DNA from: Candidatus Nitrospira allomarina | GTDB lineage: Bacteria; Nitrospirota; Nitrospiria; Nitrospirales; UBA8639 | Length of the DNA stretch: 64,000 bases | Direction of reading: 5' to 3' | NCBI RefSeq assembly: GCF_032050975.1 | Contig: NZ_CP116967.1 | Span: 1,795,001 to 1,859,000, forward strand | In this document: piece after piece, positions 1 to 64,000 of the stretch | Layout: every line of letters begins with the position of its first letter | Position numbering within the stretch: position 1 is the stretch's first letter | Made by a program: the position numbers and the translations under genes | The notes under the pieces: generated by a model | Seen by the model: the letters and a program-made list of their open reading frames with translations, nothing else | Told to the model about the DNA's origin: nothing | Databases searched by the model: none

Positions 1-1
1 G

Positions 2-1780
2 CTGGCTCAGCGGATCATTGGCCTGGATGTTCCCGACAATTTATTGAATCGCAGGGTCATTGCCTTGGATCTTGGTTCCTTGGTAGCAGGAACAAAATAT
101 CGTGGGCAATTTGAGGAACGGCTCAAGGTAGTGATGAAAGAAATTTCCCAAGCTGGGAATATTATTCTTTTTATTGATGAACTTCACACGTTAGTCGGTG
201 CGGGTGCTGCTGAAGGGTCCATTGATGCTGCGAATATGTTAAAGCCGGCATTGTCCCGTGGGGAAATTCAATGCATTGGTGCAACGACCCTCGATGAATA
301 CCGAAAACATATTGAAAAGGACGGGGCACTCAAGCGGAGGTTTCAGCCTATTTATGTTCAGCCTCCTTCAGTAGAGGAAACTGTGCAAATCATTCAGGGG
401 CTTCGTGATCGATATGAAGAACATCATGGAGTTGAAATTACGGATGAGGCAGTTGAAGAGGCTGTGAAGCTGAGTGAACGATATATTACCGACAGGTTTT
501 TGCCTGATAAGGCTATTGACCTTATCGATGAAACCGGTTCGCGAGCAAAGTTGCTAACATATGCTCTCCCCCCTGAGTTGAAGTCGCTGGAACAGGAACT
601 CAAAAGAGTGGCTCGTGAAAAAGAAGTAGCAATCGGGCTTCAAAACTTTGAAGAAGCCGTGAAATTTCGCGAAGAGGAAGAGCGATTCCGCAAATTATTA
701 GATGATTCCAAGCGTGATTGGAAGAAAAAGCAAGAGAAAAATAAACCGGTTATCTCAGGCGAGGATGTGGCGTATGTCATTTCGAAAATGACTGGGATTC
801 CTCTCTTTAAACTTGAAGAAGAAGAATCTGAAAAATTGTTGCACATGGAGGATTACCTTCATAAACGTATTATAGGACAGGAAGAAGCCATTTCTGCGGT
901 CTGTCGGTCCATTCGTCGGTCGCGGGCCGGTTTGAAAGATGCCAAAAAACCCATTGGGTCGTTTATTTTCCTTGGACCGACCGGGGTAGGTAAGACGGAG
1001 TTGGCTCGCGCATTAGCAGAATTCTTGTTCAATACTGATGATGCGTTAATCAGAGTAGACATGTCAGAGTACCAGGAGAAATTCACCAGTTCACGGCTGT
1101 TTGGAGCCCCTCCGGGTTACGTGGGGTATGAGGAAGGGGGGCAATTGACGGAGAAAGTAAGACGTCGTCCCTATTCAGTTGTCTTATTTGATGAAATTGA
1201 AAAGGCCCATCCAGATATTTTTAATGTGTTGCTGCAGGTACTTGATGATGGAGTATTGACGGATAGTCTAGGTCGGAAGGTGGACTTTAAAAATACTATT
1301 TTGGTGATGACCTCAAATTTGGGAACCCGATTCATTCAGAAGGGTGTATCCCTTGGGTTCCAGCGTGATGTAGAGGCTGAGCATTCTTCACGCATGCGAG
1401 GTGAAGTCCTTGCCGAGTTAAAGCGTCATTTCAGTCCTGAGTTCTTAAATCGTATCGATGAATTGGTTGTTTTCCACCAACTCACAAAAGAACATTTGGT
1501 GAGTATCGTTGATATTCTTATTGGGGAACTCAATGCTCGTCTTGTGGAAAGAGGAGTATTTTTAGATGTTACTGACGAGGTGAAACAGTGGTTGATTGAC
1601 GAAGGGTTTGAACAACAATACGGTGCCCGTCCCCTTCGCCGGACAATTCAACGCCGACTGGGAGATCCTCTCTCTGAAGAACTGATTAAGGGGCGGTTTA
1701 AGGATGCCAAAAAGATTAAAGTTGTCCTGACCGATCAGACTCCAAATTTCATTGAAGAAGAGGTGTTAGCGAGTGTCTGA
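2..1780 (+). CDS. clpC: ClpC-type AAA+ unfoldase, 5' truncated by window edge
   Basis: ATP-driven unfoldase that feeds proteins to the ClpP protease. The reading frame is open from base 2, so the N-domain and the first Walker A lie outside the window. Visible in order: the D1 Walker B region (FIDELHTLVGAG), a UVR-type coiled segment near bases 640-700 (QNFEEAVKFREEEERF) that marks ClpC rather than ClpB or ClpA, the D2 Walker A (GPTGVGKTELA), the D2 Walker B (VVLFDEIEKAHPD) and the C-terminal small domain (YGARPLRRTIQR). The gene ends in a clear hairpin terminator, so it is transcribed apart from tsaD. The TTG at base 44 is internal and not a real start. Very secure. Confidence 0.96.
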   Translation: MAQRIIGLDVPDNLLNRRVIALDLGSLVAGTKYRGQFEERLKVVMKEISQAGNIILFIDELHTLVGAGAAEGSIDAANMLKPALSRGEIQCIGATTLDEYRKHIEKDGALKRRFQPIYVQPPSVEETVQIIQGLRDRYEEHHGVEITDEAVEEAVKLSERYITDRFLPDKAIDLIDETGSRAKLLTYALPPELKSLEQELKRVAREKEVAIGLQNFEEAVKFREEEERFRKLLDDSKRDWKKKQEKNKPVISGEDVAYVISKMTGIPLFKLEEEESEKLLHMEDYLHKRIIGQEEAISAVCRSIRRSRAGLKDAKKPIGSFIFLGPTGVGKTELARALAEFLFNTDDALIRVDMSEYQEKFTSSRLFGAPPGYVGYEEGGQLTEKVRRRPYSVVLFDEIEKAHPDIFNVLLQVLDDGVLTDSLGRKVDFKNTILVMTSNLGTRFIQKGVSLGFQRDVEAEHSSRMRGEVLAELKRHFSPEFLNRIDELVVFHQLTKEHLVSIVDILIGELNARLVERGVFLDVTDEVKQWLIDEGFEQQYGARPLRRTIQRRLGDPLSEELIKGRFKDAKKIKVVLTDQTPNFIEEEVLASV

Positions 1781-1813
1781 TTGGCTATAGGGATGGTCAA
1801 ATGTTAGATGAAA

Positions 1814-1851
1814 CCCTCAGGACCTCGAGTCCTGGGGGTTTTGTTGTTTTT
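1814..1851 (+). terminator. Rho-independent terminator after clpC
   Basis: The arms CCCTCAGGAC and GTCCTGGGGG pair with one G-T wobble around a CTCGA loop and are followed directly by a T-rich run (TTTTGTTGTTTTT). It lies 33 bases after the clpC stop and before tsaD. Confidence 0.88.
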
Positions 1852-1887
1852 CGCCAAATTAATTTTTGTGCCGAAAAGGGGTTTTAA

Positions 1888-2928
1888 GTGATTTTAGGAA
1901 TTGAAACTTCCTGTGATGAAACAGCCGTGGCTGTGTTGGATTGGGAAGGTCGCATCCTTTCAAATATTTTGGATTCTCAGGTTGAGGTGCATGCCCGTTA
2001 CGGGGGAGTCGTCCCGGAACTGGCTTCGCGTCGTCATATGGAGTGTCTGGAACTTCTGACAAGGCAAGCCTTGGGTCTGGCCAATGTTTCTCTTTCCCAA
2101 TTAACGGGAATAGCGGTCACCAATCGTCCAGGATTGGTAGGGGCCTTACTCGTTGGAGTAAATTTTGCTAAAGCCCTGGCGTTTGCCACCAAAATTCCCT
2201 TGGTGACAGTGAATCATTTGGAGGGGCATTTGGCGTCCGCATGGTTATCGAATCAAGATTTCCCAACCCCGGCCATGGTCTTGATTGCATCCGGTGGGCA
2301 CACGCATTTGGCATTGGTTCCTCATCGTGGAGAATATCAGTTCATTGGATGGACGATGGATGATGCAGCGGGAGAAGCGTTCGATAAAGGCGCCAAAATG
2401 CTTGGGCTTCCTTATCCGGGTGGTCCGGCAATTGACCGGCTTGCCCAACAGGGGAATGAACGATATGTATTATTCCCCCGACCAACTCTTCAAAGCCAAA
2501 ATTTCAATTTCAGTTTCAGTGGGCTGAAAACCGCCCTTCGATATTTTGTTCGGGATGAACAAAAAAAGGGGGATTCTCCTTTGCCCGTTGCTGATATCGC
2601 GGCCAGTTACCAGGAGGCTATTGTGGATGTGCTGGTAGAGAAACTTTGTCGTGCTGCCCGTCAATATGATGTGAAAGGGATTTCTGTCGTGGGAGGAGTG
2701 GCTGCAAACTCTCGCCTTCGCCTGAGGCTTGAGGAGCGGGCTCGCACATTAGGGCTGCATGTGACTCTACCTCCACGCGCGCTCTGCACAGACAATGGTG
2801 CCATGATTGCAGCCGCGGGGTTGGAAAAACTTAAGCGGAAGGAAAGAGCAGCATGGGATGTGGATGCGATTTCTACGTTGCAATGTAAATATGATGAGTC
2901 TGCGATGGCTGGACTTCCTTCTCAATGA
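1888..2928 (+). CDS. tsaD: tRNA N6-adenosine threonylcarbamoyltransferase TsaD
   Basis: Transfers threonylcarbamoyl to A37 of ANN-decoding tRNAs together with TsaB and TsaE, in the cytoplasm. The 346 residues match the usual family length. The N-terminus ILGIETSCDETAVAV is the ASKHA-fold phosphate loop. HLEGHLAS carries the metal-binding histidines, and the C-terminal VVGGVAANSRLR and CTDNGAMIA are family signatures. The start is GTG at 1888, preceded by AAAAGGGG; no ATG in frame fits the conserved N-terminus. It leads the compact downstream run, with hflX following in the same frame after a short gap. Confidence 0.96.
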   Translation: MILGIETSCDETAVAVLDWEGRILSNILDSQVEVHARYGGVVPELASRRHMECLELLTRQALGLANVSLSQLTGIAVTNRPGLVGALLVGVNFAKALAFATKIPLVTVNHLEGHLASAWLSNQDFPTPAMVLIASGGHTHLALVPHRGEYQFIGWTMDDAAGEAFDKGAKMLGLPYPGGPAIDRLAQQGNERYVLFPRPTLQSQNFNFSFSGLKTALRYFVRDEQKKGDSPLPVADIAASYQEAIVDVLVEKLCRAARQYDVKGISVVGGVAANSRLRLRLEERARTLGLHVTLPPRALCTDNGAMIAAAGLEKLKRKERAAWDVDAISTLQCKYDESAMAGLPSQ

Positions 2929-2943
2929 CTCAGATGATATCGC

Positions 2944-2952
2944 AAAAGGAGA
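2944..2952 (+). promoter_or_regulatory. Strong Shine-Dalgarno ahead of an ATC/ATT codon pair (probable true hflX start)
   Basis: AAAAGGAGA lies 3-6 bases before ATC (2956) and ATT (2959), both in the hflX frame and with no ATG, GTG or TTG nearby. The first ATG, at 3013, has no such site. The codons between read as an HflX-like N-terminus (GNLHGLKANHISR), so translation may begin at a rare ATT or ATC. Confidence 0.55.
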
Positions 2953-3012
2953 AGAATCATTCCTGTTGTTCTCGGTAATCTTCATGGGTTAAAGGCTAAT
3001 CACATTAGCCGA

Positions 3013-4662
3013 ATGGAGCGTCTTTATCGTCGACGGATCCCTCCAGAAAAAGTTGTAACCCCGGAGGTGGCTCGGGAATGTGCCGAACTCACCTATGAGA
3101 CGAGACGGCAAATCGGGCTTTTGGTCAATCGACAAGGCCAAATTGAATCGGTTTTAATCGGTGACCACCACGAATTGGTTATTCCCCATCTTTCGCGGAC
3201 CCGGTCAGGCCTTCGGTTATTGCGAGGGGTTCGTTTAGTCCATACCCACCTCAATAATCAACCCCTGACGCAGGATGATCTGACCGACCTAGCTCTTCTT
3301 CGATTGGATTTAATTATGGCGCTTGGTGTGGGAAAAGATGGGAGCCTTCGGGATGTTTATGTGGCGCACATTCTTTCGAACCCCATCAAGGGACGAACCA
3401 CGGTGGAGTTACCGCCTTGTGCCTTTCACTCGTTTCAGTTGGATTGCCAGCAGTTTATTCAATCGTTGGAGCAAGAAATTGTTCGCTCGAATCCAGGGTT
3501 ACGAGAAGGTGTTCGGGAGGGCAGGGCGCTCCTGGTTAGTGTCAGCACAGGGAATGCCGCTTCGGAAGAAGGTCGTCTTCAGGAATTACAAGAATTGGTG
3601 CGTGCCCAGGACGTTGAAGTTTTAGGGTGTATCACTCAACGGTTGGGAGCGATCCATCCGAAGTTTGTCGTTGGCTCGGGAAAGATGAAAGAGTTGGCGA
3701 TTCGTGCGCTCCAATCCGGTGCCGATACCTTGATTTTTGACCAAGATTTAACCCCGGCTCAGGTACGGGGTATTTCGGAAATCACGGATCTGCGGGTCTT
3801 GGACCGCTCACAAGTGATTCTCGATATTTTTGCACAGCGGGCCCATTCCTCCATTGGGAAAATACAAGTTGAACTGGCTCAGCTGCGGTATCTGCTACCA
3901 CGACTTGCCCAATCCAGTACAGCTCTTTCCCGGTTAGCGGGCGGAATTGGCACACGAGGGCCTGGAGAAACCAAGTTGGAAACGGATCGACGTCGTGCCC
4001 GCGAGCGCATTCAACGATTGGAGCGGGACCTGGAGTCTATGGCACATGGTCGTCAGGAACAACGAAAAATGCGCATGAAGCGAGGACTTCCGATTATTTC
4101 CATTATTGGCTATACCAATGTGGGGAAGTCGACCCTGTTAAATGCATTGACAAAGAGCCAAGTCTCTGTAAAGGATCGTGTGTTTGAGACACTTGATACG
4201 GTCAATCGCCGCTGGTATTTACCTGGATTAGGCGACGTCATTCTGACGGATACCGTAGGATTCATCCGGGATTTGCCAAAAGACCTCATGGCGGCATTTC
4301 AGACCACTTTGCTGGAATTGCAAGAGGCCGATGTATTGCTCCACGTGATAGATGCTCATGTCCCCGATCCTGGGCAGCACATTATTGCGGTAGACAATAT
4401 ATTGAAGGAATTAGGGCTTGAAAACATCCCATGCCTGCGTTTTTTTAATAAAGCCGATTTGATGGTGGAAGAAGACCTACAACTCCTCTGTCAGCGTTAT
4501 GGAGGAATGGGGGGATCGGCGTTACAAGATGCGTCCCTTCTTATGATTCAGCAAGAACTCACGTCCCTGCTTCGGGGCCTTCAGGCAGAAGATGGCAGGA
4601 CGGGGAAGTGTCAGGAGATGCCTCTCTATACTCTTCCGGCTCCAGCCGAGACCTTTCCATGA
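3013..4662 (+). CDS. hflX: GTPase HflX (ribosome-splitting factor)
   Basis: GTPase that binds the 50S subunit and rescues stalled or stressed ribosomes. The N-terminal nucleotide-binding domain of the long HflX type (LYRRRIPPEKVVTPEVAR) is followed by the glycine-rich segment GGIGTRGPGETKLE, the G1 loop GYTNVGKST, G3 DTVGF and G4 NKAD. The conventional ATG at 3013 is given here. Homologous sequence and a strong ribosome site suggest that translation really starts 18-19 codons upstream at 2956 or 2959, at a non-ATG codon. The stop overlaps the start of nth by ATGA, so the two are translationally coupled. Confidence 0.94.
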   Translation: MERLYRRRIPPEKVVTPEVARECAELTYETRRQIGLLVNRQGQIESVLIGDHHELVIPHLSRTRSGLRLLRGVRLVHTHLNNQPLTQDDLTDLALLRLDLIMALGVGKDGSLRDVYVAHILSNPIKGRTTVELPPCAFHSFQLDCQQFIQSLEQEIVRSNPGLREGVREGRALLVSVSTGNAASEEGRLQELQELVRAQDVEVLGCITQRLGAIHPKFVVGSGKMKELAIRALQSGADTLIFDQDLTPAQVRGISEITDLRVLDRSQVILDIFAQRAHSSIGKIQVELAQLRYLLPRLAQSSTALSRLAGGIGTRGPGETKLETDRRRARERIQRLERDLESMAHGRQEQRKMRMKRGLPIISIIGYTNVGKSTLLNALTKSQVSVKDRVFETLDTVNRRWYLPGLGDVILTDTVGFIRDLPKDLMAAFQTTLLELQEADVLLHVIDAHVPDPGQHIIAVDNILKELGLENIPCLRFFNKADLMVEEDLQLLCQRYGGMGGSALQDASLLMIQQELTSLLRGLQAEDGRTGKCQEMPLYTLPAPAETFP

Positions 4663-5363
4663 GCGGTCTTGCGTCACCGATGAGTCGTCTCAGAACAGCA
4701 CGATCCCCGATGGAATCGCCGGTAGAAGCGAAAAAGCGAGTACGTCGGATCCTTGCCGCCTTGGATCAATCCGTTCCTGACGTGAGAGTAGAATTAGATT
4801 CCTCCAACCGGCTTGAGTTGTTGGTGGCCACAATTCTTTCGGCCCAATGCACAGACCAGAGAGTCAACCAGGTAACCCCGAATCTGTTTGCCCGCTATCG
4901 CACGGCACAGGATTATGCCGGTGCGGATCCAGCCGAATTAGAAGCGCTCATTCGGACAACAGGATTTTATAAAAATAAAGCGCGTCATCTCATTGGGTGT
5001 GGCCAAGCTCTGGTGCAGCGTTTTCACGGCATGGTCCCCGGAACGATGAAGGACTTAACTTCCCTGCCCGGCGTTGGACGAAAAACAGCCAATGTTATTT
5101 TGGGGAGTTCTGTGGGAGAGCCTGCCATTGTGGTTGATACTCATGTGAAGCGGGTAGCCAATCGCCTCGGATTGACGAGAAGCCAAGACCCGACCAAAAT
5201 TGAAGAGGATCTTCAACGCCTCTTACCAAAATCGCAATGGACGAACGGGGCTCAACGCCTCCTACTTCATGGGCGATATGTGTGTTTGGCCAGAACGCCA
5301 AAGTGTGCTCATTGTGTGCTTGATTCAGACTGTGGATGGGAAGGAAAACGAAAGCCAACATGA
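4659..5363 (+). CDS. nth: Endonuclease III
   Basis: Bifunctional DNA glycosylase/AP lyase that removes oxidised pyrimidines. It has the helix-hairpin-helix LPGVGRKTANV, which carries the catalytic lysine, the catalytic aspartate in VVDTHVKRV, and a C-terminal 4Fe-4S cluster motif with exact C-x6-C-x2-C-x5-C spacing (CLARTPKCAHCVLDSDC). The ATG at 4659 overlaps the hflX stop as ATGA and fits the family; an in-frame ATG at 4608 would add residues inside hflX and is unlikely. The N-terminus is about 25 residues longer than typical, so an internal ATG (4680 or 4710) is possible. The stop overlaps yicC by ATGA. Confidence 0.95.
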   Translation: MSGLASPMSRLRTARSPMESPVEAKKRVRRILAALDQSVPDVRVELDSSNRLELLVATILSAQCTDQRVNQVTPNLFARYRTAQDYAGADPAELEALIRTTGFYKNKARHLIGCGQALVQRFHGMVPGTMKDLTSLPGVGRKTANVILGSSVGEPAIVVDTHVKRVANRLGLTRSQDPTKIEEDLQRLLPKSQWTNGAQRLLLHGRYVCLARTPKCAHCVLDSDCGWEGKRKPT

Positions 5364-6238
5364 AAAGTATGACCGGTTTTGGAAAACGTGAATCCCTATA
5401 TCAGGGAACCATGGTGGGGGTTGAAGTGCGATCTGTGAATCATCGGTTTTGCGAGTTGATGGTGCGTCTGCCTAAGTCTCTGTCTCATATGGAGTTGGAA
5501 CTGAAAGAGCAAGTCAAGCGCGCCTGCGAGCGTGGTCGCATTGAATTGACCGTGACCATGAATGGTGGAGGGTCTGGAGCTACGAAGATTGTCCAATTAG
5601 ATCGCGCCATGGCGAAGCGGTATATACAAGGGTTGCGGGATTTGCAACGGGAATTCAAGCTGAGTGGAACGGTGGATGTGAATGTGGTGGCAGGATTTCG
5701 GGATCTATTTTCCACCAGTGAGGAGCCTCCGGTGATCAAGGATGTCCCGAAGGTCGTTGAGGGGTTAGTCCAGCGTGCCTTGACCGATTTAGAGAAAATG
5801 CGAAAGAAAGAAGGTTCTGCCTTACAAAAAGATCTCTTGCAGCGTGTTCAGATAGTCGAAGACCGGCTTCATGTGGTTCAGCAACGCATTCCATCTGCAT
5901 TGCAGGTGTCCTCGGATCGTTTGAAAGCTCGTGTCGCCAAGTTATTAGAGGGGGAGCGGGTGAACGACGATCGAATTGCTCAAGAAATCGCCATGTTGGC
6001 AGAGCGATCAGACGTGACGGAAGAATTAACACGGTTGCAAAGCCATGTGACACAATTTCGTTCCACACTCAAATCCAAAGGCCCGGTGGGTAAGCGGCTT
6101 GATTTTCTTCTCCAAGAAATGGGAAGGGAAGTCAATACCATTGGATCAAAGGCGAGCGACTCCGAGATCTCCGGGCAGGTTGTGGATTTAAAGAGTGAAT
6201 TAGAGAAAATCCGTGAACAGGTCCAAAATATTGAATAA
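5360..6238 (+). CDS. yicC: YicC/YloC family endoribonuclease
   Basis: Member of the YicC family of stress-related endoribonucleases. The N-terminus MKSMTGFGKRE is the family hallmark, with VEVRSVNHRFCEL shortly after. The C-terminal half is helical and ends with the conserved KRLDFLLQEMGREVNTIGSKA and a stretch near VVDLKSELEKIREQVQNIE. At 292 residues it is the usual length. The ATG at 5360 overlaps the nth stop. The order yicC then gmk is common in bacteria and supports both calls. Confidence 0.93.
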   Translation: MKSMTGFGKRESLYQGTMVGVEVRSVNHRFCELMVRLPKSLSHMELELKEQVKRACERGRIELTVTMNGGGSGATKIVQLDRAMAKRYIQGLRDLQREFKLSGTVDVNVVAGFRDLFSTSEEPPVIKDVPKVVEGLVQRALTDLEKMRKKEGSALQKDLLQRVQIVEDRLHVVQQRIPSALQVSSDRLKARVAKLLEGERVNDDRIAQEIAMLAERSDVTEELTRLQSHVTQFRSTLKSKGPVGKRLDFLLQEMGREVNTIGSKASDSEISGQVVDLKSELEKIREQVQNIE

Positions 6239-6267
6239 TCCATTTATGTCATAACGTCGGAGGAACG

Positions 6268-6873
6268 GTGGGAGCCACGGGAAAAAGATTGTTATTTGTC
6301 GTATCAGGTCCTTCTGGAGTGGGAAAGTCAACGCTCTGCCGGCATATATTGAAGACGATTCCCGACATTCGCCTTTCGGTTTCGTACACCACCCGGAAGC
6401 CACGGGCGGGCGAGACGGATGGCAAGGAATACACGTTTATTTCGGAAACGGAGTTTCACACAAAAATTTCCGAGCACGCATTTGCTGAATATGCCGAAGT
6501 CTATGGGCGATTATACGGAACACCTTGGAAAGAGTTGGAGCAAGAGTCCGGTTCCAATACGGATATCTTATTGGATATCGATGTCCAGGGTGCGCGGCAG
6601 GTCATGAAAACGCTTCAAAAAGCCGTGACCGTGTTTATCCTGCCTCCTTCAATAGAGGTGCTTCGGACCCGTCTGGTCGATCGAGGGACGGATACAACGG
6701 ACGAGCAGGAGCGTCGGTTTCAGAAATCCCAGGATGAGATGCGGAGCTATTCGGAATACCAATATACGATTCGTAATGAAACCTTGGAACAGGCCATCGA
6801 GGAACTCCAATCCGTCATTATGGCTGAACGTATTCGAACCATCCATATCGATGCCGCGCATGTGTTCCGGTAA
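6268..6873 (+). CDS. gmk: Guanylate kinase
   Basis: Phosphorylates GMP to GDP with ATP. The P-loop is SGPSGVGKST. The GMP-binding residues lie in SVSYTTRKPRAGETDGKEYTF, and DIDVQGARQV follows. The 201 residues are normal for the family. The start is GTG at 6268 behind GGAGGAAC. It lies 29 bases after yicC and precedes rpoZ, the classic gmk-rpoZ-coaBC arrangement. Confidence 0.95.
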   Translation: MGATGKRLLFVVSGPSGVGKSTLCRHILKTIPDIRLSVSYTTRKPRAGETDGKEYTFISETEFHTKISEHAFAEYAEVYGRLYGTPWKELEQESGSNTDILLDIDVQGARQVMKTLQKAVTVFILPPSIEVLRTRLVDRGTDTTDEQERRFQKSQDEMRSYSEYQYTIRNETLEQAIEELQSVIMAERIRTIHIDAAHVFR

Positions 6874-6950
6874 TTGCTGCATTGATGGGATTGATTTGTG
6901 TAGAATCATCAGGAACATGTGTTTTTCACAGAAAGGAAAGAGGATATTCA

Positions 6951-7319
6951 ATGGAAGCATTATCGTTACTACCCCAACATCACCAAAAAGAATTTGATTC
7001 GCGGTATCGGATTGTGCTGATTGCCGCCCAGCGGGCCAAACAATTGGTTCGGGGTGGAGAGCCGTATGGAGCCAGTAAATTTTCGAAAGACACCTCAAGA
7101 GCCCTGGAAGAAGTGCTCAACGGGCAGGTTCCGTATTTAATTGGCCAGGAAGCTAAAGAGGCCATTAAAAATGCCAAACGCGCGAATGAACGTCCCATTG
7201 ATCCGGCTCTTTACGCACAACCGGATGAAAACGCGCAAGAGATCAAAAAAGAATTGAGTGTGTATATTGATGACACGGCTCAACATCTTGGCACGGTGGT
7301 CGAACCTGAAGAAGCATAG
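6951..7319 (+). CDS. rpoZ: RNA polymerase omega subunit
   Basis: Small subunit that helps assemble RNA polymerase by latching the beta-prime subunit. The core SRYRIVLIAAQRAKQL and the segment KFSKDTSRALEEVLNGQV followed by GQEAKEAIK match the omega fold, although the sequence is divergent. At 122 residues it is slightly longer than typical, with an extra acidic C-terminal tail. The ATG at 6951, behind AGGAAAGAGGA, is preferred over the in-frame ATG at 6882, which has no good ribosome site and would add a cysteine-containing stretch absent from the family. Position between gmk and coaBC supports the call. Confidence 0.88.
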   Translation: MEALSLLPQHHQKEFDSRYRIVLIAAQRAKQLVRGGEPYGASKFSKDTSRALEEVLNGQVPYLIGQEAKEAIKNAKRANERPIDPALYAQPDENAQEIKKELSVYIDDTAQHLGTVVEPEEA

Positions 7320-7340
7320 CTGAAATCGTTTCGCGAAAGA

Positions 7341-8588
7341 ATGCGGAAGATGAGCACCGAATTAGCAGGTAAGCGGATTATTCTGGGAGTGACGGGAAGT
7401 ATTGCCGCCTATAAGGCGGTTGGACTCCTACGCCTGTTGACGCAAGCCGGTGCCAGCGTGCATGTGGTCATGACGGATTCAGCCATCCGGTTTATTGCCC
7501 CCCTGACATTTGAAGTGCTGTCACAGAATCCGGTGGCAAGTGATGTCTTTGCGGGCCATCAGGACATGAAGCACCTGTCCTTAGCGGAGCAAGCCGATTT
7601 GTTGATTGTGGCTCCCTGTACTGCGAACACCTTAGCCAAATTGGCGCTGGGGTTAGCCGACAATTTGCTCGGAACCCTTTCGCTCACCGTTCAATGTCCG
7701 GTGATGATTTGTCCGGCGATGGATGGAGAAATGTGGGCCCATCCGGCGGTCCAAGCCCATGCTCAGACCCTCCGTCATCGAGGGGTCGTCCTGGTCGAGC
7801 CGGCAGTCGGGGCCTTGGCTTCTGGAGAATGGGGACAGGGGCGTTTAGCTGCGGAGGAAAGCATTATGTCGACCGCGGTTGACCTGTTGCGTCGCCGAAC
7901 GGATTGGCAAGCGGAGCGTGTCTTGATATCGGCAGGACCTACCCAGGAACCCATTGACCCCGTGCGCTTTATCAGTAACGGGTCATCAGGCAAAATGGGG
8001 TTTGCCTTGGCCGAGGCAGCCGCCGCACGTGGGGCCGAGGTCGTCTTAGTGACCGGTCCCACCCAGTTAATGGCTCCGAAGAACGTAACCGTGATTCCGG
8101 TAGTCACCGCAGAAGACATGTTACAAGCGCTCACGGCGCGATTTGAATGGGCAACCACGCTCTTGATGACTGCTGCCGTGGGAGATTTTCGCCCTAAACA
8201 GGCGCATGCACAGAAGGTAAAAAAAGACCAATGGCAGGGCAAAGGATTGGATTTGGAACGGACGCCGGATATTTTAATGGCACTCTCCGCCCAGCGTACA
8301 CACCAACGCCTGATTGGCTTTGCGGCTGAAACCGATCATCTTATTGAGCATGGACAGGCCAAGCTTACCGGCAAACATCTGGATATGCTGATTGTGAATC
8401 ACGTCGGCGGAGAGCAGTCTGCTTTTGGAAATGATACCAATGAGGTGTATGTGCTCACGCCGGGTGCCGCCCCGCATCACATCCCGCGAATGCCGAAACG
8501 ACAGCTGGCGGATACCCTTCTAGACCGTATCCTATCCCTTCCGGTTCAGCCTTTCAGGCAGAAGACCCTGTCTTCACCCACGTCATAG
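7341..8588 (+). CDS. coaBC: Bifunctional phosphopantothenoylcysteine decarboxylase / phosphopantothenate-cysteine ligase
   Basis: Carries out two consecutive steps of coenzyme A synthesis. The N-terminal flavin-dependent CoaC half begins GVTGSIAAYKA and carries the APCTANTLAKLALGLADN and PAMDGEMW motifs. The C-terminal CoaB half begins near residue 190 with VLISAGPTQEPIDPVRFISN and has SSGKMGFALAEAA and the dimer/CTP region (TAAVGDFRP, GFAAET). The 415 residues are full length. The start may be ATG 7341 or ATG 7350. It closes the tightly packed tsaD-to-coaBC run. Confidence 0.95.
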   Translation: MRKMSTELAGKRIILGVTGSIAAYKAVGLLRLLTQAGASVHVVMTDSAIRFIAPLTFEVLSQNPVASDVFAGHQDMKHLSLAEQADLLIVAPCTANTLAKLALGLADNLLGTLSLTVQCPVMICPAMDGEMWAHPAVQAHAQTLRHRGVVLVEPAVGALASGEWGQGRLAAEESIMSTAVDLLRRRTDWQAERVLISAGPTQEPIDPVRFISNGSSGKMGFALAEAAAARGAEVVLVTGPTQLMAPKNVTVIPVVTAEDMLQALTARFEWATTLLMTAAVGDFRPKQAHAQKVKKDQWQGKGLDLERTPDILMALSAQRTHQRLIGFAAETDHLIEHGQAKLTGKHLDMLIVNHVGGEQSAFGNDTNEVYVLTPGAAPHHIPRMPKRQLADTLLDRILSLPVQPFRQKTLSSPTS

Positions 8589-9004
8589 TTTGTGCTCACC
8601 TGATAGGGTGTCTTCTCACCCTTCTCCATGGAGATGGAACAACGTCTCTAAAGCCAAAGGACATCTCTTGTGTGTGAATGGTCAAAGGTCCTAATGGATT
8701 TTTGGGCTAAATGGCGAAAATGAGTAAAAAATGAAACAAGAATTGCAGAGAACAAGAAAAAACTTAACTTTAGGAGCTGATAAGCCGATAAAAATAGTAT
8801 GGAGGGATTTTTCATCAATATCGTCTTTTTTGCCTGGCTTATTTCCATGATTCTTCTGGCTATCCGAAGAATCTAGCTCCTCTCCTCCGGCCCGGTTCAG
8901 AAAAAAAGTATCGGCTTTTCTTTGAAGCCTTCCCAGCAGGAACGTGTCAGGAAAGGGCCCCATCTGAAGAAATTTCTGACGGGTGGCTGGGCAAATGGCC
9001 TGCC
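8589..9004. other. Intergenic stretch between convergent coaBC and pyk
   Basis: No gene is supported. A small perfect hairpin (AGGGTG/CACCCT around 8606-8623) without a T-run may help end coaBC transcription. A 90-codon minus-strand frame at 8691-8963 has no ribosome site and no recognisable motif. Confidence 0.5.
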
Positions 9005-10405
9005 TTAGGGAATGGCTCGGATTTGAATCCCATCGACCCGTTCTTGCGCCAACACGTCTGAGATAATCACGACCTTGTCTCCTATTTGAAAATGTTCACG
9101 GGTTTTTAAAATCCGAAATGCGGTTTGTAATGTTTTCTCCGGGTCTGAACTAAAGTCGATCCGAAAGGGATAGACGCCTCTATTGAGCGTCATCGTTCGA
9201 CGGGATTGACTCCCGTTCGTGAAAGCATAAATGTTCGTGGAAAATGGACGACAATTCGAGACCAAATCCGCCATGATACCTCGTCGAGTGATCACGACAA
9301 TCCCTTTGGCGTGTAGTCCTTCCGCGAGCTGGACGGCAGCGGTGGCTAATTGTTGTTTGTCGGTCGTCAGCTTTAACTGTTTCGCAAACTGCAAACCTGG
9401 AATGGCTTCGGTTTTGATGGAGATTTTTCGGAGATATTCGATGCATTTCAGTGGATATTTTCCGACCGTGGTTTCTCCGGATAACATCACCCCGTCGACT
9501 TCCTCATAAATGGCATTCGCCACGTCAGTGACTTCGGCACGCGTGGGGATGGGATTATGGATCATCGATTCCAGGAGATGAGTTGCCACAATCACGCGCT
9601 TGCCGGATTCCGCGCAAAGTCGCACAATTCTGCGCTGCACATTCGGCAGATCCTCCAGGTTGATTTCTGCCCCCAAATCTCCGCGAGCCACCATAATGCC
9701 ATCCGATTCCCGGATAATATCCTCAAGATTGCGAACTCCTTCCTGATCTTCAATCTTGGCAATAATTTTCACCCTCCCCACTTTGTGCCCCATCAACTGT
9801 TTCAGTTGTTGGATATCCTTCGCTTCCCGAACAAAGGACAGAGCAATAAAATCCACATCGGCGGCCAAACCAAAGGCAATATCCTTTTCGTCCTTTTGCG
9901 TAATCGCCGGGAGATTGACCCGGATTCCCGGTAAATTGACATGGCGTTTGCTTTTCAAGACCCCCCCATCAAGGACCCGGCACTGCATGAGGCGATCCTG
10001 TTTTTCAAGGACCTCAAAATTGATCAACCCATTATCCACGGTAATTTTATCGCCGACATTCACGGATTCCATTAAATCGGCATAGTTGATGTGAATGGAG
10101 CTTTCTTCCACATCCATCGGCCCCCGCGCAGAAATCGACACGATCGTGCCTTCCTGGAGATTAAGATCAATCGATAAATCTCCCGTCCGGATTTCAGGGC
10201 CTTGGGTATCTAAAAGAATCGGAATAGGAAAGGGGACCTTGGTATTGAGCGTTTTAATGTGTTTGATCACTTTGGCATGGGATTCATGGGTGCCATGGGA
10301 CATATTCAACCGCACGATGTTCATACCGGCGTCGTACATTTTACGCAACATCTCATACGATTCGGTCACCGGTCCGATCGTGCAGATGATTTTGGTCTTT
10401 TGCAT
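9005..10405 (-). CDS. pyk: Pyruvate kinase
   Basis: Converts phosphoenolpyruvate and ADP to pyruvate and ATP, the last step of glycolysis. Visible motifs: KTKIICTIGP at the N-terminus, MNIVRLNMSHG, LLDTQGPEIRTG, the active-site strand IIAKIEDQEGVRNL with the catalytic lysine, and MVARGDLGAEI. The C-terminal domain runs from about residue 340. The ATG at 10405 starts directly at the conserved MQKTKIICTIGP with GGGAACC upstream; the TTG at 10429 would add eight unneeded residues. It is transcribed towards coaBC. The nearby phosphofructokinase fusion suggests a glycolytic neighbourhood. Confidence 0.95.
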   Translation of the reverse strand: MQKTKIICTIGPVTESYEMLRKMYDAGMNIVRLNMSHGTHESHAKVIKHIKTLNTKVPFPIPILLDTQGPEIRTGDLSIDLNLQEGTIVSISARGPMDVEESSIHINYADLMESVNVGDKITVDNGLINFEVLEKQDRLMQCRVLDGGVLKSKRHVNLPGIRVNLPAITQKDEKDIAFGLAADVDFIALSFVREAKDIQQLKQLMGHKVGRVKIIAKIEDQEGVRNLEDIIRESDGIMVARGDLGAEINLEDLPNVQRRIVRLCAESGKRVIVATHLLESMIHNPIPTRAEVTDVANAIYEEVDGVMLSGETTVGKYPLKCIEYLRKISIKTEAIPGLQFAKQLKLTTDKQQLATAAVQLAEGLHAKGIVVITRRGIMADLVSNCRPFSTNIYAFTNGSQSRRTMTLNRGVYPFRIDFSSDPEKTLQTAFRILKTREHFQIGDKVVIISDVLAQERVDGIQIRAIP

Positions 10406-10429
10406 GAATGGTTCCCTATCAGCTTTCAA

Positions 10430-10913
10430 TACTCGTCAATTGTGAAAACGATCCCATCACCTTCCAATTTCATCAGTCAGATCCTATGGCACCCGTGCCT
10501 CCTGTGAGAGCGGCATCAGACGCAGGCGTCCAAGGAGATGGGGAGGCCCAACTCCTGTTTGAGATTTATAGGATTGAAGGTACTCGTGTTGCTGGAATGC
10601 TGTTCGGCGCAGAAGATATCCCACCTCCCTGTGGGTTCTTATGAAGTGTAGCCCACTTTAGCGTCAAACTCTAGCAGGGTCGATCACTGACCATGGTCGG
10701 TTGGGGTGGGCTCATTATACCTGATGCGTGACACAAGGGGACCTTTTCCACCACCGTGAGAACCTATATGCAGAGAATGATTGTATCGGCAGGAGACAGA
10801 TCAAACGTCTATGGCGAGGACTTGTGTTGTCGATTAGGTGGGATAATATTATGATGATGGGACAAGATTTATATGAGATCAAGAATCGCTGAAGGATTGG
10901 AAGAGGTGAATAG
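10430..10913. other. Intergenic region between divergent pyk and the phosphofructokinase fusion
   Basis: About 480 bases with no gene seen. It must hold the promoters of both divergent glycolytic genes, but no promoter could be placed with confidence. The last bases before 10914 carry AAGAGGTG, the ribosome site of the downstream gene. Confidence 0.45.
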
Positions 10914-13229
10914 ATGAAAGCGGAAGCCGAGACTCTGGATTTTGTCACAATTAATGGGCTGCTAAAATATGGCGAGGTTATTGCCAGGCGACCGCCGGTA
11001 GAGGGGGCAGAGCCTCATCCCCCGTTAGCTTTCTTGGAAGATCGTCCGCAACGGGTGTTGGAGGCCATGGCTGCCCTACGACTGTTTGTCCGGGATGCCC
11101 AAAAAGGATTTGCCAATGCTGCGGCTTACAGAGGGGCAAGACAGGCGCTGATCCAGCAGGCCTGCGGTGGAGATGAGTTGGTGTTTTTCGCGGCGTGGAA
11201 TCAACTGCTCGCTCAGGGCGAGCTTTCTCCGTTATTCCGGGCACCAATCGGTGCTACGAATAAACCCATCCGACGTCGACCGGTGGCGATCGTCCCGCGC
11301 GAGCATATGACGCCCAATCTGGCTGAGGGTCGGATTGTCCTTGATATCGGCGATGACCGCTATTGGTTGATGCCGAGGGATTTAAGTGCCCGCACGCTGT
11401 TTTTCACGATGCGCCACGGCGTCTCCCGGATGGATAGTAAGAAGTTCCGCGTGGGGCGACGGTTGAAGAATGTCCTTGATGCCGAGCGGGGAATTCCCAA
11501 GGCTGACGCCATCGGAACCGCCCTGGTCCGGACCTTGGGCCTGGTCGGAAAACAACTGGATTTCCTGCAGCTCGACAACTACCTGGATGCGAAATCATTT
11601 GTTCATATGGTGAGTCAAAGCCCCAATACCCGACAGCTTTTTGAACGGGTCGTCTCCATCCTGTCTCCCGAGACGGCCGAGACCACCGAGCCCATCACGG
11701 AATGGGCATTGGAATCACAAGACTTTGGATGGGCCACCGGTATTGAGAAAACAATTGAAATTGAAGAAGCCGCCAAGGCCTTTGGGGTCGACACGAAGAC
11801 GGCCCAGCGTCTGATTAAGCATCCGCTGTATAGTTATCCGGGAGGACACTCCTTCTTTGAGCTGTATGTGGAGTTGGTCGATGGGTTCCATCAATTAGGC
11901 CAGAGTCACCAGGGAAAAGTGCTGTGTTTATATACGCACAGCTCAACTCTACGAGCGCTCTTAATTTTTCTCGACCCACGTCCGTTCAGTGAGGCTTTTT
12001 CCGAATTTGGAGCCTATAAGGAAGGACAGGACAACGTCGTCCTCCTCACCTATGAGCATGGGCAATTATCGGGCTACTCCACGGCCGTCGGTCTTTCTGA
12101 ACGTGAACGGGCCGTCCGCGAGGCCTGGATGAGCGTGGAACAGAGCCGCCGGGAGAAGGTGACGCTGAAGCCACGGCAAATCCGGCGAATTGTCGCTCTG
12201 GTCTCCGGTGGGGATTTTGCCGGAGCCGGTGCAGCATTGAAGGAACTCCGTGTGACAGGGAATCGATTAGGCCTGGAAGTCTATTTCGTCCAACACGGAT
12301 TTCTGGGTTTGGCAAATAATTGGATTGAGTTGGTGACGGAACAGGACACACGTGGCATGAGCAATCATGCCAGCAGCCCGATTGGCAGCAGCCGGTTTGA
12401 AGATTTTAAAGATGAGGAGGTCCAACTGGCCGCCATTCATCATCTCAAACCATTCATGAAGGATGGGGCGCTCATCGTGATGGGAGGTGATGGAAGTATG
12501 CGTGGGGCTCGCGCCATCTATGAACGGTTCGGCATCCAGGTCGTGGGGATTCCCGGTTCGATCGACGACAATATCGCCGGGACCACCTCACTCGGGGTTC
12601 AATCGGCTGTCGCCCTGGCCAACCAATCCATCGAGTCGCTGAAAGCAACCAGCGCGGCCATGGGCAGTGTGTTTTTTGTGGAGGTCATGGGGGCAGGATC
12701 AGGGCACCTGGCGCTTATGTGTGCCTACCAGGCACGAGCTGAAGGCCTGTTGGTTAATGAACATCCTGATCCGAATGCCTATATCGAGGAGGTGGTTCTG
12801 GGCACACTAAAACAGACGTTGGGCGTCCGGAACAAAAGCCATATTATTATCGTGGCCGAACGCACCCCGCACCAGTACCATCCTGAAGGGGGAGTCCATG
12901 GCCTGGTGGATTATTTCGGGAGTAGGATTGCCCAATGGACGCATCTGCAAACCCGATCAGGGCACTACCCTCTTTCGGTGGCGACCAAGGCCACCATTCT
13001 TGGCCATACCCTGCGAGGCGCCTTCCCGACTCCCGTCGACAAAACCATGGCCCAACTCTTCGCCTACGAGGCCATCCGGCGGTTGATCGAACAACCGGAA
13101 CAGGTCATCGGCTGCATGTTAGCCTACCGCGATCCAGGAACCATTCAGCCCATTCCTCTGCATGCCGTGGCTCCCAAGCCCTTTGATTGGGAACTCTTCG
13201 CGCGCATGCACGGAACCGAATTGGTCTAA
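10914..13229 (+). CDS. Fusion of a histidine phosphatase (PGM/F26BPase-like) domain and a 6-phosphofructokinase-like domain
   Basis: A 771-residue protein. The first ~130 residues are unassigned. A histidine-phosphatase domain follows, with the RHG motif at residues 167-169 (TMRHGVSR) and the second-histidine segment YTHSSTLRALL near residue 342. From about residue 425 the protein is a PfkA-type domain: ALVSGGDFAGAG, GGDGSMRGA, GIPGSIDDNIAGTT and VEVMGAGSGHLAL. The usual PGTIDND becomes PGSIDDN: the catalytic base aspartate is kept, but the following Asn-Asp pair is swapped. The Arg after EVMG is replaced by Ala. The substrate may therefore differ from fructose 6-phosphate. Start ATG 10914 has AGAGGTG upstream. 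Both fused activities act on sugar phosphates, which hints at a self-opposing or regulatory enzyme; that is inference. Confidence 0.85.
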   Translation: MKAEAETLDFVTINGLLKYGEVIARRPPVEGAEPHPPLAFLEDRPQRVLEAMAALRLFVRDAQKGFANAAAYRGARQALIQQACGGDELVFFAAWNQLLAQGELSPLFRAPIGATNKPIRRRPVAIVPREHMTPNLAEGRIVLDIGDDRYWLMPRDLSARTLFFTMRHGVSRMDSKKFRVGRRLKNVLDAERGIPKADAIGTALVRTLGLVGKQLDFLQLDNYLDAKSFVHMVSQSPNTRQLFERVVSILSPETAETTEPITEWALESQDFGWATGIEKTIEIEEAAKAFGVDTKTAQRLIKHPLYSYPGGHSFFELYVELVDGFHQLGQSHQGKVLCLYTHSSTLRALLIFLDPRPFSEAFSEFGAYKEGQDNVVLLTYEHGQLSGYSTAVGLSERERAVREAWMSVEQSRREKVTLKPRQIRRIVALVSGGDFAGAGAALKELRVTGNRLGLEVYFVQHGFLGLANNWIELVTEQDTRGMSNHASSPIGSSRFEDFKDEEVQLAAIHHLKPFMKDGALIVMGGDGSMRGARAIYERFGIQVVGIPGSIDDNIAGTTSLGVQSAVALANQSIESLKATSAAMGSVFFVEVMGAGSGHLALMCAYQARAEGLLVNEHPDPNAYIEEVVLGTLKQTLGVRNKSHIIIVAERTPHQYHPEGGVHGLVDYFGSRIAQWTHLQTRSGHYPLSVATKATILGHTLRGAFPTPVDKTMAQLFAYEAIRRLIEQPEQVIGCMLAYRDPGTIQPIPLHAVAPKPFDWELFARMHGTELV

Positions 13230-13251
13230 AAAAAGGGATGTTCCTTATGTC

Positions 13252-13320
13252 GCCGAGCCCGCGTGCGATGAGTTGCATTTCATTTCGCCGGGTGTATGGC
13301 TGACGCGGGTAAAAATTTGA
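13252..13320 (+). pseudogene. 3' relic of a carboxyl-methyltransferase gene like the one at 54.3-55.4 kb
   Basis: Translated in frame, 22 codons and a stop read AEPACDELHFISPGVWLTRV..., closely matching the last residues of the intact methyltransferase (ADPERYEFHFISLGVLLTRV...). DNA similarity is clear over about 60 bases and ends at the stop codon. No upstream part of the gene is present, so this is a degraded tail from an old duplication or deletion. Confidence 0.6.
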
Positions 13321-13627
13321 GTGCTTGCCAGCCTGCGCCCTAGGCTGTTCATATGAGCCTGTATCGTCAAAGAACCCATCCGGCCTCTTGGTCCTTTCAG
13401 TTCCCGCCTATGCGAACAAATCCTACAACAGGGTTTTTCCTAAAAGTAATGTTCGGAAATTGTCACAACGCCAATTGAGGCCCACCCTCCAATCCTCAAC
13501 AAATCGGATCCGGCGATTTCCAGAAAAGTCCCATTTGGTTTTTGATGAAAGTCATGGTCAGGGCATTCAGGTTTTGGTAACGTGAAATACTAATAGACAT
13601 GGTCATCGCAGTATTGAGGGGTGAAAC

Positions 13628-14533
13628 GTGAAGGTCGATAGTTGGTCTGGAACCATCATTTCCATTCCTTTCCAAAAGCACAAAATTGATGCGCTGTATT
13701 ATCATCTTGTCACGCACGATGAACATGTCCGGAACAAGCCTGTTTTACTGAGACTCCATGGACTCTTAGGGAACCTCCTGGATGAAACCGAGCATGATCT
13801 TCCGTACATTCTAGCGAAGTATGGGTATTCCTCCATTACCATCAATACCATCATGGCCAACCTGGGCCTATTTTTTGGATTTGGTATTTTCGACGAGGCG
13901 ATGCCTCAAATCCATGCTGCGTGTACCTATCTTCGACAGATGGGCTTTCGGAAAATTATTCTTGCAGGACATGGGTTGGGAGGAGCCATGGCGATTCGCT
14001 ATGGCGCGCTGCAACAGCAACAATTCCCATCTCCTGACATTCAAGGAATTATTGCCATTGCCACAGCGTATTCTTTGCCCGACACAATCCGGAAACGATG
14101 GACACGATTCGGCAGTCAACCTTCCTACCAGGAAGTCTATGAAAAGGCCAAACCACTGCATGATCCAAATCCAGGGCACGATCGACCCGATGATGAAACC
14201 ATTGTCGTCAAGCGGGCGCATGGCCCAACACTCCGACCGGAGCATTCAGAAATCTATACGTTGAAAACCTGGTGGGCCTTAGCAGGACCTGAAGCCGAGG
14301 GTCCCAAAGCGTACCAACATATAGGGGGTATCAAAGTGCCGGTCCTGTTAGTTCACGGGAAATTTGATGAGATGATTGACCCACAGGAGTGTGACGCATT
14401 GGGAAATGTGGCCAAAACAGCAGGCAACCCGGATGTGACCATGCTCCACCTTGAAGCCGGGCACGATCTTTCTGGAAAGCACGAGGAACTCGGACAAGAG
14501 GTAGTCCAATGGATTCAGGAACGATTTGAATAA
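13628..14533 (+). CDS. Alpha/beta-hydrolase fold protein, nucleophile serine replaced by glycine
   Basis: A 301-residue single-domain alpha/beta hydrolase. The HGLLGN segment near residue 45 is the oxyanion strand-loop. The nucleophile elbow reads GHGLGG, with Gly at residue 116 (codon GGG at 13973) where Ser is expected. The acid (HGKFDEMIDP) and the histidine (LEAGHDL) positions look intact. It starts with GTG at 13628 behind GAGGGGTG, ends 8 bases inside the next gene, and is paralogous to it. It may be a catalytically dead partner or use another chemistry. Substrate unknown. No signal peptide. Confidence 0.8.
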   Translation: MKVDSWSGTIISIPFQKHKIDALYYHLVTHDEHVRNKPVLLRLHGLLGNLLDETEHDLPYILAKYGYSSITINTIMANLGLFFGFGIFDEAMPQIHAACTYLRQMGFRKIILAGHGLGGAMAIRYGALQQQQFPSPDIQGIIAIATAYSLPDTIRKRWTRFGSQPSYQEVYEKAKPLHDPNPGHDRPDDETIVVKRAHGPTLRPEHSEIYTLKTWWALAGPEAEGPKAYQHIGGIKVPVLLVHGKFDEMIDPQECDALGNVAKTAGNPDVTMLHLEAGHDLSGKHEELGQEVVQWIQERFE

Positions 14534-15476
14534 GATTTCCCTTCTTCGGGACTGTCCGAAAATCTCTCTACCAAAGATTCCGATGATCCACCCTCACCAA
14601 AGACTGTTCCGGCTTCGAACACACGATGGCTTTTTGATGAGTGGGCATCTGGTCATCAAAGAAAATAATCTTGATACGAACACCCTCAAGAACCCAATTG
14701 TCATTGAAGTGCATGGTTTGCTAGGGAACTTTCTGGCACGAGGAACTCCTCGCCTTCTTCCTCAGGCGCTCCGGGAGCGGGATATTTCGTCGTTTTCCAT
14801 TAACACCAGGCTGGCATTCGCCGGGCAAATAAACGGAAGAGGGATTTTCGATGAGACGATCCATGATATAGACGCAGCAGTGGACTTCCTGACTCAAGAA
14901 GGGTTTCATCATATTTTCATCTTAGGCTATAGCCTTGGTGCCAGTATGGTCCTGCACTGGGCGGGGAATCGCCACGTTCCCAATGTCAAAGGGCTCATTC
15001 TCGAGGGGACGCATTATGCCATCCCCGATACACAGAGAAAGCGTTTGACCAAATGGAAAAGTACTCCGAGCTATGAGGAATTGTATGCACAGGCCAAGTC
15101 TATTCTAGGCGAGAATCCTTCTCACAGTGACCATGACGAAATGGTGGTGATCTACCAGGCCCGAGGGCCAAGCCGGAGCCCATTGCACGATGAAATCTTT
15201 ACCTATAAAACGTGGTGGCACATGATGGGACCGGAGGCATATTCTGCCATGGCATACAAACAGATAAACCGGGTCACATTACCCATGCTGCTGCTTAGGG
15301 GGGAAAATGATCCTCTCATCGAGGCTTGGGAAGCCGAAGCATTACAACGCATTGCACAAGAGGCAGGGAATACCTTCGTGTCTATCAAGGAAATTCCTCG
15401 CGCTGGTCATGACTGCATGGAAAACCCGGAGGCGATGCTACAAGAAATCCTTAATATACTCAGACCCTCCCGTTGA
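14526..15476 (+). CDS. Alpha/beta-hydrolase fold protein with intact catalytic serine
   Basis: Paralogue of the preceding gene. Shared features are VHGLLGNFLARGTPRLLP, the INTRLA region, PSYEELYAQAKSIL and FTYKTWWHMMGPEA. Here the elbow is GYSLGA with Ser, the acid sits in RGENDPLIE and the histidine in PRAGHDCME, so a hydrolase triad is complete. The start is uncertain: TTG at 14526 overlaps the upstream gene, while ATG at 14583 begins just before the conserved core but lacks a clear ribosome site. The tight overlap suggests co-translation and perhaps a heteromer with the defective paralogue. Substrate unknown. Confidence 0.8.
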   Translation: MNKISLLRDCPKISLPKIPMIHPHQRLFRLRTHDGFLMSGHLVIKENNLDTNTLKNPIVIEVHGLLGNFLARGTPRLLPQALRERDISSFSINTRLAFAGQINGRGIFDETIHDIDAAVDFLTQEGFHHIFILGYSLGASMVLHWAGNRHVPNVKGLILEGTHYAIPDTQRKRLTKWKSTPSYEELYAQAKSILGENPSHSDHDEMVVIYQARGPSRSPLHDEIFTYKTWWHMMGPEAYSAMAYKQINRVTLPMLLLRGENDPLIEAWEAEALQRIAQEAGNTFVSIKEIPRAGHDCMENPEAMLQEILNILRPSR

Positions 15477-15696
15477 CTGACCGCCTTCCCGTATGGGCAA
15501 GTTCACGGCATCTGCACCAATAGTAAGCCATACAAGATTCAGCACCCCTGCTTCTTAACCTGTTTTGGGCATCTCAATCACGATTTCTCTCGTTGGCGGG
15601 GGAGTTGATTTTTAAGACGGAAAGAGTAGAGTAGCGCAATCTCCCGGTCAGGAAATGGGAGGCGAACAGACTTCACCCACCACAAAGAGAGTCATC

Positions 15697-16323
15697 ATGA
15701 CAAAGAAACAACCATCCAAGAGACCTGCGAAACCGACCGAGCCTGAACCAATCAACAAACGCAAGGTGAATCCCGCCAAATTTCCATCAGACCTGCCATT
15801 GAAGGATCTCAAGGAGTTGTTCGAACCGGTCACCGGCTGGCGTAATGTCGGCTTTTTTGTTTTTCCGATAGAGACCTTGAGCCCCGCCAAGACCGTTGGT
15901 CGTGGCCGCACCAATCTGACTCTCATCAGGCCGACCATTGTTCAGGTGGATGTGAATACTTCGAGTGGGGCCAAGCCGTATGCCGGATTCGATCGTCGGG
16001 AGTCGCCCACCCGAGACCCCGCCGTGTCCATGCATTTTGAGCCGAAGGCCTATGGGATTACGGCCGTCTCGACTTACGTCATGGTGTTCACGATTGAGGT
16101 CATTGGACAGTCATCGACGTTCGACCTATCCGGTTACGCCGGAGGCGGCACGATGGCGAATAGCGGTCCGCGGACGCTCAGTGGACAGACAACGGTGTCG
16201 CTGGTGCTCAGGAACGTGCCGCCATCGGCAGAGGTCTGGGGAGCCATCACGCAGACGGCGGGCGGGCAATGGAACTGGTACACCGTGCAGGCTCGCTATC
16301 CCGCACTGGTCGTGAAAGCATAA
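15697..16323 (+). CDS. Hypothetical protein, beta-rich C-terminal domain
   Basis: A 208-residue protein of unknown function. The first 40 residues are rich in Lys and Pro and look disordered. The rest alternates hydrophobic and small residues (TYVMVFTIEVIGQSSTFDLSG, then TVSLVLRNVPPSAEVWGAI), suggesting a beta-sandwich, and ends VQARYPALVVKA. There is no signal peptide and no cysteine. ATG 15697 follows AAAGAGAG; an in-frame ATG at 15655 is possible. It stands alone. Confidence 0.65.
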   Translation: MTKKQPSKRPAKPTEPEPINKRKVNPAKFPSDLPLKDLKELFEPVTGWRNVGFFVFPIETLSPAKTVGRGRTNLTLIRPTIVQVDVNTSSGAKPYAGFDRRESPTRDPAVSMHFEPKAYGITAVSTYVMVFTIEVIGQSSTFDLSGYAGGGTMANSGPRTLSGQTTVSLVLRNVPPSAEVWGAITQTAGGQWNWYTVQARYPALVVKA

Positions 16324-16714
16324 ACGCTCGCAGTCACGGTGAGTAGAGGTTTCACGAGCTGTTTACGACGCTCCACGGAATTTCCTGGACTGTGGAAGGC
16401 TTGAAGGGATGTTTCCGGGCGATAGCTATGGAAAGATTCGTTTCGATCGCGGGTCTTGCTAAACAGGAGGTGCGAGGGACGCCGAGGCCTGTTGTGAATT
16501 GCCCTTAAACTGATGCGGCCTCACGCATTCCTCGATTCCCGGATGAATTTGTACCTTTTGCTCCACCTGAATTGACGTGAACCGTCCTTAACACGATCGG
16601 CGGGGTTAACTGATTCTTATGGCTTCTAGATGAAGGCATGTACCATGGGTGTGGTAACCCGGTTTTTTCAGGGAATGGGCTGACCGTGTTCAGCGCAAGG
16701 ACATGGCTGGATGT
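16324..16714. other. Intergenic stretch without recognised features
   Basis: No gene, repeat or terminator could be supported here. The region lies between the 15.7 kb hypothetical gene and the minus-strand small peptides. Confidence 0.4.
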
Positions 16715-16813
16715 TCACGTCCAGCCACTGCCCCCCATCATGATTGCCGTGAGGTAGACATTACCGGCCGTAATGCCAAGGCTTACAGTCAACGCCAAAA
16801 TAAATGTGCTCAT
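16715..16813 (-). CDS. Very small hydrophobic peptide (32 aa)
   Basis: A 32-residue peptide starting MSTFILALTVSLGITAGNVY, with a hydrophobic stretch fit for one membrane crossing and a Gly-rich end. The ATG has a strong ribosome site (AGGAGAAAGGAG, about 5-14 bases upstream). It lies 134 bases downstream of the 37-residue membrane peptide on the same strand. Translation is supported only by the ribosome site and the hydrophobic composition. Function unknown. Confidence 0.5.
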   Translation of the reverse strand: MSTFILALTVSLGITAGNVYLTAIMMGGSGWT

Positions 16814-16947
16814 GGATCACTCCTTTCTCCTGGTTCTCATCCACGCTGGAATGTCTCAAAATACAGGTGTTGGACGATAGCCATGCTGTTGATGCCGATT
16901 AGGACGGGGTGCAAACCCTTTAAACGTTCCCAAGGTACCTATTTGAC

Positions 16948-17061
16948 CTACGACATCTTGACCTGATCGGTGGAAGAAGGGTCCTGAGGACGCTTTCCCT
17001 TCAGCATCACGATCATGCCAATAATCCCCAACATAATAGAAAGTATCCCGAAAAGTTCCAT
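16948..17061 (-). CDS. Small single-pass membrane peptide (37 aa)
   Basis: A 37-residue peptide: MELFGILSIMLGIIGMIV forms a transmembrane helix, followed by a basic then polar tail (LKGKRPQDPSSTDQVKMS). An excellent ribosome site (AAGGAGGAG, six bases before the ATG) decides the start over the longer frame that opens at 17208. The layout is typical of small proteins that bind larger membrane complexes, but no partner gene is adjacent. The second small peptide follows on the same strand. Confidence 0.65.
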   Translation of the reverse strand: MELFGILSIMLGIIGMIVMLKGKRPQDPSSTDQVKMS

Positions 17062-17353
17062 GATCTCCTCCTTGTTTATGTTACCTGCTAAGGACAATGG
17101 GTATTGCCCTGCAAGGGCCGAATTCCGTTTACAATTACATGATATCCGGTGGGAAAAAGGGGAGTTCAGGTTTGTCGAAGAATTTATTAAGTAAAGACTA
17201 AAAAACATCTCAAATTGAAACGAGGACGGAAAGGTGAATAGTGTTGGGACGTCTCCCTATACCGACCATTCAGCTCTGCTCAGGTATTGTCCTTCAATGC
17301 CAAAGGAGTGATAATATAAGGCTTCTTCCAGTTGTCCTGAACCGGAACTGAAG

Positions 17354-17728
17354 ATGAAACTTTTTTCTTCTCTCGCCATCCTCAGCCTTGCGATCGTGTT
17401 TGCTACGCCGACGTTTGCCGAGCTCTATTCGCCATCCTGTGAGATCGTATTAGAAAGGGGTGAAACAGCCCGGAAAGCGCTCCTTCCATTTCGTCGGACC
17501 ATGGAAATGTTAAGAGCCCATCAATCCGGGGCATATGGTGAAGCGGAGGCCTGTGTTGCCGGGAGCCGGGGTGGTGGGGATACATCCGTCTTGTGTTCTC
17601 AGTCGCAATGGCACAGCCCGAAACCCGACACGTTCGCGTTGGCGGCCATAGACCAATACCGGCAGAAGAGAAAAACGTTTGAAGAATTATTTCAACAGGC
17701 CAGGCAGATCTGTCTGCGTGAGCCCTAA
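17354..17728 (+). CDS. Secreted four-cysteine protein (paralogue 1)
   Basis: A 124-residue protein with a cleavable signal peptide (MKLFSSLAILSLAIVFATPTFA). The mature part starts ELYSPSCEIVLERG and has four cysteines (SPSC, EACV, VLCS, QICL), probably forming two disulfides in the periplasm. It shares the start motif YSPSC, the Cys spacing, a WxxP segment and a C-terminal helix (Y-RQKR-TFEELF) with the next gene. Family not recognised. Confidence 0.72.
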   Translation: MKLFSSLAILSLAIVFATPTFAELYSPSCEIVLERGETARKALLPFRRTMEMLRAHQSGAYGEAEACVAGSRGGGDTSVLCSQSQWHSPKPDTFALAAIDQYRQKRKTFEELFQQARQICLREP

Positions 17729-17769
17729 CCCCACGCGAGGGTCGTGAACGTTCTATCGGGAGTCAATCT

Positions 17770-18153
17770 GTGATGGTCAAATCCTTGTATGGTATCGGTC
17801 TCCCTCTTCTGCTTTTCCTCGCTTGGACGTGTCCTGCCGGCAGCGAGCCGTATTCTCCTTCCTGTGGCCTCGCAATGGAAAAAGTGATCAAGGCTCGAAA
17901 GAATTTCAGTGCCTACCAACGGACATTACAATCAGCCAGGAGCCGGGAGCGCGTAGCCTATGCAGACTTAGCGGTGTGTGCACGAGGTGGAATCTTTAGC
18001 GTGGGACGAGCTGTTGCCTGCAACCAGGCCTCCTGGAAGGCCCCGGCACGAACGAAGGAATTGATTGAAGCCGAAGAAGACTATCGACAGGCAAGAAATG
18101 AATTTGAGAAGTCCTTTGAATACGCTGAGAACTCCTGCCTCTTATCCCCCTAA
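17770..18153 (+). CDS. Secreted four-cysteine protein (paralogue 2)
   Basis: A 127-residue protein with a signal peptide (LPLLLFLAWTCPAGS) and a mature start EPYSPSCGLAMEKV. Its four mature cysteines (SPSC, AVCA, VACN, NSCL) align with those of the upstream gene 41 bases away, so the pair is a tandem duplication that has diverged strongly. It starts at GTG 17770 or ATG 17773 behind GGGAG. The helical, charged middle (RTLQSARSRERVAYADL) suggests a small helical hairpin protein. Function unknown. Confidence 0.72.
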   Translation: MMVKSLYGIGLPLLLFLAWTCPAGSEPYSPSCGLAMEKVIKARKNFSAYQRTLQSARSRERVAYADLAVCARGGIFSVGRAVACNQASWKAPARTKELIEAEEDYRQARNEFEKSFEYAENSCLLSP

Positions 18154-18469
18154 TTTCCCACTGATCTCTCCTCCTTTCTTCTTAACTCTATAAAACAATC
18201 ACGCTGATGGGAATTTTCCCTCTCGGAATTGCGCTGAGCTCTTTTGGATGTTGATGCGCTGCGTGTGTTCCACCCTGGAGATTCCGGCGGCAGGCCCGAC
18301 TGATGCGGGCCTGACTTCGCCGCAAGCCGAGGGCGAGGGCTTGTAGATTGTCCTTGTCCTTCATGAGATACGAATGTTTTTTTGTGATCGAAATGCCACA
18401 AACATTTCTCCATTCATCACTTCCTAAAAAATATGAATACGGCAATGCACCACATTTGTGTAAGTAATT

Positions 18470-18484
18470 AATCAAATTTTGATT
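18470..18484. promoter_or_regulatory. Perfect palindrome in the AT-rich region upstream of the radical SAM pair
   Basis: AATCAAATTTTGATT is a 7+7 inverted repeat around one base, about 105 bases before the ATG at 18590. It sits in an AT-rich stretch unlike its surroundings and could be an operator. The rest of 18154-18589 holds no supported gene. Confidence 0.35.
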
Positions 18485-18589
18485 CACTGATATTCTTGCC
18501 GTTTAAATTAAAAAGTTGTAAGGTTTCAAAACTGCTAGTGTTCATTTCAATGTTTTGGGCATGAACCAACCAACACAAGGAGGTATCTG

Positions 18590-18898
18590 ATGGCTGTAGC
18601 AAAGAAGCGCGTGGCTTCAAAGGTAAAGTTGGCAGGACGGGGTTCTGCAAAATTAAGTCAGGCAGCGGGAACGATTAAGAAAAAATTACGGGGTGTCAAA
18701 ATCATTGATTGGCATGAAGTTGGCCAACCGGGACCCGATGTAATTTTTGGCACGGTTCAGGCGAACATCGGCAACTTCAGGTCTCATGTGGCCACGCTGA
18801 CGAAATTGAAAGAGTTGCGCGATCTGAACATCCTCATTCATGGCCAACCACCACGGCCTGAGGTCGTCCAGGTCAATTTCACACTCGGACGAGGATAG
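18590..18898 (+). CDS. Small basic protein paired with a radical SAM enzyme (possible substrate or partner)
   Basis: A 102-residue protein without cysteine. The first 36 residues are very rich in Lys, Arg, Ala and Ser (AKKRVASKVKLAGRG, then AAGTIKKKLRG). The rest (KIIDWHEVGQPGPDVIFGTV ... ILIHGQPPRPEVVQVNF) looks folded and ends in GRG. It has an ideal ribosome site, AAGGAGG, and lies only 7 bases before the radical SAM gene, so the two are co-transcribed. It could be a precursor substrate or a delivery protein for that enzyme. No known precursor family was recognised, and the length is large for a RiPP precursor. Confidence 0.68.
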   Translation: MAVAKKRVASKVKLAGRGSAKLSQAAGTIKKKLRGVKIIDWHEVGQPGPDVIFGTVQANIGNFRSHVATLTKLKELRDLNILIHGQPPRPEVVQVNFTLGRG

Positions 18899-18905
18899 AT
18901 GATTC

Positions 18906-20015
18906 ATGCAGGGACCGGCTGGTAAATATCCCGCATTGCAAGTCCACCCCGGCAGACGCTGTAACCTGCAGTGTCTGCATTGTTATTCGGATTCCGGGCC
19001 GGACGTCTCCGAACAAGTGGATATCGATACGCTGCGGACAGTTGTGGTTGATGCAGCCACGCTCGGGTACGTGGTCATGTCGGTTTCGGGCGGGGAACCT
19101 CTGTTGTATTCGGCGCTAGGGGAACTGCTTCGCGTATCGCATGAGGCGGGATTGGCCACCACGGTCACCACAAACGGCATGTTACTGGATCAACGCCATC
19201 TGGACATCTTACAGGCTGATTGCGATCTCATCGCAATCAGCCTTGATGGCGTAGCCGAATCGCATAACCTCATGCGAAATTCTCCCCGCGCATTCGATGA
19301 CATGTGCGCCAAACTTGAGGGCTTGCGGGCATCCGGCATTCGATTCGGGTTTATCTTTACCCTCACGTTTCACAACGTTCACGAGTTGGAGTGGGTCGCA
19401 GAATTTGCGGTTGAACAAGGCGCCAAATTGTTGCAACTCCATCCGCTCGAACCCGTCGGCCGGGCCGTGTATACGCTTGACGGTTCCCTGCCTGATGCCG
19501 AGGAAAATGCGGCAGCCGTGGTCGAAGCCGTACGGATCCGGGAACAATACAAAGATGTCATCGATGTCCAGATCGATCTTGCCACGATCCCTGCATTGCT
19601 CGAGCATCCGACTCGCGTTTTTGTGCGGGAAGCGGAGGTGTGTGGCGAGCAGACCGTGGCAGACATCATCGCCCCGTTGGTCATTGAAAGCAGTGGAGAG
19701 GTCTCACCTCTCCAGTACGGATTCCCGCGCGCCTGGTCGTGGGGCAATATCAGAAATGCTCGCCTGCCGGAATTAGCCGCGTCGTGGCTGTCTCGCGATT
19801 ACGCCGCGTTCCTCACCCTATGCAAGCTTGTGTACGAACAGGCGGTGACTAATGAGGATGAACCGGTCCTGAACTGGTATCAACATATCCAAGCCGCCGC
19901 CTCACGTTTTTCGCCATGGCAGATTCGCGACATCATGAGCCAGTCAGGTGATACCGGGGCTTGTGACCGTCTGCGGACGATGGCCTCAGATCCTGTCGGT
20001 CATGTCCCTCATTGA
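18906..20015 (+). CDS. Radical SAM protein with degenerate SPASM-like C-terminus
   Basis: A 369-residue radical SAM enzyme. The cluster motif CNLQCLHC (C19, C23, C26; CX3CX2C) is near the N-terminus, followed by SVSGGEPLLY (SAM-binding GGEP) and TVTTNGMLL. The C-terminal part has the layout of a SPASM/twitch domain (VIESSGEVSPL ... WSWGNIRNARLPELAASW), but Cys residues expected for an auxiliary cluster are largely missing (EVSPL in place of the usual V-PC). This resembles peptide- or heme-modifying radical SAM enzymes. Being downstream of and coupled to the 102-residue protein, that protein is the natural candidate substrate or partner. Confidence 0.85.
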   Translation: MQGPAGKYPALQVHPGRRCNLQCLHCYSDSGPDVSEQVDIDTLRTVVVDAATLGYVVMSVSGGEPLLYSALGELLRVSHEAGLATTVTTNGMLLDQRHLDILQADCDLIAISLDGVAESHNLMRNSPRAFDDMCAKLEGLRASGIRFGFIFTLTFHNVHELEWVAEFAVEQGAKLLQLHPLEPVGRAVYTLDGSLPDAEENAAAVVEAVRIREQYKDVIDVQIDLATIPALLEHPTRVFVREAEVCGEQTVADIIAPLVIESSGEVSPLQYGFPRAWSWGNIRNARLPELAASWLSRDYAAFLTLCKLVYEQAVTNEDEPVLNWYQHIQAAASRFSPWQIRDIMSQSGDTGACDRLRTMASDPVGHVPH

Positions 20016-21001
20016 AGGGCGCACCTGGTTCACCGACATTCCGCCGCCCTTGGGCCATTGCGTAACCCTGCCTCAGAACACCGTCAATATCTGACGAATC
20101 CATTCTGAAGGATCTGGCTGTGTGCCTCTGCTTTTCATCCTGAGAAACGAAAGATCTGAGCCTAACCTAACAAGGCCATGACTCAGCCAGACTTCGCGCT
20201 GCTCAGCATGACAATTTTGTGGAGGGTGTTTCCCACCTCGTTCTTGCTATCCTCAAACGTTTAAGTACCTCATCAGGATTCATCGATTCAGAATGCTGAG
20301 CGCTGTGGGGCGTAGAACCCTGTATTTTGTATGATCCATAATTCCTTCAGGTTCTCTCATCCAATAATTGGCCTGACTTTCCTAATCTTGTTGCACATTT
20401 CTAAGAATACTTCGAGGCAGATACTCCAGATCAACACAACATCATGCGTTTAATTTCCAGATTCTATCAGGTGCGCCCAAATGTAGGCAGGCGACGGTAC
20501 AGCAGAGAAAATGCCCGTCTGAGTTGAGGTGATAGGGGCAGGGGCAGCTGTTCAATGAAAATTCCTGCCACTTTTTCCCTCTCACAGAAGGGAGGCGTTT
20601 GTCCCTTTCCAATAACAAAATAAGTCCGTCGTTTTCCCATCAGCGCCCTCTCACCCTTGGTATGTCAAACGCGCCTTAGTGGATTCTTAACTGTTCGTTG
20701 AATCACAATCCCGGTATCAGCCTCCTCCTCCATATTCTCCATGGGGTTGAATATTTCCTTCCCCACCTGCATGTCTTTTATCCATCGCCTTTCTTTAGTG
20801 AACTTGATATTTAAGGATTGAAGAAATAGGCAGATGTCGGATAGGCAGGTCAGTTCAAATTTCAGTGAAACACAGTACCACACAAAGGAGAGAATGCCCG
20901 ATACCCAAGCCCATTGGCCGGTAGGCCAGTGGACATCCAAGTTTTTGTCAGGAATTTACTTATTACTATGTTAACGGGTTGTGATACCCAAGGAGTACAC
21001 C
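20016..21001. other. Intergenic region of about 1 kb, no gene supported
   Basis: The region lies between the radical SAM gene and the DUF4403 gene. The segment CTTCGCGCTGCTCAGCATGA near 20191 looks like a degenerate dispersed repeat, an impression from memory. A 91-codon minus-strand frame at 20665-20940 shows no ribosome site or motif. The last bases hold AAGGAG before 21002. Confidence 0.4.
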
Positions 21002-22486
21002 ATGAGGACCTGGAAAAGATGCATTGCATTACTACCCTTTCTGTTGGTCGCGGTCGCATGCAGCCATACGATACCGCCCTACACAGCCAAACCGGTTCCG
21101 CCACAGCAATTTACCCCACCGACTCCCGACGCGATTGAGGTGCCCGAGGTTCAACTTCCTGACTCAGCGCTTCCCGTTACGCTTGTCCTTGATTTGACCC
21201 CCCTGGAAGAGACATTGCAGGCGTCCATGCCGGAACACTTCAGCGAAGCTTTTCATCCGTTACAGAAAGATTACAGGTGGGATTTCGTCAGAGAAGCAGA
21301 GCCCCAAGTCACCATTCAGGATGGTTTGGTGACTATCCATTCCACCTACAGAGGGGATATTGAGGCCAACACCGCCTCCCGCGGCTGCCGTTTAGATCCC
21401 GTCTTTCCCATCCTCAATACCACCGGGAAACTTGAGTTGGAACAAGAAGGTAATGCGCTCGTCCTGCGCCTCAAAAGCCCCCAAATAGACATCGACCTCA
21501 AACCTGAGAGCGAGAGTAAGTGCAACATGTTCAATATTCCGGTCAAGGATCAACTGGCGGAGCTCCTGAATACCCCCATGCTCGTCGAAAGCATGACACG
21601 GGCCGTGGAAGAAAGCGGGTACCAGGTTCCCTTGGAACAGGTCTGGACGAAGTTACAAGCGCCGGTGGCCGTAAATGTGGTGAAGTTCAACACCCAGGCC
21701 TGCATCTATGGGAAACCTACAGAAATGGCCATCGGAACCCTGAAGGGTACCGTGCAGCGGACGACTATTCCTATCGTCGTCAACGAAACCCCGACGGCGA
21801 CTTTTGAAAATTCGTGCGCCAAGCCAACCGCCGAAGTCATGAAAATCACCTCCGGCGCCGCCCTCCTTGAGGGGAAGCCGTATAAAGTCTTAGCCTCCGT
21901 GAGCGTGCCATATTCCGAGGTAAACCGAGAGCTGCAGGAGAGGCTGGTGCACCAACCCGTTAAAGACCCCAACGTCGACATGGTCATCAACAAAGCCACG
22001 GCGTCAGACTCCGGGGGGAAGGCACTGTTCACCATCAACACCACAGGAGATCTTAATGGCACGATCTATTATTGGGGAACACCGCAGCTGGAAGGCGAGG
22101 GGTCTGTGATGACGATGTCTGACCTTCAGATGGCCAGCGAATCGAAAACTATGTTGGAAGATATCAAGGTGGGGTATTGGAAGATCATCGACCAACAATT
22201 ACGAGATAAATTACAAACAGCAACACGGGTTGATCTGTCCGACCGAATTGCAAAGATGAAATCGGCGATCACAGGTACACATGCAAGCGGCGACGTGACC
22301 AGGGAAATAACGATAGGGCAGCAGCAACCCCAACGCGCCTATTCCATCCCTGGGGCGCTCGTGGCTGATATTCTGTTGGAAGGAAGCGCCAATTTGACCG
22401 CGCCAGTGGAGTTGGCAACCCGCAGCATGCCCGGAAAGACGCCGGACAAGATTTCCATTTTCTCTCAGCCGCCTACCCAGCGGTAA
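21002..22486 (+). CDS. DUF4403 family lipoprotein
   Basis: A 494-residue predicted lipoprotein with lipobox LLVAVAC and signal MRTWKRCIALLPFLLVAVAC. The body consists of repeated segments with the look of lipid-binding (TULIP/BPI-like) domains described for DUF4403: LVLDLTPLEETLQASM, then TYRGDIEANT, IPVVNE-type strands and SIPGALVADILLEGSANL at the end. ATG 21002 with CAAGGAG eight bases upstream is chosen over GTG 20981. It stands alone and ends at a strong hairpin. Role in the envelope is unknown. Confidence 0.82.
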   Translation: MRTWKRCIALLPFLLVAVACSHTIPPYTAKPVPPQQFTPPTPDAIEVPEVQLPDSALPVTLVLDLTPLEETLQASMPEHFSEAFHPLQKDYRWDFVREAEPQVTIQDGLVTIHSTYRGDIEANTASRGCRLDPVFPILNTTGKLELEQEGNALVLRLKSPQIDIDLKPESESKCNMFNIPVKDQLAELLNTPMLVESMTRAVEESGYQVPLEQVWTKLQAPVAVNVVKFNTQACIYGKPTEMAIGTLKGTVQRTTIPIVVNETPTATFENSCAKPTAEVMKITSGAALLEGKPYKVLASVSVPYSEVNRELQERLVHQPVKDPNVDMVINKATASDSGGKALFTINTTGDLNGTIYYWGTPQLEGEGSVMTMSDLQMASESKTMLEDIKVGYWKIIDQQLRDKLQTATRVDLSDRIAKMKSAITGTHASGDVTREITIGQQQPQRAYSIPGALVADILLEGSANLTAPVELATRSMPGKTPDKISIFSQPPTQR

Positions 22487-22504
22487 GTGCGCCTCGCATA
22501 ACTT

Positions 22505-22555
22505 GTGCGCCAGCCGAATATGAATACGCATTTGGCTGGCGCACCCCCGGGTTTT
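22505..22555 (+). terminator. Hairpin terminator after the DUF4403 gene
   Basis: The 11-base arms GTGCGCCAGCC and GGCTGGCGCAC are perfect, separated by an 18-base loop region. A short TTTT follows after a C/G-rich gap, so it is a strong hairpin with a weak T-run. Confidence 0.65.
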
Positions 22556-22749
22556 GGAGTCGGCTCATCAATCGAAAAAGAGGTCAGCTTCTGCCATCAC
22601 TCATCCGCCGACTCCGCCTGCTGTCAATTCCTTCAATCTCTTTCTCTTTCGACGGTTTATTTTCTGGGACTGTTGAATATTAGAAAAATTTCGCCGCTTC
22701 ATCAGCTTAGGAGTCAACGAGGCTCACCAGAGAAAAATAGTGGAGTGGT

Positions 22750-22880
22750 TAAAAAGGTCCGTCCAGTCCTGTCCTGAGGCTTCTCGAAGGAAAGGCCGCA
22801 GCCGCTTGGACGAGCGGAGCGTACGAAGGAGTACGTGAGCACGGCCAAGGGGCGAGAACGCCGCTGGCGGCCTCTTTCAA
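22750..22880. repeat. Intergenic repeat-like element with imperfect inverted ends
   Basis: The ends read TTAAAAAGGTCCGTCCAG and CTGGCGGCCTCTTTCAA, an imperfect inverted repeat. The inside holds a second palindrome, CGTACGAAGGAGTACG. From memory, similar AAAGGCCG...CTTTTTCAA elements are dispersed in Nitrospira-type genomes. It reaches into the stop of the osmC-like gene on the other strand. Only one copy is in this window. Confidence 0.5.
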
Positions 22881-23440
22881 CACTCCTTTCTCTCGATATT
22901 CACCTGAACATTGGTGCCATGGGACGTCATGTCGAACACCGGTGAGAGTTTACTGAGAGCTTTGAGCTTCTCAATGTTCTCCGCATCGGTTTTGACCTTA
23001 AAATTGACCCGAATATTCTCGAACCCGCTCCTGACCTTATTCGAGAGACCAAGGAATCCCCTGATATCCAGGTCACCCTCGAGTTCCGATTCCAATGCGT
23101 CAATTTTAATGCCCCGCACGGCAGCATGGTACACCAAGGTGGTCGTCAGGCATCCCGCCAACGCATGTAACAGGTGCTCAACGGGATTCGCACCGGTATC
23201 ATGCCCGGCCAGAATGGAGGGTTCATCAGCATTCAGGGTGAATGGATCGTCGTGGGGAATTTCCTGCTTGGCTGCATAAAAGCTTGAGACCTTCGATTGA
23301 TTTTGCCCACACGTACTCCAGGTGTTTTTGATGTGAAACCTGCATTCACCCAGTTTGGGATCACTCTCGACGTTTTTCACCAGCTCGTTCACTGCTGCGA
23401 CATTGACACCATTAAGGATCTGCGCGTCAGCCATGGCCAT
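22877..23440 (-). CDS. OsmC family protein
   Basis: A 187-residue OsmC/Ohr-fold protein, usually a thiol peroxidase or redox-related protein. HLLHALAGCLTTTLVYHAAVRGI holds the first conserved cysteine on the central helix. The second conserved region, normally CP, reads LSPVFDMTSHGT with Ser instead of Cys, so the classical two-cysteine peroxidase cycle is not possible in the usual way. The N-terminus is about 45 residues longer than minimal OsmC, with a Cys near TWSTCGQNQSK, and the protein ends in KEC. ATG 23440 is preceded by GGAGGTGA. Confidence 0.88.
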   Translation of the reverse strand: MAMADAQILNGVNVAAVNELVKNVESDPKLGECRFHIKNTWSTCGQNQSKVSSFYAAKQEIPHDDPFTLNADEPSILAGHDTGANPVEHLLHALAGCLTTTLVYHAAVRGIKIDALESELEGDLDIRGFLGLSNKVRSGFENIRVNFKVKTDAENIEKLKALSKLSPVFDMTSHGTNVQVNIERKEC

Positions 23441-23583
23441 TCACCTCCATGAATTAGTCAACCTATGATGAATAATTGATATATGTGACCACCTTGAGAG
23501 AGACAGTCCACATGCCGGGATACCTTCTCTCAATAATGTTCGGGAATTCTACTCTTTCCTATTTAAAAAGGGTATGGCCCAAT

Positions 23584-23618
23584 AAAAACCTCCCACCCGT
23601 TTCCGGGTGAGGAGGTTT
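23584..23618 (-). terminator. Rho-independent terminator on the minus strand
   Basis: A long hairpin: AAACCTCC + CACCCG pairs with CGGGTG + GGAGGTTT, with a single bulged base. Read on the minus strand it ends GGGAGGTTTTTATT. It is the second of two minus-strand terminators in 200 bases. Confidence 0.7.
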
Positions 23619-23737
23619 AGGTAGAGGAATAAAGGTTCGCAGGTTTGCGCAGGCGGATCATAGCCGTACCGATAGAGCCTCCAAGGGGTCAGCATGAAAC
23701 CGCTATAGCGTGAAGGAAGCAGCATGGGTGGTTTCGC

Positions 23738-23776
23738 TAAAAAAAAGTCTTTCGAAGTAGTAACCCACGAAAGACT
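23738..23776 (-). terminator. Rho-independent terminator on the minus strand
   Basis: AGTCTTTCG and CGAAAGACT form a perfect 9-base stem. On the minus strand it is followed by eight or nine T. It could end the membrane-protein gene at 24.1-24.8 kb or a small RNA starting between 23.8 and 24.0 kb. Confidence 0.72.
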
Positions 23777-24062
23777 CTGCACCCGGGCATTCATGTTGGA
23801 ATGCCAATGCCTCGATTGGTAGTGAATTTTGGGAGAAAAAACTACCGCTCGGAAAAACAAGTCAAGCCGGCTCTCACCGGTTAGCAGGCAGAGCGAGAAA
23901 GTGCTTACGGTCAGGCTCAGCGTGGACTATGTGCTGGCGAGCATTGCCCTGCCTCGTGACATGGTAGGCGGCCCCGACGTTTAAGAACTAACGGATGAAC
24001 TATAGGCAAGCATGTACCAAGGTAACTGTAATACCAACACCTGGTCACTTCTTCTTCCTTTT

Positions 24063-24836
24063 TCAATCAATTCTTTTTTTTCCATAAACTGAACAAACTA
24101 CGAATTTGTATTGCTTGAAATTGGTTTCCAGTTCTTTACATTGCATTTTTAATTTACTGATACAGTTCTTGTAAGTATATCCAATAGAAATAATGATGAA
24201 ACCCCATATCAATATGATTGCCGGTAAAGGACCTACTAAATAAATCATATATATAAGAGAGATACCAATTGCTGCAAAGAAAAACATAATTAAATGAGTC
24301 TTTAAAATCTCTGGCAACATCCAAAAGCATTCGGTATATGTAAATGCCATAAATAAAGTGGGTAATTTAGGTTCTAGCTTGGGACATGGATCCCACCCTG
24401 GCCCTAGTTTATAGAGGCCCAACATTTTTTCTAGCCCTGCAAGGACAATTTGTAAATACCGATATGTGTAGCCAACTTTCAATAAATAAATCACTCCACC
24501 AAATAGAATAGCCATTCCTAACAGATAAGCAAAAAATGGCAAATCTGTATAAGGAGTTTTGTCCGGGTTTGGAATAGGGAATACAAACCAGATCCAACCG
24601 AATCCAGTTAAAGCAGCGAGGATTGGCGTGTAGAACTTTAAGGTTTCTGTTAACCTGGCATTAATCATTTGAAATACTTGGTCATGGTACTTTTGAAGTA
24701 CTTCCTCATTGATTTCGATAACGGGCAAATTGGAGTTCGCTGTACTTTGAGGGGGCTTATTTCTAGCAGCCTCGTAGATCGGTGAAGCTATTTGTTTTTT
24801 ATCAACAGGAGAAGTGGTATTTGGATTTTGGGTCAC
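24063..24836 (-). CDS. Membrane protein of unknown family, about four TM helices
   Basis: A 257-residue protein. The first ~70 residues are soluble and polar, then hydrophobic segments follow: FYTPILAALTGFGWIWFVF, FFAYLLGMAILFGGVIYLL, IMFFFAAIGISLIYMIYLV and AIILIWGFIIISIGYTY. It ends with a basic tail (YGKKRID). The DNA is distinctly AT-rich compared with the flanking genes, suggesting acquisition with the neighbouring conflict genes. It starts with GTG at 24836 behind AAGGATAT. No enzymatic motif is seen. It may be an accessory of the island, but the IS remnant separates it from the ABC-3C genes. Confidence 0.62.
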   Translation of the reverse strand: MTQNPNTTSPVDKKQIASPIYEAARNKPPQSTANSNLPVIEINEEVLQKYHDQVFQMINARLTETLKFYTPILAALTGFGWIWFVFPIPNPDKTPYTDLPFFAYLLGMAILFGGVIYLLKVGYTYRYLQIVLAGLEKMLGLYKLGPGWDPCPKLEPKLPTLFMAFTYTECFWMLPEILKTHLIMFFFAAIGISLIYMIYLVGPLPAIILIWGFIIISIGYTYKNCISKLKMQCKELETNFKQYKFVVCSVYGKKRID

Positions 24837-24899
24837 CTTGGTATATCCTTTATTTGCGATACTATTATTCCATCCATTGCATGATTAAATGACTGCCTA

Positions 24900-25166
24900 T
24901 TGAAAGGGATCCAGAAACATGGCTGCTTGAGCTTTGAAGATTATCTTAATTTTGCAAATAAGTCTTTAATGAGCTTTCAATATATGGAGGAATTGATCAG
25001 GATGTACCTAGGAAAATGTTTCTGGATTATTCAGGATAAGGTTGGAGAGGATTTGCCAATCAGCCTCTCCCGAAAGAATATTGAAAGGCTGTCTTTATTA
25101 CCATTGTCATTGAATTTTTTAAAATCCTTTAATAGGCCTCCTAAGTGTGGTCCGCCGACTTTATGA
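24900..25166 (+). pseudogene. Gene remnant cut by the IS3 fragment
   Basis: An AT-rich frame reading LSFEDYLNFANKSLMSFQYM and onward looks protein-like (helical, amphipathic) for about 75 codons. It lacks a proper start (only TTG 24900, no ribosome site) and is cut at about 25141, where IS3 sequence begins. It is best seen as the interior of an old gene broken by the insertion. Family unknown. Confidence 0.35.
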
Positions 25167-25638
25167 GTGATGCGTTATACCCTGGTGCCCGATTTCGCAC
25201 CTTGAACATCATTGATGACTTTAATCGGGAAGCGTTAGCCATTGAGATTGATACCTCGCTACGGGCTGAGCGAGTCATTCGGGTCCTTGACCGCCAGAAG
25301 GCAGAACGCGAGTTGCCCCTTATGATTCGCTTGGATAACGGCCCAGAATTCATCGCTCAGCAACTACAGGAATGGGAAAGGCGAATCGGGTGTTGATCTA
25401 TCACATTCAACCAGGTTGCCCGACGCAGAATGCCTTTATCGAGCGATTTAATCGCACCTATCGGAATGAGGTGCTCAATCTCTATCTGTTTCGGAGTTTG
25501 GAAGAAGTGTGGGAGATCACAGCCAGTTGGCGGACCATCTACAATGAACACCGGCCCCGCAAGGCTTTACAGGGAACTGCCCCGTATCATTATCAGAAAT
25601 TAACGCCCGAAAACTCTACATTTGAACTGTCCGCTTGA
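25145..25638 (+). mobile_element. IS3-family transposase (OrfB) 3' fragment, frameshifted
   Basis: The C-terminal part of an IS3-type DDE integrase-like transposase. The first frame carries FRTLNIIDDFNREALAIEID (first Asp) and MIRLDNGPEFIAQQL (second Asp). After a frameshift around 25385-25396 the second frame gives IQPGCPTQNAFIERFNRTYR (catalytic Glu) and runs to the usual ENSTFELSA end. The 5' part of the element, OrfA and the left end are absent. It is inactive, and it marks the edge of the AT-rich island. Confidence 0.88.
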
Positions 25639-25671
25639 CGGGAAAGCTTACATCAGAGCCAAAGTCTGTCC

Positions 25672-27399
25672 CTAAAGTGTTAACTCTTGGTATTGGGTCT
25701 TTAAAAATTTATTCGATTTCGTAAAAGATGCGCGAGCATAGCCATCAAGGTCTAAATTTAATAATTCCATGTCCGATTCGCTAAATTTATCGCGGTTGAT
25801 CGTTAAAATATATTGTTTACCATTTAACAAATTAAGATTCTCACCAATATAATTGATGCTTTTAATCAGTGTGTCCTGATCAACATCAAAAATATTGTCA
25901 TGTACTAAAAGTCCGGGATGAAGCTCAGAGGTGTAGGGGTTTATCAATAAGGCATAATCATACAAAAACACCTTTTCTCTGTTTATGCTATGGCTTCCAT
26001 CCGAGTCAGTGCGAAGTTCAAACTTCAATATTTCTTTTCTTTTAGATATTTCTATATCAAATGAACTTTTTCTGTTTCCAAATACATACTCATGAATATC
26101 AAGAATAGTTTTTTCAAACGATCGAACCACCGCATCAGAGTCATTGCGGTAACTTTCCAATAAATAGATTTTATTTTCGCGTTCCCGTTTTTTACTTTTG
26201 TGATCACTTTCGTATTGGTTGTGGGCTTTTATAAAAGACGAAAGGGCAGAAAGCTCTTCTATTTTTCTAGCATGAATAGCGATGGTCTGCTTTAAGCTTA
26301 TTAAAAGCCCTTCTTGATCTAAGAGTAATATTTTTTCTTTGTATAACCGGCTTAATTCAGAAATGTTTTCGTTTAATGGTTGGAGGGCTTCCACAATGGA
26401 GCCGCGTTTCTGGTCGATAAGGTTTCTCTGGAAATTATCGATCTTTTTCTTGAATATAGTCACTTCATCTAATTCGCGTTTTATTAGATCGCCAAGCCCT
26501 TCTTTAAATTGATTGTAGAGCTCTGCAACCTCATCGCCGTCAATATAGTTGTCACCATGAAAAAGCTGCAACTTTGATAATTCAGATTTTAATACGGCCT
26601 GTTTTGACCGTTCCCTTTCAAGCCGATTTTCTATTTCGATTATTTCATCTTTTATGACTCCAAAGCCTTCAATATTCTCAAGTCGATCAATATCAGATTG
26701 TATTCTTCGGACTTGGCTTTCTAATTCATTGAGATCAGATTTTGATTCCGACACATTTTTATTCGTAATGACTTTGATGTTCTCCTCTATCTTACTTTTT
26801 GCTTTTGTTAAGTTTTCCATTTCCTTGTAAAGCTGCCTTGCTTCGTTGTATGGCAATGGATCAACATGCAATAAATAAAGGTGCGGAGTGTAGTCTGGCG
26901 GTATACGTTTTGTGGTGTCGTAACAGTCGATTATTGACTTGAATTCAGAACCTTCATCCCGAATAAGTGGACCCATCATTATTCGAAAAGAAGGTGGGTT
27001 TTTTTGGTCTAGATTTTCAAATAATAACGAACCTAAATGGTTGTTAGCATCGGCTAGCGTTGAATAGCGCTGGCTATGGCCATTAATAATTAAAACCGGA
27101 CAGTCATGATCTTTAATTGTTCGCTTAGATGTTATTTTGTGCTCACCAATTTCAAAATCTAAGCAAACGGTCACTTCCCGAGATAGGGTTTGTTCGGGAA
27201 TGAGTGCTACCCGGCTATCTTTGTGCTGTTTTAGAAGAGCATAATTTAGGAACTCAATAACTATAGACTTACCAACGCCATTGGTTTTAACATTCCCTTC
27301 TTTTTTTTCGCCTAAGATCAAATTAAACCCGTCTACAAATGAAATGGGATCAAATACTCCTGGTTCGGTATATAGTTTTTTAATTTTCAACATTTTCAA
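25672..27399 (-). CDS. ABC-3C system ATPase (DUF2326 family)
   Basis: A 575-residue SMC/Rad50-like ABC ATPase. The P-loop is TNGVGKS (residues 39-45), but an inserted EKKEGNVK precedes it. A long coiled coil of Glu/Lys/Leu-rich heptads covers roughly residues 185-430. The C-terminal part holds ELHPGLLVHDNIFDVDQD, a Walker B-like region typical of DUF2326 proteins. These ATPases are the third member of ABC three-component conflict systems, thought to sense or handle nucleic acid and trigger an effector. It overlaps the middle-component gene by 20 bases and is AT-rich. Last gene of the three-gene operon. Confidence 0.88.
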   Translation of the reverse strand: MKMLKIKKLYTEPGVFDPISFVDGFNLILGEKKEGNVKTNGVGKSIVIEFLNYALLKQHKDSRVALIPEQTLSREVTVCLDFEIGEHKITSKRTIKDHDCPVLIINGHSQRYSTLADANNHLGSLLFENLDQKNPPSFRIMMGPLIRDEGSEFKSIIDCYDTTKRIPPDYTPHLYLLHVDPLPYNEARQLYKEMENLTKAKSKIEENIKVITNKNVSESKSDLNELESQVRRIQSDIDRLENIEGFGVIKDEIIEIENRLERERSKQAVLKSELSKLQLFHGDNYIDGDEVAELYNQFKEGLGDLIKRELDEVTIFKKKIDNFQRNLIDQKRGSIVEALQPLNENISELSRLYKEKILLLDQEGLLISLKQTIAIHARKIEELSALSSFIKAHNQYESDHKSKKRERENKIYLLESYRNDSDAVVRSFEKTILDIHEYVFGNRKSSFDIEISKRKEILKFELRTDSDGSHSINREKVFLYDYALLINPYTSELHPGLLVHDNIFDVDQDTLIKSINYIGENLNLLNGKQYILTINRDKFSESDMELLNLDLDGYARASFTKSNKFLKTQYQELTL

Positions 27400-27649
27400 T
27401 TAAATATGGCTCATCAAAATCGACAATATCTAAGGAATACAAAAATAACATTCCGTAATAGATGCTTCTAGCGCTTAGCTTGGTCGTCTTTTGGAAACTT
27501 TTTGCAATATCAAAGATACTTATTCGACCATCGGCACTTCCCCGCAGCTGCTTCAGTATCTCATAGCCAATGAAGGGGGCAGATTTCATTAGGTCTTCAT
27601 CTTTTGTAAATAGGTTAGACAAGGTCTGTTTCCTTATTTGGAAATACAT
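27380..27649 (-). CDS. ABC-3C system middle component
   Basis: An 89-residue protein rich in hydrophobic helices (FIGYEILKQLRGSADGRISI, then SARSIYYGMLFLYSLDIVDF), with the size and winged-helix-like pattern of the middle components that link effector and ATPase in ABC-3C systems. It overlaps the upstream gene by 35 bases and the ATPase gene by 20 bases. That tight coupling between an SMEK protein and a DUF2326 ATPase is the main support; the sequence alone is weakly diagnostic. Confidence 0.8.
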   Translation of the reverse strand: MYFQIRKQTLSNLFTKDEDLMKSAPFIGYEILKQLRGSADGRISIFDIAKSFQKTTKLSARSIYYGMLFLYSLDIVDFDEPYLIENVEN

Positions 27650-28574
27650 TGCACTTAATCAAGTGTTTAACAATATAGAATTGGGCCGCCCCAGTGTCTG
27701 CTGCAAATCCCTTTGTCTGTAAAAGCGTGACGAAATATTCTATTATCCGTGCTAATGCATTCTTTGGATTGCCGTCACACTCAGTCAGAACTTTATCGCT
27801 AAATACTCTCAAGTGTTGCGCGACCCGACGAAGTTTCACTTGGCCAATATCGGATTCCTTTTCAATTGCCTCTAAAACGGCACCATAATCTTGATATAAA
27901 GTTAAAAATTCGGTTTTTAAGAATACCGCATGATTTGAAAATCTCTGATTAATTTTTTCGTCCGGAAATGGGTCTGTTAGGTATCCATCGCCTATCGCGG
28001 GATGATCTTCATCACTGATTAATTCTATAAGGCTTAGAATTGTCTGTACATTCTTCGGCAGTTCTTCTGTTGGTTTTTGATACAACTCACTATTTAGAAA
28101 ATCATTAATTTTTTCCAGTTTGGGGGTGCCAAGATTATTAAACATTTTTGCGAGAATACCTATATCCCAAATATCATTTTTAGTATCTAAGTTATAAAAC
28201 TTATTGCCAATGTTTGGAACTTTATGATCTTTTTTCTTGACAATATTAAGGATTACAAGGCGGTCGTACTTTTCGTATAGTTTTTTTTTAATGAACTTAT
28301 CGACAGTGTTCTTGGTTTTATCAAGAGTGGATGTAGAGGTTACTTGGATAGCTATGCGGTTAGCCTGATCTCCGAGATCAATAGCCGTGCTGTTTTGTTC
28401 AATGATGTTGATATTGATCAAGCTGTATCCAAATGCCAGATTCAAAAGATTCCGATAGAAGTTCTCAGAATGAATATTTATGTCAGTAAAGTTCATGCCA
28501 TTGCTAACTGATACCTGCGTAGAAAGCCAACTAAGCGAACTAATTATTGAACTTTGGTAGCCCTGTCGGTTCAT
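27615..28574 (-). CDS. ABC-3C system SMEK-domain protein (putative nuclease effector)
   Basis: A 319-residue protein. The N-terminal ~140 residues match the SMEK pattern: an early helical segment (SSLSWLSTQVSVSNGMNFTD), then AIDLGDQANRIAIQVTSTST followed by a Lys-rich helix. The Asp and the IQVTS strand resemble a restriction-endonuclease-like core. The C-terminal half is a helical domain that probably docks on the middle component. It starts at ATG 28574 and is the first gene of the operon. In this class of system it is the presumed toxic effector; that role is inferred from the family. Confidence 0.85.
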   Translation of the reverse strand: MNRQGYQSSIISSLSWLSTQVSVSNGMNFTDINIHSENFYRNLLNLAFGYSLININIIEQNSTAIDLGDQANRIAIQVTSTSTLDKTKNTVDKFIKKKLYEKYDRLVILNIVKKKDHKVPNIGNKFYNLDTKNDIWDIGILAKMFNNLGTPKLEKINDFLNSELYQKPTEELPKNVQTILSLIELISDEDHPAIGDGYLTDPFPDEKINQRFSNHAVFLKTEFLTLYQDYGAVLEAIEKESDIGQVKLRRVAQHLRVFSDKVLTECDGNPKNALARIIEYFVTLLQTKGFAADTGAAQFYIVKHLIKCNVFPNKETDLV

Positions 28575-29326
28575 AGTTAATTTTTCAGTTGGGTGCTAGG
28601 TTATCTTTATGTAATATCCGCTTTGCGTCGGAAATAGACAATTTCTCATCTTAATATTTCGGTAGTCTATGTCTATAGTGATAAATTTGCACGAGGCAGT
28701 TAAAGTCTCGTGTTTTCCTGACAAACGGTTATCTGACTAAATCAAATTCCGCTGTTCGTTGTAAATAGCTGGCCGGTTGTTGGAAGCGATACCACATTCA
28801 CCACCGGAATAAGCTATCCCCCTTGATAATCCAGGATGAAAAGGCCAAGGAAAAGATATCATCAGGTCCAGCTTGGGGGGCAGGTCTTGTAATGAGACAT
28901 CTGTGACGCCGCCAATTTCAAGCGGCGACTCACTGTCGCCGCATATACGCCCAAAGGATTTCCAATCTGATGAGGGCCTAAACTGGTATGACCAACTGAG
29001 CTGCCCGCGAAGAAATTGGGAGTACGATGAGCCGAATCAATATTTCGGAATTTGTCGGTCACCAGCCATCGGGGTTGTTTCTCCCCACCAGCCGACCACG
29101 GGTTCGGTTGTAACATCTCCAACTAATATCTCGTAGGATGATTTGGTTGAAGAAGGAAGGCTCGATTGTTATGGTATCTTTAAACCATTTAACCTGCGCG
29201 ATCCCTGTACGGATCGGTCAATTGATTGCAGAATAAACAGCACTACCGATGCTCGATCACCCAATGAAGAAGGAAAAGAATAGCGTGCAATCTGAGTCGT
29301 TTCGTGCAATGAGCTTGAGAGGACAA
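28575..29326. other. Intergenic region upstream of the ABC-3C operon, likely scar DNA
   Basis: The first ~200 bases are AT-rich and must contain the promoter of the minus-strand operon. From about 28850 composition returns to background. TTTGTCGGTCACCAGCCATC at 29051-29070 recurs with one change at 45625, which suggests shared mobile-element debris. No gene supported. Confidence 0.4.
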
Positions 29327-29686
29327 ATGAAATGTCTTTTATCGCTTGCCGCGTTCATACTCCTTGCCGGATGTGCCACCCTCAATGAGGAAGGCTACGG
29401 CTTTATTTTTCTTTCCAGTGATTTCGGCAATCCGTGTACACAGAATCAAGGAGATATCCCACGGGTTTACGATAACGGGTCTACTAACCCGGTCGATGTT
29501 AGCGTGCAAGTCATTAATACCGCCAACGTCAACCTCTTCATCAATGGTACCGGCTTTGTTATTCCACCCACCGGGCCCCAAGACCGACCGCGTGCCATGC
29601 GCCGTACCCTTCAGCCGGGCGAATCATTTGGTATCAAGGCTCAAGGACCTGATTGCGGGTGGATTGCAATAGTACATCCGCATTAA
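29327..29686 (+). CDS. Small predicted lipoprotein
   Basis: A 119-residue lipoprotein: MKCLLSLAAFILLAGC ends in a clean lipobox. The mature part (ATLNEEGYGFIFLSSDFGNP) holds two more cysteines, CTQN and PDCGW, and a short beta-rich core (VDVSVQVINTANVNLFING). ATG 29327 behind GAGAGGA is chosen; in-frame ATGs at 29249, 29264 and 29309 lack ribosome sites and would bury the signal. It stands alone. Family not recognised. Confidence 0.65.
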   Translation: MKCLLSLAAFILLAGCATLNEEGYGFIFLSSDFGNPCTQNQGDIPRVYDNGSTNPVDVSVQVINTANVNLFINGTGFVIPPTGPQDRPRAMRRTLQPGESFGIKAQGPDCGWIAIVHPH

Positions 29687-30147
29687 CCGTAATAGAGAAA
29701 TTGTTAACCCAGCAGCTTGCGATGGAAGGTGACGTATTCACAGAGTTGGTAGCTCTTCCTGTAAGCGCTGAAATGCCTGAGACCGCGAAAAACGAGAATT
29801 ACCTTTTGGAACAAATGTAGCTGCGCGATTGGGTATCCATCAAACCAGTCCCTCAACCCCCCAGAACCTTGACAGAACCGTGCCGCGTGTGAGGCTACCG
29901 TATATCCGGGAAAGCTCCGGAGTGGCGGGTGATGCTCGCCAGATTCTTTTTATCCCCTCGAAAAGAAGACTGTAAAGCATGACAACAGTCCAGGAAAAAT
30001 AGGATCATTCAGAATGTATGATTCTGGCCTTACAGCTTGACCATGTGTGTCGGGAATTCATCTTGGGTTTACTAATTAGAACGCGCGCTGATGAAAACGC
30101 ATCGCACTGGTGGCTCCAACTCTTATGTCTACGTGATGTTCTGTGTT
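29687..30147. other. Intergenic region leading into repeat copy A
   Basis: No gene supported. Two sub-segments recur near the other repeats: about 55 bases at 30022-30078 match 35018-35073 (both end CTTGGGTTTACT), and about 55 bases at 30088-30147 match 32222-32280 and 35429-35487 (ATGAGAACGCATGGCAC type). Confidence 0.5.
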
Positions 30148-30362
30148 GCCGGGTTTCGCCCCGGCAGCGAGGTTTTGCCTGATGCGTCTCGGAGAGCGCG
30201 ACCTTTGTTGTGGAGGCAAAAGTAGCCAAAACCATTGACGCCCCGTCTGGCCTCATCAGAGGGGACGGACGCCAACCTGGGGAGGGCGGACCAACTCGCC
30301 GGGCTCAAACAAGGTCCGCCAGGGGATGAGAGCGTCCCTCCCTTGGCCAGCCGGCAGGCGTC
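30148..30362. repeat. Palindromic repeat family 1, copy A
   Basis: Begins GCCGGGTTTCGCCCCGGC and ends GGCAGGCGTC. The outer arms GACGCCCCGTCTGGC and GCCAGCCGGCAGGCGTC and the inner arms GGCGGACC and GGTCCGCC are inverted. It carries the longer variant of the left part (GAGGTTTTGCCTGATGCGTC), shared with copy C. It lies upstream of the sugar-binding-protein gene. Confidence 0.85.
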
Positions 30363-30440
30363 ACCGCAACGGCGAGGAAGGCACACAGATAACGATGGCT
30401 TTGGAAATTCATTGGAATCACTATAGGGAAAACGAGTTGT

Positions 30441-30479
30441 GATGAGAGCGTCCGACCCAAGGACCGGACGGCAGGCGTC
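30441..30479. repeat. Palindromic repeat family 1, right-hand half copy (A')
   Basis: GATGAGAGCGTCCGACCCAA and the following bases to GGCAGGCGTC repeat only the right arm of the family. The half copy carries the CGTCCGACCC variant of copies B and C, not the CGTCCCTCCC of copy A 80 bases away. This points to recombination between copies. Confidence 0.75.
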
Positions 30480-30541
30480 GGACTATGGGAGACGAACCTT
30501 TCAGGAATGCACATGAAAGAGCGAGGACGCCCATATTCTGT

Positions 30542-31852
30542 ATGAGCCCAAAAATATCGTGTAAAAAAACAGCGGGTATGTTTGTAGTTGCCTTCATTGT
30601 GCTGGCTGCCATGTTGGCCGCATGCACAAGTGGGAGCGGGCAGGATGACATTCTGGAAATTAAGTTCTGGGCGATGGGCCGCGAAGGGGAGATTGTTCCT
30701 GAGGTGCTCAAGGAGTTTGAACGTGAGAATCCTGGGGTTCGCGTCATTGTCCAGCAGATTCCCTGGACCTCGGCCCATGAAAAACTGTTGACGGCCTTTG
30801 CCGGAGATGCCCTGCCTGATGTCGCCCAGATGGGTAATACCTGGATCGCGGAATTTGCGGCGCTTGATGCCGTTGCCAGGCTGGATGAGATGGCAGAGGC
30901 CTCTTCCGTGATTGAGGAGCAGGATTATTTCCCGGGGATCTGGGCGACGAACGTCGTTGGCGATACCTTGTACGGGGTGCCCTGGTATGTGGATACGCGG
31001 TTGCTCTTTTACCGGCAGGATATTCTGAAGGCTTCCGGAATTGTTCGCCCTCCACGTGACTGGACTGAATGGATGCAGGCGGCCACGGCGGTGAAGCAAC
31101 ATGTTGGAAAAGACAACTTTGCCTTTTACGTGCCGCTGAATGAATATGAAATGCAGGTGTCCCTTGCTCTTCAACAAGGGGTGCCGTTGCTGCGGGACGG
31201 TGACCGGTATGGCAATTTTTCCAGCCCTGAGCTGGTGGTGGCCCTTGATTTTTACCTCGACTTTTTTCGCAAAGGGCTGGCACCGCCTTCCAGTGAAACC
31301 GACATTGCCAATGTGTGGGATGAGTTTGCACGGGGCCACTTTACCTTCTATATGACCGGGCCGTGGAATATCGGCGAATTCCGCCGCCGGTTGCCTGCCG
31401 ATCTGCAGGATGACTGGATGACGTCCATCCTGCCCGGGCCTTCGGGTCCGGGTGCCTCGACAGCAGGCGGTTCCAGCCTGGTGGTGTTTAAACATTCCGC
31501 GCATAAAGATGCGGCATTTCGGCTGGTGGAATTCCTGTCCCGTCCAGAAATTCAGCAACAGTTTTATGAGATCAGTGGGAATCTGCCGCCGCGTCGGTCA
31601 AGCTGGCGGGGAGACCGGCTTGAATCGGATCGGTATCTCGTGGCCTTTAGGGAGCAGCTTGAGCGCGCGCTACCGGCACCGAAAATTCCCGAATGGGAAC
31701 GCATCGTGCAGGAATTGCGCATGGTGACGGAGCGTGCGGTGCATGAGAAATGGACGGCTGAAGAAGTGGCGCGTGAACTGGATAGCCGGATCGATCGCAT
31801 TCTGGAGAAACGTCGGTGGATGCTGGCGCGGGATGGGGGAGACGGGGCGTGA
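30542..31852 (+). CDS. Sugar ABC transporter substrate-binding lipoprotein
   Basis: A family 1 extracellular solute-binding protein (MalE/UgpB-like), 436 residues, that captures a sugar outside the inner membrane. The lipobox is AAMLAAC after MSPKISCKKTAGMFVVAFIV. Family signatures are WAMGREGE, DALPDVAQMGNTWIAEFA, YGVPWYVDTRLLFYR, FYMTGPWNI and GGSSLVVFKHS. ATG 30542 is preferred; ATG 30485 would place an extra charged stretch before the signal. The start codon sits inside sequence shared with the second permease's start region. Its stop originally overlapped the first permease start as GTGA; an insertion now separates them by 2.3 kb. Confidence 0.88.
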   Translation: MSPKISCKKTAGMFVVAFIVLAAMLAACTSGSGQDDILEIKFWAMGREGEIVPEVLKEFERENPGVRVIVQQIPWTSAHEKLLTAFAGDALPDVAQMGNTWIAEFAALDAVARLDEMAEASSVIEEQDYFPGIWATNVVGDTLYGVPWYVDTRLLFYRQDILKASGIVRPPRDWTEWMQAATAVKQHVGKDNFAFYVPLNEYEMQVSLALQQGVPLLRDGDRYGNFSSPELVVALDFYLDFFRKGLAPPSSETDIANVWDEFARGHFTFYMTGPWNIGEFRRRLPADLQDDWMTSILPGPSGPGASTAGGSSLVVFKHSAHKDAAFRLVEFLSRPEIQQQFYEISGNLPPRRSSWRGDRLESDRYLVAFREQLERALPAPKIPEWERIVQELRMVTERAVHEKWTAEEVARELDSRIDRILEKRRWMLARDGGDGA

Positions 31853-31864
31853 AATCGTCTGTGG
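31820..31864 (+). repeat. Direct repeat, left copy, at the break in the sugar operon
   Basis: Forty-five bases from ATGCTGGCGCGGGATGGGGG to GTCTGTGG match 34084-34128 at 43 positions. This copy encodes the last residues of the binding protein, its stop, and a broken copy of the first permease codons. Confidence 0.9.
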
Positions 31865-31959
31865 TAAACCCTCTTGCTTTTTTTCATCGAAAAAGCGCTG
31901 TCCGGTGATTGCATGGCACTGATTTCCTCAGCTCTCGTATTCACGCGTTTTTCTGTGTT

Positions 31960-32147
31960 GCCGGGTTTCGCCCCGGCGGTCGAGCCACTTTTGTTTCGGC
32001 AAAAGTGGCCAAAACCATTGACGCCCCGTCCGGTTTCATTAAGATGGGTCGGACGCAAGTCTGAGGAGGGCGGACCAACTCGCTCTGCTCAAACAAGGCC
32101 CGCCAGGGGATGAGGGCGTCCGACCCACGGACCGGACGGCAGGCGTC
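31960..32147. repeat. Palindromic repeat family 1, copy B
   Basis: Contains hairpin CCACTTTTG/CAAAAGTGG (31985-32008), outer arms CCGTCCGGT (32026-32034) and ACCGGACGG (32131-32139), which pair perfectly, and middle arms GGGTCGGACGC (32046-32056) and GCGTCCGACCC (32116-32126), which also pair perfectly. The variants differ from copy E in a compensated way. Confidence 0.9.
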
Positions 32148-32280
32148 AGTCAATGGCAACAGGCACATAGACACAGAAGACTTTGGAAATTCATTGGAAT
32201 CACTATAGGAAAATCGTGTTGTGATGAGAACGCATGGCACTGGTGGCTGCTATTCTCGTGTTGACGTGAATCTCTGTGGT

Positions 32281-32553
32281 GCCGGGTTTCGGTCCGGCGG
32301 CGAGGTATTGCCTGAGGCGTCTCTGAGAGCGCGATTATCGTTTGGTTCGACTCGAAAAGCGAATCCGTTGTGTGGAGACAAAGGATCAAACAACGGTCGC
32401 ACTCTACGAGAAGCACCATACAAATCGACGCCCAGTCCGGTCTCTTCAGATGGGACGGACGCGGGCCTGAGGAGGGCGGCCTAACTCGCAGGGCTCAAAC
32501 AAAGTCCGCCCGTTCACAAGAGCGTCCGACCCAAGGACCGGACGGCAGGCGTC
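32281..32553. repeat. Palindromic repeat family 1, copy C (long variant)
   Basis: Same start (GCCGGGTTTCGGTCCGGC) and end (GGCAGGCGTC) as the other copies, but with about 85 extra bases in the left part in place of the small hairpin. The outer arms are AGTCCGGT and ACCGGAC. It lies between copy B and the DUF433 gene. Confidence 0.82.
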
Positions 32554-32685
32554 AGTCAACCGCGTGGAGGCATACAGACAAAAAAGACTTTGGAAATTAA
32601 TCGGAATCACTCTAAATGCATCCCTGAGCTTTTGATTGTCCAGGACCGACTGTTGGTTTACAATGACGGAAAGAAAAAATAACTT

Positions 32686-32919
32686 ATGAAATTTTCGCGA
32701 ATCACCGTCAATTCTCGGCGAATGGATGGCGTGCCATGTATTCGGGGCCTCCGGATTCCCGTCGCCACTATTGTGGCGATGATGGCAGACGGCATGATTT
32801 CGGAAGAGATCTTGGAGGTCTATCCTGATGATCTCTGCTCGGAGGATGTCCGCGAAGCTTTGAAATATGGGGCTGAGGCGGTCCGCGAGCGAGAATTGCC
32901 GCTCACTGCTCAAACGTGA
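32686..32919 (+). CDS. DUF433 antitoxin-like protein
   Basis: A 77-residue DUF433 protein: RMDGVPCIRGLRIPVATIV and MISEEILEVYPDDLCSEDVR are family signatures. DUF433 proteins normally pair as antitoxins with PIN-like DUF5615 toxins. Here the stop overlaps a GTG that opens such a toxin, but the toxin breaks off after 16 codons. It lies inside the insert that splits the sugar operon. Confidence 0.88.
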   Translation: MKFSRITVNSRRMDGVPCIRGLRIPVATIVAMMADGMISEEILEVYPDDLCSEDVREALKYGAEAVRERELPLTAQT

Positions 32920-32966
32920 GGTTTCTTGTTGATCACGCGCTATCTCCGCTCCTGGCCATATTCTAG
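32916..32966 (+). pseudogene. Truncated DUF5615 (PIN-like) toxin start
   Basis: GTG at 32916 overlaps the DUF433 stop (GTGA) and opens VRFLVDHALSPLLAIF followed by TAG. RFLVDHALSPLLA is the typical N-terminus of DUF5615 toxins with the first acidic residue. The remaining ~90 codons are missing, so the toxin is dead and the antitoxin orphaned. Confidence 0.72.
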
Positions 32967-33113
32967 AGCTAGAGCCTAACCTCCATTTCGAAAGGGCAGC
33001 TCCGGCCACGCCAACAGTTAGCTTCGGTAATACGGAAGCATGAAGGAAAATGAACACAGATGGAGTAACCCAGTCTGCGGAGGCTGATAAGCATAGGAGA
33101 GAGAGTTACACCC

Positions 33114-33386
33114 ATGCCCACTATTTCCATGTTTTACGGCATCCTTATCCGAATGTTTTTCTATGATACGGAAAGACACCACGTGCCTCACATTCATGCT
33201 GAATATCAGGGCCAGGTTGCTGTATATTCAATTCCTGATGGTACGGTTTTAGCTGGCGAGCTTCCTCCTAAAAAACACAAGTTAGTCGTGGCATGGATTG
33301 AAATACACCATGAAGATTTACTAGCCGATTGGGAACTGGCGGTGGTAGGCAAGAAACCCTTTCCTATTCGAGGGCTTGATCAGTGA
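33114..33386 (+). CDS. DUF4160 domain protein
   Basis: A 90-residue DUF4160 protein. The pattern MPTISMFYGILIRMFFYD followed by HHVPHIHAEYQG with clustered histidines, then LPPKKHKLVVAWIEIHHEDL, is characteristic. It overlaps the DUF2442 gene by 4 bases (GTGA). DUF4160-DUF2442 pairs are common, often in mobile regions, and are suspected toxin-antitoxin-like modules, but the activity is not established. Confidence 0.85.
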   Translation: MPTISMFYGILIRMFFYDTERHHVPHIHAEYQGQVAVYSIPDGTVLAGELPPKKHKLVVAWIEIHHEDLLADWELAVVGKKPFPIRGLDQ

Positions 33387-33628
33387 AAATTACAAAAGTT
33401 ATTCCAAAAGACGATCACCTCCTATACATCAAGGCTGATGATGGGCAAGCCGGTCTCTTGGACATCACCCCCTATCTGGAATCAGAGGCATTCGCTCCGT
33501 TAAAAGATCGAAACACATTTGAGCAAATTCACAACGGGGGCTATTATGTTGAGTGGGACTGTGGAGCCGACCTTTCTGCCGATACGATTCAGGCGCGATG
33601 GAAACCTCTCACAAGCGAAGACACGTAA
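33383..33628 (+). CDS. DUF2442 domain protein
   Basis: An 81-residue DUF2442 protein: MKITKVIPKDDHLLYIKADD, LLDITPYLESEAFAPLKD and YVEWDCGADLSADTI match the family. It starts with GTG 33383 inside the DUF4160 stop, so translation is coupled. It is the second gene of the pair in the operon-splitting insert. Confidence 0.85.
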   Translation: MKITKVIPKDDHLLYIKADDGQAGLLDITPYLESEAFAPLKDRNTFEQIHNGGYYVEWDCGADLSADTIQARWKPLTSEDT

Positions 33629-34083
33629 TATCTAAGGGCCGCCACCTGGCCCACCTCAGACGCTTGGCTCCTACGGAAGAAATCTTCTTTGATCGAGTTT
33701 CCGTGGACATCAACTTTAGAACATTGCTCACCTCGTTACGAAAAAATACTTTAAGGAGTGGTCGTGGTTTTTTAGGAGACTCGCATCCGTGTGCGCCAAT
33801 TACCCATTGATCTTGCGTTAGAATCGACCGAAACCTGAGATTCATTCATCCCCCGATTGTTCTTGAGATTTCCGGACATCATCCCCCATTCAATTCTATT
33901 GGTACATAGTTGAACCCTCTCTCTCCAGAGCGAAGGCTGTGAGTGATTTAGTAGAGAATAAGCAGGTGGAGTGCCCCGGCGAAAATGGAAAAGTCTAGAA
34001 ACAACAATTCCAGCAGGATGGTGGAAGGCGCTCGATATTTCAAGCGGTTCGAAAGTGTTTGCTGGAGGGTGCCTGTTGTCCAA
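33629..34083. other. Right end of the operon-splitting insert, no gene supported
   Basis: No gene or repeat copy is recognised. The bases directly before the direct repeat (around 34040-34083) show weak similarity to the end of the binding-protein gene (CTGGAG followed by ATGCTGG), possibly a more diverged part of the same duplication. Confidence 0.4.
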
Positions 34084-34128
34084 ATGCTGGCGCGGGATGG
34101 GGAAGACGGGTCGTGAAATCGTCTGTGG
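34084..34128 (+). repeat. Direct repeat, right copy, at the break in the sugar operon
   Basis: Matches 31820-31864 at 43 of 45 bases. This copy includes the true GTG start of the first permease (34113) and its first codons. It also keeps the decayed end of the binding-protein frame upstream. Confidence 0.9.
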
Positions 34129-34994
34129 CAGGCTGGCTGTTTGCCGGGCCGGCGCTGGCGATTATTGCTGTTTTTTTCTTTCTGCCGGTGCTGGCGGCGT
34201 TGGCTCTCAGTCTGACGGACTTTGATATCTATGCTCTGGCCGACCTGTCCAACCTGCGATTTGTGGGTTTCCAAAACTATATTGAGCTGTTGCAACGGCC
34301 GCTGTTCTGGCAGGCCCTGGGTAACACGCTGTATTTCGTGCTGGTCGGTGCGCCCCTCTCGGTGTTTGTGTCACTGGCAGGGGCACTGTTGCTGAATGGA
34401 CAGATGGTGCGGTTCAAGGGATTTTTCAGGACCGCCTTGTTTGCGCCGGTCGTGACGACGATTGTGGCCGTGGCGGTGATCTGGCGATATCTCCTGCATA
34501 CCCGTTATGGCTTGATCAATTATTCCCTCGATTGGTTGGGCCTCTCCGTTGTGGACTGGCTGGGTGATCCGCATTATTCCATGCCGTCCATCATTCTTTT
34601 CGCGGTCTGGAAAAACTTTGGCTACAATATGATCATTCTTCTGGCGGGCCTCCAGGCGATACCCGGCGATTTGTATGAGGCTGCACGGATTGACGGGGCC
34701 AATGCCCTTCAGCGTTTTTTCCATGTCACATTGCCTTCCCTCGTTCCTTCACTGTTTCTCGTCGGGGTGCTGACCATGGCCGGATACTTCCAATTGTTTG
34801 CCGAACCCTATGTGATGACACAGGGCGGACCCGTTCAGAGTACGCTCAGCATTATTTATCTGATGTATGAAGAAGGTTTTAAATGGTGGAGCCTGGGGTC
34901 GGCATCCGCCGTGGCCTTTATTCTTTTTGTTTTTATGATTGTGGCGGCAATTGGGCAACTTTTGGTGATGCGGCGGTATGGGAGTGGAGTGTGA
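34113..34994 (+). CDS. Sugar ABC transporter permease (MalF/UgpA-like)
   Basis: A 293-residue inner-membrane permease with about six TM helices (WLFAGPALAIIAVFFFLPVLA first). The EAA loop that touches the ATPase is YEAARIDGANALQRFFHVTLP. GTG 34113 is chosen because the duplicated junction shows that the ancestral start overlapped the binding-protein stop (GTGA); the upstream in-frame ATG at 34059 lies in insert DNA. It partners with the permease at 35.7 kb, the binding protein at 30.5 kb and the ATPase at 41.2 kb. Confidence 0.9.
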   Translation: MKSSVAGWLFAGPALAIIAVFFFLPVLAALALSLTDFDIYALADLSNLRFVGFQNYIELLQRPLFWQALGNTLYFVLVGAPLSVFVSLAGALLLNGQMVRFKGFFRTALFAPVVTTIVAVAVIWRYLLHTRYGLINYSLDWLGLSVVDWLGDPHYSMPSIILFAVWKNFGYNMIILLAGLQAIPGDLYEAARIDGANALQRFFHVTLPSLVPSLFLVGVLTMAGYFQLFAEPYVMTQGGPVQSTLSIIYLMYEEGFKWWSLGSASAVAFILFVFMIVAAIGQLLVMRRYGSGV

Positions 34995-35165
34995 GCTGAT
35001 GTTCATACGAAGTGAATGGTTCTGGTCTTAGAGGTTTACTGATGTGTATCGGGAATCAATCTTGGGTTTACTCTGGGCATTTCCATTACCGACCTATTGG
35101 TTCGGAGCAATGGCATCAAAATTTCACGTATGCACAACCTGGAATTTTTAGAGTTCATGATAATT

Positions 35166-35352
35166 GCCGGGTCTCGGCCCGGCAGCCGAGCCACTTTTGA
35201 TTCGGCAAAAGTGGCCAAAACCATTGACGCCCCGTCTGGCTTCAGCAGAGGGGAGGGACGCAAACTTGGGGAGGGCGGACCAACTCGCCTGGCTCAAACA
35301 AGGTCCGCCTGGGGATGAGAGCGTTCCTCCCTTGGGCCAGCCGGCAGGCGTC
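35166..35352. repeat. Palindromic repeat family 1, copy D
   Basis: GCCGGGTCTCGGCCCGGC start, hairpin CCACTTTTG/CAAAAGTGG (35191-35214), outer arms CCGTCTGGC and GCCAGCCGG, middle arms GGGAGGGACGC and GCGTTCCTCCC, inner GGCGGACC and GGTCCGCC. It lies between the two permease genes. Confidence 0.9.
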
Positions 35353-35487
35353 CCGCAGCGGCGAGGAAGGCATACAGATAACGATGGCTTTGGATATTCA
35401 TTGGAAGCACTATAGGAAAATCGTGTTGTGATGAGAACGCATGGCACCGGTGGCTGCTACTCTCGTGTTGACGTGAAGTTCTGTGAT

Positions 35488-35674
35488 GCCGGGTTTCGCC
35501 CCGGCAGGCGAGGTCCTTTTGCTCTGGCAAAAGGACCCAAAACCATTGACGCCCCGTCTGGCCTCATTAGAGGGGAGGGACGCAAACTTGGAGAGGGCGG
35601 ACCAACTCGCCTGGCTCAAACAAGGTCCGCCGGGGGATGAGAGCGTCCCTCCCTTGGGCCAGCCGGCAGGCGTC
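35488..35674. repeat. Palindromic repeat family 1, copy E
   Basis: Same length as copy D. Its hairpin is GGTCCTTTTG/CAAAAGGACC (35512-35537) instead of CCACTTTTG/CAAAAGTGG: both sides changed together. The middle arms GGGAGGGACGC and GCGTCCCTCCC also pair perfectly, against GGGTCGGACGC/GCGTCCGACCC in copy B. Confidence 0.9.
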
Positions 35675-35725
35675 GGATTATGGGAGACGGAATGCAGATG
35701 AAGAGCAGGGAACCATACATTCTGT

Positions 35726-36562
35726 ATGATTGGTAAATCCATGAGACACTTGTGGAGAGGCTCGGGGACGAATGTCGGCTTGTTGTTTTTGGCTGCGTTT
35801 GCTTTGATCCCGTTGCTGTGGATGCTGAGTGTGTCCTTTATGGCTCCGGGAGAGGCCAGCAATTTTCCGCCGCCGCTGTTGCCGGAGCATCCGACGCTGG
35901 CCAATTATATTAAGCTCTTTGAATATTCCAGTATGGGAAGGAACTTCTTGAATTCCCTGTTTGTCGCGACGGCGGCCACTCTGTTGTCACTTACGTTTAA
36001 TGTGGCTGCCGGATATGCGTTTGCCAAACTGGAGTTCAAGGGGCGGCACCTGCTGTTCCGCGGGCTGTTGAGTGCCCTGGTGATTCCGGCCCAGGTGTCC
36101 ATGATTCCGCTGTTTTTGATGTTGAAAGGGATGGGGTTGGTGAATAGCTGGATCGGTGTGCTGATCCCCTTTGTGGCCAGCATATTTGGTATATTCCTGG
36201 TACGGCAGTATGCCTTATCTATTCCGACGGAACTGATCGAGTCGGCCCGGATTGAAGGGGCCAGTGAGCTACGCATTTTCCGGTCGGTCGTGGCGCCGTT
36301 GCTGACACCCATTCTGATTACACTGGGGCTGTTTACCTTTATGGCCGCATGGAATGATTTTTTATGGCCGCTGATCGTCCTGACCGACAGTGATAAATAT
36401 ACCCTGCCGATTGCGCTGGCCTCTTTGTCACGTGAGCATGTGCAGGATGTCGAACTGATGATGGCCGGTGCGGTGATCACCGTGACACCGGTCCTGATTC
36501 TGTTTCTGATGCTTCAGCGTTTTTATATGAGTGGAAATCTTGCGGGAAGTGTCAAAGGATGA
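35726..36562 (+). CDS. Sugar ABC transporter permease (MalG-like)
   Basis: A 278-residue inner-membrane permease. The EAA loop reads LIESARIEGASELRIFRSVV and about six TM helices are visible (VGLLFLAAFALIPLLWML first). The start is ATG 35726, inside sequence shared with the start of the binding-protein gene, or ATG 35741, which gives MRHLWRG. About 730 bases with repeat copies D and E separate it from the first permease, although such genes normally abut. Its stop overlaps the next gene as ATGA, so the downstream genes are still coupled. Confidence 0.9.
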   Translation: MIGKSMRHLWRGSGTNVGLLFLAAFALIPLLWMLSVSFMAPGEASNFPPPLLPEHPTLANYIKLFEYSSMGRNFLNSLFVATAATLLSLTFNVAAGYAFAKLEFKGRHLLFRGLLSALVIPAQVSMIPLFLMLKGMGLVNSWIGVLIPFVASIFGIFLVRQYALSIPTELIESARIEGASELRIFRSVVAPLLTPILITLGLFTFMAAWNDFLWPLIVLTDSDKYTLPIALASLSREHVQDVELMMAGAVITVTPVLILFLMLQRFYMSGNLAGSVKG

Positions 36563-39500
36563 GAGGTGTATGGCGTGCAGCCGGCTTCCTCTTTTTCGGC
36601 ATGGCCTGGTTGTTATTGCCGGTGTGTGCATTCGGGGAGAATCCCGCCGCCAATGATTTTCGGTTGCTTGATGGTTTTGAGAATGTCGGGGAATGGAAGA
36701 CCATCGCGACGGAATACAGCGAGGCCTCGATCAGGATGGCAGAAGGCGTGAAGGGCAATGCGCTTCAATTGTCCTATGAACTTCGAACCGCCGGGACCGC
36801 CAATGTACATCGCGCAATTCAGCTTGATCTGTCGAACAATTTCGAGATTGCATTTAAACTCAGGGGGCATGCGCCACAATCTACTTTTGAGATTCGGCTG
36901 GTCGATGACAGCGGAGCGAATGTCTGGTGGAGGCAGTTTCATGATTACGAATTTCCTGCTGACTGGACAACCGTTCGTATTCGGCGAAGCGATATCCACT
37001 TTGCCTGGGGGCCGATCAAGGACCATGATCTGAATACCATCGCCAAATTTGAATTTGTGATTCTTGGCGAAACCGGTGACAAAGGGACGGTCGAGTTCGA
37101 TACCCTCCAGATGCGGCCACTTCCCGAGCCGCCCGCCATGATTCCGCCGGTCGTGGCAATGGCCGGCGACGTCCCTGCCCCTGCCGTCGTTGACGGTGAT
37201 CCGGAAACCACCTGGACTGCCGACACACCCACTGAACTCATATTTGATCTGGGCTATTTGCGCGATCTTGGCGGACTGACCTTGCGATGGGCCGAGGGTC
37301 AAATGCCCGAGGCGATTGACATGGCCCTTTCCGAAGACGGAACAGACTGGACGGTACCGCACTGGGAAATGGGCACCGGGCCTTCCTCGTCAGGAACGAT
37401 CGGGTATCTGCGAACCGCAGAGGCGTTCGGACGTTATGTTCGTCTTTCACTGACACCGGCATCGGGAGGACGGATTGGCTTGCTGGAAGCTCGGATTGAA
37501 CCACCGGAATTCGGGCAGGATGACAATCGGTTTCTTCTGTCCTTAGCCAGGGAAGCCAAAAAGGGATCGTATCCGCGCAGTTTCCTTGGTGAGCAGATTT
37601 ATTGGACCATCGTTGGCCCTCCACAAGGTGGCCGGTCGGCATTACTGTCTGAAGATGGCGCCATGGAACCGGGCCCCGGCGCGTTCTCGATTGAGCCGTT
37701 TCTTCTTGAGAATGAGTCGGTGCTGAGCTGGGCCGATGGGGAACACCATCACAGCCTGCTGGATGAGTATCTGCCCTTGCCGCGCGTGCGCCGGACCCAT
37801 GAGGGCCTCTCATTGGATGTCAGTGCACATCGTCCGCCAGTTCCTGCTGGACGAGAAGGGGGAACGGACGGCCATGCCCGTGATGTGGTGACCAGATATC
37901 GTGTGGTCAATACCGGCACGATCCTTCGAAAGCTCACTCTGGCCCTTGCCATCCGCCCCCTGCAGGTCGATCCGCCTACGCAGATTCTGAATCTTGTGGG
38001 TGGGGTCAGCAACATTGATCAACTCGGCTGGGATGGTGCCGCGTTTCAGGTGAATGGTGACTGGTCCGTGTATCCTGAGCTGAAGCCGGACCAGGTCTCG
38101 CTCGCGGAATTTGAACGGGCCGGGTTTCCGCATGTACAGGATGCCGGGGCAGGCACGGTTTCGCAAAGCCTCGTGGCGCCGGGAGGCTTCGGCTCCGGCG
38201 TCATGTATTTTCATGTTGATCTGAAGCCGGGTGAGGCTCGCGAAGTTTCCGTCGTCACGGTCCTCGATTCCGATAGGGGGTCTGCGCCCGACCTGAACCG
38301 CGAGGCCATTAATGCCGGAGAAAAGGCCGCAGCCGGGGAATGGCGGGAAATCCTCAATCAAGTGGACATTTCGGGCCCGCCTGAATCCATGCCGATGCTC
38401 AATAGTTTAAAAACCGCGTTGGCGCATATGATGATCACGCGCGACGGGCCGGCACTGCGTCCGGGTCCACGCACCTATGCCCGTTCGTGGATACGTGATG
38501 GCGCAATGATGAGTGAAAGCTTCCTGCGTCTCGGGCAGAACGACCCTGCGGTTGAGTATGCCCGCTGGTATGCACCATACCAATTTTCCAGTGGCAGAGT
38601 TCCCTGCTGTGTGGACAAGCGTGGTGCGGATCCGGTTGTGGAGAATGACAGCCATGGAGAACTGATTTTTCTGATTGTGGATATTTACCGGTACACCGGG
38701 GATCGTGCCTTTGCCGAGATGATGTGGCCTCATGTGGACAAGGCTGCGGCGGTCCTCGATACATTGAGGCTGTCGGAACGCACGGAGCATAACCGTCAAG
38801 ATGATCGCAAGGCATTCTATGGTCTGTTACCGGCATCGGTGAGCCATGAGGGTTATTTGGACCGTCCGGCCTATTCATTCTGGGATAATTTCTGGGGTCT
38901 GAAAGGATTGACTGATGCGGCGTTTCTTGCGGAGGAACTGGGTCACGCTGACCGCGCAGCTGACATCAGGGCCGATGCCGCTGAATTTGCGGCAGATATC
39001 AGCGCGTCTGTTAGTTTGTTGGGCGAAGAACTCGGGCACGTGCCGGGGGCCGCAGACCGAAAAGATTTTGACCCGACATCCACGACAATCGCGCTTTCGC
39101 CGACCGGGGCGGCGTCAGCTCTGCCACGAGAGTTGCTGATAGCCACGTTTGAAAAAGCCTGGTCCGAGTTTGTGGCGCGGCGCGATGGCACCAAGACGTG
39201 GACTGTCTACACCCCCTATGAATTTCGTCAGGTGAGCGCGTTTGTGCGGTTGGGTGAGCTGGAACGTGCCCATGCCCTGCTTGATTTTTATATGCGGGAC
39301 CGTCGCCCGGCCGCGTGGAACCAATGGAGTGAGGTGATCGGCCGGCTTGAACGGGATCCGCGTTTCATTGGTGATATGCCCCATACCTGGGTGGGGTCGG
39401 ATTTCATCCGGGCGGTACTTGATCTGTTTGTGTATGCTGATACAGAAACCGGCTCACTGGTTATCGGCGCGGGTCTGCCGCGAAATTGGTTGCAGGGTGA

Positions 39501-39699
39501 GGGCATCCGGGTGCATGGGCTGAGAACCCCGTATGGCGAAGTGTCCTATGCGGCACGTGAGGAAGGCGGGCAGGTGCGCGTTGATCTGGAAGGATCGACC
39601 ATGCCACCGGGCGGTTTTGTTTTACCGGCTTCACTGAAGGGCGACGTCAGGGTAACATTCAATGGAAGGCATCTGGACGTTCGCTGGACATCCCAATAA
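36559..39699 (+). CDS. Large exported discoidin / six-hairpin glycosidase-like protein 1
   Basis: A 1046-residue protein with a signal peptide (FLFFGMAWLLLPVCAFG). A carbohydrate-binding-like sandwich covers ~30-190 (DGFENVGEWKTI). A discoidin-type domain covers ~200-310 (DGDPETTWTADTPTELIFDL). A long middle region precedes a C-terminal (alpha/alpha)6 catalytic-like domain from about 600, with RSWIRDGAMMSESFL, SHEGYLDRPAYSFWDNFWG and GDMPHTWVGSDFIRAV. The acidic residues in RDGA and the SHEG region are candidate catalytic positions. It is paralogous to the gene at 42.3 kb. The ATG overlaps the permease stop. It probably trims oligosaccharides outside the inner membrane before import; the substrate is unknown. 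Confidence 0.82.
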   Translation: MRGVWRAAGFLFFGMAWLLLPVCAFGENPAANDFRLLDGFENVGEWKTIATEYSEASIRMAEGVKGNALQLSYELRTAGTANVHRAIQLDLSNNFEIAFKLRGHAPQSTFEIRLVDDSGANVWWRQFHDYEFPADWTTVRIRRSDIHFAWGPIKDHDLNTIAKFEFVILGETGDKGTVEFDTLQMRPLPEPPAMIPPVVAMAGDVPAPAVVDGDPETTWTADTPTELIFDLGYLRDLGGLTLRWAEGQMPEAIDMALSEDGTDWTVPHWEMGTGPSSSGTIGYLRTAEAFGRYVRLSLTPASGGRIGLLEARIEPPEFGQDDNRFLLSLAREAKKGSYPRSFLGEQIYWTIVGPPQGGRSALLSEDGAMEPGPGAFSIEPFLLENESVLSWADGEHHHSLLDEYLPLPRVRRTHEGLSLDVSAHRPPVPAGREGGTDGHARDVVTRYRVVNTGTILRKLTLALAIRPLQVDPPTQILNLVGGVSNIDQLGWDGAAFQVNGDWSVYPELKPDQVSLAEFERAGFPHVQDAGAGTVSQSLVAPGGFGSGVMYFHVDLKPGEAREVSVVTVLDSDRGSAPDLNREAINAGEKAAAGEWREILNQVDISGPPESMPMLNSLKTALAHMMITRDGPALRPGPRTYARSWIRDGAMMSESFLRLGQNDPAVEYARWYAPYQFSSGRVPCCVDKRGADPVVENDSHGELIFLIVDIYRYTGDRAFAEMMWPHVDKAAAVLDTLRLSERTEHNRQDDRKAFYGLLPASVSHEGYLDRPAYSFWDNFWGLKGLTDAAFLAEELGHADRAADIRADAAEFAADISASVSLLGEELGHVPGAADRKDFDPTSTTIALSPTGAASALPRELLIATFEKAWSEFVARRDGTKTWTVYTPYEFRQVSAFVRLGELERAHALLDFYMRDRRPAAWNQWSEVIGRLERDPRFIGDMPHTWVGSDFIRAVLDLFVYADTETGSLVIGAGLPRNWLQGEGIRVHGLRTPYGEVSYAAREEGGQVRVDLEGSTMPPGGFVLPASLKGDVRVTFNGRHLDVRWTSQ

Positions 39700-39734
39700 C
39701 AACCAGCTGCTGCGAATAGGTCCCCCACCTTAGT

Positions 39735-39755
39735 CTTCTCCTTACCAAGGAGAAG
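39735..39755. promoter_or_regulatory. Perfect inverted repeat upstream of the GH1 gene
   Basis: CTTCTCCTTACCAAGGAGAAG is a 9+9 inverted repeat with a 3-base centre and no T-run, in the only real gap of the downstream operon. It could be an operator or an RNA hairpin; as RNA it contains AAGGAG. Confidence 0.4.
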
Positions 39756-39840
39756 AATTCCAAGCTGATGTCTGTTGCAAGAGGAGCACGAGAAGAAATT
39801 GACCCATGGAAATCCGAGAAGGAAAAAAGGATAAACGTAG

Positions 39841-41220
39841 ATGAAAAAACAAGCGACATTTCCCGAGGGGTTTCTCTGGGGTGCTGCCACATCGTCCTAC
39901 CAGATTGAGGGAGCACCGCTGGCCGATGGTGCAGGTCCAAGCATCTGGCAGCGTTTTGCTCACACGCCCGGAAATATTCTGAATGGCGATACCGGTGACG
40001 TCGCCTGCGATCATTATCATCGTTGGCGCGAGGATATCGCCCTCATGAAGGAGCTGGGATTGCAGGCCTATCGGTTTTCGGTGGCCTGGGCGCGTATTTT
40101 TCCTGAAGGCAAAGGAAGCCTGAATGAGAAGGGCCTGGATTTCTACGAAAGACTTGTTGACGGCCTTCTGGAGGCCGGGATCGAACCGCTCCTGACATTG
40201 TATCACTGGGATTTGCCCGCAGCATTGGACGATCTTGGCGGATGGCTGAATCCGGACATTGCGCATTGGTTTGCCGATTATGGCGAAGCGATGTACCGGC
40301 GTTTGGATGGGCGGGTAAAAAAATGGACCACACTCAATGAACCCTGGGTGGTCACGGATGGCGGCTATTTGCATGGCCTACTGGCCCCTGGGCATTCTTC
40401 TCACTATGAAGCGCCGGTTGCCGCTCATCATCTGATGCGCGCTCATGGGGCGGCCGTTCAGGCCTATCGTGCGGTCGGGGCTCATGAAATCGGCCTGGTG
40501 GTGAATATCGAGCCGAAGTATCCGGTATCGGAGGATCCCAAAGATCTGGCGGCAACCAATCGGGCGGATGCGTATATGAACCGGCAGTTTCTTGATCCCG
40601 CGCTCCTGGGATCCTATCCGGAGGAAATGGCGGAGATATTCGGTGACGCCTGGCCTGAATGGCCTGCCAGGGATTTCGAGCTTATTGGTCAGAAGATCGA
40701 TTTTGTCGGGCTGAATTATTACACGCGTGCCGTGACGGGTGATGGCCCGGACTGCTTGCCTGTCAGGGCCAGGACCGTTCGCCAGCCCCACAAGACCTAT
40801 ACGGAAACCGGGTGGGAGGTCTATCCGGACGGGCTTTCCGACACGCTCCTCTGGCTCAAGAATCGTTATGGTGAGATGCCGCTGTATATCACCGAGAATG
40901 GCTCGGCCTTCTTTGATCCGCCGAAAGCGATTCATGGACGGGTCATTGATCCGGTGCGGATGCACTACCTGAACCAGCATCTGTGCGCGGTCCGGACCGC
41001 GATTGAAAAAGGCGTTGATGTGCGGGGATATATGGCCTGGTCTCTGATGGACAACTATGAATGGTCCTATGGGTATGCCAAGCGATTCGGCATTGTGCAT
41101 GTCGATTTTGAGACTCTTGAGCGCACGCCGAAGGATACAGCCCGGTATTATTCGAAAATTATCGAAACCAATGGTGCGGTTCTGGACGAACCCTTTCTGC
41201 CTCTTTCCGTGCATACGTAA
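39841..41220 (+). CDS. GH1 beta-glucosidase
   Basis: A 459-residue family 1 glycoside hydrolase of normal length. The N-terminal signature is FPEGFLWGAATSSYQIEG. The acid/base is E167 in TTLNEPW and the nucleophile is E352 in YITENGS, so both catalytic residues are present. There is no signal peptide, so it is cytoplasmic and would split imported beta-glucosides. ATG 39841 follows AAGGAAAAAAGG at some distance. The ATPase gene begins one base after the stop. Confidence 0.95.
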   Translation: MKKQATFPEGFLWGAATSSYQIEGAPLADGAGPSIWQRFAHTPGNILNGDTGDVACDHYHRWREDIALMKELGLQAYRFSVAWARIFPEGKGSLNEKGLDFYERLVDGLLEAGIEPLLTLYHWDLPAALDDLGGWLNPDIAHWFADYGEAMYRRLDGRVKKWTTLNEPWVVTDGGYLHGLLAPGHSSHYEAPVAAHHLMRAHGAAVQAYRAVGAHEIGLVVNIEPKYPVSEDPKDLAATNRADAYMNRQFLDPALLGSYPEEMAEIFGDAWPEWPARDFELIGQKIDFVGLNYYTRAVTGDGPDCLPVRARTVRQPHKTYTETGWEVYPDGLSDTLLWLKNRYGEMPLYITENGSAFFDPPKAIHGRVIDPVRMHYLNQHLCAVRTAIEKGVDVRGYMAWSLMDNYEWSYGYAKRFGIVHVDFETLERTPKDTARYYSKIIETNGAVLDEPFLPLSVHT

Positions 41221-41221
41221 C

Positions 41222-42346
41222 ATGGCCAGTCTGACCCTGCGAAACATTCACAAACGTTTTGGCAAGACGGACGTATTGTCGGGAATTGACCTCGATGTCG
41301 CCGATGGCGAATTTGCGGTGATTGTCGGTCCCTCGGGTTGCGGCAAGTCAACGCTGTTGCGTACCATTGCGGGCCTCGAAGAGATCGATACGGGAACTAT
41401 CACAATCGGTGAGACCGATGTCTCGGGGTTTCCACCTTCCGAGCGCGGTATTGCGATGGTGTTTCAGTCCTATGCGCTGTATCCGCATATGACTGTCTAT
41501 GACAACATGAGCTTCGGGATGAAAATTGCCGGAGCGGCAGCCGCAGAAATTGACCAGGCGGTGCGCACGGCTGCCGAGACGCTCGGCCTGACCGCGCTGC
41601 TTGAGCGGAAACCGAAAGAGCTTTCCGGTGGACAGCGCCAGCGCACGGCTATTGGCCGGGCGATAGTCAGACGCCCGAAAATTTTCCTCTTTGATGAACC
41701 GCTTTCCAATCTGGATGCCTCTCTTCGTGTGAAGATGCGGCATGAGATTGCACGACTGCACGAGACGCTTGAGACCACCATCATCTATGTCACGCATGAT
41801 CAGGTTGAGGCCATGACGTTGGCGGACCGGATCGTGGTACTCCGGGATGGATGTATTGAACAGACGGGTTCCCCCAATGAACTGTACAAGTATCCTGCCA
41901 ACCGCTTTGTTGCCGGCTTTATCGGATCGCCGGCCATGAATTTCCTGGCCGGGGTCGTGGTCGACCGCCGCCAGGATACCACAAGTGTCCGACTTCACAG
42001 TGGAGCGACGATCCAGGTGAATGGCGTTGCCGGAGCATTGCCCCCTGATACTCCGGTCACGCTTGGCATTCGTCCCGAGCATCTGGCGACGGGGGGTGAT
42101 TACAACCTCGTCGAGACGCAGATCAAGTTGGTGGAGCCACTCGGCAGCCATTCCTATGTCTATCTGGAAACACCGGATGCCGAGGACCTGCTGATATTCC
42201 GCGCATCCGGCGAGTTCGGTTTCGCGAAGGGCGACCGGCTGACGGTATGTCTTGCGGCAGACCACTGCCATCTTTTCGGGAAAGACGGAATGGAACTACG
42301 GCACAAACCTTCCGGAAACCTCACGACAAGTCAGGGAGATCACTGA
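41222..42346 (+). CDS. Sugar ABC transporter ATPase (MalK/UgpC-like)
   Basis: A 374-residue import ATPase: Walker A GPSGCGKST, Q-loop FQSYALYPHMTV, signature LSGGQRQR, Walker B IFLFDEPLSNLDA, H-loop YVTHDQVEAM. The C-terminal TOBE-type regulatory domain (GIRPEHL) is of the MalK class, which often serves several porters. ATG 41222 comes right after the GH1 stop; a longer in-frame start at 41057 lies inside GH1. The stop overlaps the next ATG (TGATG). Confidence 0.95.
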   Translation: MASLTLRNIHKRFGKTDVLSGIDLDVADGEFAVIVGPSGCGKSTLLRTIAGLEEIDTGTITIGETDVSGFPPSERGIAMVFQSYALYPHMTVYDNMSFGMKIAGAAAAEIDQAVRTAAETLGLTALLERKPKELSGGQRQRTAIGRAIVRRPKIFLFDEPLSNLDASLRVKMRHEIARLHETLETTIIYVTHDQVEAMTLADRIVVLRDGCIEQTGSPNELYKYPANRFVAGFIGSPAMNFLAGVVVDRRQDTTSVRLHSGATIQVNGVAGALPPDTPVTLGIRPEHLATGGDYNLVETQIKLVEPLGSHSYVYLETPDAEDLLIFRASGEFGFAKGDRLTVCLAADHCHLFGKDGMELRHKPSGNLTTSQGDH

Positions 42347-45300
42347 TGACCTTTTTCAAGAGATGTGTGTTGACATTGTTATTAATTCTGGTCCTGCTGA
42401 TGGTGCCTGCGACAGCCGCGCTGGCCACATCCAATATTCCGCCAAAGGATACCTGGCGGGTGACTGCCTCCTCGATCCAGAGCGATGAATTCAAACCCGG
42501 GAATCTGGCGGATGGCAATATGGAGACTCGCTGGTCCAGTCAGGCAAAGGATGAGGAATGGGCGCTCATTGACCTTGGAAAGGTTGTTGAGATCACCGGC
42601 TTTACCCTGCATTGGGAGGACGGGTATTCGAGCAAATACAACCTTCTGGTATCGACCGATGCCCAGGTGTGGTCGACGGTGTATATTAACGACGAGGGCG
42701 ACGGGCAGATGGATGATATTTTTATCCGGCCCGTTTCCGCGAGGTATGTCCGGCTGGATACACGGGAGAGGGCGACAAGCTGGGGGAATTCCCTTTGGGA
42801 ATTTGATATTAAGGGGACTGACGACATTGTCGATATCTCCGTGATTGCCGGTGGTGGAGGGGACACCTCGGTTCTGATGGATGGACGCAAGGATACCCTC
42901 TGGAAAAGCGATGCGGTGGATCGGGCAGAATTGCTTCTGGACCTGCGCAGGTCCAGGACGATATCCGGATTGCGTATTGATTGGGGGGATCAATATGCCG
43001 GTTCGGTCGATATGGCCATTTCGCTGGATGGAAAGGCATGGAAGGAGGTCTCTTCTATCTCCGTCTCGGCGGGATCACAGGGGCAGTCCGATTTTGTTCC
43101 GCAAGATCCGTCAGAGGTACGCTACATCAGGCTTGTGTTGTCCGACCCTATTAAAGCCGGGGGCGGTTTCGGGATTAGCGATATTTCATTGCGCGGTCCC
43201 AAGGAAGTGTTCACCCCTTTTATCCGGTATCAATTTGATGCCCGGAGGGCTCCTTTCGGTGATTATCCCCCACATGTCAGGGGCTATCAAACCTATTGGA
43301 CTCTGGTTGGCCTTCCCATAGATAGCGAGGAAAGTCTCTTTGATGAGTATGGCAATCTGGAATCCCGGCGCGACGGTCCCATGCTGATGCCCTATGTCAA
43401 AGAGGGGGACAATCTGTATTCGGCTGCCGTCGCGGCAAACATACACCAGGAATTGCAGGACGGGTACCTGCCGGCTCCTATTGTGAAATGGGAGACGGGG
43501 AATGGACTGCATTTCAGGTCCGAGGCCATTACCAGCGGTCCTGTCGATGCCAGCATGACTTATGTGCGCCATCGGCTGGAAAATCGTTCCGATACCGTAC
43601 GGAAGGGCGATCTCATCGTGACGATCAGGCCCGCCCAGATTAATCCCAAATGGCAACATGGCGGATTGTCGCCTATCCATTCGATCCGGTACGTGCATGA
43701 AACCGGAAAACTGGTCATGATTAACGACAAAAATACCTACTTGGCCCTGTCGCCGGCCGACAGTTTTCTTGGCTCGCAATATGCTCACGGGGATATTGCC
43801 AACCACCTGCGAGGCAGGGTCATGCTGAGCGCGGGTGTAGACGGCAATGGCGATGCCAAATCTATTGAGGACAAGACCGGGACCGGCCTACTTTCGGCAG
43901 CCTGGACCTATGCATTCGAATTGAAACCTGGTGAATCCAGGGAGGTTGTGTTTGCGGCACCCTTGCATGAGACCCTGACCCACCTGAAAACGGCCGAGGA
44001 CTTCGAGACGTTGCGGAAGGAGTATGTGACCTTCTGGACCGACAAGCTTAACCGTGTGGGATTCGAGCTTGCCAATAAGGCCGTCGTCAATACCGTAAAG
44101 TCGCAGATAGCCTATATCCTGTTGAACAACGATGGCGTGGTTATCCAGCCAGGCGCGCGCAGTTACAACCGGACCTGGATGCGGGATGGGGCGATCATTT
44201 CCGCCACGCTTATGCGGCTTGGTTTTTTCGATGAGGTCAGGGATTTTCTGAACTGGTATGCCGAACGCGTGGAGCCTGACGGTCTCGTGCCTCCTATTCT
44301 CTTCACCAGCGGTGAGGTGTATGACGGCTGGGGGAGGAATATCGAATGGGACAGCCAGGGGCAGTTTATCTATGCGATCATGGAATACTATCGTTTTACG
44401 GGTGACAGAGACTTCCTGGAAAAGCATTTTGATGCTGTTCATCGGGCGATGAAGTACATTGTCACGTTGCGGGAGCGTACGCTTGATCCGAAACATTATG
44501 CCCATCTCGAGGCAGGAGAGCGGCTGAAGGGCATCCTGCCTCCGTCTATCAGTCATGAAGGGTTCATTACCCCGATGCACAGTTATTGGGATGATTTCTG
44601 GGCCATTCGCGGTTGGGCGGACGGGATTGAAATGGCGGAAATCCTAGGCCGGAATTTTTTGGCCGACTGGGCGAGGACGGAGTCGAAAAAATTCACCACA
44701 AGCGTCAGGGAGTCCATTGCAAAAACCATCGCCTGGAAGTCGCTGGACTATATCCCTGTGGATGCGGACAAAGGCACTCCAGATCCGACCTCTATTGCTA
44801 TAGCCATGTTTCCCACGGAAGCCTGGCACGTTCTGCCCGCGGATATTCTGGACCGGACGTTCCGGAGCTATGACCGGATGGTGAAAAAACGGGATGCCGG
44901 TTCGACCCCCTATTCCTATACGCCTTACGAGGTGCGGAATATTCTGGCTCTCGCGACCCTGGGGTATCGCAAGGAAGCTTTCGACCTGCATGAAATTTTG
45001 TTCAAGGGCAGGCGTCCGGCCAATTGGAATGAGTTTGCCGAAGTTGTGCTGTCCGACAGTCGCAAGGGTGTGTATATTGGTGATATGCCACATACGTGGG
45101 TCGGGGCAGGATATGTGAATTCTGTCCGGGGCCTCATTGTGATGGAAGAGGACAAAAGTAAAACGTTGAACCTGCTGTTTGGTACCCCACGGGAATGGCT
45201 TGTGGGCGATGGCATTGCCCTTTCGAATTTTCCCACGCATTTCGGAAACCTGACGATGCAGGCGAAATGGGATGACAACGACCAGAGACTGACTCTGGAT

Positions 45301-45465
45301 GTGGATATGCCAAAATTCACGGACAGAACCATTTATGTTCGCTGGCCAATCCACAAGAAGGGTAAGCCTAAGCAGGTTGTCGTTGAGGGCGATGACAGCT
45401 CCCGTGTGGATGATCACGGTATCTGGTTGTCAGGCAATACGTTCACGCTGATGGCCAAATGGTAA
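42346..45465 (+). CDS. Large exported discoidin / six-hairpin glycosidase-like protein 2
   Basis: A 1039-residue exported protein (signal FFKRCVLTLLLILVLLMVP). Two F5/8-type discoidin-like modules occupy ~30-155 (LADGNMETRWSSQAKDEEWA) and ~160-290 (MDGRKDTLWKSDAVDRAELL). From ~600 the (alpha/alpha)6 domain has RTWMRDGAIISATLMRLGFF, SHEGFITPMHSYWDDFWA and IGDMPHTWVGAGYVNSVRG, matching the 36.6 kb paralogue. ATG 42346 overlaps the ATPase stop (TGATG). It closes the sugar operon. Two diverged copies with different binding modules suggest two linkages or steps on one polysaccharide. Confidence 0.82.
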   Translation: MTFFKRCVLTLLLILVLLMVPATAALATSNIPPKDTWRVTASSIQSDEFKPGNLADGNMETRWSSQAKDEEWALIDLGKVVEITGFTLHWEDGYSSKYNLLVSTDAQVWSTVYINDEGDGQMDDIFIRPVSARYVRLDTRERATSWGNSLWEFDIKGTDDIVDISVIAGGGGDTSVLMDGRKDTLWKSDAVDRAELLLDLRRSRTISGLRIDWGDQYAGSVDMAISLDGKAWKEVSSISVSAGSQGQSDFVPQDPSEVRYIRLVLSDPIKAGGGFGISDISLRGPKEVFTPFIRYQFDARRAPFGDYPPHVRGYQTYWTLVGLPIDSEESLFDEYGNLESRRDGPMLMPYVKEGDNLYSAAVAANIHQELQDGYLPAPIVKWETGNGLHFRSEAITSGPVDASMTYVRHRLENRSDTVRKGDLIVTIRPAQINPKWQHGGLSPIHSIRYVHETGKLVMINDKNTYLALSPADSFLGSQYAHGDIANHLRGRVMLSAGVDGNGDAKSIEDKTGTGLLSAAWTYAFELKPGESREVVFAAPLHETLTHLKTAEDFETLRKEYVTFWTDKLNRVGFELANKAVVNTVKSQIAYILLNNDGVVIQPGARSYNRTWMRDGAIISATLMRLGFFDEVRDFLNWYAERVEPDGLVPPILFTSGEVYDGWGRNIEWDSQGQFIYAIMEYYRFTGDRDFLEKHFDAVHRAMKYIVTLRERTLDPKHYAHLEAGERLKGILPPSISHEGFITPMHSYWDDFWAIRGWADGIEMAEILGRNFLADWARTESKKFTTSVRESIAKTIAWKSLDYIPVDADKGTPDPTSIAIAMFPTEAWHVLPADILDRTFRSYDRMVKKRDAGSTPYSYTPYEVRNILALATLGYRKEAFDLHEILFKGRRPANWNEFAEVVLSDSRKGVYIGDMPHTWVGAGYVNSVRGLIVMEEDKSKTLNLLFGTPREWLVGDGIALSNFPTHFGNLTMQAKWDDNDQRLTLDVDMPKFTDRTIYVRWPIHKKGKPKQVVVEGDDSSRVDDHGIWLSGNTFTLMAKW

Positions 45466-45819
45466 ATTGTGGTTTTGGTGTAAGGAGTCAAGGGTAAGGC
45501 GTGAGGCGTAAGGGATGGGATAAAAGGCTGTAGATTATGCCCCCTGTCATGAAGGTATTTTCCTGACTTTTGGCGGAGGTTTGTCATGGCTCAGGACCTG
45601 CTTTTTCAGGACTCTCCTTTGTAGTTTGTCGTTCACCAGCCATCGGGGTCCATGTTCCTGGTCGTATAAGAATATATTAAATTGTGGAAGAATCCTGCCG
45701 CCGCATGACAATGGAAAATGAAAATTGTGGGAGCCCGGTGGGTGTGGGTCACACCCGTCTGTCAACACCCGGTCAACGTGCACATTCACATTCATAATGA
45801 GACGTGAGGAGATCGCTTG
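45466..45819. other. Intergenic region after the sugar operon
   Basis: No gene supported. TTTGTCGTTCACCAGCCATC at 45625 repeats 29051-29070 with one change. A short run GTAAGGCGTGAGGCGTAAGG near 45494 is a local direct repeat. GAGGAG before 45820 serves the next gene. Confidence 0.4.
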
Positions 45820-48318
45820 ATGGTTATGGCTTGGCGTACGTGTAAGACAAAAAATCTGGCGATTATCGGGATGCTGTGTGTGGTGGTGGGCCTGCAAACC
45901 ATTCATGCTGCGGGAGCCACCACCGTGCGTCACGCCAAGAATATGAGCTTTCCGTCACAGTGTGCGGAAGAGGACAATGTGAATATTCCGATCTATGGCG
46001 GTTTTGTGTCCGACTATCAAATCACCGCGTCCTTTCCCACTTATTATCCCCTCCAACGCGGGCAGAAGGATCTCTGTATTGGGGATCTCACCAACTGCGA
46101 ACAGGCGTGGGATATGCGGCCAACGGCGCAGATCGCTTATTACGATGCGGCGCAACGGACCTTGAAATTTGTCTGGCAGTCGCCCGGCTTCTATTGGTAT
46201 CCCATTGAAACGCCGGACGCGGACAATGCGAATGTCGGACAATATGTGTCGCTGGCGTACCCGCCGACAGACCGGTATTGGGTGGGCTTAGGTGCACCAC
46301 CGGCCATGGCCTATTATGACGCGCTCAAACACAATCTCATGTATATTGTCCGGGATGAAAAGGGGCAGTGGCGTCAGCCGGAGATTGTCGATTCCACCGG
46401 CGATGTCGGGAAATTCGTCTCGCTGCGTATTAGTCGGGATAGGCGGCATCACGTCGTGTATTACGATGCGGATCATGGGAATTTAAAATATACCTATAAA
46501 CCCAATCCAGATATGGTGGGCGGATGGGCGACTCCAACGATTCTGGACTCAAACGGCGATGTCGGGAAGCATGCAGTCATGGCGATAGGTCCCACGGGCA
46601 GCCTGCATGTGGTGTATTACGATGCGGACACGAAAGATTTAAAATATGTCACCAACGATGACGCGCATGGGTGGTCGGCGCCCGTGGTCCTGGATGCCGC
46701 CGGGGATGTGGGTACCTACCCCTCAATGAGCGTGTACTATGAGGGTTGGACAGAGAAAATGAACGGGGCCTATGAAGGGCATTATCCGCATATCACGTAT
46801 TACGATGCGAGCAACGGACATTTAAAATACATCTATCAGGATGCACGGGGATGGTCGACTCCGGTCGTGTTGGATGCGTCGGGAGATGTCGGGCAATATA
46901 CGTCCACGGCGTTTGGTCCTGATGGGGCGCTGCATGTGGCATATTATGATGCCACGAATAAGGATTTAAAATACCTGCACAAAGAAGCTGACGCCGAAAC
47001 ATGGCCGGCGGGGATCGTTCTTGATGCGGTGGGAGATGTTGGCCGGTTTGCCTCGCTGGGGGTGACGGCACGAGGCTATCCGAATATTGCCTATTATGAT
47101 GCAGACAACCAGAGTCTAAAATTTCTCGCAAAGACAAAGGCGACCGCGCCACGGTGGGATACCCCTCAGGTCATTGCATCCGGTGCCGCTGTGCAGTATG
47201 CGAGTTTGGTGACTTCGGGTTTTGTGGACATCGCGGATCTCGACGGTAAGGACATCTATAATGACGGCGATGTAGCGGTTCGAGTCATGGATGTGTCCGG
47301 GTGGCCTTATGAATCGGGGATGGCCGTCAATATTGTGGGTGGGCAGTCGGAGCCGGACCACGATTTTATCCAGTTCCTTAAACGGACGGATGATGCTCAT
47401 GCCCCCCCGCAAATATTCGTGCTCTATGCTAATGGATATGCAAGGATTATCACGCAACCCCCGGTGGGACGGGAGGAGCGGGTTTGTTTCGGATCCTCGA
47501 TGATTATCGGGCCGGCGTCAGAGGACTCCTTGTTTCCGTTCACTCCGATTGAGAGGCTGGATATCGATCCGCACACGATGTCCATCAATGTGCAATATAA
47601 AAACGGATCGTCCGCGGTATTGCAGCTCCAAGCCGAACCGGGGAAGACGACGGTTCGGGTAACGGATGTAACGTATGACACCCTCACCGCGCCGTTTGTC
47701 ACCATGCGTTCCATGTGGGTGGCCAATGATAATAGCGATATCTCCCGTATCCGGGCCGCATCCTCTTCCGGTGATGTGCAGACGTACACGATCGATCCGA
47801 CGCATGAGGAATGGACAATGATCCCAGGGGATTCCTGGAGTTTTGACCGGCCGGCTTATTCACGGCACAATACCTCGAGTCCGATTTTCACAATTGATGT
47901 ATTGCGACCATTAGGCTACCTTGTAACCCGGCAGGCTGAAGACTATCGCTCGGGTACCCTGTTGAAATCACCTCGCAAGACGGCGTCCGGGGGACAAACG
48001 ATACGAGGGACGGGGGAAGCGAACTATGTGTTGAACCTGACCGAAGACATTACGAATCCAAGCCTTCGCTTGCGATATACCAAGGGCAACGGCTCTGATG
48101 ATAAGGTCAATATCTCTGTGGATGGCCGACGCCAGGCGACGATCGAGATGGAAGTGGGGGGCAACCTGGGTGATTATGGGGTGACCCGTGAAATGCAATT
48201 ATCACAGGCCCTGTCTGCCGGTTCCCATACGATCACATTGGAGGTGCAATCGGATACCGGAACTTTGGAATTGGACTATTTTGTCATTCACAGCCAAACC
48301 AAACATCCGAATCAGTAG
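45820..48318 (+). CDS. Secreted repeat protein, probable beta-propeller with C-terminal carbohydrate-binding-like domain
   Basis: An 832-residue secreted protein with signal LAIIGMLCVVVGLQTIHAAG. Residues ~100-450 contain about six or seven repeats of roughly 50-60 residues with the core AYYDA...LKY ... W..P.VLDA.GDVG.Y.S, consistent with propeller blades. The middle (~470-700) is beta-rich. The C-terminal ~120 residues (VLNLTEDITNPSLRLRYTKG, ending TGTLELDYFVIHS) resemble CBM6/35-type sugar-binding modules. ATG 45820 has GAGGAG upstream. It may bind a polysaccharide handled by the adjacent operon. No catalytic motif recognised. Confidence 0.75.
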   Translation: MVMAWRTCKTKNLAIIGMLCVVVGLQTIHAAGATTVRHAKNMSFPSQCAEEDNVNIPIYGGFVSDYQITASFPTYYPLQRGQKDLCIGDLTNCEQAWDMRPTAQIAYYDAAQRTLKFVWQSPGFYWYPIETPDADNANVGQYVSLAYPPTDRYWVGLGAPPAMAYYDALKHNLMYIVRDEKGQWRQPEIVDSTGDVGKFVSLRISRDRRHHVVYYDADHGNLKYTYKPNPDMVGGWATPTILDSNGDVGKHAVMAIGPTGSLHVVYYDADTKDLKYVTNDDAHGWSAPVVLDAAGDVGTYPSMSVYYEGWTEKMNGAYEGHYPHITYYDASNGHLKYIYQDARGWSTPVVLDASGDVGQYTSTAFGPDGALHVAYYDATNKDLKYLHKEADAETWPAGIVLDAVGDVGRFASLGVTARGYPNIAYYDADNQSLKFLAKTKATAPRWDTPQVIASGAAVQYASLVTSGFVDIADLDGKDIYNDGDVAVRVMDVSGWPYESGMAVNIVGGQSEPDHDFIQFLKRTDDAHAPPQIFVLYANGYARIITQPPVGREERVCFGSSMIIGPASEDSLFPFTPIERLDIDPHTMSINVQYKNGSSAVLQLQAEPGKTTVRVTDVTYDTLTAPFVTMRSMWVANDNSDISRIRAASSSGDVQTYTIDPTHEEWTMIPGDSWSFDRPAYSRHNTSSPIFTIDVLRPLGYLVTRQAEDYRSGTLLKSPRKTASGGQTIRGTGEANYVLNLTEDITNPSLRLRYTKGNGSDDKVNISVDGRRQATIEMEVGGNLGDYGVTREMQLSQALSAGSHTITLEVQSDTGTLELDYFVIHSQTKHPNQ

Positions 48319-48910
48319 AAATTCCGAAGGTCCATCGATTATCAGGTATTTCTGCCCTGGTACCCGTGTCCGCCATCGAAGGTGAACTCGCGCATGAAGC
48401 GAAGTTAGTTCGTGTGATCAGGTAACCAGCCAGGGGGTGCATGGTCCGCTGGTTGGTGGAACATCCTTTGCTTCTTCAATCGTCTGGCCATGCCTTCCGC
48501 CGAGTATCCCGGCTAATCCTGTCCATTCTGAAATACCGTTCCACCATTCCGTTTCCAACGACAATTCGTTCAATACCCTTGTCCGGTCCTGATTCCGTTA
48601 TCTCAGGCAGAATCGTAGGGGCATTCTTTTGCTGATGGCCAATAGGCGGGTATCGAGCCAGTAAAGGCGGATGGATTGGGAGGAGGGTCGGATATTTCAC
48701 TGAATATCTCCATCGGAAATGGTTCATGTTTAATCTGGACGATCTATAGTAGAATTCATTTTCGTAAGCCAAGAGTGGATAGGGAGATTTTGGTTAGTTT
48801 GTCATAACAGGGCATGTTCATCGCTGGCCTGATGTAAAGCCAGAGAGAACCATAGGGCTGTTTCCGGTAGCGTTGCCTTTTTACTGAGCCTTTTTGCAAA
48901 GGGGTCTGGC
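48319..48910. other. Intergenic region, no gene supported
   Basis: Short frames on both strands lack ribosome sites and motifs. No repeat from elsewhere in the window was recognised here. Confidence 0.35.
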
Positions 48911-49648
48911 ATGCGAATTAAAAAAATCACTATGCAATTGACGCTCGTCACCATGTTTCTCCTTACAGGATGTGGAGGAGTGCAGTCGGGACAAACGACG
49001 GTTTTGAGGGGTTCCCAGTTGCCGGAACAGCAACGTTGGAAGGTTTCCACCAACGCGGTTCTTCCATTGAACGTGGTGACAAACGGGAGTCATGTAACGC
49101 TCAACACCATTGGAGTCCTAAGAGCGATCGATCAGCTTCCAGGGAAAGCGTACATGTGGTTTTATAAAGATATTCCATTTGACTTCGAAACAGGATTCTC
49201 CATTGAGTTTACTTTGCAAGTGCACAAAGTGGAGCAACCGCATAATTTTCTTGATGCGGGCATTATGTTTTACGGTTCTGTCGACATCTCTGACGGGATC
49301 TTCGCCGAAGGACCACGAAGCCATATGATCTTTTTTGATGAGGATGCCATTGGATGGGGAGACGAAAAAGGGACGTTTAAAATGGACACGACTGATACCT
49401 TTCACACCTACACTTTAACGGTTGAGGTTGGAAGATTTGCCAAGGTGTACGTTGATGGAAAACTTGCTTTGAAACGAAATGACTGGGTGGGAATACCCAG
49501 AATCGGCTTTGGAGATATGACGAACGATGATGGGGTCAATGGAAAGTTTTCTATAGGTGACATTATTGTGACTTCCGATCCCCAACGCTCTCCTTCGCGA
49601 CCTGCCCCCCGCCGTCAACTAATCCCTCCTTCACGACGTGGTGGTTAA
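48911..49648 (+). CDS. Lipoprotein with LamG-like (concanavalin-type) domain
   Basis: A 245-residue lipoprotein with lipobox TMFLLTGC. The mature domain (~60-225) alternates beta strands: FETGFSIEFTLQVHKVEQPH, DAGIMFYGSVDISDG, HTYTLTVEVGRFAKVYVDGK and PRIGFGDMTNDDGVNGKFSI. This is the pattern of LamG/3-keto-disaccharide-type jelly-roll domains that bind or attack sugars. The C-terminus is Pro/Arg-rich and disordered. It may belong functionally with the nearby sugar genes. Confidence 0.72.
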   Translation: MRIKKITMQLTLVTMFLLTGCGGVQSGQTTVLRGSQLPEQQRWKVSTNAVLPLNVVTNGSHVTLNTIGVLRAIDQLPGKAYMWFYKDIPFDFETGFSIEFTLQVHKVEQPHNFLDAGIMFYGSVDISDGIFAEGPRSHMIFFDEDAIGWGDEKGTFKMDTTDTFHTYTLTVEVGRFAKVYVDGKLALKRNDWVGIPRIGFGDMTNDDGVNGKFSIGDIIVTSDPQRSPSRPAPRRQLIPPSRRGG

Positions 49649-49831
49649 TCCACCCTATTGATAAACCCAACCCATAGACTTACCGTTTGAAAAGCTTTGT
49701 AAGGGATTTCGTTATTCATCAGATGGATATGAGGCAGATTTTGAAGGAACCGGCAAGAGGAGCAGATGAAGGTGAATGGAGTGATATTTGTTTGCTGGTG
49801 ATTTGTTTTTAGCTGAGGGAATATTATTGGC

Positions 49832-50584
49832 CTAGTTTTTCCCATTCCTGGACTCAGCATAAGACGAAGAATGGAGAGGGAATAATTCATTATAGGTCTT
49901 TTCCCATTCTTCTAAGGGGTCTTTGTGGCCTTTAGAAACGATTTCCAGAAAGGAACCATATTGTAAGGCTCGAGCACTATCAATGATCTGTGTGAGGCCA
50001 TATTCTTTGCGAAAATTATATTCTGTAAAAGCCGCCGAGGCACAGTGAAGGGGAAAAACCCAGTCTCGCTCCTGATTGGTATGATAATCCTTTAAATAAA
50101 CCCGTATTTCGTTAAATATTTTGCAATATTGATTGGCCCTCACCCATTTGCCCCACACCAACTTATAGGCTTCATCTTTTGTAGGGCTTGTTTTTTGTTT
50201 CCAGTCTAATTCGCCAGTGTCTATGCGTTTTTGGGCAAATTCAGGCAGGAAGTCTTTCAATTCGCCAGAAATACCATCGAAACCGGCTAGTTTATGGCCG
50301 GGGCCAATCATGAATATTTCACAATCCACCTGGTGCAACATGGACTCAAGCAACCCTTCCCGGTTGGCCAATACCCTATCGGGAGCCTGCCATAGAGTTT
50401 CTGTCACTTTGTAAATTTCCTGAAGGATCTTTTCCTTGGATGCTTTAGAAAGCTTTTGCATGAACTCATGAGGTGATTTATGAATGTCTTTTTGTAAAAA
50501 GGTCAGAACAATTTCATAAAGGGGATTGGTGGATATTGTTTTTCTGCGATTAAACATACCCCGTAGTTTTTTTAACAACCCCAT
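49832..50584 (-). CDS. Hypothetical protein
   Basis: A 250-residue soluble protein of unknown family. The basic N-terminus MGLLKKLRGMFNRRK is followed by a helical, charged body (SPHEFMQKLSKASKEKILQE) with aromatic-rich segments (YKLVWGKWVRANQYCKIFNE, WVFPLHCASAAFTEYNF). ATG 50584 with GTGGAGGA upstream is chosen over 50599. The DNA is AT-richer than the surroundings. No signal peptide. It stands alone. Confidence 0.6.
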   Translation of the reverse strand: MGLLKKLRGMFNRRKTISTNPLYEIVLTFLQKDIHKSPHEFMQKLSKASKEKILQEIYKVTETLWQAPDRVLANREGLLESMLHQVDCEIFMIGPGHKLAGFDGISGELKDFLPEFAQKRIDTGELDWKQKTSPTKDEAYKLVWGKWVRANQYCKIFNEIRVYLKDYHTNQERDWVFPLHCASAAFTEYNFRKEYGLTQIIDSARALQYGSFLEIVSKGHKDPLEEWEKTYNELFPLHSSSYAESRNGKN

Positions 50585-50599
50585 ACAAATCCTCCACAA

Positions 50600-50977
50600 G
50601 TAGGGGCTAGGTTTTCCACACCGGGAGATTCATGAAGAAAAATACTCGGCATGGAATCTTTCCTATTCTCTGCTTTGCCCTCACGAATTTACTTGAGGCT
50701 GTTCTTCAAATACCGTTTCTGGCAGATGGGGATTGGTTAAAACCGGCTTTCCGTGCCAGGGCCGAGGCAATCCCATAGCAAGTGAGCTGTAAATACGCCT
50801 TAACGGCCTATTTCTTTTAATATAGCCAGGATTTGTCTTATTGGCCAGAGAATGAATGTCGCCGAATAAAGGAAGCAGGGAGGTTCACCCTAGGTGTCTT
50901 TGGGAAAAATGGCGATATCGTGTCCAGCGATTTCACTGCGTATGATGAACGAGCTGAAAAAGTCGACTACAGCTGTC
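50600..50977. other. Intergenic region between two minus-strand genes
   Basis: No gene supported. It holds the promoter side of the 49.8 kb gene; nothing else recognised. Confidence 0.35.
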
Positions 50978-52156
50978 TTACCAAACTATCTCCATCTTTT
51001 CCTTCACTGGTTTTTCTGCACACGATTCCTTTTCCCCATCCCGTGAAGCATGAGCGGAGAGTGGCGAGGGGAAGATTTTGAATTCCGCACGAATGGCAGG
51101 GTGGTCGCTAAGAAAATCTCCATACTTTTCATTGGAATTAGGAGATTGTCTGCCTCGGTTAACAGGATGCCGGAAACGTTGATCTTCCCCTCCGGAGCCG
51201 ATTAATTCAATCCTGGCTCCTTCACCTCCTCGGTAGAAAATGTAGTCCACTCGATTTTTCCAGTAGCCATTGGGTTCTGGACGTGCATTGCTGTCATTGA
51301 GGGCCAACTCATCAAGGAGATAGTCTTTTAAAATTTCATAGTCTTTTCCTGAAGCCTCATTTCCCCCATGGTCATATTGCGAATTAAAATCCCCTCCCAA
51401 AATGAAGGCCCGATCTTTCGATAATTTTTTGATACATTTTGCAAGGAATTTAATTTGCTTTTTTCGAACGGCTCGGTCCTCCTCATCTCTCCCGGCATCC
51501 AGGTGCGTATTATACACGTCAAATTCTGCACCATTCGGAAGACGAACCGGGACTCGAAGAAGCCCTTTGGTCGACCAGCAATCATTTTTCCTATCCAACC
51601 ATCCTTCACAATCTGGAAGCGGTACCTGTGTGACTCCCTCTTCCATAGCTTTAAAGTAGGGTGAAGCGATGGTTAGCCCTGACCCATAGGGGACACGGAA
51701 AGGAATGCCAGGACTATCAAATAACTGAAAACCAACATTGGCGATTTTAATGGGAAGGGTGACCAGCCATAATGGGGCCAAAGCTATCCGTGGACCGTTT
51801 CCCTGTTCTATGAGCTCATAGGTGAATTCATGAACAATTTGCCGGTGAAATTCAAAATCCTCTTGTAACAAAATGAAGTCATAATCCATGAGCAACCAGG
51901 CCATCAAACCACTTCGGGTATCATCATTTCTCACAGGTATACCGACATAAATGGAATTCAGGATCGGAGAAATTCCATGAACATTGTAAGACAGAAATCG
52001 AACAGTACAAGGCACAGGTATCGATGATTCCGATTGTTCCGGAGAACATTCTTCTCGTGGTATAAAACCGTCTGCCCTTGAAATTTCATAACCGAAATCC
52101 GTTAATAAAATGCTCAGTAAGAAAACCCCTCTCATTACGCATTTTAGTATGGCCAT
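50978..52156 (-). CDS. Exported endonuclease/exonuclease/phosphatase (EEP) family protein
   Basis: A 392-residue EEP-fold hydrolase with an N-terminal signal (VMRGVFLLSILLTDFGYEISRA). Family motifs in order: FLSYNVHGIS, ILLQED (metal-binding Glu), VYNTHLDAG, FILGGDFNSQYD, RVDYIFYRG and LSDHPAI (catalytic Asp-His). The pattern resembles secreted sphingomyelinase or phosphodiesterase members more than DNases, but the substrate cannot be told from sequence. ATG 52156 has AAAAGGAG upstream; ATG 52195 would place charged residues before the signal. Confidence 0.88.
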   Translation of the reverse strand: MAILKCVMRGVFLLSILLTDFGYEISRADGFIPREECSPEQSESSIPVPCTVRFLSYNVHGISPILNSIYVGIPVRNDDTRSGLMAWLLMDYDFILLQEDFEFHRQIVHEFTYELIEQGNGPRIALAPLWLVTLPIKIANVGFQLFDSPGIPFRVPYGSGLTIASPYFKAMEEGVTQVPLPDCEGWLDRKNDCWSTKGLLRVPVRLPNGAEFDVYNTHLDAGRDEEDRAVRKKQIKFLAKCIKKLSKDRAFILGGDFNSQYDHGGNEASGKDYEILKDYLLDELALNDSNARPEPNGYWKNRVDYIFYRGGEGARIELIGSGGEDQRFRHPVNRGRQSPNSNEKYGDFLSDHPAIRAEFKIFPSPLSAHASRDGEKESCAEKPVKEKMEIVW

Positions 52157-52339
52157 ATTCCACAACTCCTTTTCTTTTCCCGACCTTATATTCATATGAC
52201 TAATCCATCAGAGGAGCTAGGGTACCCAATTCCCCCAATTAAACGGCCCCTACTTTACTTACCTCAGATTAAAAAGCAAGTGTTCCTCACATAATCTTCC
52301 GGGTTTTTTTCAATGGAAGGAGCAGAGGATGGCAACATG

Positions 52340-52646
52340 CACACGAGGGCATCAATTTCCCGCTTTCAAGGTGAAGCGGTCATGGCCAATATCTGCTAGG
52401 ACTGCACATTGGCTGAATTAGCTGAACAGTTTGCTGGACAAGAAGGATCTTTTAGCCACCGCGTTCGGATCCGGTCAATAACTGAGTGAACACCTATGAT
52501 CAAAGTTAGGGCAGAGCCCTCGGTTTTCCGCCAATGTGATGTGTTGGCCGTACCAGATGGACAGCAAAGGGAGATGGGTCGAAAATGTGTTGGTCGAACG
52601 GCTATGCGTGGCGTGAAGTATGAGGATGTAGACTTTTGGGCGTGAG
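52340..52646 (+). mobile_element. Degraded IS3-family element
   Basis: Two pieces in shifted frames. PAFKVKRSW and then TLAELAEQFAG (52340-52480) match the start of an IS3-type OrfA. MDSKGRWVENVLVERL and then GVKYEDVDFW (52536-52644) match the catalytic-Glu region of OrfB. Everything between is lost and frameshifts are present, so this is a dead internal-deletion remnant. Confidence 0.62.
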
Positions 52647-52778
52647 GCTCCTGCAGCGCTACGCGTGGGACTCACGCCCGACTTCCACCTTAAGCACTGC
52701 AGCAGGAACATGTTAGCCCCAATCGGGTTTTACAGGTAGGGGGGGAATAGTGTTGCGAAAGAGTCCCTCCGCCACAGC

Positions 52779-53099
52779 TTAATATGGGGAATAGGGTTGC
52801 AGGGGGCCCCAACGCAGTCGATCATATGTCCGCAGACGGTTCATTTGATTTAAGTCATGTTGTAGAGCCTCCTGCTGGTAACGATCGTGTTGTTGCCGTT
52901 GTTGTATACGCTGTTGTTGGTACCACGCATCGAAGTTTTGCGACGACGCTGGGGAAGAAGGGATAGGGGTTTGATCATAGAAGGACCTTGGGGGAGTTGG
53001 GTGAAGCTGTGAAGCCGGTCGCCAGGGATCTTCGCCGAATTGGGCCCAGGTACTCCCAGCCATACCCAGGAGACATACAAAAAATATAAGTGCTCGCAT
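52779..53099 (-). CDS. Small secreted Gln-rich protein
   Basis: A 106-residue protein with signal peptide MRALIFFVCLLGMAGSTWA. The mature part is rich in Gln, Pro, Tyr and Arg (WYQQQRIQQRQQHDRYQQEA) and ends in LQPYSPY. No cysteine, no known domain. ATG 53099 with AGGAGG upstream decides the start over a longer frame at 53174. Probably periplasmic and disordered or helical. Function unknown. Confidence 0.6.
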   Translation of the reverse strand: MRALIFFVCLLGMAGSTWAQFGEDPWRPASQLHPTPPRSFYDQTPIPSSPASSQNFDAWYQQQRIQQRQQHDRYQQEALQHDLNQMNRLRTYDRLRWGPLQPYSPY

Positions 53100-53177
53100 G
53101 CGGTAGCCCTCCTGTAAATGGGAAAAAAATGTTCCCAAATGGCCGATTATTTGGATTAGGGGGTAGCGTGGCAAGAT

Positions 53178-53489
53178 TCATAAATAAAGGCAATTCATCA
53201 TAATAGGTAATAAAAGGAAAGTTTCTGATACCTTCGCTCGTTGCTGTTCCCGCTGCGGCTCGTTGAAGGTCTTTTCCCGGGTGGCAATCTCCTCCCGCAC
53301 ATCATCCGGCATGGCCAATAATTACTGCCCGACCATAGAAGTTTTCTTATCAACCTCCAGTTCAGAAAGTGTGAGAGTGCCGTTCTCATTACGAATCAGA
53401 CTGATTCCGATCCCTTTTGTCCCCGTATTTTTCTCCATGGTTGTCAGCATGGCCCCCAGTTGGGCCAACGTCTCAGTTTTTACGGCCAT
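53178..53489 (-). pseudogene. Small gene with an in-frame stop
   Basis: ATG 53489 opens 55 codons (MAVKTETLAQLGAMLTTMEK ...) ending at TAA (53322-53324). The same frame continues for 47 protein-like, charged codons (MPDDVREEIATREKTF) to TGA at 53178. This suggests one ~103-residue protein with a single nonsense change. It could equally be a genuine 55-residue gene. Family unknown. Confidence 0.4.
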
Positions 53490-53598
53490 CTAAGGGCTAA
53501 TTGTTGGAGAGAGCGGCAATCGTGACCCTGAGGAGGCCTACCCTGGACTTGTTAGGAATATGCCAGCGATGTACGGAGAGGGAAGCTCTGCATTGGAT

Positions 53599-53711
53599 TG
53601 GTTGATGGAGAGTGTGAGAATCTAATTTCGTGAGGGCATGGCTCATCCCCCACTCCCACGAGGGGGCCATGCCCCCTCGTACCTTCGCATAGCCGAGGTC
53701 ATACCATGAGG
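53599..53711. repeat. Repeat family 2, left copy flanking the methyltransferase region
   Basis: About 113 bases similar to 55710-55824, centred on the perfect palindrome CGAGGGGGCCATGCCCCCTCG and including GGTTGATGGAGAGTG before and CATACCATGAGG after. Confidence 0.75.
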
Positions 53712-54322
53712 CAAATATTTCTATTATCCAAGTTTCTTTGGCGAACGCGCTCCCCGAACCGGCCTGATGTAGTGTTCAAACTCAGGGGCTCTTGCAGGTA
53801 TTGTCAATTTAACGCATGTTTGGCACACTCGGAGCATGAATTCCAAAACGCCCGGCTTCAACGGCATCGTTTCCGACCGAAATTATTCGTCATGTGATGT
53901 GGCTGTACCATCGATTTTTTTCGGAGGTTTCGGGATGTGGAGGAGCTTCTAGTTAAACGATGCTTTATCGCCAGCTATGCCCTTCGCCCATAATGTCATG
54001 AATTTTGCCCTGTCTATGTAGGCAAGCTCAAGAAACGACAAGGTCGTTCGGATGTACTTGCCAACTCGATAACATGTGTTTTTTCATTCAGGGACAACAA
54101 CACTATTTGCGGTGAGCCGTGGACTCAGACGATGATAGAATGGATATTATTGTGCAACTCCGACACATTTAAATGCAGGCCGCCAATAATCGTCTAATGC
54201 GAAGCCGGGCCTTTCGAGTCTGAAGGGAATCAGTGTGTGCGTAAGGGGTGAGACAAAACCCTTATCAATGTGATCACATCACGTTAATGAACAATGCCCT
54301 ACGATGGGCAGGAGACCTGAGC
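53712..54322. other. Intergenic region inside the flanked cassette
   Basis: No gene supported. GCAGGTATTGTCAATTTAAC at 53795-53814 resembles the 3' end of the methyltransferase gene (GGGTACTGTCAATTTAAC at 55395) and may be another relic of it. CAGGAGA before 54323 is the ribosome site of the methyltransferase. Confidence 0.4.
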
Positions 54323-55411
54323 ATGGCCAGCACAACTGGTATGAGAGGGGGAGGCTTCTACGATGCGCACTCATCGGGGCAGCGCGCGGCGATGGACGAG
54401 TTCCTTCCCTGGGTGGTAGGCGCCATGGCCGGTTTACCCTTGCCGAAAAACGGCACGCCGATCGCGCTGCTTGACCTCGGTTCGTCGGAAGGCGCCAACG
54501 CGATTCATGCGATAGGGGCGATCATCGAGGCGTTGCGCGAACGCACCTCGGCCGACATATGGACGTTCTTCGATGATTTGCCGACGAACGACTTCAATCA
54601 ACTCTTCGCCAATCTTTTTCCCGATGCGACATCCTCGAGTCGCATTGCCGGCATCTATCCCGCTGCCGTCGGCGGTTCGCTTTTCGAGCGGGTCGTTCCG
54701 GCGTCGAGCCTTGACATCGCGACGACCTTCAATGCGGTAGGCTGGATGTCCGCCTTACCCCAGACACGCCTGCCGCGGTTTATCTCCCCTTCCCCACCGG
54801 CGCAGCGTGCGTTTCGCGAGGGCGTATCTGTGAGCCCGGAGGAAAGAGCGGCTTTTACTAAACAAGCCCATGAAGACATCCTGAGTTTCTATCGGGCTCG
54901 TGCCGCGGAGTTGAAGCCCGGCGGAAAGCTACTCGTTCAAGTCTTCGGACGCAATGACGAACACGACACCGCAAATGGAATTATTGACGGTATAAGCGAT
55001 GCGATGCTTGACATGGTGGAGGAGGGTCGCCTGAGGCGCGACGTCTACGAGAATTTCGTCTTCCCCGTCTACTATCGATCGCTTCCGGAGTTGTTGCCGC
55101 CGACCGGAGAAAACGGGGAGCCGCCGGCATTCCGCGTCGAGAAGGCCGAGGCCCGGGATTGCCGAGTCCCCTTCAACGAGGAATTCGCCCGCAGTGGGGA
55201 CCCGCGCGCTTGGGCGGAAAGCTACGCCGGGTTCATTCGGGCGTTCTCGGAACCTGTTGTAACGTCCGGCTTGCCCAACACCCCGGATCGGCCGCAGCTC
55301 ATCGACGAGCTGTACGCCCGAATGACAAAGCGATTCGCGGCCGATCCCGAGCGTTACGAGTTTCATTTCATTTCTCTGGGTGTATTGCTGACGCGGGTAC
55401 TGTCAATTTAA
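54323..55411 (+). CDS. SAM-dependent carboxyl methyltransferase (SABATH-like)
   Basis: A 362-residue protein of the family otherwise known for plant salicylate/jasmonate methyltransferases. MRGGGFYDAHSSGQRAAM matches the N-terminal substrate region and ALLDLGSSEGANAI is the SAM-binding loop. SSLDIATTFNAVGWMS follows, then LKPGGKLLVQVFGRND. Bacterial members are scattered and their substrates mostly unknown. ATG 54323 has AGGAGA upstream; in-frame starts at 54248 and 54287 do not. GC-richer than its flanks, and bracketed by two copies of repeat family 2. A 3' relic of a similar gene lies at 13.3 kb. Confidence 0.85.
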   Translation: MASTTGMRGGGFYDAHSSGQRAAMDEFLPWVVGAMAGLPLPKNGTPIALLDLGSSEGANAIHAIGAIIEALRERTSADIWTFFDDLPTNDFNQLFANLFPDATSSSRIAGIYPAAVGGSLFERVVPASSLDIATTFNAVGWMSALPQTRLPRFISPSPPAQRAFREGVSVSPEERAAFTKQAHEDILSFYRARAAELKPGGKLLVQVFGRNDEHDTANGIIDGISDAMLDMVEEGRLRRDVYENFVFPVYYRSLPELLPPTGENGEPPAFRVEKAEARDCRVPFNEEFARSGDPRAWAESYAGFIRAFSEPVVTSGLPNTPDRPQLIDELYARMTKRFAADPERYEFHFISLGVLLTRVLSI

Positions 55412-55709
55412 CACGGGTTAGGCTGACCGCGCTGTATAACAAAGCCGATACCCAACGACCAACCAATCCGTTTTCTCTAAGAATAATGTTACCGAAAGGG
55501 CAATCTAGCCACGGGCTCCCTCGGTCCCACACAACATGCGCAGTGGAACGGCTAAAAAACCAACAGAGAAATCTAGATGAAAAAAGGGGGAATAAGTAGA
55601 AGGGGATGATGGGGAGAGAGTGTCTTGATCTTGGCTCCAAGGGAGTCTACCTCGCGGACGTGTCAGGAGTAATTCTGAATTACGGGGAGGAGCTGATTTT
55701 GGTCTACAC

Positions 55710-55824
55710 TGGTTGGCGGAGAGGGTGGGAATTTGAAGTCGTGCGGGTCTGGTTAGTCCCGCACTCCCACTAGGGGGCCATGCCCCCCTCGGGCCTTGGC
55801 ATGGCTCCGGTCACCCCATGAAGG
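55710..55824. repeat. Repeat family 2, right copy flanking the methyltransferase region
   Basis: Same orientation as 53599-53711. The core TAGGGGGCCATGCCCCCCTC has slightly imperfect arms. Flanking blocks GGTTGGCGGAGAGGGTG and CACCCCATGAAGG correspond to those of the left copy. Estimated identity is about three quarters. Confidence 0.75.
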
Positions 55825-56542
55825 GAAAATATCCCCTTCAAAACCCCTGTTCAAACCCCACCCTCTGTCTTTGCCGTGTTGAAGAATCTTTGTGCTCCAC
55901 TTTGACTAAGTGGGCTCCTGCTGTGCTGGCGGTGTGCGCAATCAGTAGCGTAATTCTCTCTCATGTTATCTAACCCTATCTATTAGATCCAGCAATTATC
56001 CCTGACTTGTCTCCTCCCAAGTAGTCAGTATCTTTCAATTATTCTTTCTGTCTTAAACAGGGAAAATACAGGGAAATTATTCTCTTATAACGGCGTATTC
56101 TTGACTGAAATAGTCCCACACTTAATGGTAATAGGGTGTTCAGCGGTTTGCCTTTCTCCGTTCAGATTCAAGAACAGGGAATTAACAGGGAATTGGAAAC
56201 TTTTGCAGGAATAATTTGATGAACTCCAATAAGGATTTTTATTTTATGAATTTTACAAATAGTGTCATTTTTTTCTGCAATAGTAAATATAAGAATTAAC
56301 TAGATTTATTTTAGAAATTTTTCTACTCTATATTTTCTAGGAAATAAAGCAGGAATGAAATATTGAGAATGGAAAGTTCAGTAAACAAAGTAGGTGCCGT
56401 CAAATTGATGTAAATTAAATGCAGGAGAGATAATTCCCTGGGCGATATTTCATTGATCTATCAGGATTTAGGTTTACAGCTCCAGGTGTGATTTGAGCCA
56501 AATTTGGCGTAAGTAGATTGTGTCTGCAGGGGAGATCCAAGA
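55825..56542. other. AT-rich region upstream of the STAND NTPase gene
   Basis: From about 55950 to 56450 the sequence is markedly AT-rich and holds no gene. It presumably contains the promoter of the defence-like cluster. A short direct repeat (ACAGGGAAAATACAGGGAAAT near 56058, and GAACAGGGAATTAACAGGGA near 56170) is visible. Confidence 0.45.
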
Positions 56543-59500
56543 GTGAAACGAACTCCGGAATATGTCGTTGACCGCCCTCGTGTCTTCGAAGAAATCGATG
56601 AATGGCTGTCTTCATCAGTTGGCAAACGGGTCTTCCTCATAGAAGGGTTGCCTGGCTCTGGCAAATCAGTACTCGCCAAAATCCTCGCGGGTCAGGTCTC
56701 ACCAATCTATAGCAAGGAGAACGCCCTGAGGCCGCAAGGCAACAACTGTACACTAGACGCAGCGTATTTCTGCAATGCAAATGACGGGGCTTCCATTAAT
56801 CCGCATCATTTTGTCGAGTCCATTTCGGAGCAGCTAGCCGCATGCTCATCGTTCAAGGAGGCGCTTCTTCATCAGGTACAACAGCGTAGGGAAATATCTA
56901 TCAACGTTTCACAGCAGATAAGGGAGCTGCATGGTGTTGCGACCGGTGTTGAGATCACACTTGGGGACATTTCTCCAGAAGATGGATTCTTGTATGGGAT
57001 CCAGAAGCCTCTTGCGGAGGCGGCACGAGCCAATAATTCTAAAACTTGGTTGATAATGATCGATGCCCTCGATGAAGCAACCCTGTACCGAGGCAATGTT
57101 AGTATCCTGGATCTTCTAGCAAGAATGGAGGGCCTACCTGGACAAGTCAGATTCATCGTGACCACTCGCCCGATCGACGCCATAAAATGTCGCCTCGCCG
57201 TTGGCGATACCCGGCTCTACACCTTGAATAAAGAATATCCCAAAAAAGATAGAGATAAGGAGATTACATATCTCTTCTTGAAGCAACTAAACAACTCTCA
57301 AGATGTCGTTAAACGTCTGACGAAGGACCTCTCGCCAGAAGATTTTGCACGTGAAGTAGCTACAAGAGCAGATGGTAACTTCTTGTACGTGACCTATATG
57401 CTTCCCATGCTTCGGCAATCGGACGGAGAGATCAACCTTCAATCCCTCACTTCTCTTCCCAATACCTTGCCGGAATTATATCAAGCGTTTCTACGTCGAA
57501 TTTTCTCTGATCTTCAAGAATGGGACACACAGTACAAACCCATTCTAGGCCCTCTAGCAATTTCCCAGGAAGCTCTCAATGAGAAACAACTAGCGAGTAT
57601 TGCCGGGACGTCGGAGAGCGCTATTCGGGTCCGGCTGGCAAGGATCCGAGAGTTGCTAGACACGAATGAACATCAACCACGAACCTCTCAAACCTGGGGG
57701 ATCTACCATCGCTCTTTTGCTGACTTTCTCCTAGATAAGGATATCTCCGATGTCTTCTGGTGCGAAGAAAATGAGCAGCACCAGAGAATCATTGCATATT
57801 GCAAAGGCAGCAATCCGAAATGGGCAGCGGTTGACTGGAGTAGAGTTGACGACTATGTCCTTGACTTTCTAATCCATCATCTCTTCGAGGCTTACAGTTC
57901 AATCGATGATGAATTGACAGGGTTACTTAATTCTGGATTTTTGCCATCGAAACTTAAACGCCGCGACATTATTGCAATCCTCGATGATCTTCGAATTGCT
58001 TTGAATGGCTCTAAAGTCTTGGCCTCACCAACACTTCTCATGGAGCTGGCCTGGCTCTTTGTGGGCTTCCGAGACCGTTTAGCCCAGCAGATTGCACCGT
58101 CGCTCATACCAATTTACGTCAAGCTTGGACAGGTTGATCGTGCAAGGGTACTAAGCACTGAATTGGACAAGAGCAGTGATACATTCTCTGAGGAGGCAGT
58201 TGAAGCCCAAAAACAAATGGCTCTCGCGTTAGCAGAACAGGACCGAGTTTCAGAGGCGATGGAGATTGTCAGTTCCTTTAAAGACAAGTGGGAAAAATGG
58301 CACCTCGCTGATGCTGTAGTAGGTCGTGTAGCGCTCGAAAATCCGCGCCTCGCTGCGGAACTCCTGGAAGGGATACCAACTGACGTAACACTTTCGGCTG
58401 ACACTTGTGCGGCGTTGGCACGCCATGATGACTGTCTGGCAATTGCCATTGAGCGCGCGCGTAAATCAGGCCCCCAGATAGAAGCCATAGCGCTCCAACT
58501 TGCTAGCCGGGATCTCGAAAAAGCTCGGCAATTAATTGAGACTATGGATTCTTACGATGAAGATATAGGAGGAGTACGATTTACCCGAGATAGGCATAGC
58601 GTACTTGGCAAACTTGCTTGCTTAATTGCGGAGTCTGATCCTGCTGTTGGGTGGGGATTAGTGCAGAATATAGAGGCTGCTCACGATTTATGTTGCACTC
58701 GCATTTTAATAGCTGCTCCTCTTGCACGCTCAGGGGCTCCACAACTGTATGACTGCCTGGATTCACTTGAGCATAAGCCCCCGCTTGGGGCGTTAGCGGT
58801 CGCGAATGCCCTTGTCTTCACACCGATAGGAGAAATTCACGAAATTACTGCAGGGATAGACTTAAAGAGGGAGGATTTGAGTTCTTTCGCCGATGTGCTA
58901 ATTGATGTCATCTCACGTCTTGAGCTAACACGCTTGGCAAAGAACTCAATTGCACAGAAGATTTTGCTCGATCTCGCTCTTGAGATGGCAAAAGTTTATC
59001 GAGATGGCGACACATTTCGGAACCAAGAATCTGCCGCAGAATTTATAGCTCGCTGGCTTGCCACATTGGATATTGCCCAGGCATTGGAGTTTTTAGAATG
59101 GGTTAAAAAGCATCGGACCCGAGATGCCTCTTTTGCCGGTCACGGATTTGTAGCAGGTGTCGCGAGTTATGGCGTTAATTCAATATTGGAAAATTTTCAA
59201 GGGAGACCTTGGTTGGCCGATCATCATTCTTATGTTGCTGCTCTTCAAGTCCTTGCTTCTCAGAGCTTTATCCAAGCTCTTCGTTTAATCGATTTTTGTG
59301 AGTCACGGTATCACTCGACAAGGCTATTGTTGATCGGTCAACTTAGTGAACATTTGTCATCTAAACACACCTCGGAATTGAAACAATTACTTGACCGAAT
59401 ACCGCGATATACAGAGACGGCTAATTTTTGTGTGGCATATGGTGCAGTCAACAATGTTTTGGGGGCCGATCTACAAGACAAGGGTTCAGCAGATGACCAA

Positions 59501-60781
59501 TGTGCTCAAAAGACTCTCGCGTGCTTAGACATCGACCAGGAAACGGCAGAACTGCATGCTAATTCTTTAGAGGATCCTATAAGGCGGTCGAAATATTTAC
59601 TCGAGATCGCAAAGCGAGTAGGGGAGGACAAACAATTGGTCCTATTAAACCAGGTCGTTTGTCAATTAGTAGCTATGTCCGAATTGAATCATCGGAGTAT
59701 AAGGGATCCTTATTTCGGCTTGATTAGGACCTCAAGTCTTATCGATACAGTTCTCCTTGAATCACAGGGGCTGGATCCTGAATTGTTACTTCAGCTGGCC
59801 CGAAGATCTGACATTGATCTTGAGCGATTGTCTACAGTTATGAAGGTGTGGTGGCAGACTATGCCCCAAAAAGACGCCGGCCGGTTGGTAAATCATCTTC
59901 TTGACTATGAGTTTTTGGAGGCAAAGAAGGGTCATCAACTTCGTGTGTTGCTAGCAGCATTTCTAGTGGTCGGCTCAGATAATATACCAATTGTAGAAAA
60001 AGAAATTGCTTCTAAGGATGAATATTTGGCCGCAGAAGTTTCTAGATTTTGGCGTGCACGGATTGTTCCCGAGCAGGTAATCCGGGAACTCGGGTGCAAC
60101 TCAGAAAGCGATGATTTCTTTCGGGAATATTTGCTTAGGGATGCTTTAAAGATCATAGCGAAAAAAGATCCTGAGCGAGCTATGGTCCTTTGGAAAGAAA
60201 CACTTTCGACTGAGGATTCACCGTCTTCTCAGGAGGCAATTGTATTTATCCTCCAAGCTTTTCTTGCGGTCAGTGTTGCTAGAGCAATTGAGGCCGCTCA
60301 TGAGGCATTCCCCTCCGAGGGAAATCTAAGAAAAGAATATCGTTTGGCAAAGGCCTTAAAGGTTGTTGCCTGTACCGTAGCGCGCATCAGTTGGTATGAG
60401 GCTCTAAACGTCGTCAGGCTTATTGGTGATAAAATTATAAAAGGGATAGCATTAGAGGAGGTCATAGAAAATTGCTTATCCTATACAGTAGATGATGGTC
60501 CAGAGAAAGCCTCCTCGCTAGTAGAAGCTGCCGATGCACTTGAGGATGAGTCTTGTCGGAAAAACGCGTTTGAAGCTCTGTTAACTCATGGGCGGAAACA
60601 AAATCTTTGGTCAAACGCGAATATAGCCTATTTAATAAGTAGCCTGGCCATCGGTAGTCGAATGACTTTTCTTAAACTGATTGGCTTGCTCGTTGCCTTT
60701 CTCCGTGACGTCCGACCTACTACCAGGGTCGAAGAGTTGGATGCTGTAGCAAAGCAGGTTCGTGAGATACTGGCAACTTGA
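56543..60781 (+). CDS. Large STAND (NACHT-type) NTPase
   Basis: A 1412-residue signal-transduction NTPase. The P-loop is EGLPGSGKSVLAK (Lys41) and Walker B is LIMIDALDEA near residue 175. Sensor-like VRFIVTTRPIDA follows, and winged-helix segments run to ~430 (YHRSFADFLLD). The remaining ~950 residues are helical repeats with recurring ALA/LAR-type pairs, the usual sensor region of STAND proteins. No effector domain precedes the NTPase, which begins by residue ~10, so signalling probably goes to a separate protein, most likely the products of the next genes. ATG 56543; 55 bases separate it from the gasdermin-like gene. Composition is AT-richer than the core genome. Confidence 0.88.
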   Translation: MKRTPEYVVDRPRVFEEIDEWLSSSVGKRVFLIEGLPGSGKSVLAKILAGQVSPIYSKENALRPQGNNCTLDAAYFCNANDGASINPHHFVESISEQLAACSSFKEALLHQVQQRREISINVSQQIRELHGVATGVEITLGDISPEDGFLYGIQKPLAEAARANNSKTWLIMIDALDEATLYRGNVSILDLLARMEGLPGQVRFIVTTRPIDAIKCRLAVGDTRLYTLNKEYPKKDRDKEITYLFLKQLNNSQDVVKRLTKDLSPEDFAREVATRADGNFLYVTYMLPMLRQSDGEINLQSLTSLPNTLPELYQAFLRRIFSDLQEWDTQYKPILGPLAISQEALNEKQLASIAGTSESAIRVRLARIRELLDTNEHQPRTSQTWGIYHRSFADFLLDKDISDVFWCEENEQHQRIIAYCKGSNPKWAAVDWSRVDDYVLDFLIHHLFEAYSSIDDELTGLLNSGFLPSKLKRRDIIAILDDLRIALNGSKVLASPTLLMELAWLFVGFRDRLAQQIAPSLIPIYVKLGQVDRARVLSTELDKSSDTFSEEAVEAQKQMALALAEQDRVSEAMEIVSSFKDKWEKWHLADAVVGRVALENPRLAAELLEGIPTDVTLSADTCAALARHDDCLAIAIERARKSGPQIEAIALQLASRDLEKARQLIETMDSYDEDIGGVRFTRDRHSVLGKLACLIAESDPAVGWGLVQNIEAAHDLCCTRILIAAPLARSGAPQLYDCLDSLEHKPPLGALAVANALVFTPIGEIHEITAGIDLKREDLSSFADVLIDVISRLELTRLAKNSIAQKILLDLALEMAKVYRDGDTFRNQESAAEFIARWLATLDIAQALEFLEWVKKHRTRDASFAGHGFVAGVASYGVNSILENFQGRPWLADHHSYVAALQVLASQSFIQALRLIDFCESRYHSTRLLLIGQLSEHLSSKHTSELKQLLDRIPRYTETANFCVAYGAVNNVLGADLQDKGSADDQCAQKTLACLDIDQETAELHANSLEDPIRRSKYLLEIAKRVGEDKQLVLLNQVVCQLVAMSELNHRSIRDPYFGLIRTSSLIDTVLLESQGLDPELLLQLARRSDIDLERLSTVMKVWWQTMPQKDAGRLVNHLLDYEFLEAKKGHQLRVLLAAFLVVGSDNIPIVEKEIASKDEYLAAEVSRFWRARIVPEQVIRELGCNSESDDFFREYLLRDALKIIAKKDPERAMVLWKETLSTEDSPSSQEAIVFILQAFLAVSVARAIEAAHEAFPSEGNLRKEYRLAKALKVVACTVARISWYEALNVVRLIGDKIIKGIALEEVIENCLSYTVDDGPEKASSLVEAADALEDESCRKNAFEALLTHGRKQNLWSNANIAYLISSLAIGSRMTFLKLIGLLVAFLRDVRPTTRVEELDAVAKQVREILAT

Positions 60782-60836
60782 AATCCTATAATTGAGACGA
60801 TAGATCCCTGGGTTTCACTAGGTAAGGAGGTTTCAA

Positions 60837-61637
60837 ATGTCCCGACCAGATCAGTCTATTACGTATCTCAAAGACCATGGGTATTGCGTTGTTCGACTTC
60901 CACGGTCCGACATGAGACCGCTTCAAACTCTCATTCATGCGGGAAAGAAAGACCTGCAACGGTCTGGCGAATTGCGAGACATCATGTTGACCGGCAATAA
61001 TCCATTGCCAGACATCAGTGTCGATAATGCCGCACCACTCGAGATCTCTGGCAAGGAAAGCAGCTCGACGAAACTCGAAATAGGACTCAATATCCTTGGT
61101 AACATTATCGCTGCCTTGGGAGGATCAAAACTCAGTGCGAGTGCCGGATTCAACCGGGCCAAGAGCTTGGTCTTCAAGTTTGAGAACGTGATGGAGGATC
61201 ACGCTGACATCAATCTGCTCGACCAATACTTAACCACGGCTTCGATCAAGGCAGATCAGAGGAGCGTGACAAATGCTTTGATCGACGACAAGGTCTACGT
61301 CATCAATTCCACCATCAAAACTACTACATTCACCATTATGGCCAAGGCGGATAATCAAGCTGAAACGACCCTCGATATTCCGGTTATCCAACAGGTGGCC
61401 AGTGGCAGCCTGAGAGTCGACACTTCTAAGGCCAACGAAGGGATTGTCTCTTACAAGGGGAGCACATCAGTCGTTTTTGGGTTTCAGGCCGTACAGCTGA
61501 TCTACAACGATGCAACCAAGACCTACACAGCGATCAATCCACTCGATAGTGGGCAGATGGCTGCGAAAGATGCAGGAAGCATTGCACCAAACTACCTCTC
61601 GCTTGACGAGGGCGTATTTTTCCGCGTTCATGATTAA
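60837..61637 (+). CDS. Probable bacterial gasdermin (pore-forming effector)
   Basis: A 266-residue protein whose start, ITYLKDHGYCVVRLPRSDMR followed by PLQTLI, fits the N-terminal pattern I associate with bacterial gasdermins. Also in line are the size, an early helix, a long beta-rich middle (KLEIGLNILGNIIAALGGSK, then AKSLVFKFENVMEDHADINL) and a late strand (VVFGFQAVQLIY). Such proteins are held inactive by a short C-terminal tail and form membrane pores after cleavage. The N-terminal cysteine at positions 3-7 that is palmitoylated in studied members is absent; the first Cys is residue 17. The ribosome site GTAAGGAGG is strong. The call is from motif memory; an unrelated beta-rich effector is possible. 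Confidence 0.62.
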   Translation: MSRPDQSITYLKDHGYCVVRLPRSDMRPLQTLIHAGKKDLQRSGELRDIMLTGNNPLPDISVDNAAPLEISGKESSSTKLEIGLNILGNIIAALGGSKLSASAGFNRAKSLVFKFENVMEDHADINLLDQYLTTASIKADQRSVTNALIDDKVYVINSTIKTTTFTIMAKADNQAETTLDIPVIQQVASGSLRVDTSKANEGIVSYKGSTSVVFGFQAVQLIYNDATKTYTAINPLDSGQMAAKDAGSIAPNYLSLDEGVFFRVHD

Positions 61638-62027
61638 ATGTAGGTGGGAGAAGGGCAATCAGGACACGTTTTAGTGGGGGCGTGTCTATCGCATATAGAA
61701 TTCGAGCCAATAGGATTACTTGAAATACGATATCATGCAAGCGAACGCAAGCGAACGAAATGAAATTGGGCACAATAAACGAATCAAGGAACCGAAAAAA
61801 TGACCTGAGAAATTCTACATGTTACCTGTTTTGACTGCGAGGGATCTTGGCCCCAGTCGGGGGCATTACTGGACCAATCTCATCATCATAGTAGTGCCAA
61901 AAACGGTCTTGAATCGAAGCCCAACGGACAGTTGGCAAGATGCCTCCGTTATAGGAATCGCTGATACCCTCGATTTATCAAGGCAATTACAGCAATTTTA
62001 TTTTAGCTTCATATAAGGAGCCATAAC
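61638..62027. other. Gap between gasdermin-like and patatin genes
   Basis: About 390 bases. A 65-codon frame at 61819-62016 has no ribosome site or recognisable motif. ATAAGGAG at 62014-62021 serves the patatin gene. Confidence 0.4.
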
Positions 62028-63227
62028 ATGGAATATGATCTCGTTTTTGAGGGTGGAGGGGCAAAAGGAATGGTCTTTGTGGGGGCCATGCAGGCATTTG
62101 GTGAGGCAGAACACACTATGGGAAGGCTCTTAGGTACCTCAGCTGGGGCGATCACCGCTACGCTTTTGGCGGCGGGTTATACAACTCAAGAAATGCTGGA
62201 AGCCCTTGTGGAAGAGCAGGGAGGCCAACCAGTATTTCTTGGGTTTATGGGGGTTCCAGGCCCGTTTGATGAAACTGAGGTGGCAAACAGTGCGATGATT
62301 GAATTCTTTAGGGCGGTCGATCTTCCGTTGGTGCCTGAGTTCATCGAGAAGAAGATAGACGGGGCCCTGGTCACGTTACTTTCAAAGAGTAAAAAATACA
62401 GCCATTTGTTCTCGTTCGTGGAACGCGGAGGGTGGTTCACGGCTCAAAAATTTCTCGTCTGGATGGAAAAGAAACTCAATACTGGGCAGGTAAATGGGAA
62501 AGCGAGACAATTTGGAGGCATGACGCTGCTTGAGTTTTTCCAGGCGACAGGGAAGGAACTTAGTTTAGTGGCTTCAGACACAACTGGCCAACAAGTCTTA
62601 GTTCTTAACCATCGTACGGCCCCTCAATGTCCCATTGTCTGGGCAGTACGCATGTCTATGAGTATTCCTCTTGTGTGGGAAGAAGTTGAATGGTTCCCTG
62701 AATGGGGTACCTATCGGGAACATGACATTTCTGGCCACCATATCGTTGATGGTGGAGTTTTATCGAATTTCCCAATCGAACTTTTGGTATCAAATGCTCC
62801 ACATGTTGTGGCTGTTATGGGTGAGAAAAAGGTGGGAAATATCATTGGTATGCTTATTGATGAAAAACTCCCAGTGCCGAATGCGCCTCTTGTACCCGAG
62901 AAGTCTTCCGGCCTTGACTTTGGTCGACTGAAAACCATTCAGCGGTTGAAACGACTTGTTGACACTATGACAAACGCCCACGACAAACAGATTATCGACT
63001 CCCTGAGTGACTTGGTCGTACGTCTACCCGCCAAGGGTTATGGGACGACCGAATTTGACATGACTGACGATCGCCGAAATGCGTTGGTGGCTGCTGGAAA
63101 GCAGGCAATGGGAGACTATGTGGCAGCGTGGGAAGCCGCAGACTCCAAAGGTATAGATCTCGTACATCTTGAACGTGTTCAGGAGGCCTCAACGCGCATC
63201 GCAACTGGGATTCTCAGCGGCGGGTAG
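62028..63227 (+). CDS. Patatin-like phospholipase
   Basis: A 399-residue patatin-family lipase. The glycine-rich oxyanion loop is FEGGGAKGMVFVGA, the catalytic serine is S38 in LLGTSAGAITA and the dyad aspartate is D241 in HIVDGGVLSNFP. Full length, no signal peptide. Patatin lipases are known effectors in CBASS and related antiviral systems, where they degrade the host membrane. It lies between a gasdermin-like gene and a second STAND NTPase, so a similar suicidal role is likely. ATG 62028 behind AAGGAG. Confidence 0.92.
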   Translation: MEYDLVFEGGGAKGMVFVGAMQAFGEAEHTMGRLLGTSAGAITATLLAAGYTTQEMLEALVEEQGGQPVFLGFMGVPGPFDETEVANSAMIEFFRAVDLPLVPEFIEKKIDGALVTLLSKSKKYSHLFSFVERGGWFTAQKFLVWMEKKLNTGQVNGKARQFGGMTLLEFFQATGKELSLVASDTTGQQVLVLNHRTAPQCPIVWAVRMSMSIPLVWEEVEWFPEWGTYREHDISGHHIVDGGVLSNFPIELLVSNAPHVVAVMGEKKVGNIIGMLIDEKLPVPNAPLVPEKSSGLDFGRLKTIQRLKRLVDTMTNAHDKQIIDSLSDLVVRLPAKGYGTTEFDMTDDRRNALVAAGKQAMGDYVAAWEAADSKGIDLVHLERVQEASTRIATGILSGG

Positions 63228-63363
63228 TAAAGTGGGCCGCATGAGTTTTAATTTCTTAACAAAGATTGCTTACCTTTTATATTTGACGTATGAACGAATG
63301 TCGGGAGAAGACTGAAAATAAGTCCGCTTCCAAGTGTGCAATCTTTCCGATTCGGAGGTCGTC

Positions 63364-64000
63364 ATGAAATGTCCTCAGTGTGGTAAGAACGGCCTGGCAG
63401 AGAGTGCTCAGTTCTGTTCTGCGTGCGGTGATAAGCTCCCCAAGCCTAAAAAGGCGGTGGGGCAAATGTCCTGGCCGTGCCCCAACTGTGCATTGGAACT
63501 AGAGAAGCCTGTGCGAGAATGTCCGCAGTGCGGCATCCTGGTCAAGGTTCTCCCCAAAGCGGCGGAGAGGGCTAGTAACTTTGTCGGTCGTTACTCGACA
63601 CTCCGGCGAATCGACTCTTGGATCAGCGGGAATCCGGTGGCCGAGCCTGCCCTAGTGCTCACCGGAGGAGCTGGAAGTGGAAAGTCGGCGCTCATGGCTT
63701 GGCTGTGCGGGGCAGGTCCAGCATCTTCGGATCAGGAAATCGACGCAGTCCGCAAGCGCGTGCACAAATCACTGGATGCAGTCCATTTTTGCATTGCCAC
63801 AACTAGCGGCACTAGCCCCTCTCTTGATCCAGCGCGTTTTGCCACGAAGCTCTCTGAGCAGCTCAGCTTTCGTATCCCTGACTATGGTGCTTGGTTACTC
63901 GCAAACGCTGATAGGCAGACAGAGATCAATGTCAAACAGATAGCAGAATCGGTCTCGGGAACGATGATCGGTGTCCTGGTGGAACACCTTAGCGGGAAAG
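63364..64000 (+). CDS. Zinc-ribbon STAND NTPase, 3' truncated by window edge
   Basis: The frame is open from ATG 63364 (CGGAGGTC upstream) to the window end, 212 codons so far. The first ~60 residues hold two zinc ribbons (CPQC/CSAC and CPNC/CPQC pairs). The NTPase follows with Walker A LTGGAGSGKSALMAWL. The next segment (VHFCIATTSGTSPSLDPARF, then KLSEQLSF) aligns with the same region of the 56.5 kb protein (AYFCNANDGASINPHHF, then SISEQLAA), so the two NTPases are related. The sensor part lies outside the window. Confidence 0.82.
   Translation, partial: MKCPQCGKNGLAESAQFCSACGDKLPKPKKAVGQMSWPCPNCALELEKPVRECPQCGILVKVLPKAAERASNFVGRYSTLRRIDSWISGNPVAEPALVLTGGAGSGKSALMAWLCGAGPASSDQEIDAVRKRVHKSLDAVHFCIATTSGTSPSLDPARFATKLSEQLSFRIPDYGAWLLANADRQTEINVKQIAESVSGTMIGVLVEHLSGK

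Follow-up and report, generated by a model that had tools for sequence, protein, structure and literature searches.

The window, by which we mean the whole 64,000-nt stretch of Candidatus Nitrospira allomarina DNA that was analysed (NZ_CP116967.1, 1,795,001 to 1,859,000, forward strand), contains one intact gene in which a histidine phosphatase-type domain is fused to an atypical phosphofructokinase (HP-PFK; Table 1). The open reading frame begins with ATG and runs in a single frame with no internal stop, and the sequence aagaggtga precedes it. The encoded protein consists of three parts: an N-terminal domain, a branch-1 histidine-phosphatase (HP) fold and a PFK-superfamily kinase. In the structural model, residues 1-156 are largely helical at first and then form short strands; a Pfam scan of these residues matched no family, and scanning the gene with its flanking sequence against Rfam gave no match. 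As the sequence-only reading of this DNA had stated, the gene is divergent to that of a pyruvate kinase (pyk).

Table 1. Features of the HP-PFK locus in window positions. Residue numbers are those of the fusion protein.
Feature	Position	Strand	Basis
Divergent pyruvate kinase, one of two in the genome	9005-10429	-	
HP-PFK fusion gene, 771 aa plus stop	10914-13229	+	Full-length orthologues
N-terminal domain, residues 1-156 (~156 aa)	10914-11381	+	Model, conserved region, invariant residues
Branch-1 HP fold, residues 157-392	11382-12089	+	His_Phos_1 in relatives, fold comparison
RHG motif, R167-H168-G169	11412-11420	+	Invariant, 119 copies
R240, position of dPGM Arg62	11631-11633	+	Varies in fusion family (R/E/T/K/S/H/Q)
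S268, position of dPGM acid Glu89	11715-11717	+	Ser in 118/119
H342, second catalytic His of HP fold	11937-11939	+	Invariant
PFK-superfamily kinase domain, residues 425-771	12186-13226	+	Pfam PFK (PF00365) at residues 425-722, E=2.3e-58; Z 22.9 to E. coli PFK (2pfk)
GGDGS, D526 = D103, G527 = G104, ATP-type donor signature	12483-12497	+	Signature from PMC12203962
PGSIDDN, residues 547-553; D551 = base D127; N553 = D129 position	12552-12572	+	
S585, position of Arg162	12666-12668	+	Alignment to E. coli PfkA
A594, position of Arg171 of MGR motif	12693-12695	+	Alignment to E. coli PfkA
Fusion-specific insert right after E649 (= E222), consensus RTPHRHHPxGGVHGL	12861-12905	+	
K692, position of Arg243	12987-12989	+	Alignment to E. 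coli PfkA

Strong matches to the fusion were found in 101 of 395 Nitrospirota genomes, representing 27 genera; nearly all were full length, with 61-98% identity. Full-length orthologues occurred at the level of the same genus, family, order and class, indicating that the fusion is present throughout the class Nitrospiria. The sequence-only reading had named absence of the fusion from close relatives carrying two separate genes as the sign of an assembly artefact; when a split version was sought among relatives, none was found. Candidate half-genes in two genomes (G024 and G028) were partial copies cut off by a contig end or by a run of N. Because the same fusion was present in independent assemblies and in complete genomes, including those of N. 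defluvii and N. moscoviensis, we regard the joining of two genes by an assembly or frameshift artefact as ruled out for practical purposes.

One genome scan also covered lineages beyond the phylum. The titles of the best 80 of 114 relatives were nearly all of Nitrospira or other Nitrospirota lineages, one of them Ca. Manganitrophaceae; the exceptions among these 80 were one MAG labelled Nitrospinota and one labelled uncultured Nitrosospira. A plasmid search for the fusion returned only ordinary PFKs at ~30% identity. In the tree, the fused kinases clustered together (100/100) and were set apart from the canonical PFKs of Nitrospirota by a very long branch (4.66 changes per site). Because of this length, the exact attachment of the group is not to be trusted. 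Across 119 distinct fused sequences, mean column conservation was 0.80 in the HP half and 0.85 in the PFK half.

The HP half was recognized more clearly by its fold than by its sequence. His_Phos_1 matched the window copy alone at E=0.037, below the cut-off; it matched 19 of 25 relatives, the best at 2.4e-7. A sequence profile of the HP half gave a marginal PhoE match against the PDB (E about 1), whereas the fold comparison was clear: the modelled HP fold matched solved branch-1 structures (dPGM, PhoE and phosphoserine phosphatase) with Z about 15-17, and a model of residues 1-418 alone, with a mean pLDDT of 88.5, did so with Z about 15-16. PFKFB and TIGAR were among the Foldseek matches, tied with many others, and ranking the HP half among PGM, TIGAR, PFKFB and PhoE by fold left all of them tied.

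Both halves had been said to keep their core motifs. This was correct for the kinase and, in the HP half, for the RHG motif and the second His, with R167, H168, G169 and H342 invariant in 119/119, but apparently not for the second Arg and acid Glu positions. In a profile alignment to E. coli GpmA that is weak but in register at the motifs, R240 corresponds to the second phosphate-binding Arg and S268 to the acid Glu. On this weak alignment, the position of dPGM Arg62 (residue 240) was Arg in only 78/119 copies and the acid position (residue 268) was Ser in all but one. Given these two positions, the HP half may not be a phosphatase. Beside S268, however, residue 267 was acidic in 118/119 copies and D270 was invariant, and these two could stand in for the acid Glu.

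The best family for the kinase half was bacterial PfkA (TIGR02482/PRK03202), although its TIGR02482 score of 179.7 bits fell far below the curated equivalog cut-off of 371.35. We read its residues by alignment to E. coli PfkA and then across the 119 distinct fused sequences. The fused kinase shares with PfkA the fold and the GGDG and PGxIDx motifs. The ATP-type signatures G527 (G104), G531 (G108) and G548 (G124) were kept in 119/119, as were the base Asp127 (D551) and the Mg-site Asp103 (D526), and the counterparts of Arg72, Glu222, His249 and Arg252 were also invariant. GGDD and PK mark PPi enzymes, and GGDG and PG the ATP type (PMC12203962). All copies had GGDG and PG, and the GGDD/PKTIDND signatures were absent, so a PPi-dependent PFK was rejected.

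Against this background, several PfkA residues were replaced in every one of the 119 copies: Asp129 by Asn (N553), Arg162 by Ser, Thr or Asn (residue 585), Arg171 by Ala (A594) and Arg243 by Lys (K692). The fused kinase lacks both F6P 6-phosphate arginines of PfkA, Arg162 and Arg243, the latter being the second 6-phosphate Arg of E. coli PFK. Arg162, contributed by the neighbouring subunit, binds the phosphate of F6P (PMC12203962). The canonical Nitrospirota PFKs that were checked retained the Arg162/MGR pattern, together with TIDND or a near variant of it, and one carried MGH. The allosteric site was likewise changed in all copies, with most of the PfkA residues there lost (R25V, R54E, K211V, K213N and H215S, in addition to R21K and R154K), with Glu187 kept. 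The sequence-only reading had pointed to PGSIDDN in place of PGTIDND and EVMGAG in place of EVMGR (residues 590-595). Both motifs are present and their N553 and A594 are fixed, but S549 and D552 carry little weight because they vary among copies (residue 549 was T in 65/119 and S in 54/119; residue 552 was N in 96/119 and D in 23/119), and the changes at S585 and K692 had been missed.

The kept R72, D103, G104, G108, G124, D127, E222, H249 and R252 argue for a live ATP-type kinase, whereas the acceptor site would be altered, judging by the fixed D129N, R162S, R171A and R243K changes and by the insert after E222. Judged from these residues, the acceptor pocket appears to have been rebuilt and the donor site to be intact. 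Because the middle of the kinase had low pLDDT in the full-length model, pocket geometry was not taken from it.

A pyk gene lay within ~3 kb of the fusion in 60 of the 79 Nitrospirales genomes with the full gene, as counted from coordinates, and divergent, tandem and convergent layouts were all seen. In the window's family, the adjacent pyk was about 84-99% identical to that of the window. In the sister family it was of a different type, ~47% identical to the second pyk of the window genome versus ~37% to the adjacent one. That the fusion keeps a pyk neighbour even where the type and orientation of this neighbour differ is difficult to account for unless the two are functionally connected. With phylogeny ignored, pyk was present in 79/80 genomes with the fusion and 18/37 without it (Fisher p=8e-11); genus g4 contributed much to this co-occurrence, and leaving it out gave p=1.4e-4, phylogeny again being ignored. 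The second pyruvate kinase of the window genome (G000:C1:1180867-1181847, L195) shares about 36% identity with the adjacent one and belongs to a different type. Several Nitrospirales genomes also encode another protein with a pyruvate-kinase barrel (~630-660 aa; e.g. G040:C4:144-908), which PF00224 matches less strongly and in split form.

Other PFKs were present in some of the same genomes. Outside Nitrospirales, the fusion coexisted with a second, canonical-scoring PFK in 9/9 genomes examined. The window genome also carries a PPi-type PFK (G000:C1:2179483-2180448), a member of the PFK superfamily with GGDD, PKTIDND and MGR that is ~24% identical to the fused kinase, and the two types probably occur together in further genomes. 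In 13 genomes that were >=95% complete, the fusion was the sole PFK-superfamily gene. As it coexists with a canonical or PPi-type PFK elsewhere and is alone in these 13, the fusion is not simply a housekeeping PFK, nor is it a replacement for one fixed enzyme. The HP half was also considered as a missing FBPase. GlpX was sought in the window genome and was absent, but class I FBPase was found there and in 115/117 Nitrospirales genomes, and this near universality ruled the candidate out. Genomes of ~2-3 Mb in genus g4 of the window's family (e.g. G022, G029 and G032) had neither a PFK-superfamily match nor pyruvate kinase nor the fusion and kept FBPase, which suggests that glycolysis was lost there in the catabolic direction.

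The sequence-only reading had likened the fusion to PFK-2/FBPase-2 (PFKFB) built from different folds. Both combine a sugar-phosphate kinase and a branch-1 HP domain in one chain, and the analogy is fair in that an HP domain is joined to a sugar-phosphate kinase beside another glycolytic control point; it does not extend to membership. The PFK-2 kinase has a P-loop fold and is N-terminal, whereas the Nitrospiria protein has no P-loop kinase domain, its PFK-1-type kinase is C-terminal, so that the order is reversed, and its HP half apparently does not conserve the second Arg and acid Glu positions. The branch-1 HP fold is also common to Mtb GPM2/Rv3214 and TIGAR, which are stand-alone proteins and, so far as is known, have a complete set of catalytic residues; the Nitrospiria HP half differs in being fused, in its two apparently altered positions and in belonging to a genome that already has class I FBPase. 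GPM2 is an FBPase of the HP superfamily and thus a precedent for a sugar-bisphosphatase in this fold (PMC4535450). On the kinase side, the C-terminal half of eukaryotic PFK-1 (rabbit and human) aligned with Asn at the Asp129 position and without the MGR Arg, like the fused kinase. That regulatory half has lost catalytic activity and its ATP pocket (PMC12203962), whereas the fused kinase keeps the base and the ATP signatures.

Our leading interpretation, offered tentatively, is that the fusion sets the level of a phosphorylated sugar at the switch between glycolysis and gluconeogenesis, working with pyruvate kinase. The three-part protein would have arisen by a single ancient fusion and been inherited within the class Nitrospiria. 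Judging by its intact catalytic residues, the kinase half would phosphorylate a sugar phosphate in an ATP- and Mg-dependent reaction, and its remodelled pocket may bind F6P loosely or favour another substrate. The HP half would take the phosphate off again or sense a phosphorylated metabolite; of the proposed steps, this one is the least certain. The pairing of opposing kinase and phosphatase folds on a single chain would then follow a logic like that of PFK-2/FBPase-2 with different building parts. A bolder version, which we consider rather improbable, is that the protein is an independently evolved bacterial counterpart of PFK-2/FBPase-2. By synthesizing and degrading a sugar bisphosphate that serves as a signal to control pyruvate kinase, as well as PPi-PFK, it would switch chemoautotrophic Nitrospiria from gluconeogenesis to the use of stored carbohydrate and back.

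The strongest competing explanation is an ordinary, if divergent, ATP-PFK of glycolysis that converts F6P to FBP, with the HP half as a non-catalytic ligand-binding domain replacing the lost effector site. Sequenced Nitrospira have been described with complete glycolysis (PMC8115632), and in the 13 nearly complete genomes the fusion is the sole PFK-family protein. The retained ATP signatures, base and E222/H249/R252, the loss of most effector-site residues and the eroded HP catalytic positions fit the same explanation. We nevertheless consider it unlikely, because Arg162 is lost and Arg243, Arg171 and Asp129 are changed in every copy while the canonical Nitrospirota PFKs checked keep the pattern, because a canonical PFK accompanies the fusion in other genomes, and because a mere binding domain need not keep the nucleophile H168, R167 and H342 invariant. 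The remodelled pocket would also suit a kinase for another sugar phosphate, such as sedoheptulose 7-phosphate (S7P). The HP half would then dephosphorylate what the kinase makes, or a related bisphosphate, as part of a route of pentose-phosphate metabolism or carbon storage. Some members of the PFK superfamily are known to phosphorylate S7P, but this use is described for PPi-type enzymes (PMC12203962), whereas the fused kinase has ATP-type signatures and is neighboured by a pyruvate kinase gene and no pentose-phosphate gene; this makes such a route improbable. The Arg162 and Asp129 changes could also mean a slow or dead kinase. Taken further, with catalytic positions altered in both halves of nearly every copy and with the pyk linkage, both halves could be pseudoenzymes, with the protein controlling pyruvate kinase as a sensor or a scaffold. 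We hold this to be very unlikely, since invariance of D127, the Mg-binding D103, the ATP-site glycines, RHG and the second His across 119 copies is atypical of dead enzymes.

Each domain family was already known; their combination is new as far as the open-access literature was searched, where no description of an HP-PFK fusion was found. A 2025 review of the PFK superfamily nowhere mentions a phosphatase fusion or Nitrospira, and it foresees further new domain fusions (PMC12203962). Nitrospira rank among the major nitrite oxidisers, and for at least 13 nearly complete genomes the inferred glycolysis may depend on this predicted enzyme, unless they carry a ribokinase-type PFK. A usually pyk-adjacent fusion with a uniformly changed sugar-phosphate pocket points to an undescribed switch in sugar metabolism. 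If the two halves oppose each other, a kinase/phosphatase switch at the same step would have been invented twice, from different folds.

Neither window ORF 15655-16320 (222 aa) nor 17354-17725 (124 aa) was matched by a Pfam family at E 0.001. Two PFK genes stand in tandem in a distant Nitrospirota genus (L167 and L168, in G061 and G070), one PPi-type by signature and the other with GGDGS and PASIDND. Directly downstream of HP-PFK in the window lie two tandem, overlapping alpha/beta-hydrolase genes (13628-14530 and 14526-15473), a pair that, besides the window, only the closest relative has near the fusion. In a close relative (L067, G010), ~4.4 kb of extra sequence with ORFs of 525, 366 and 401 aa separates HP-PFK from the hydrolase pair (window 13628-15473).
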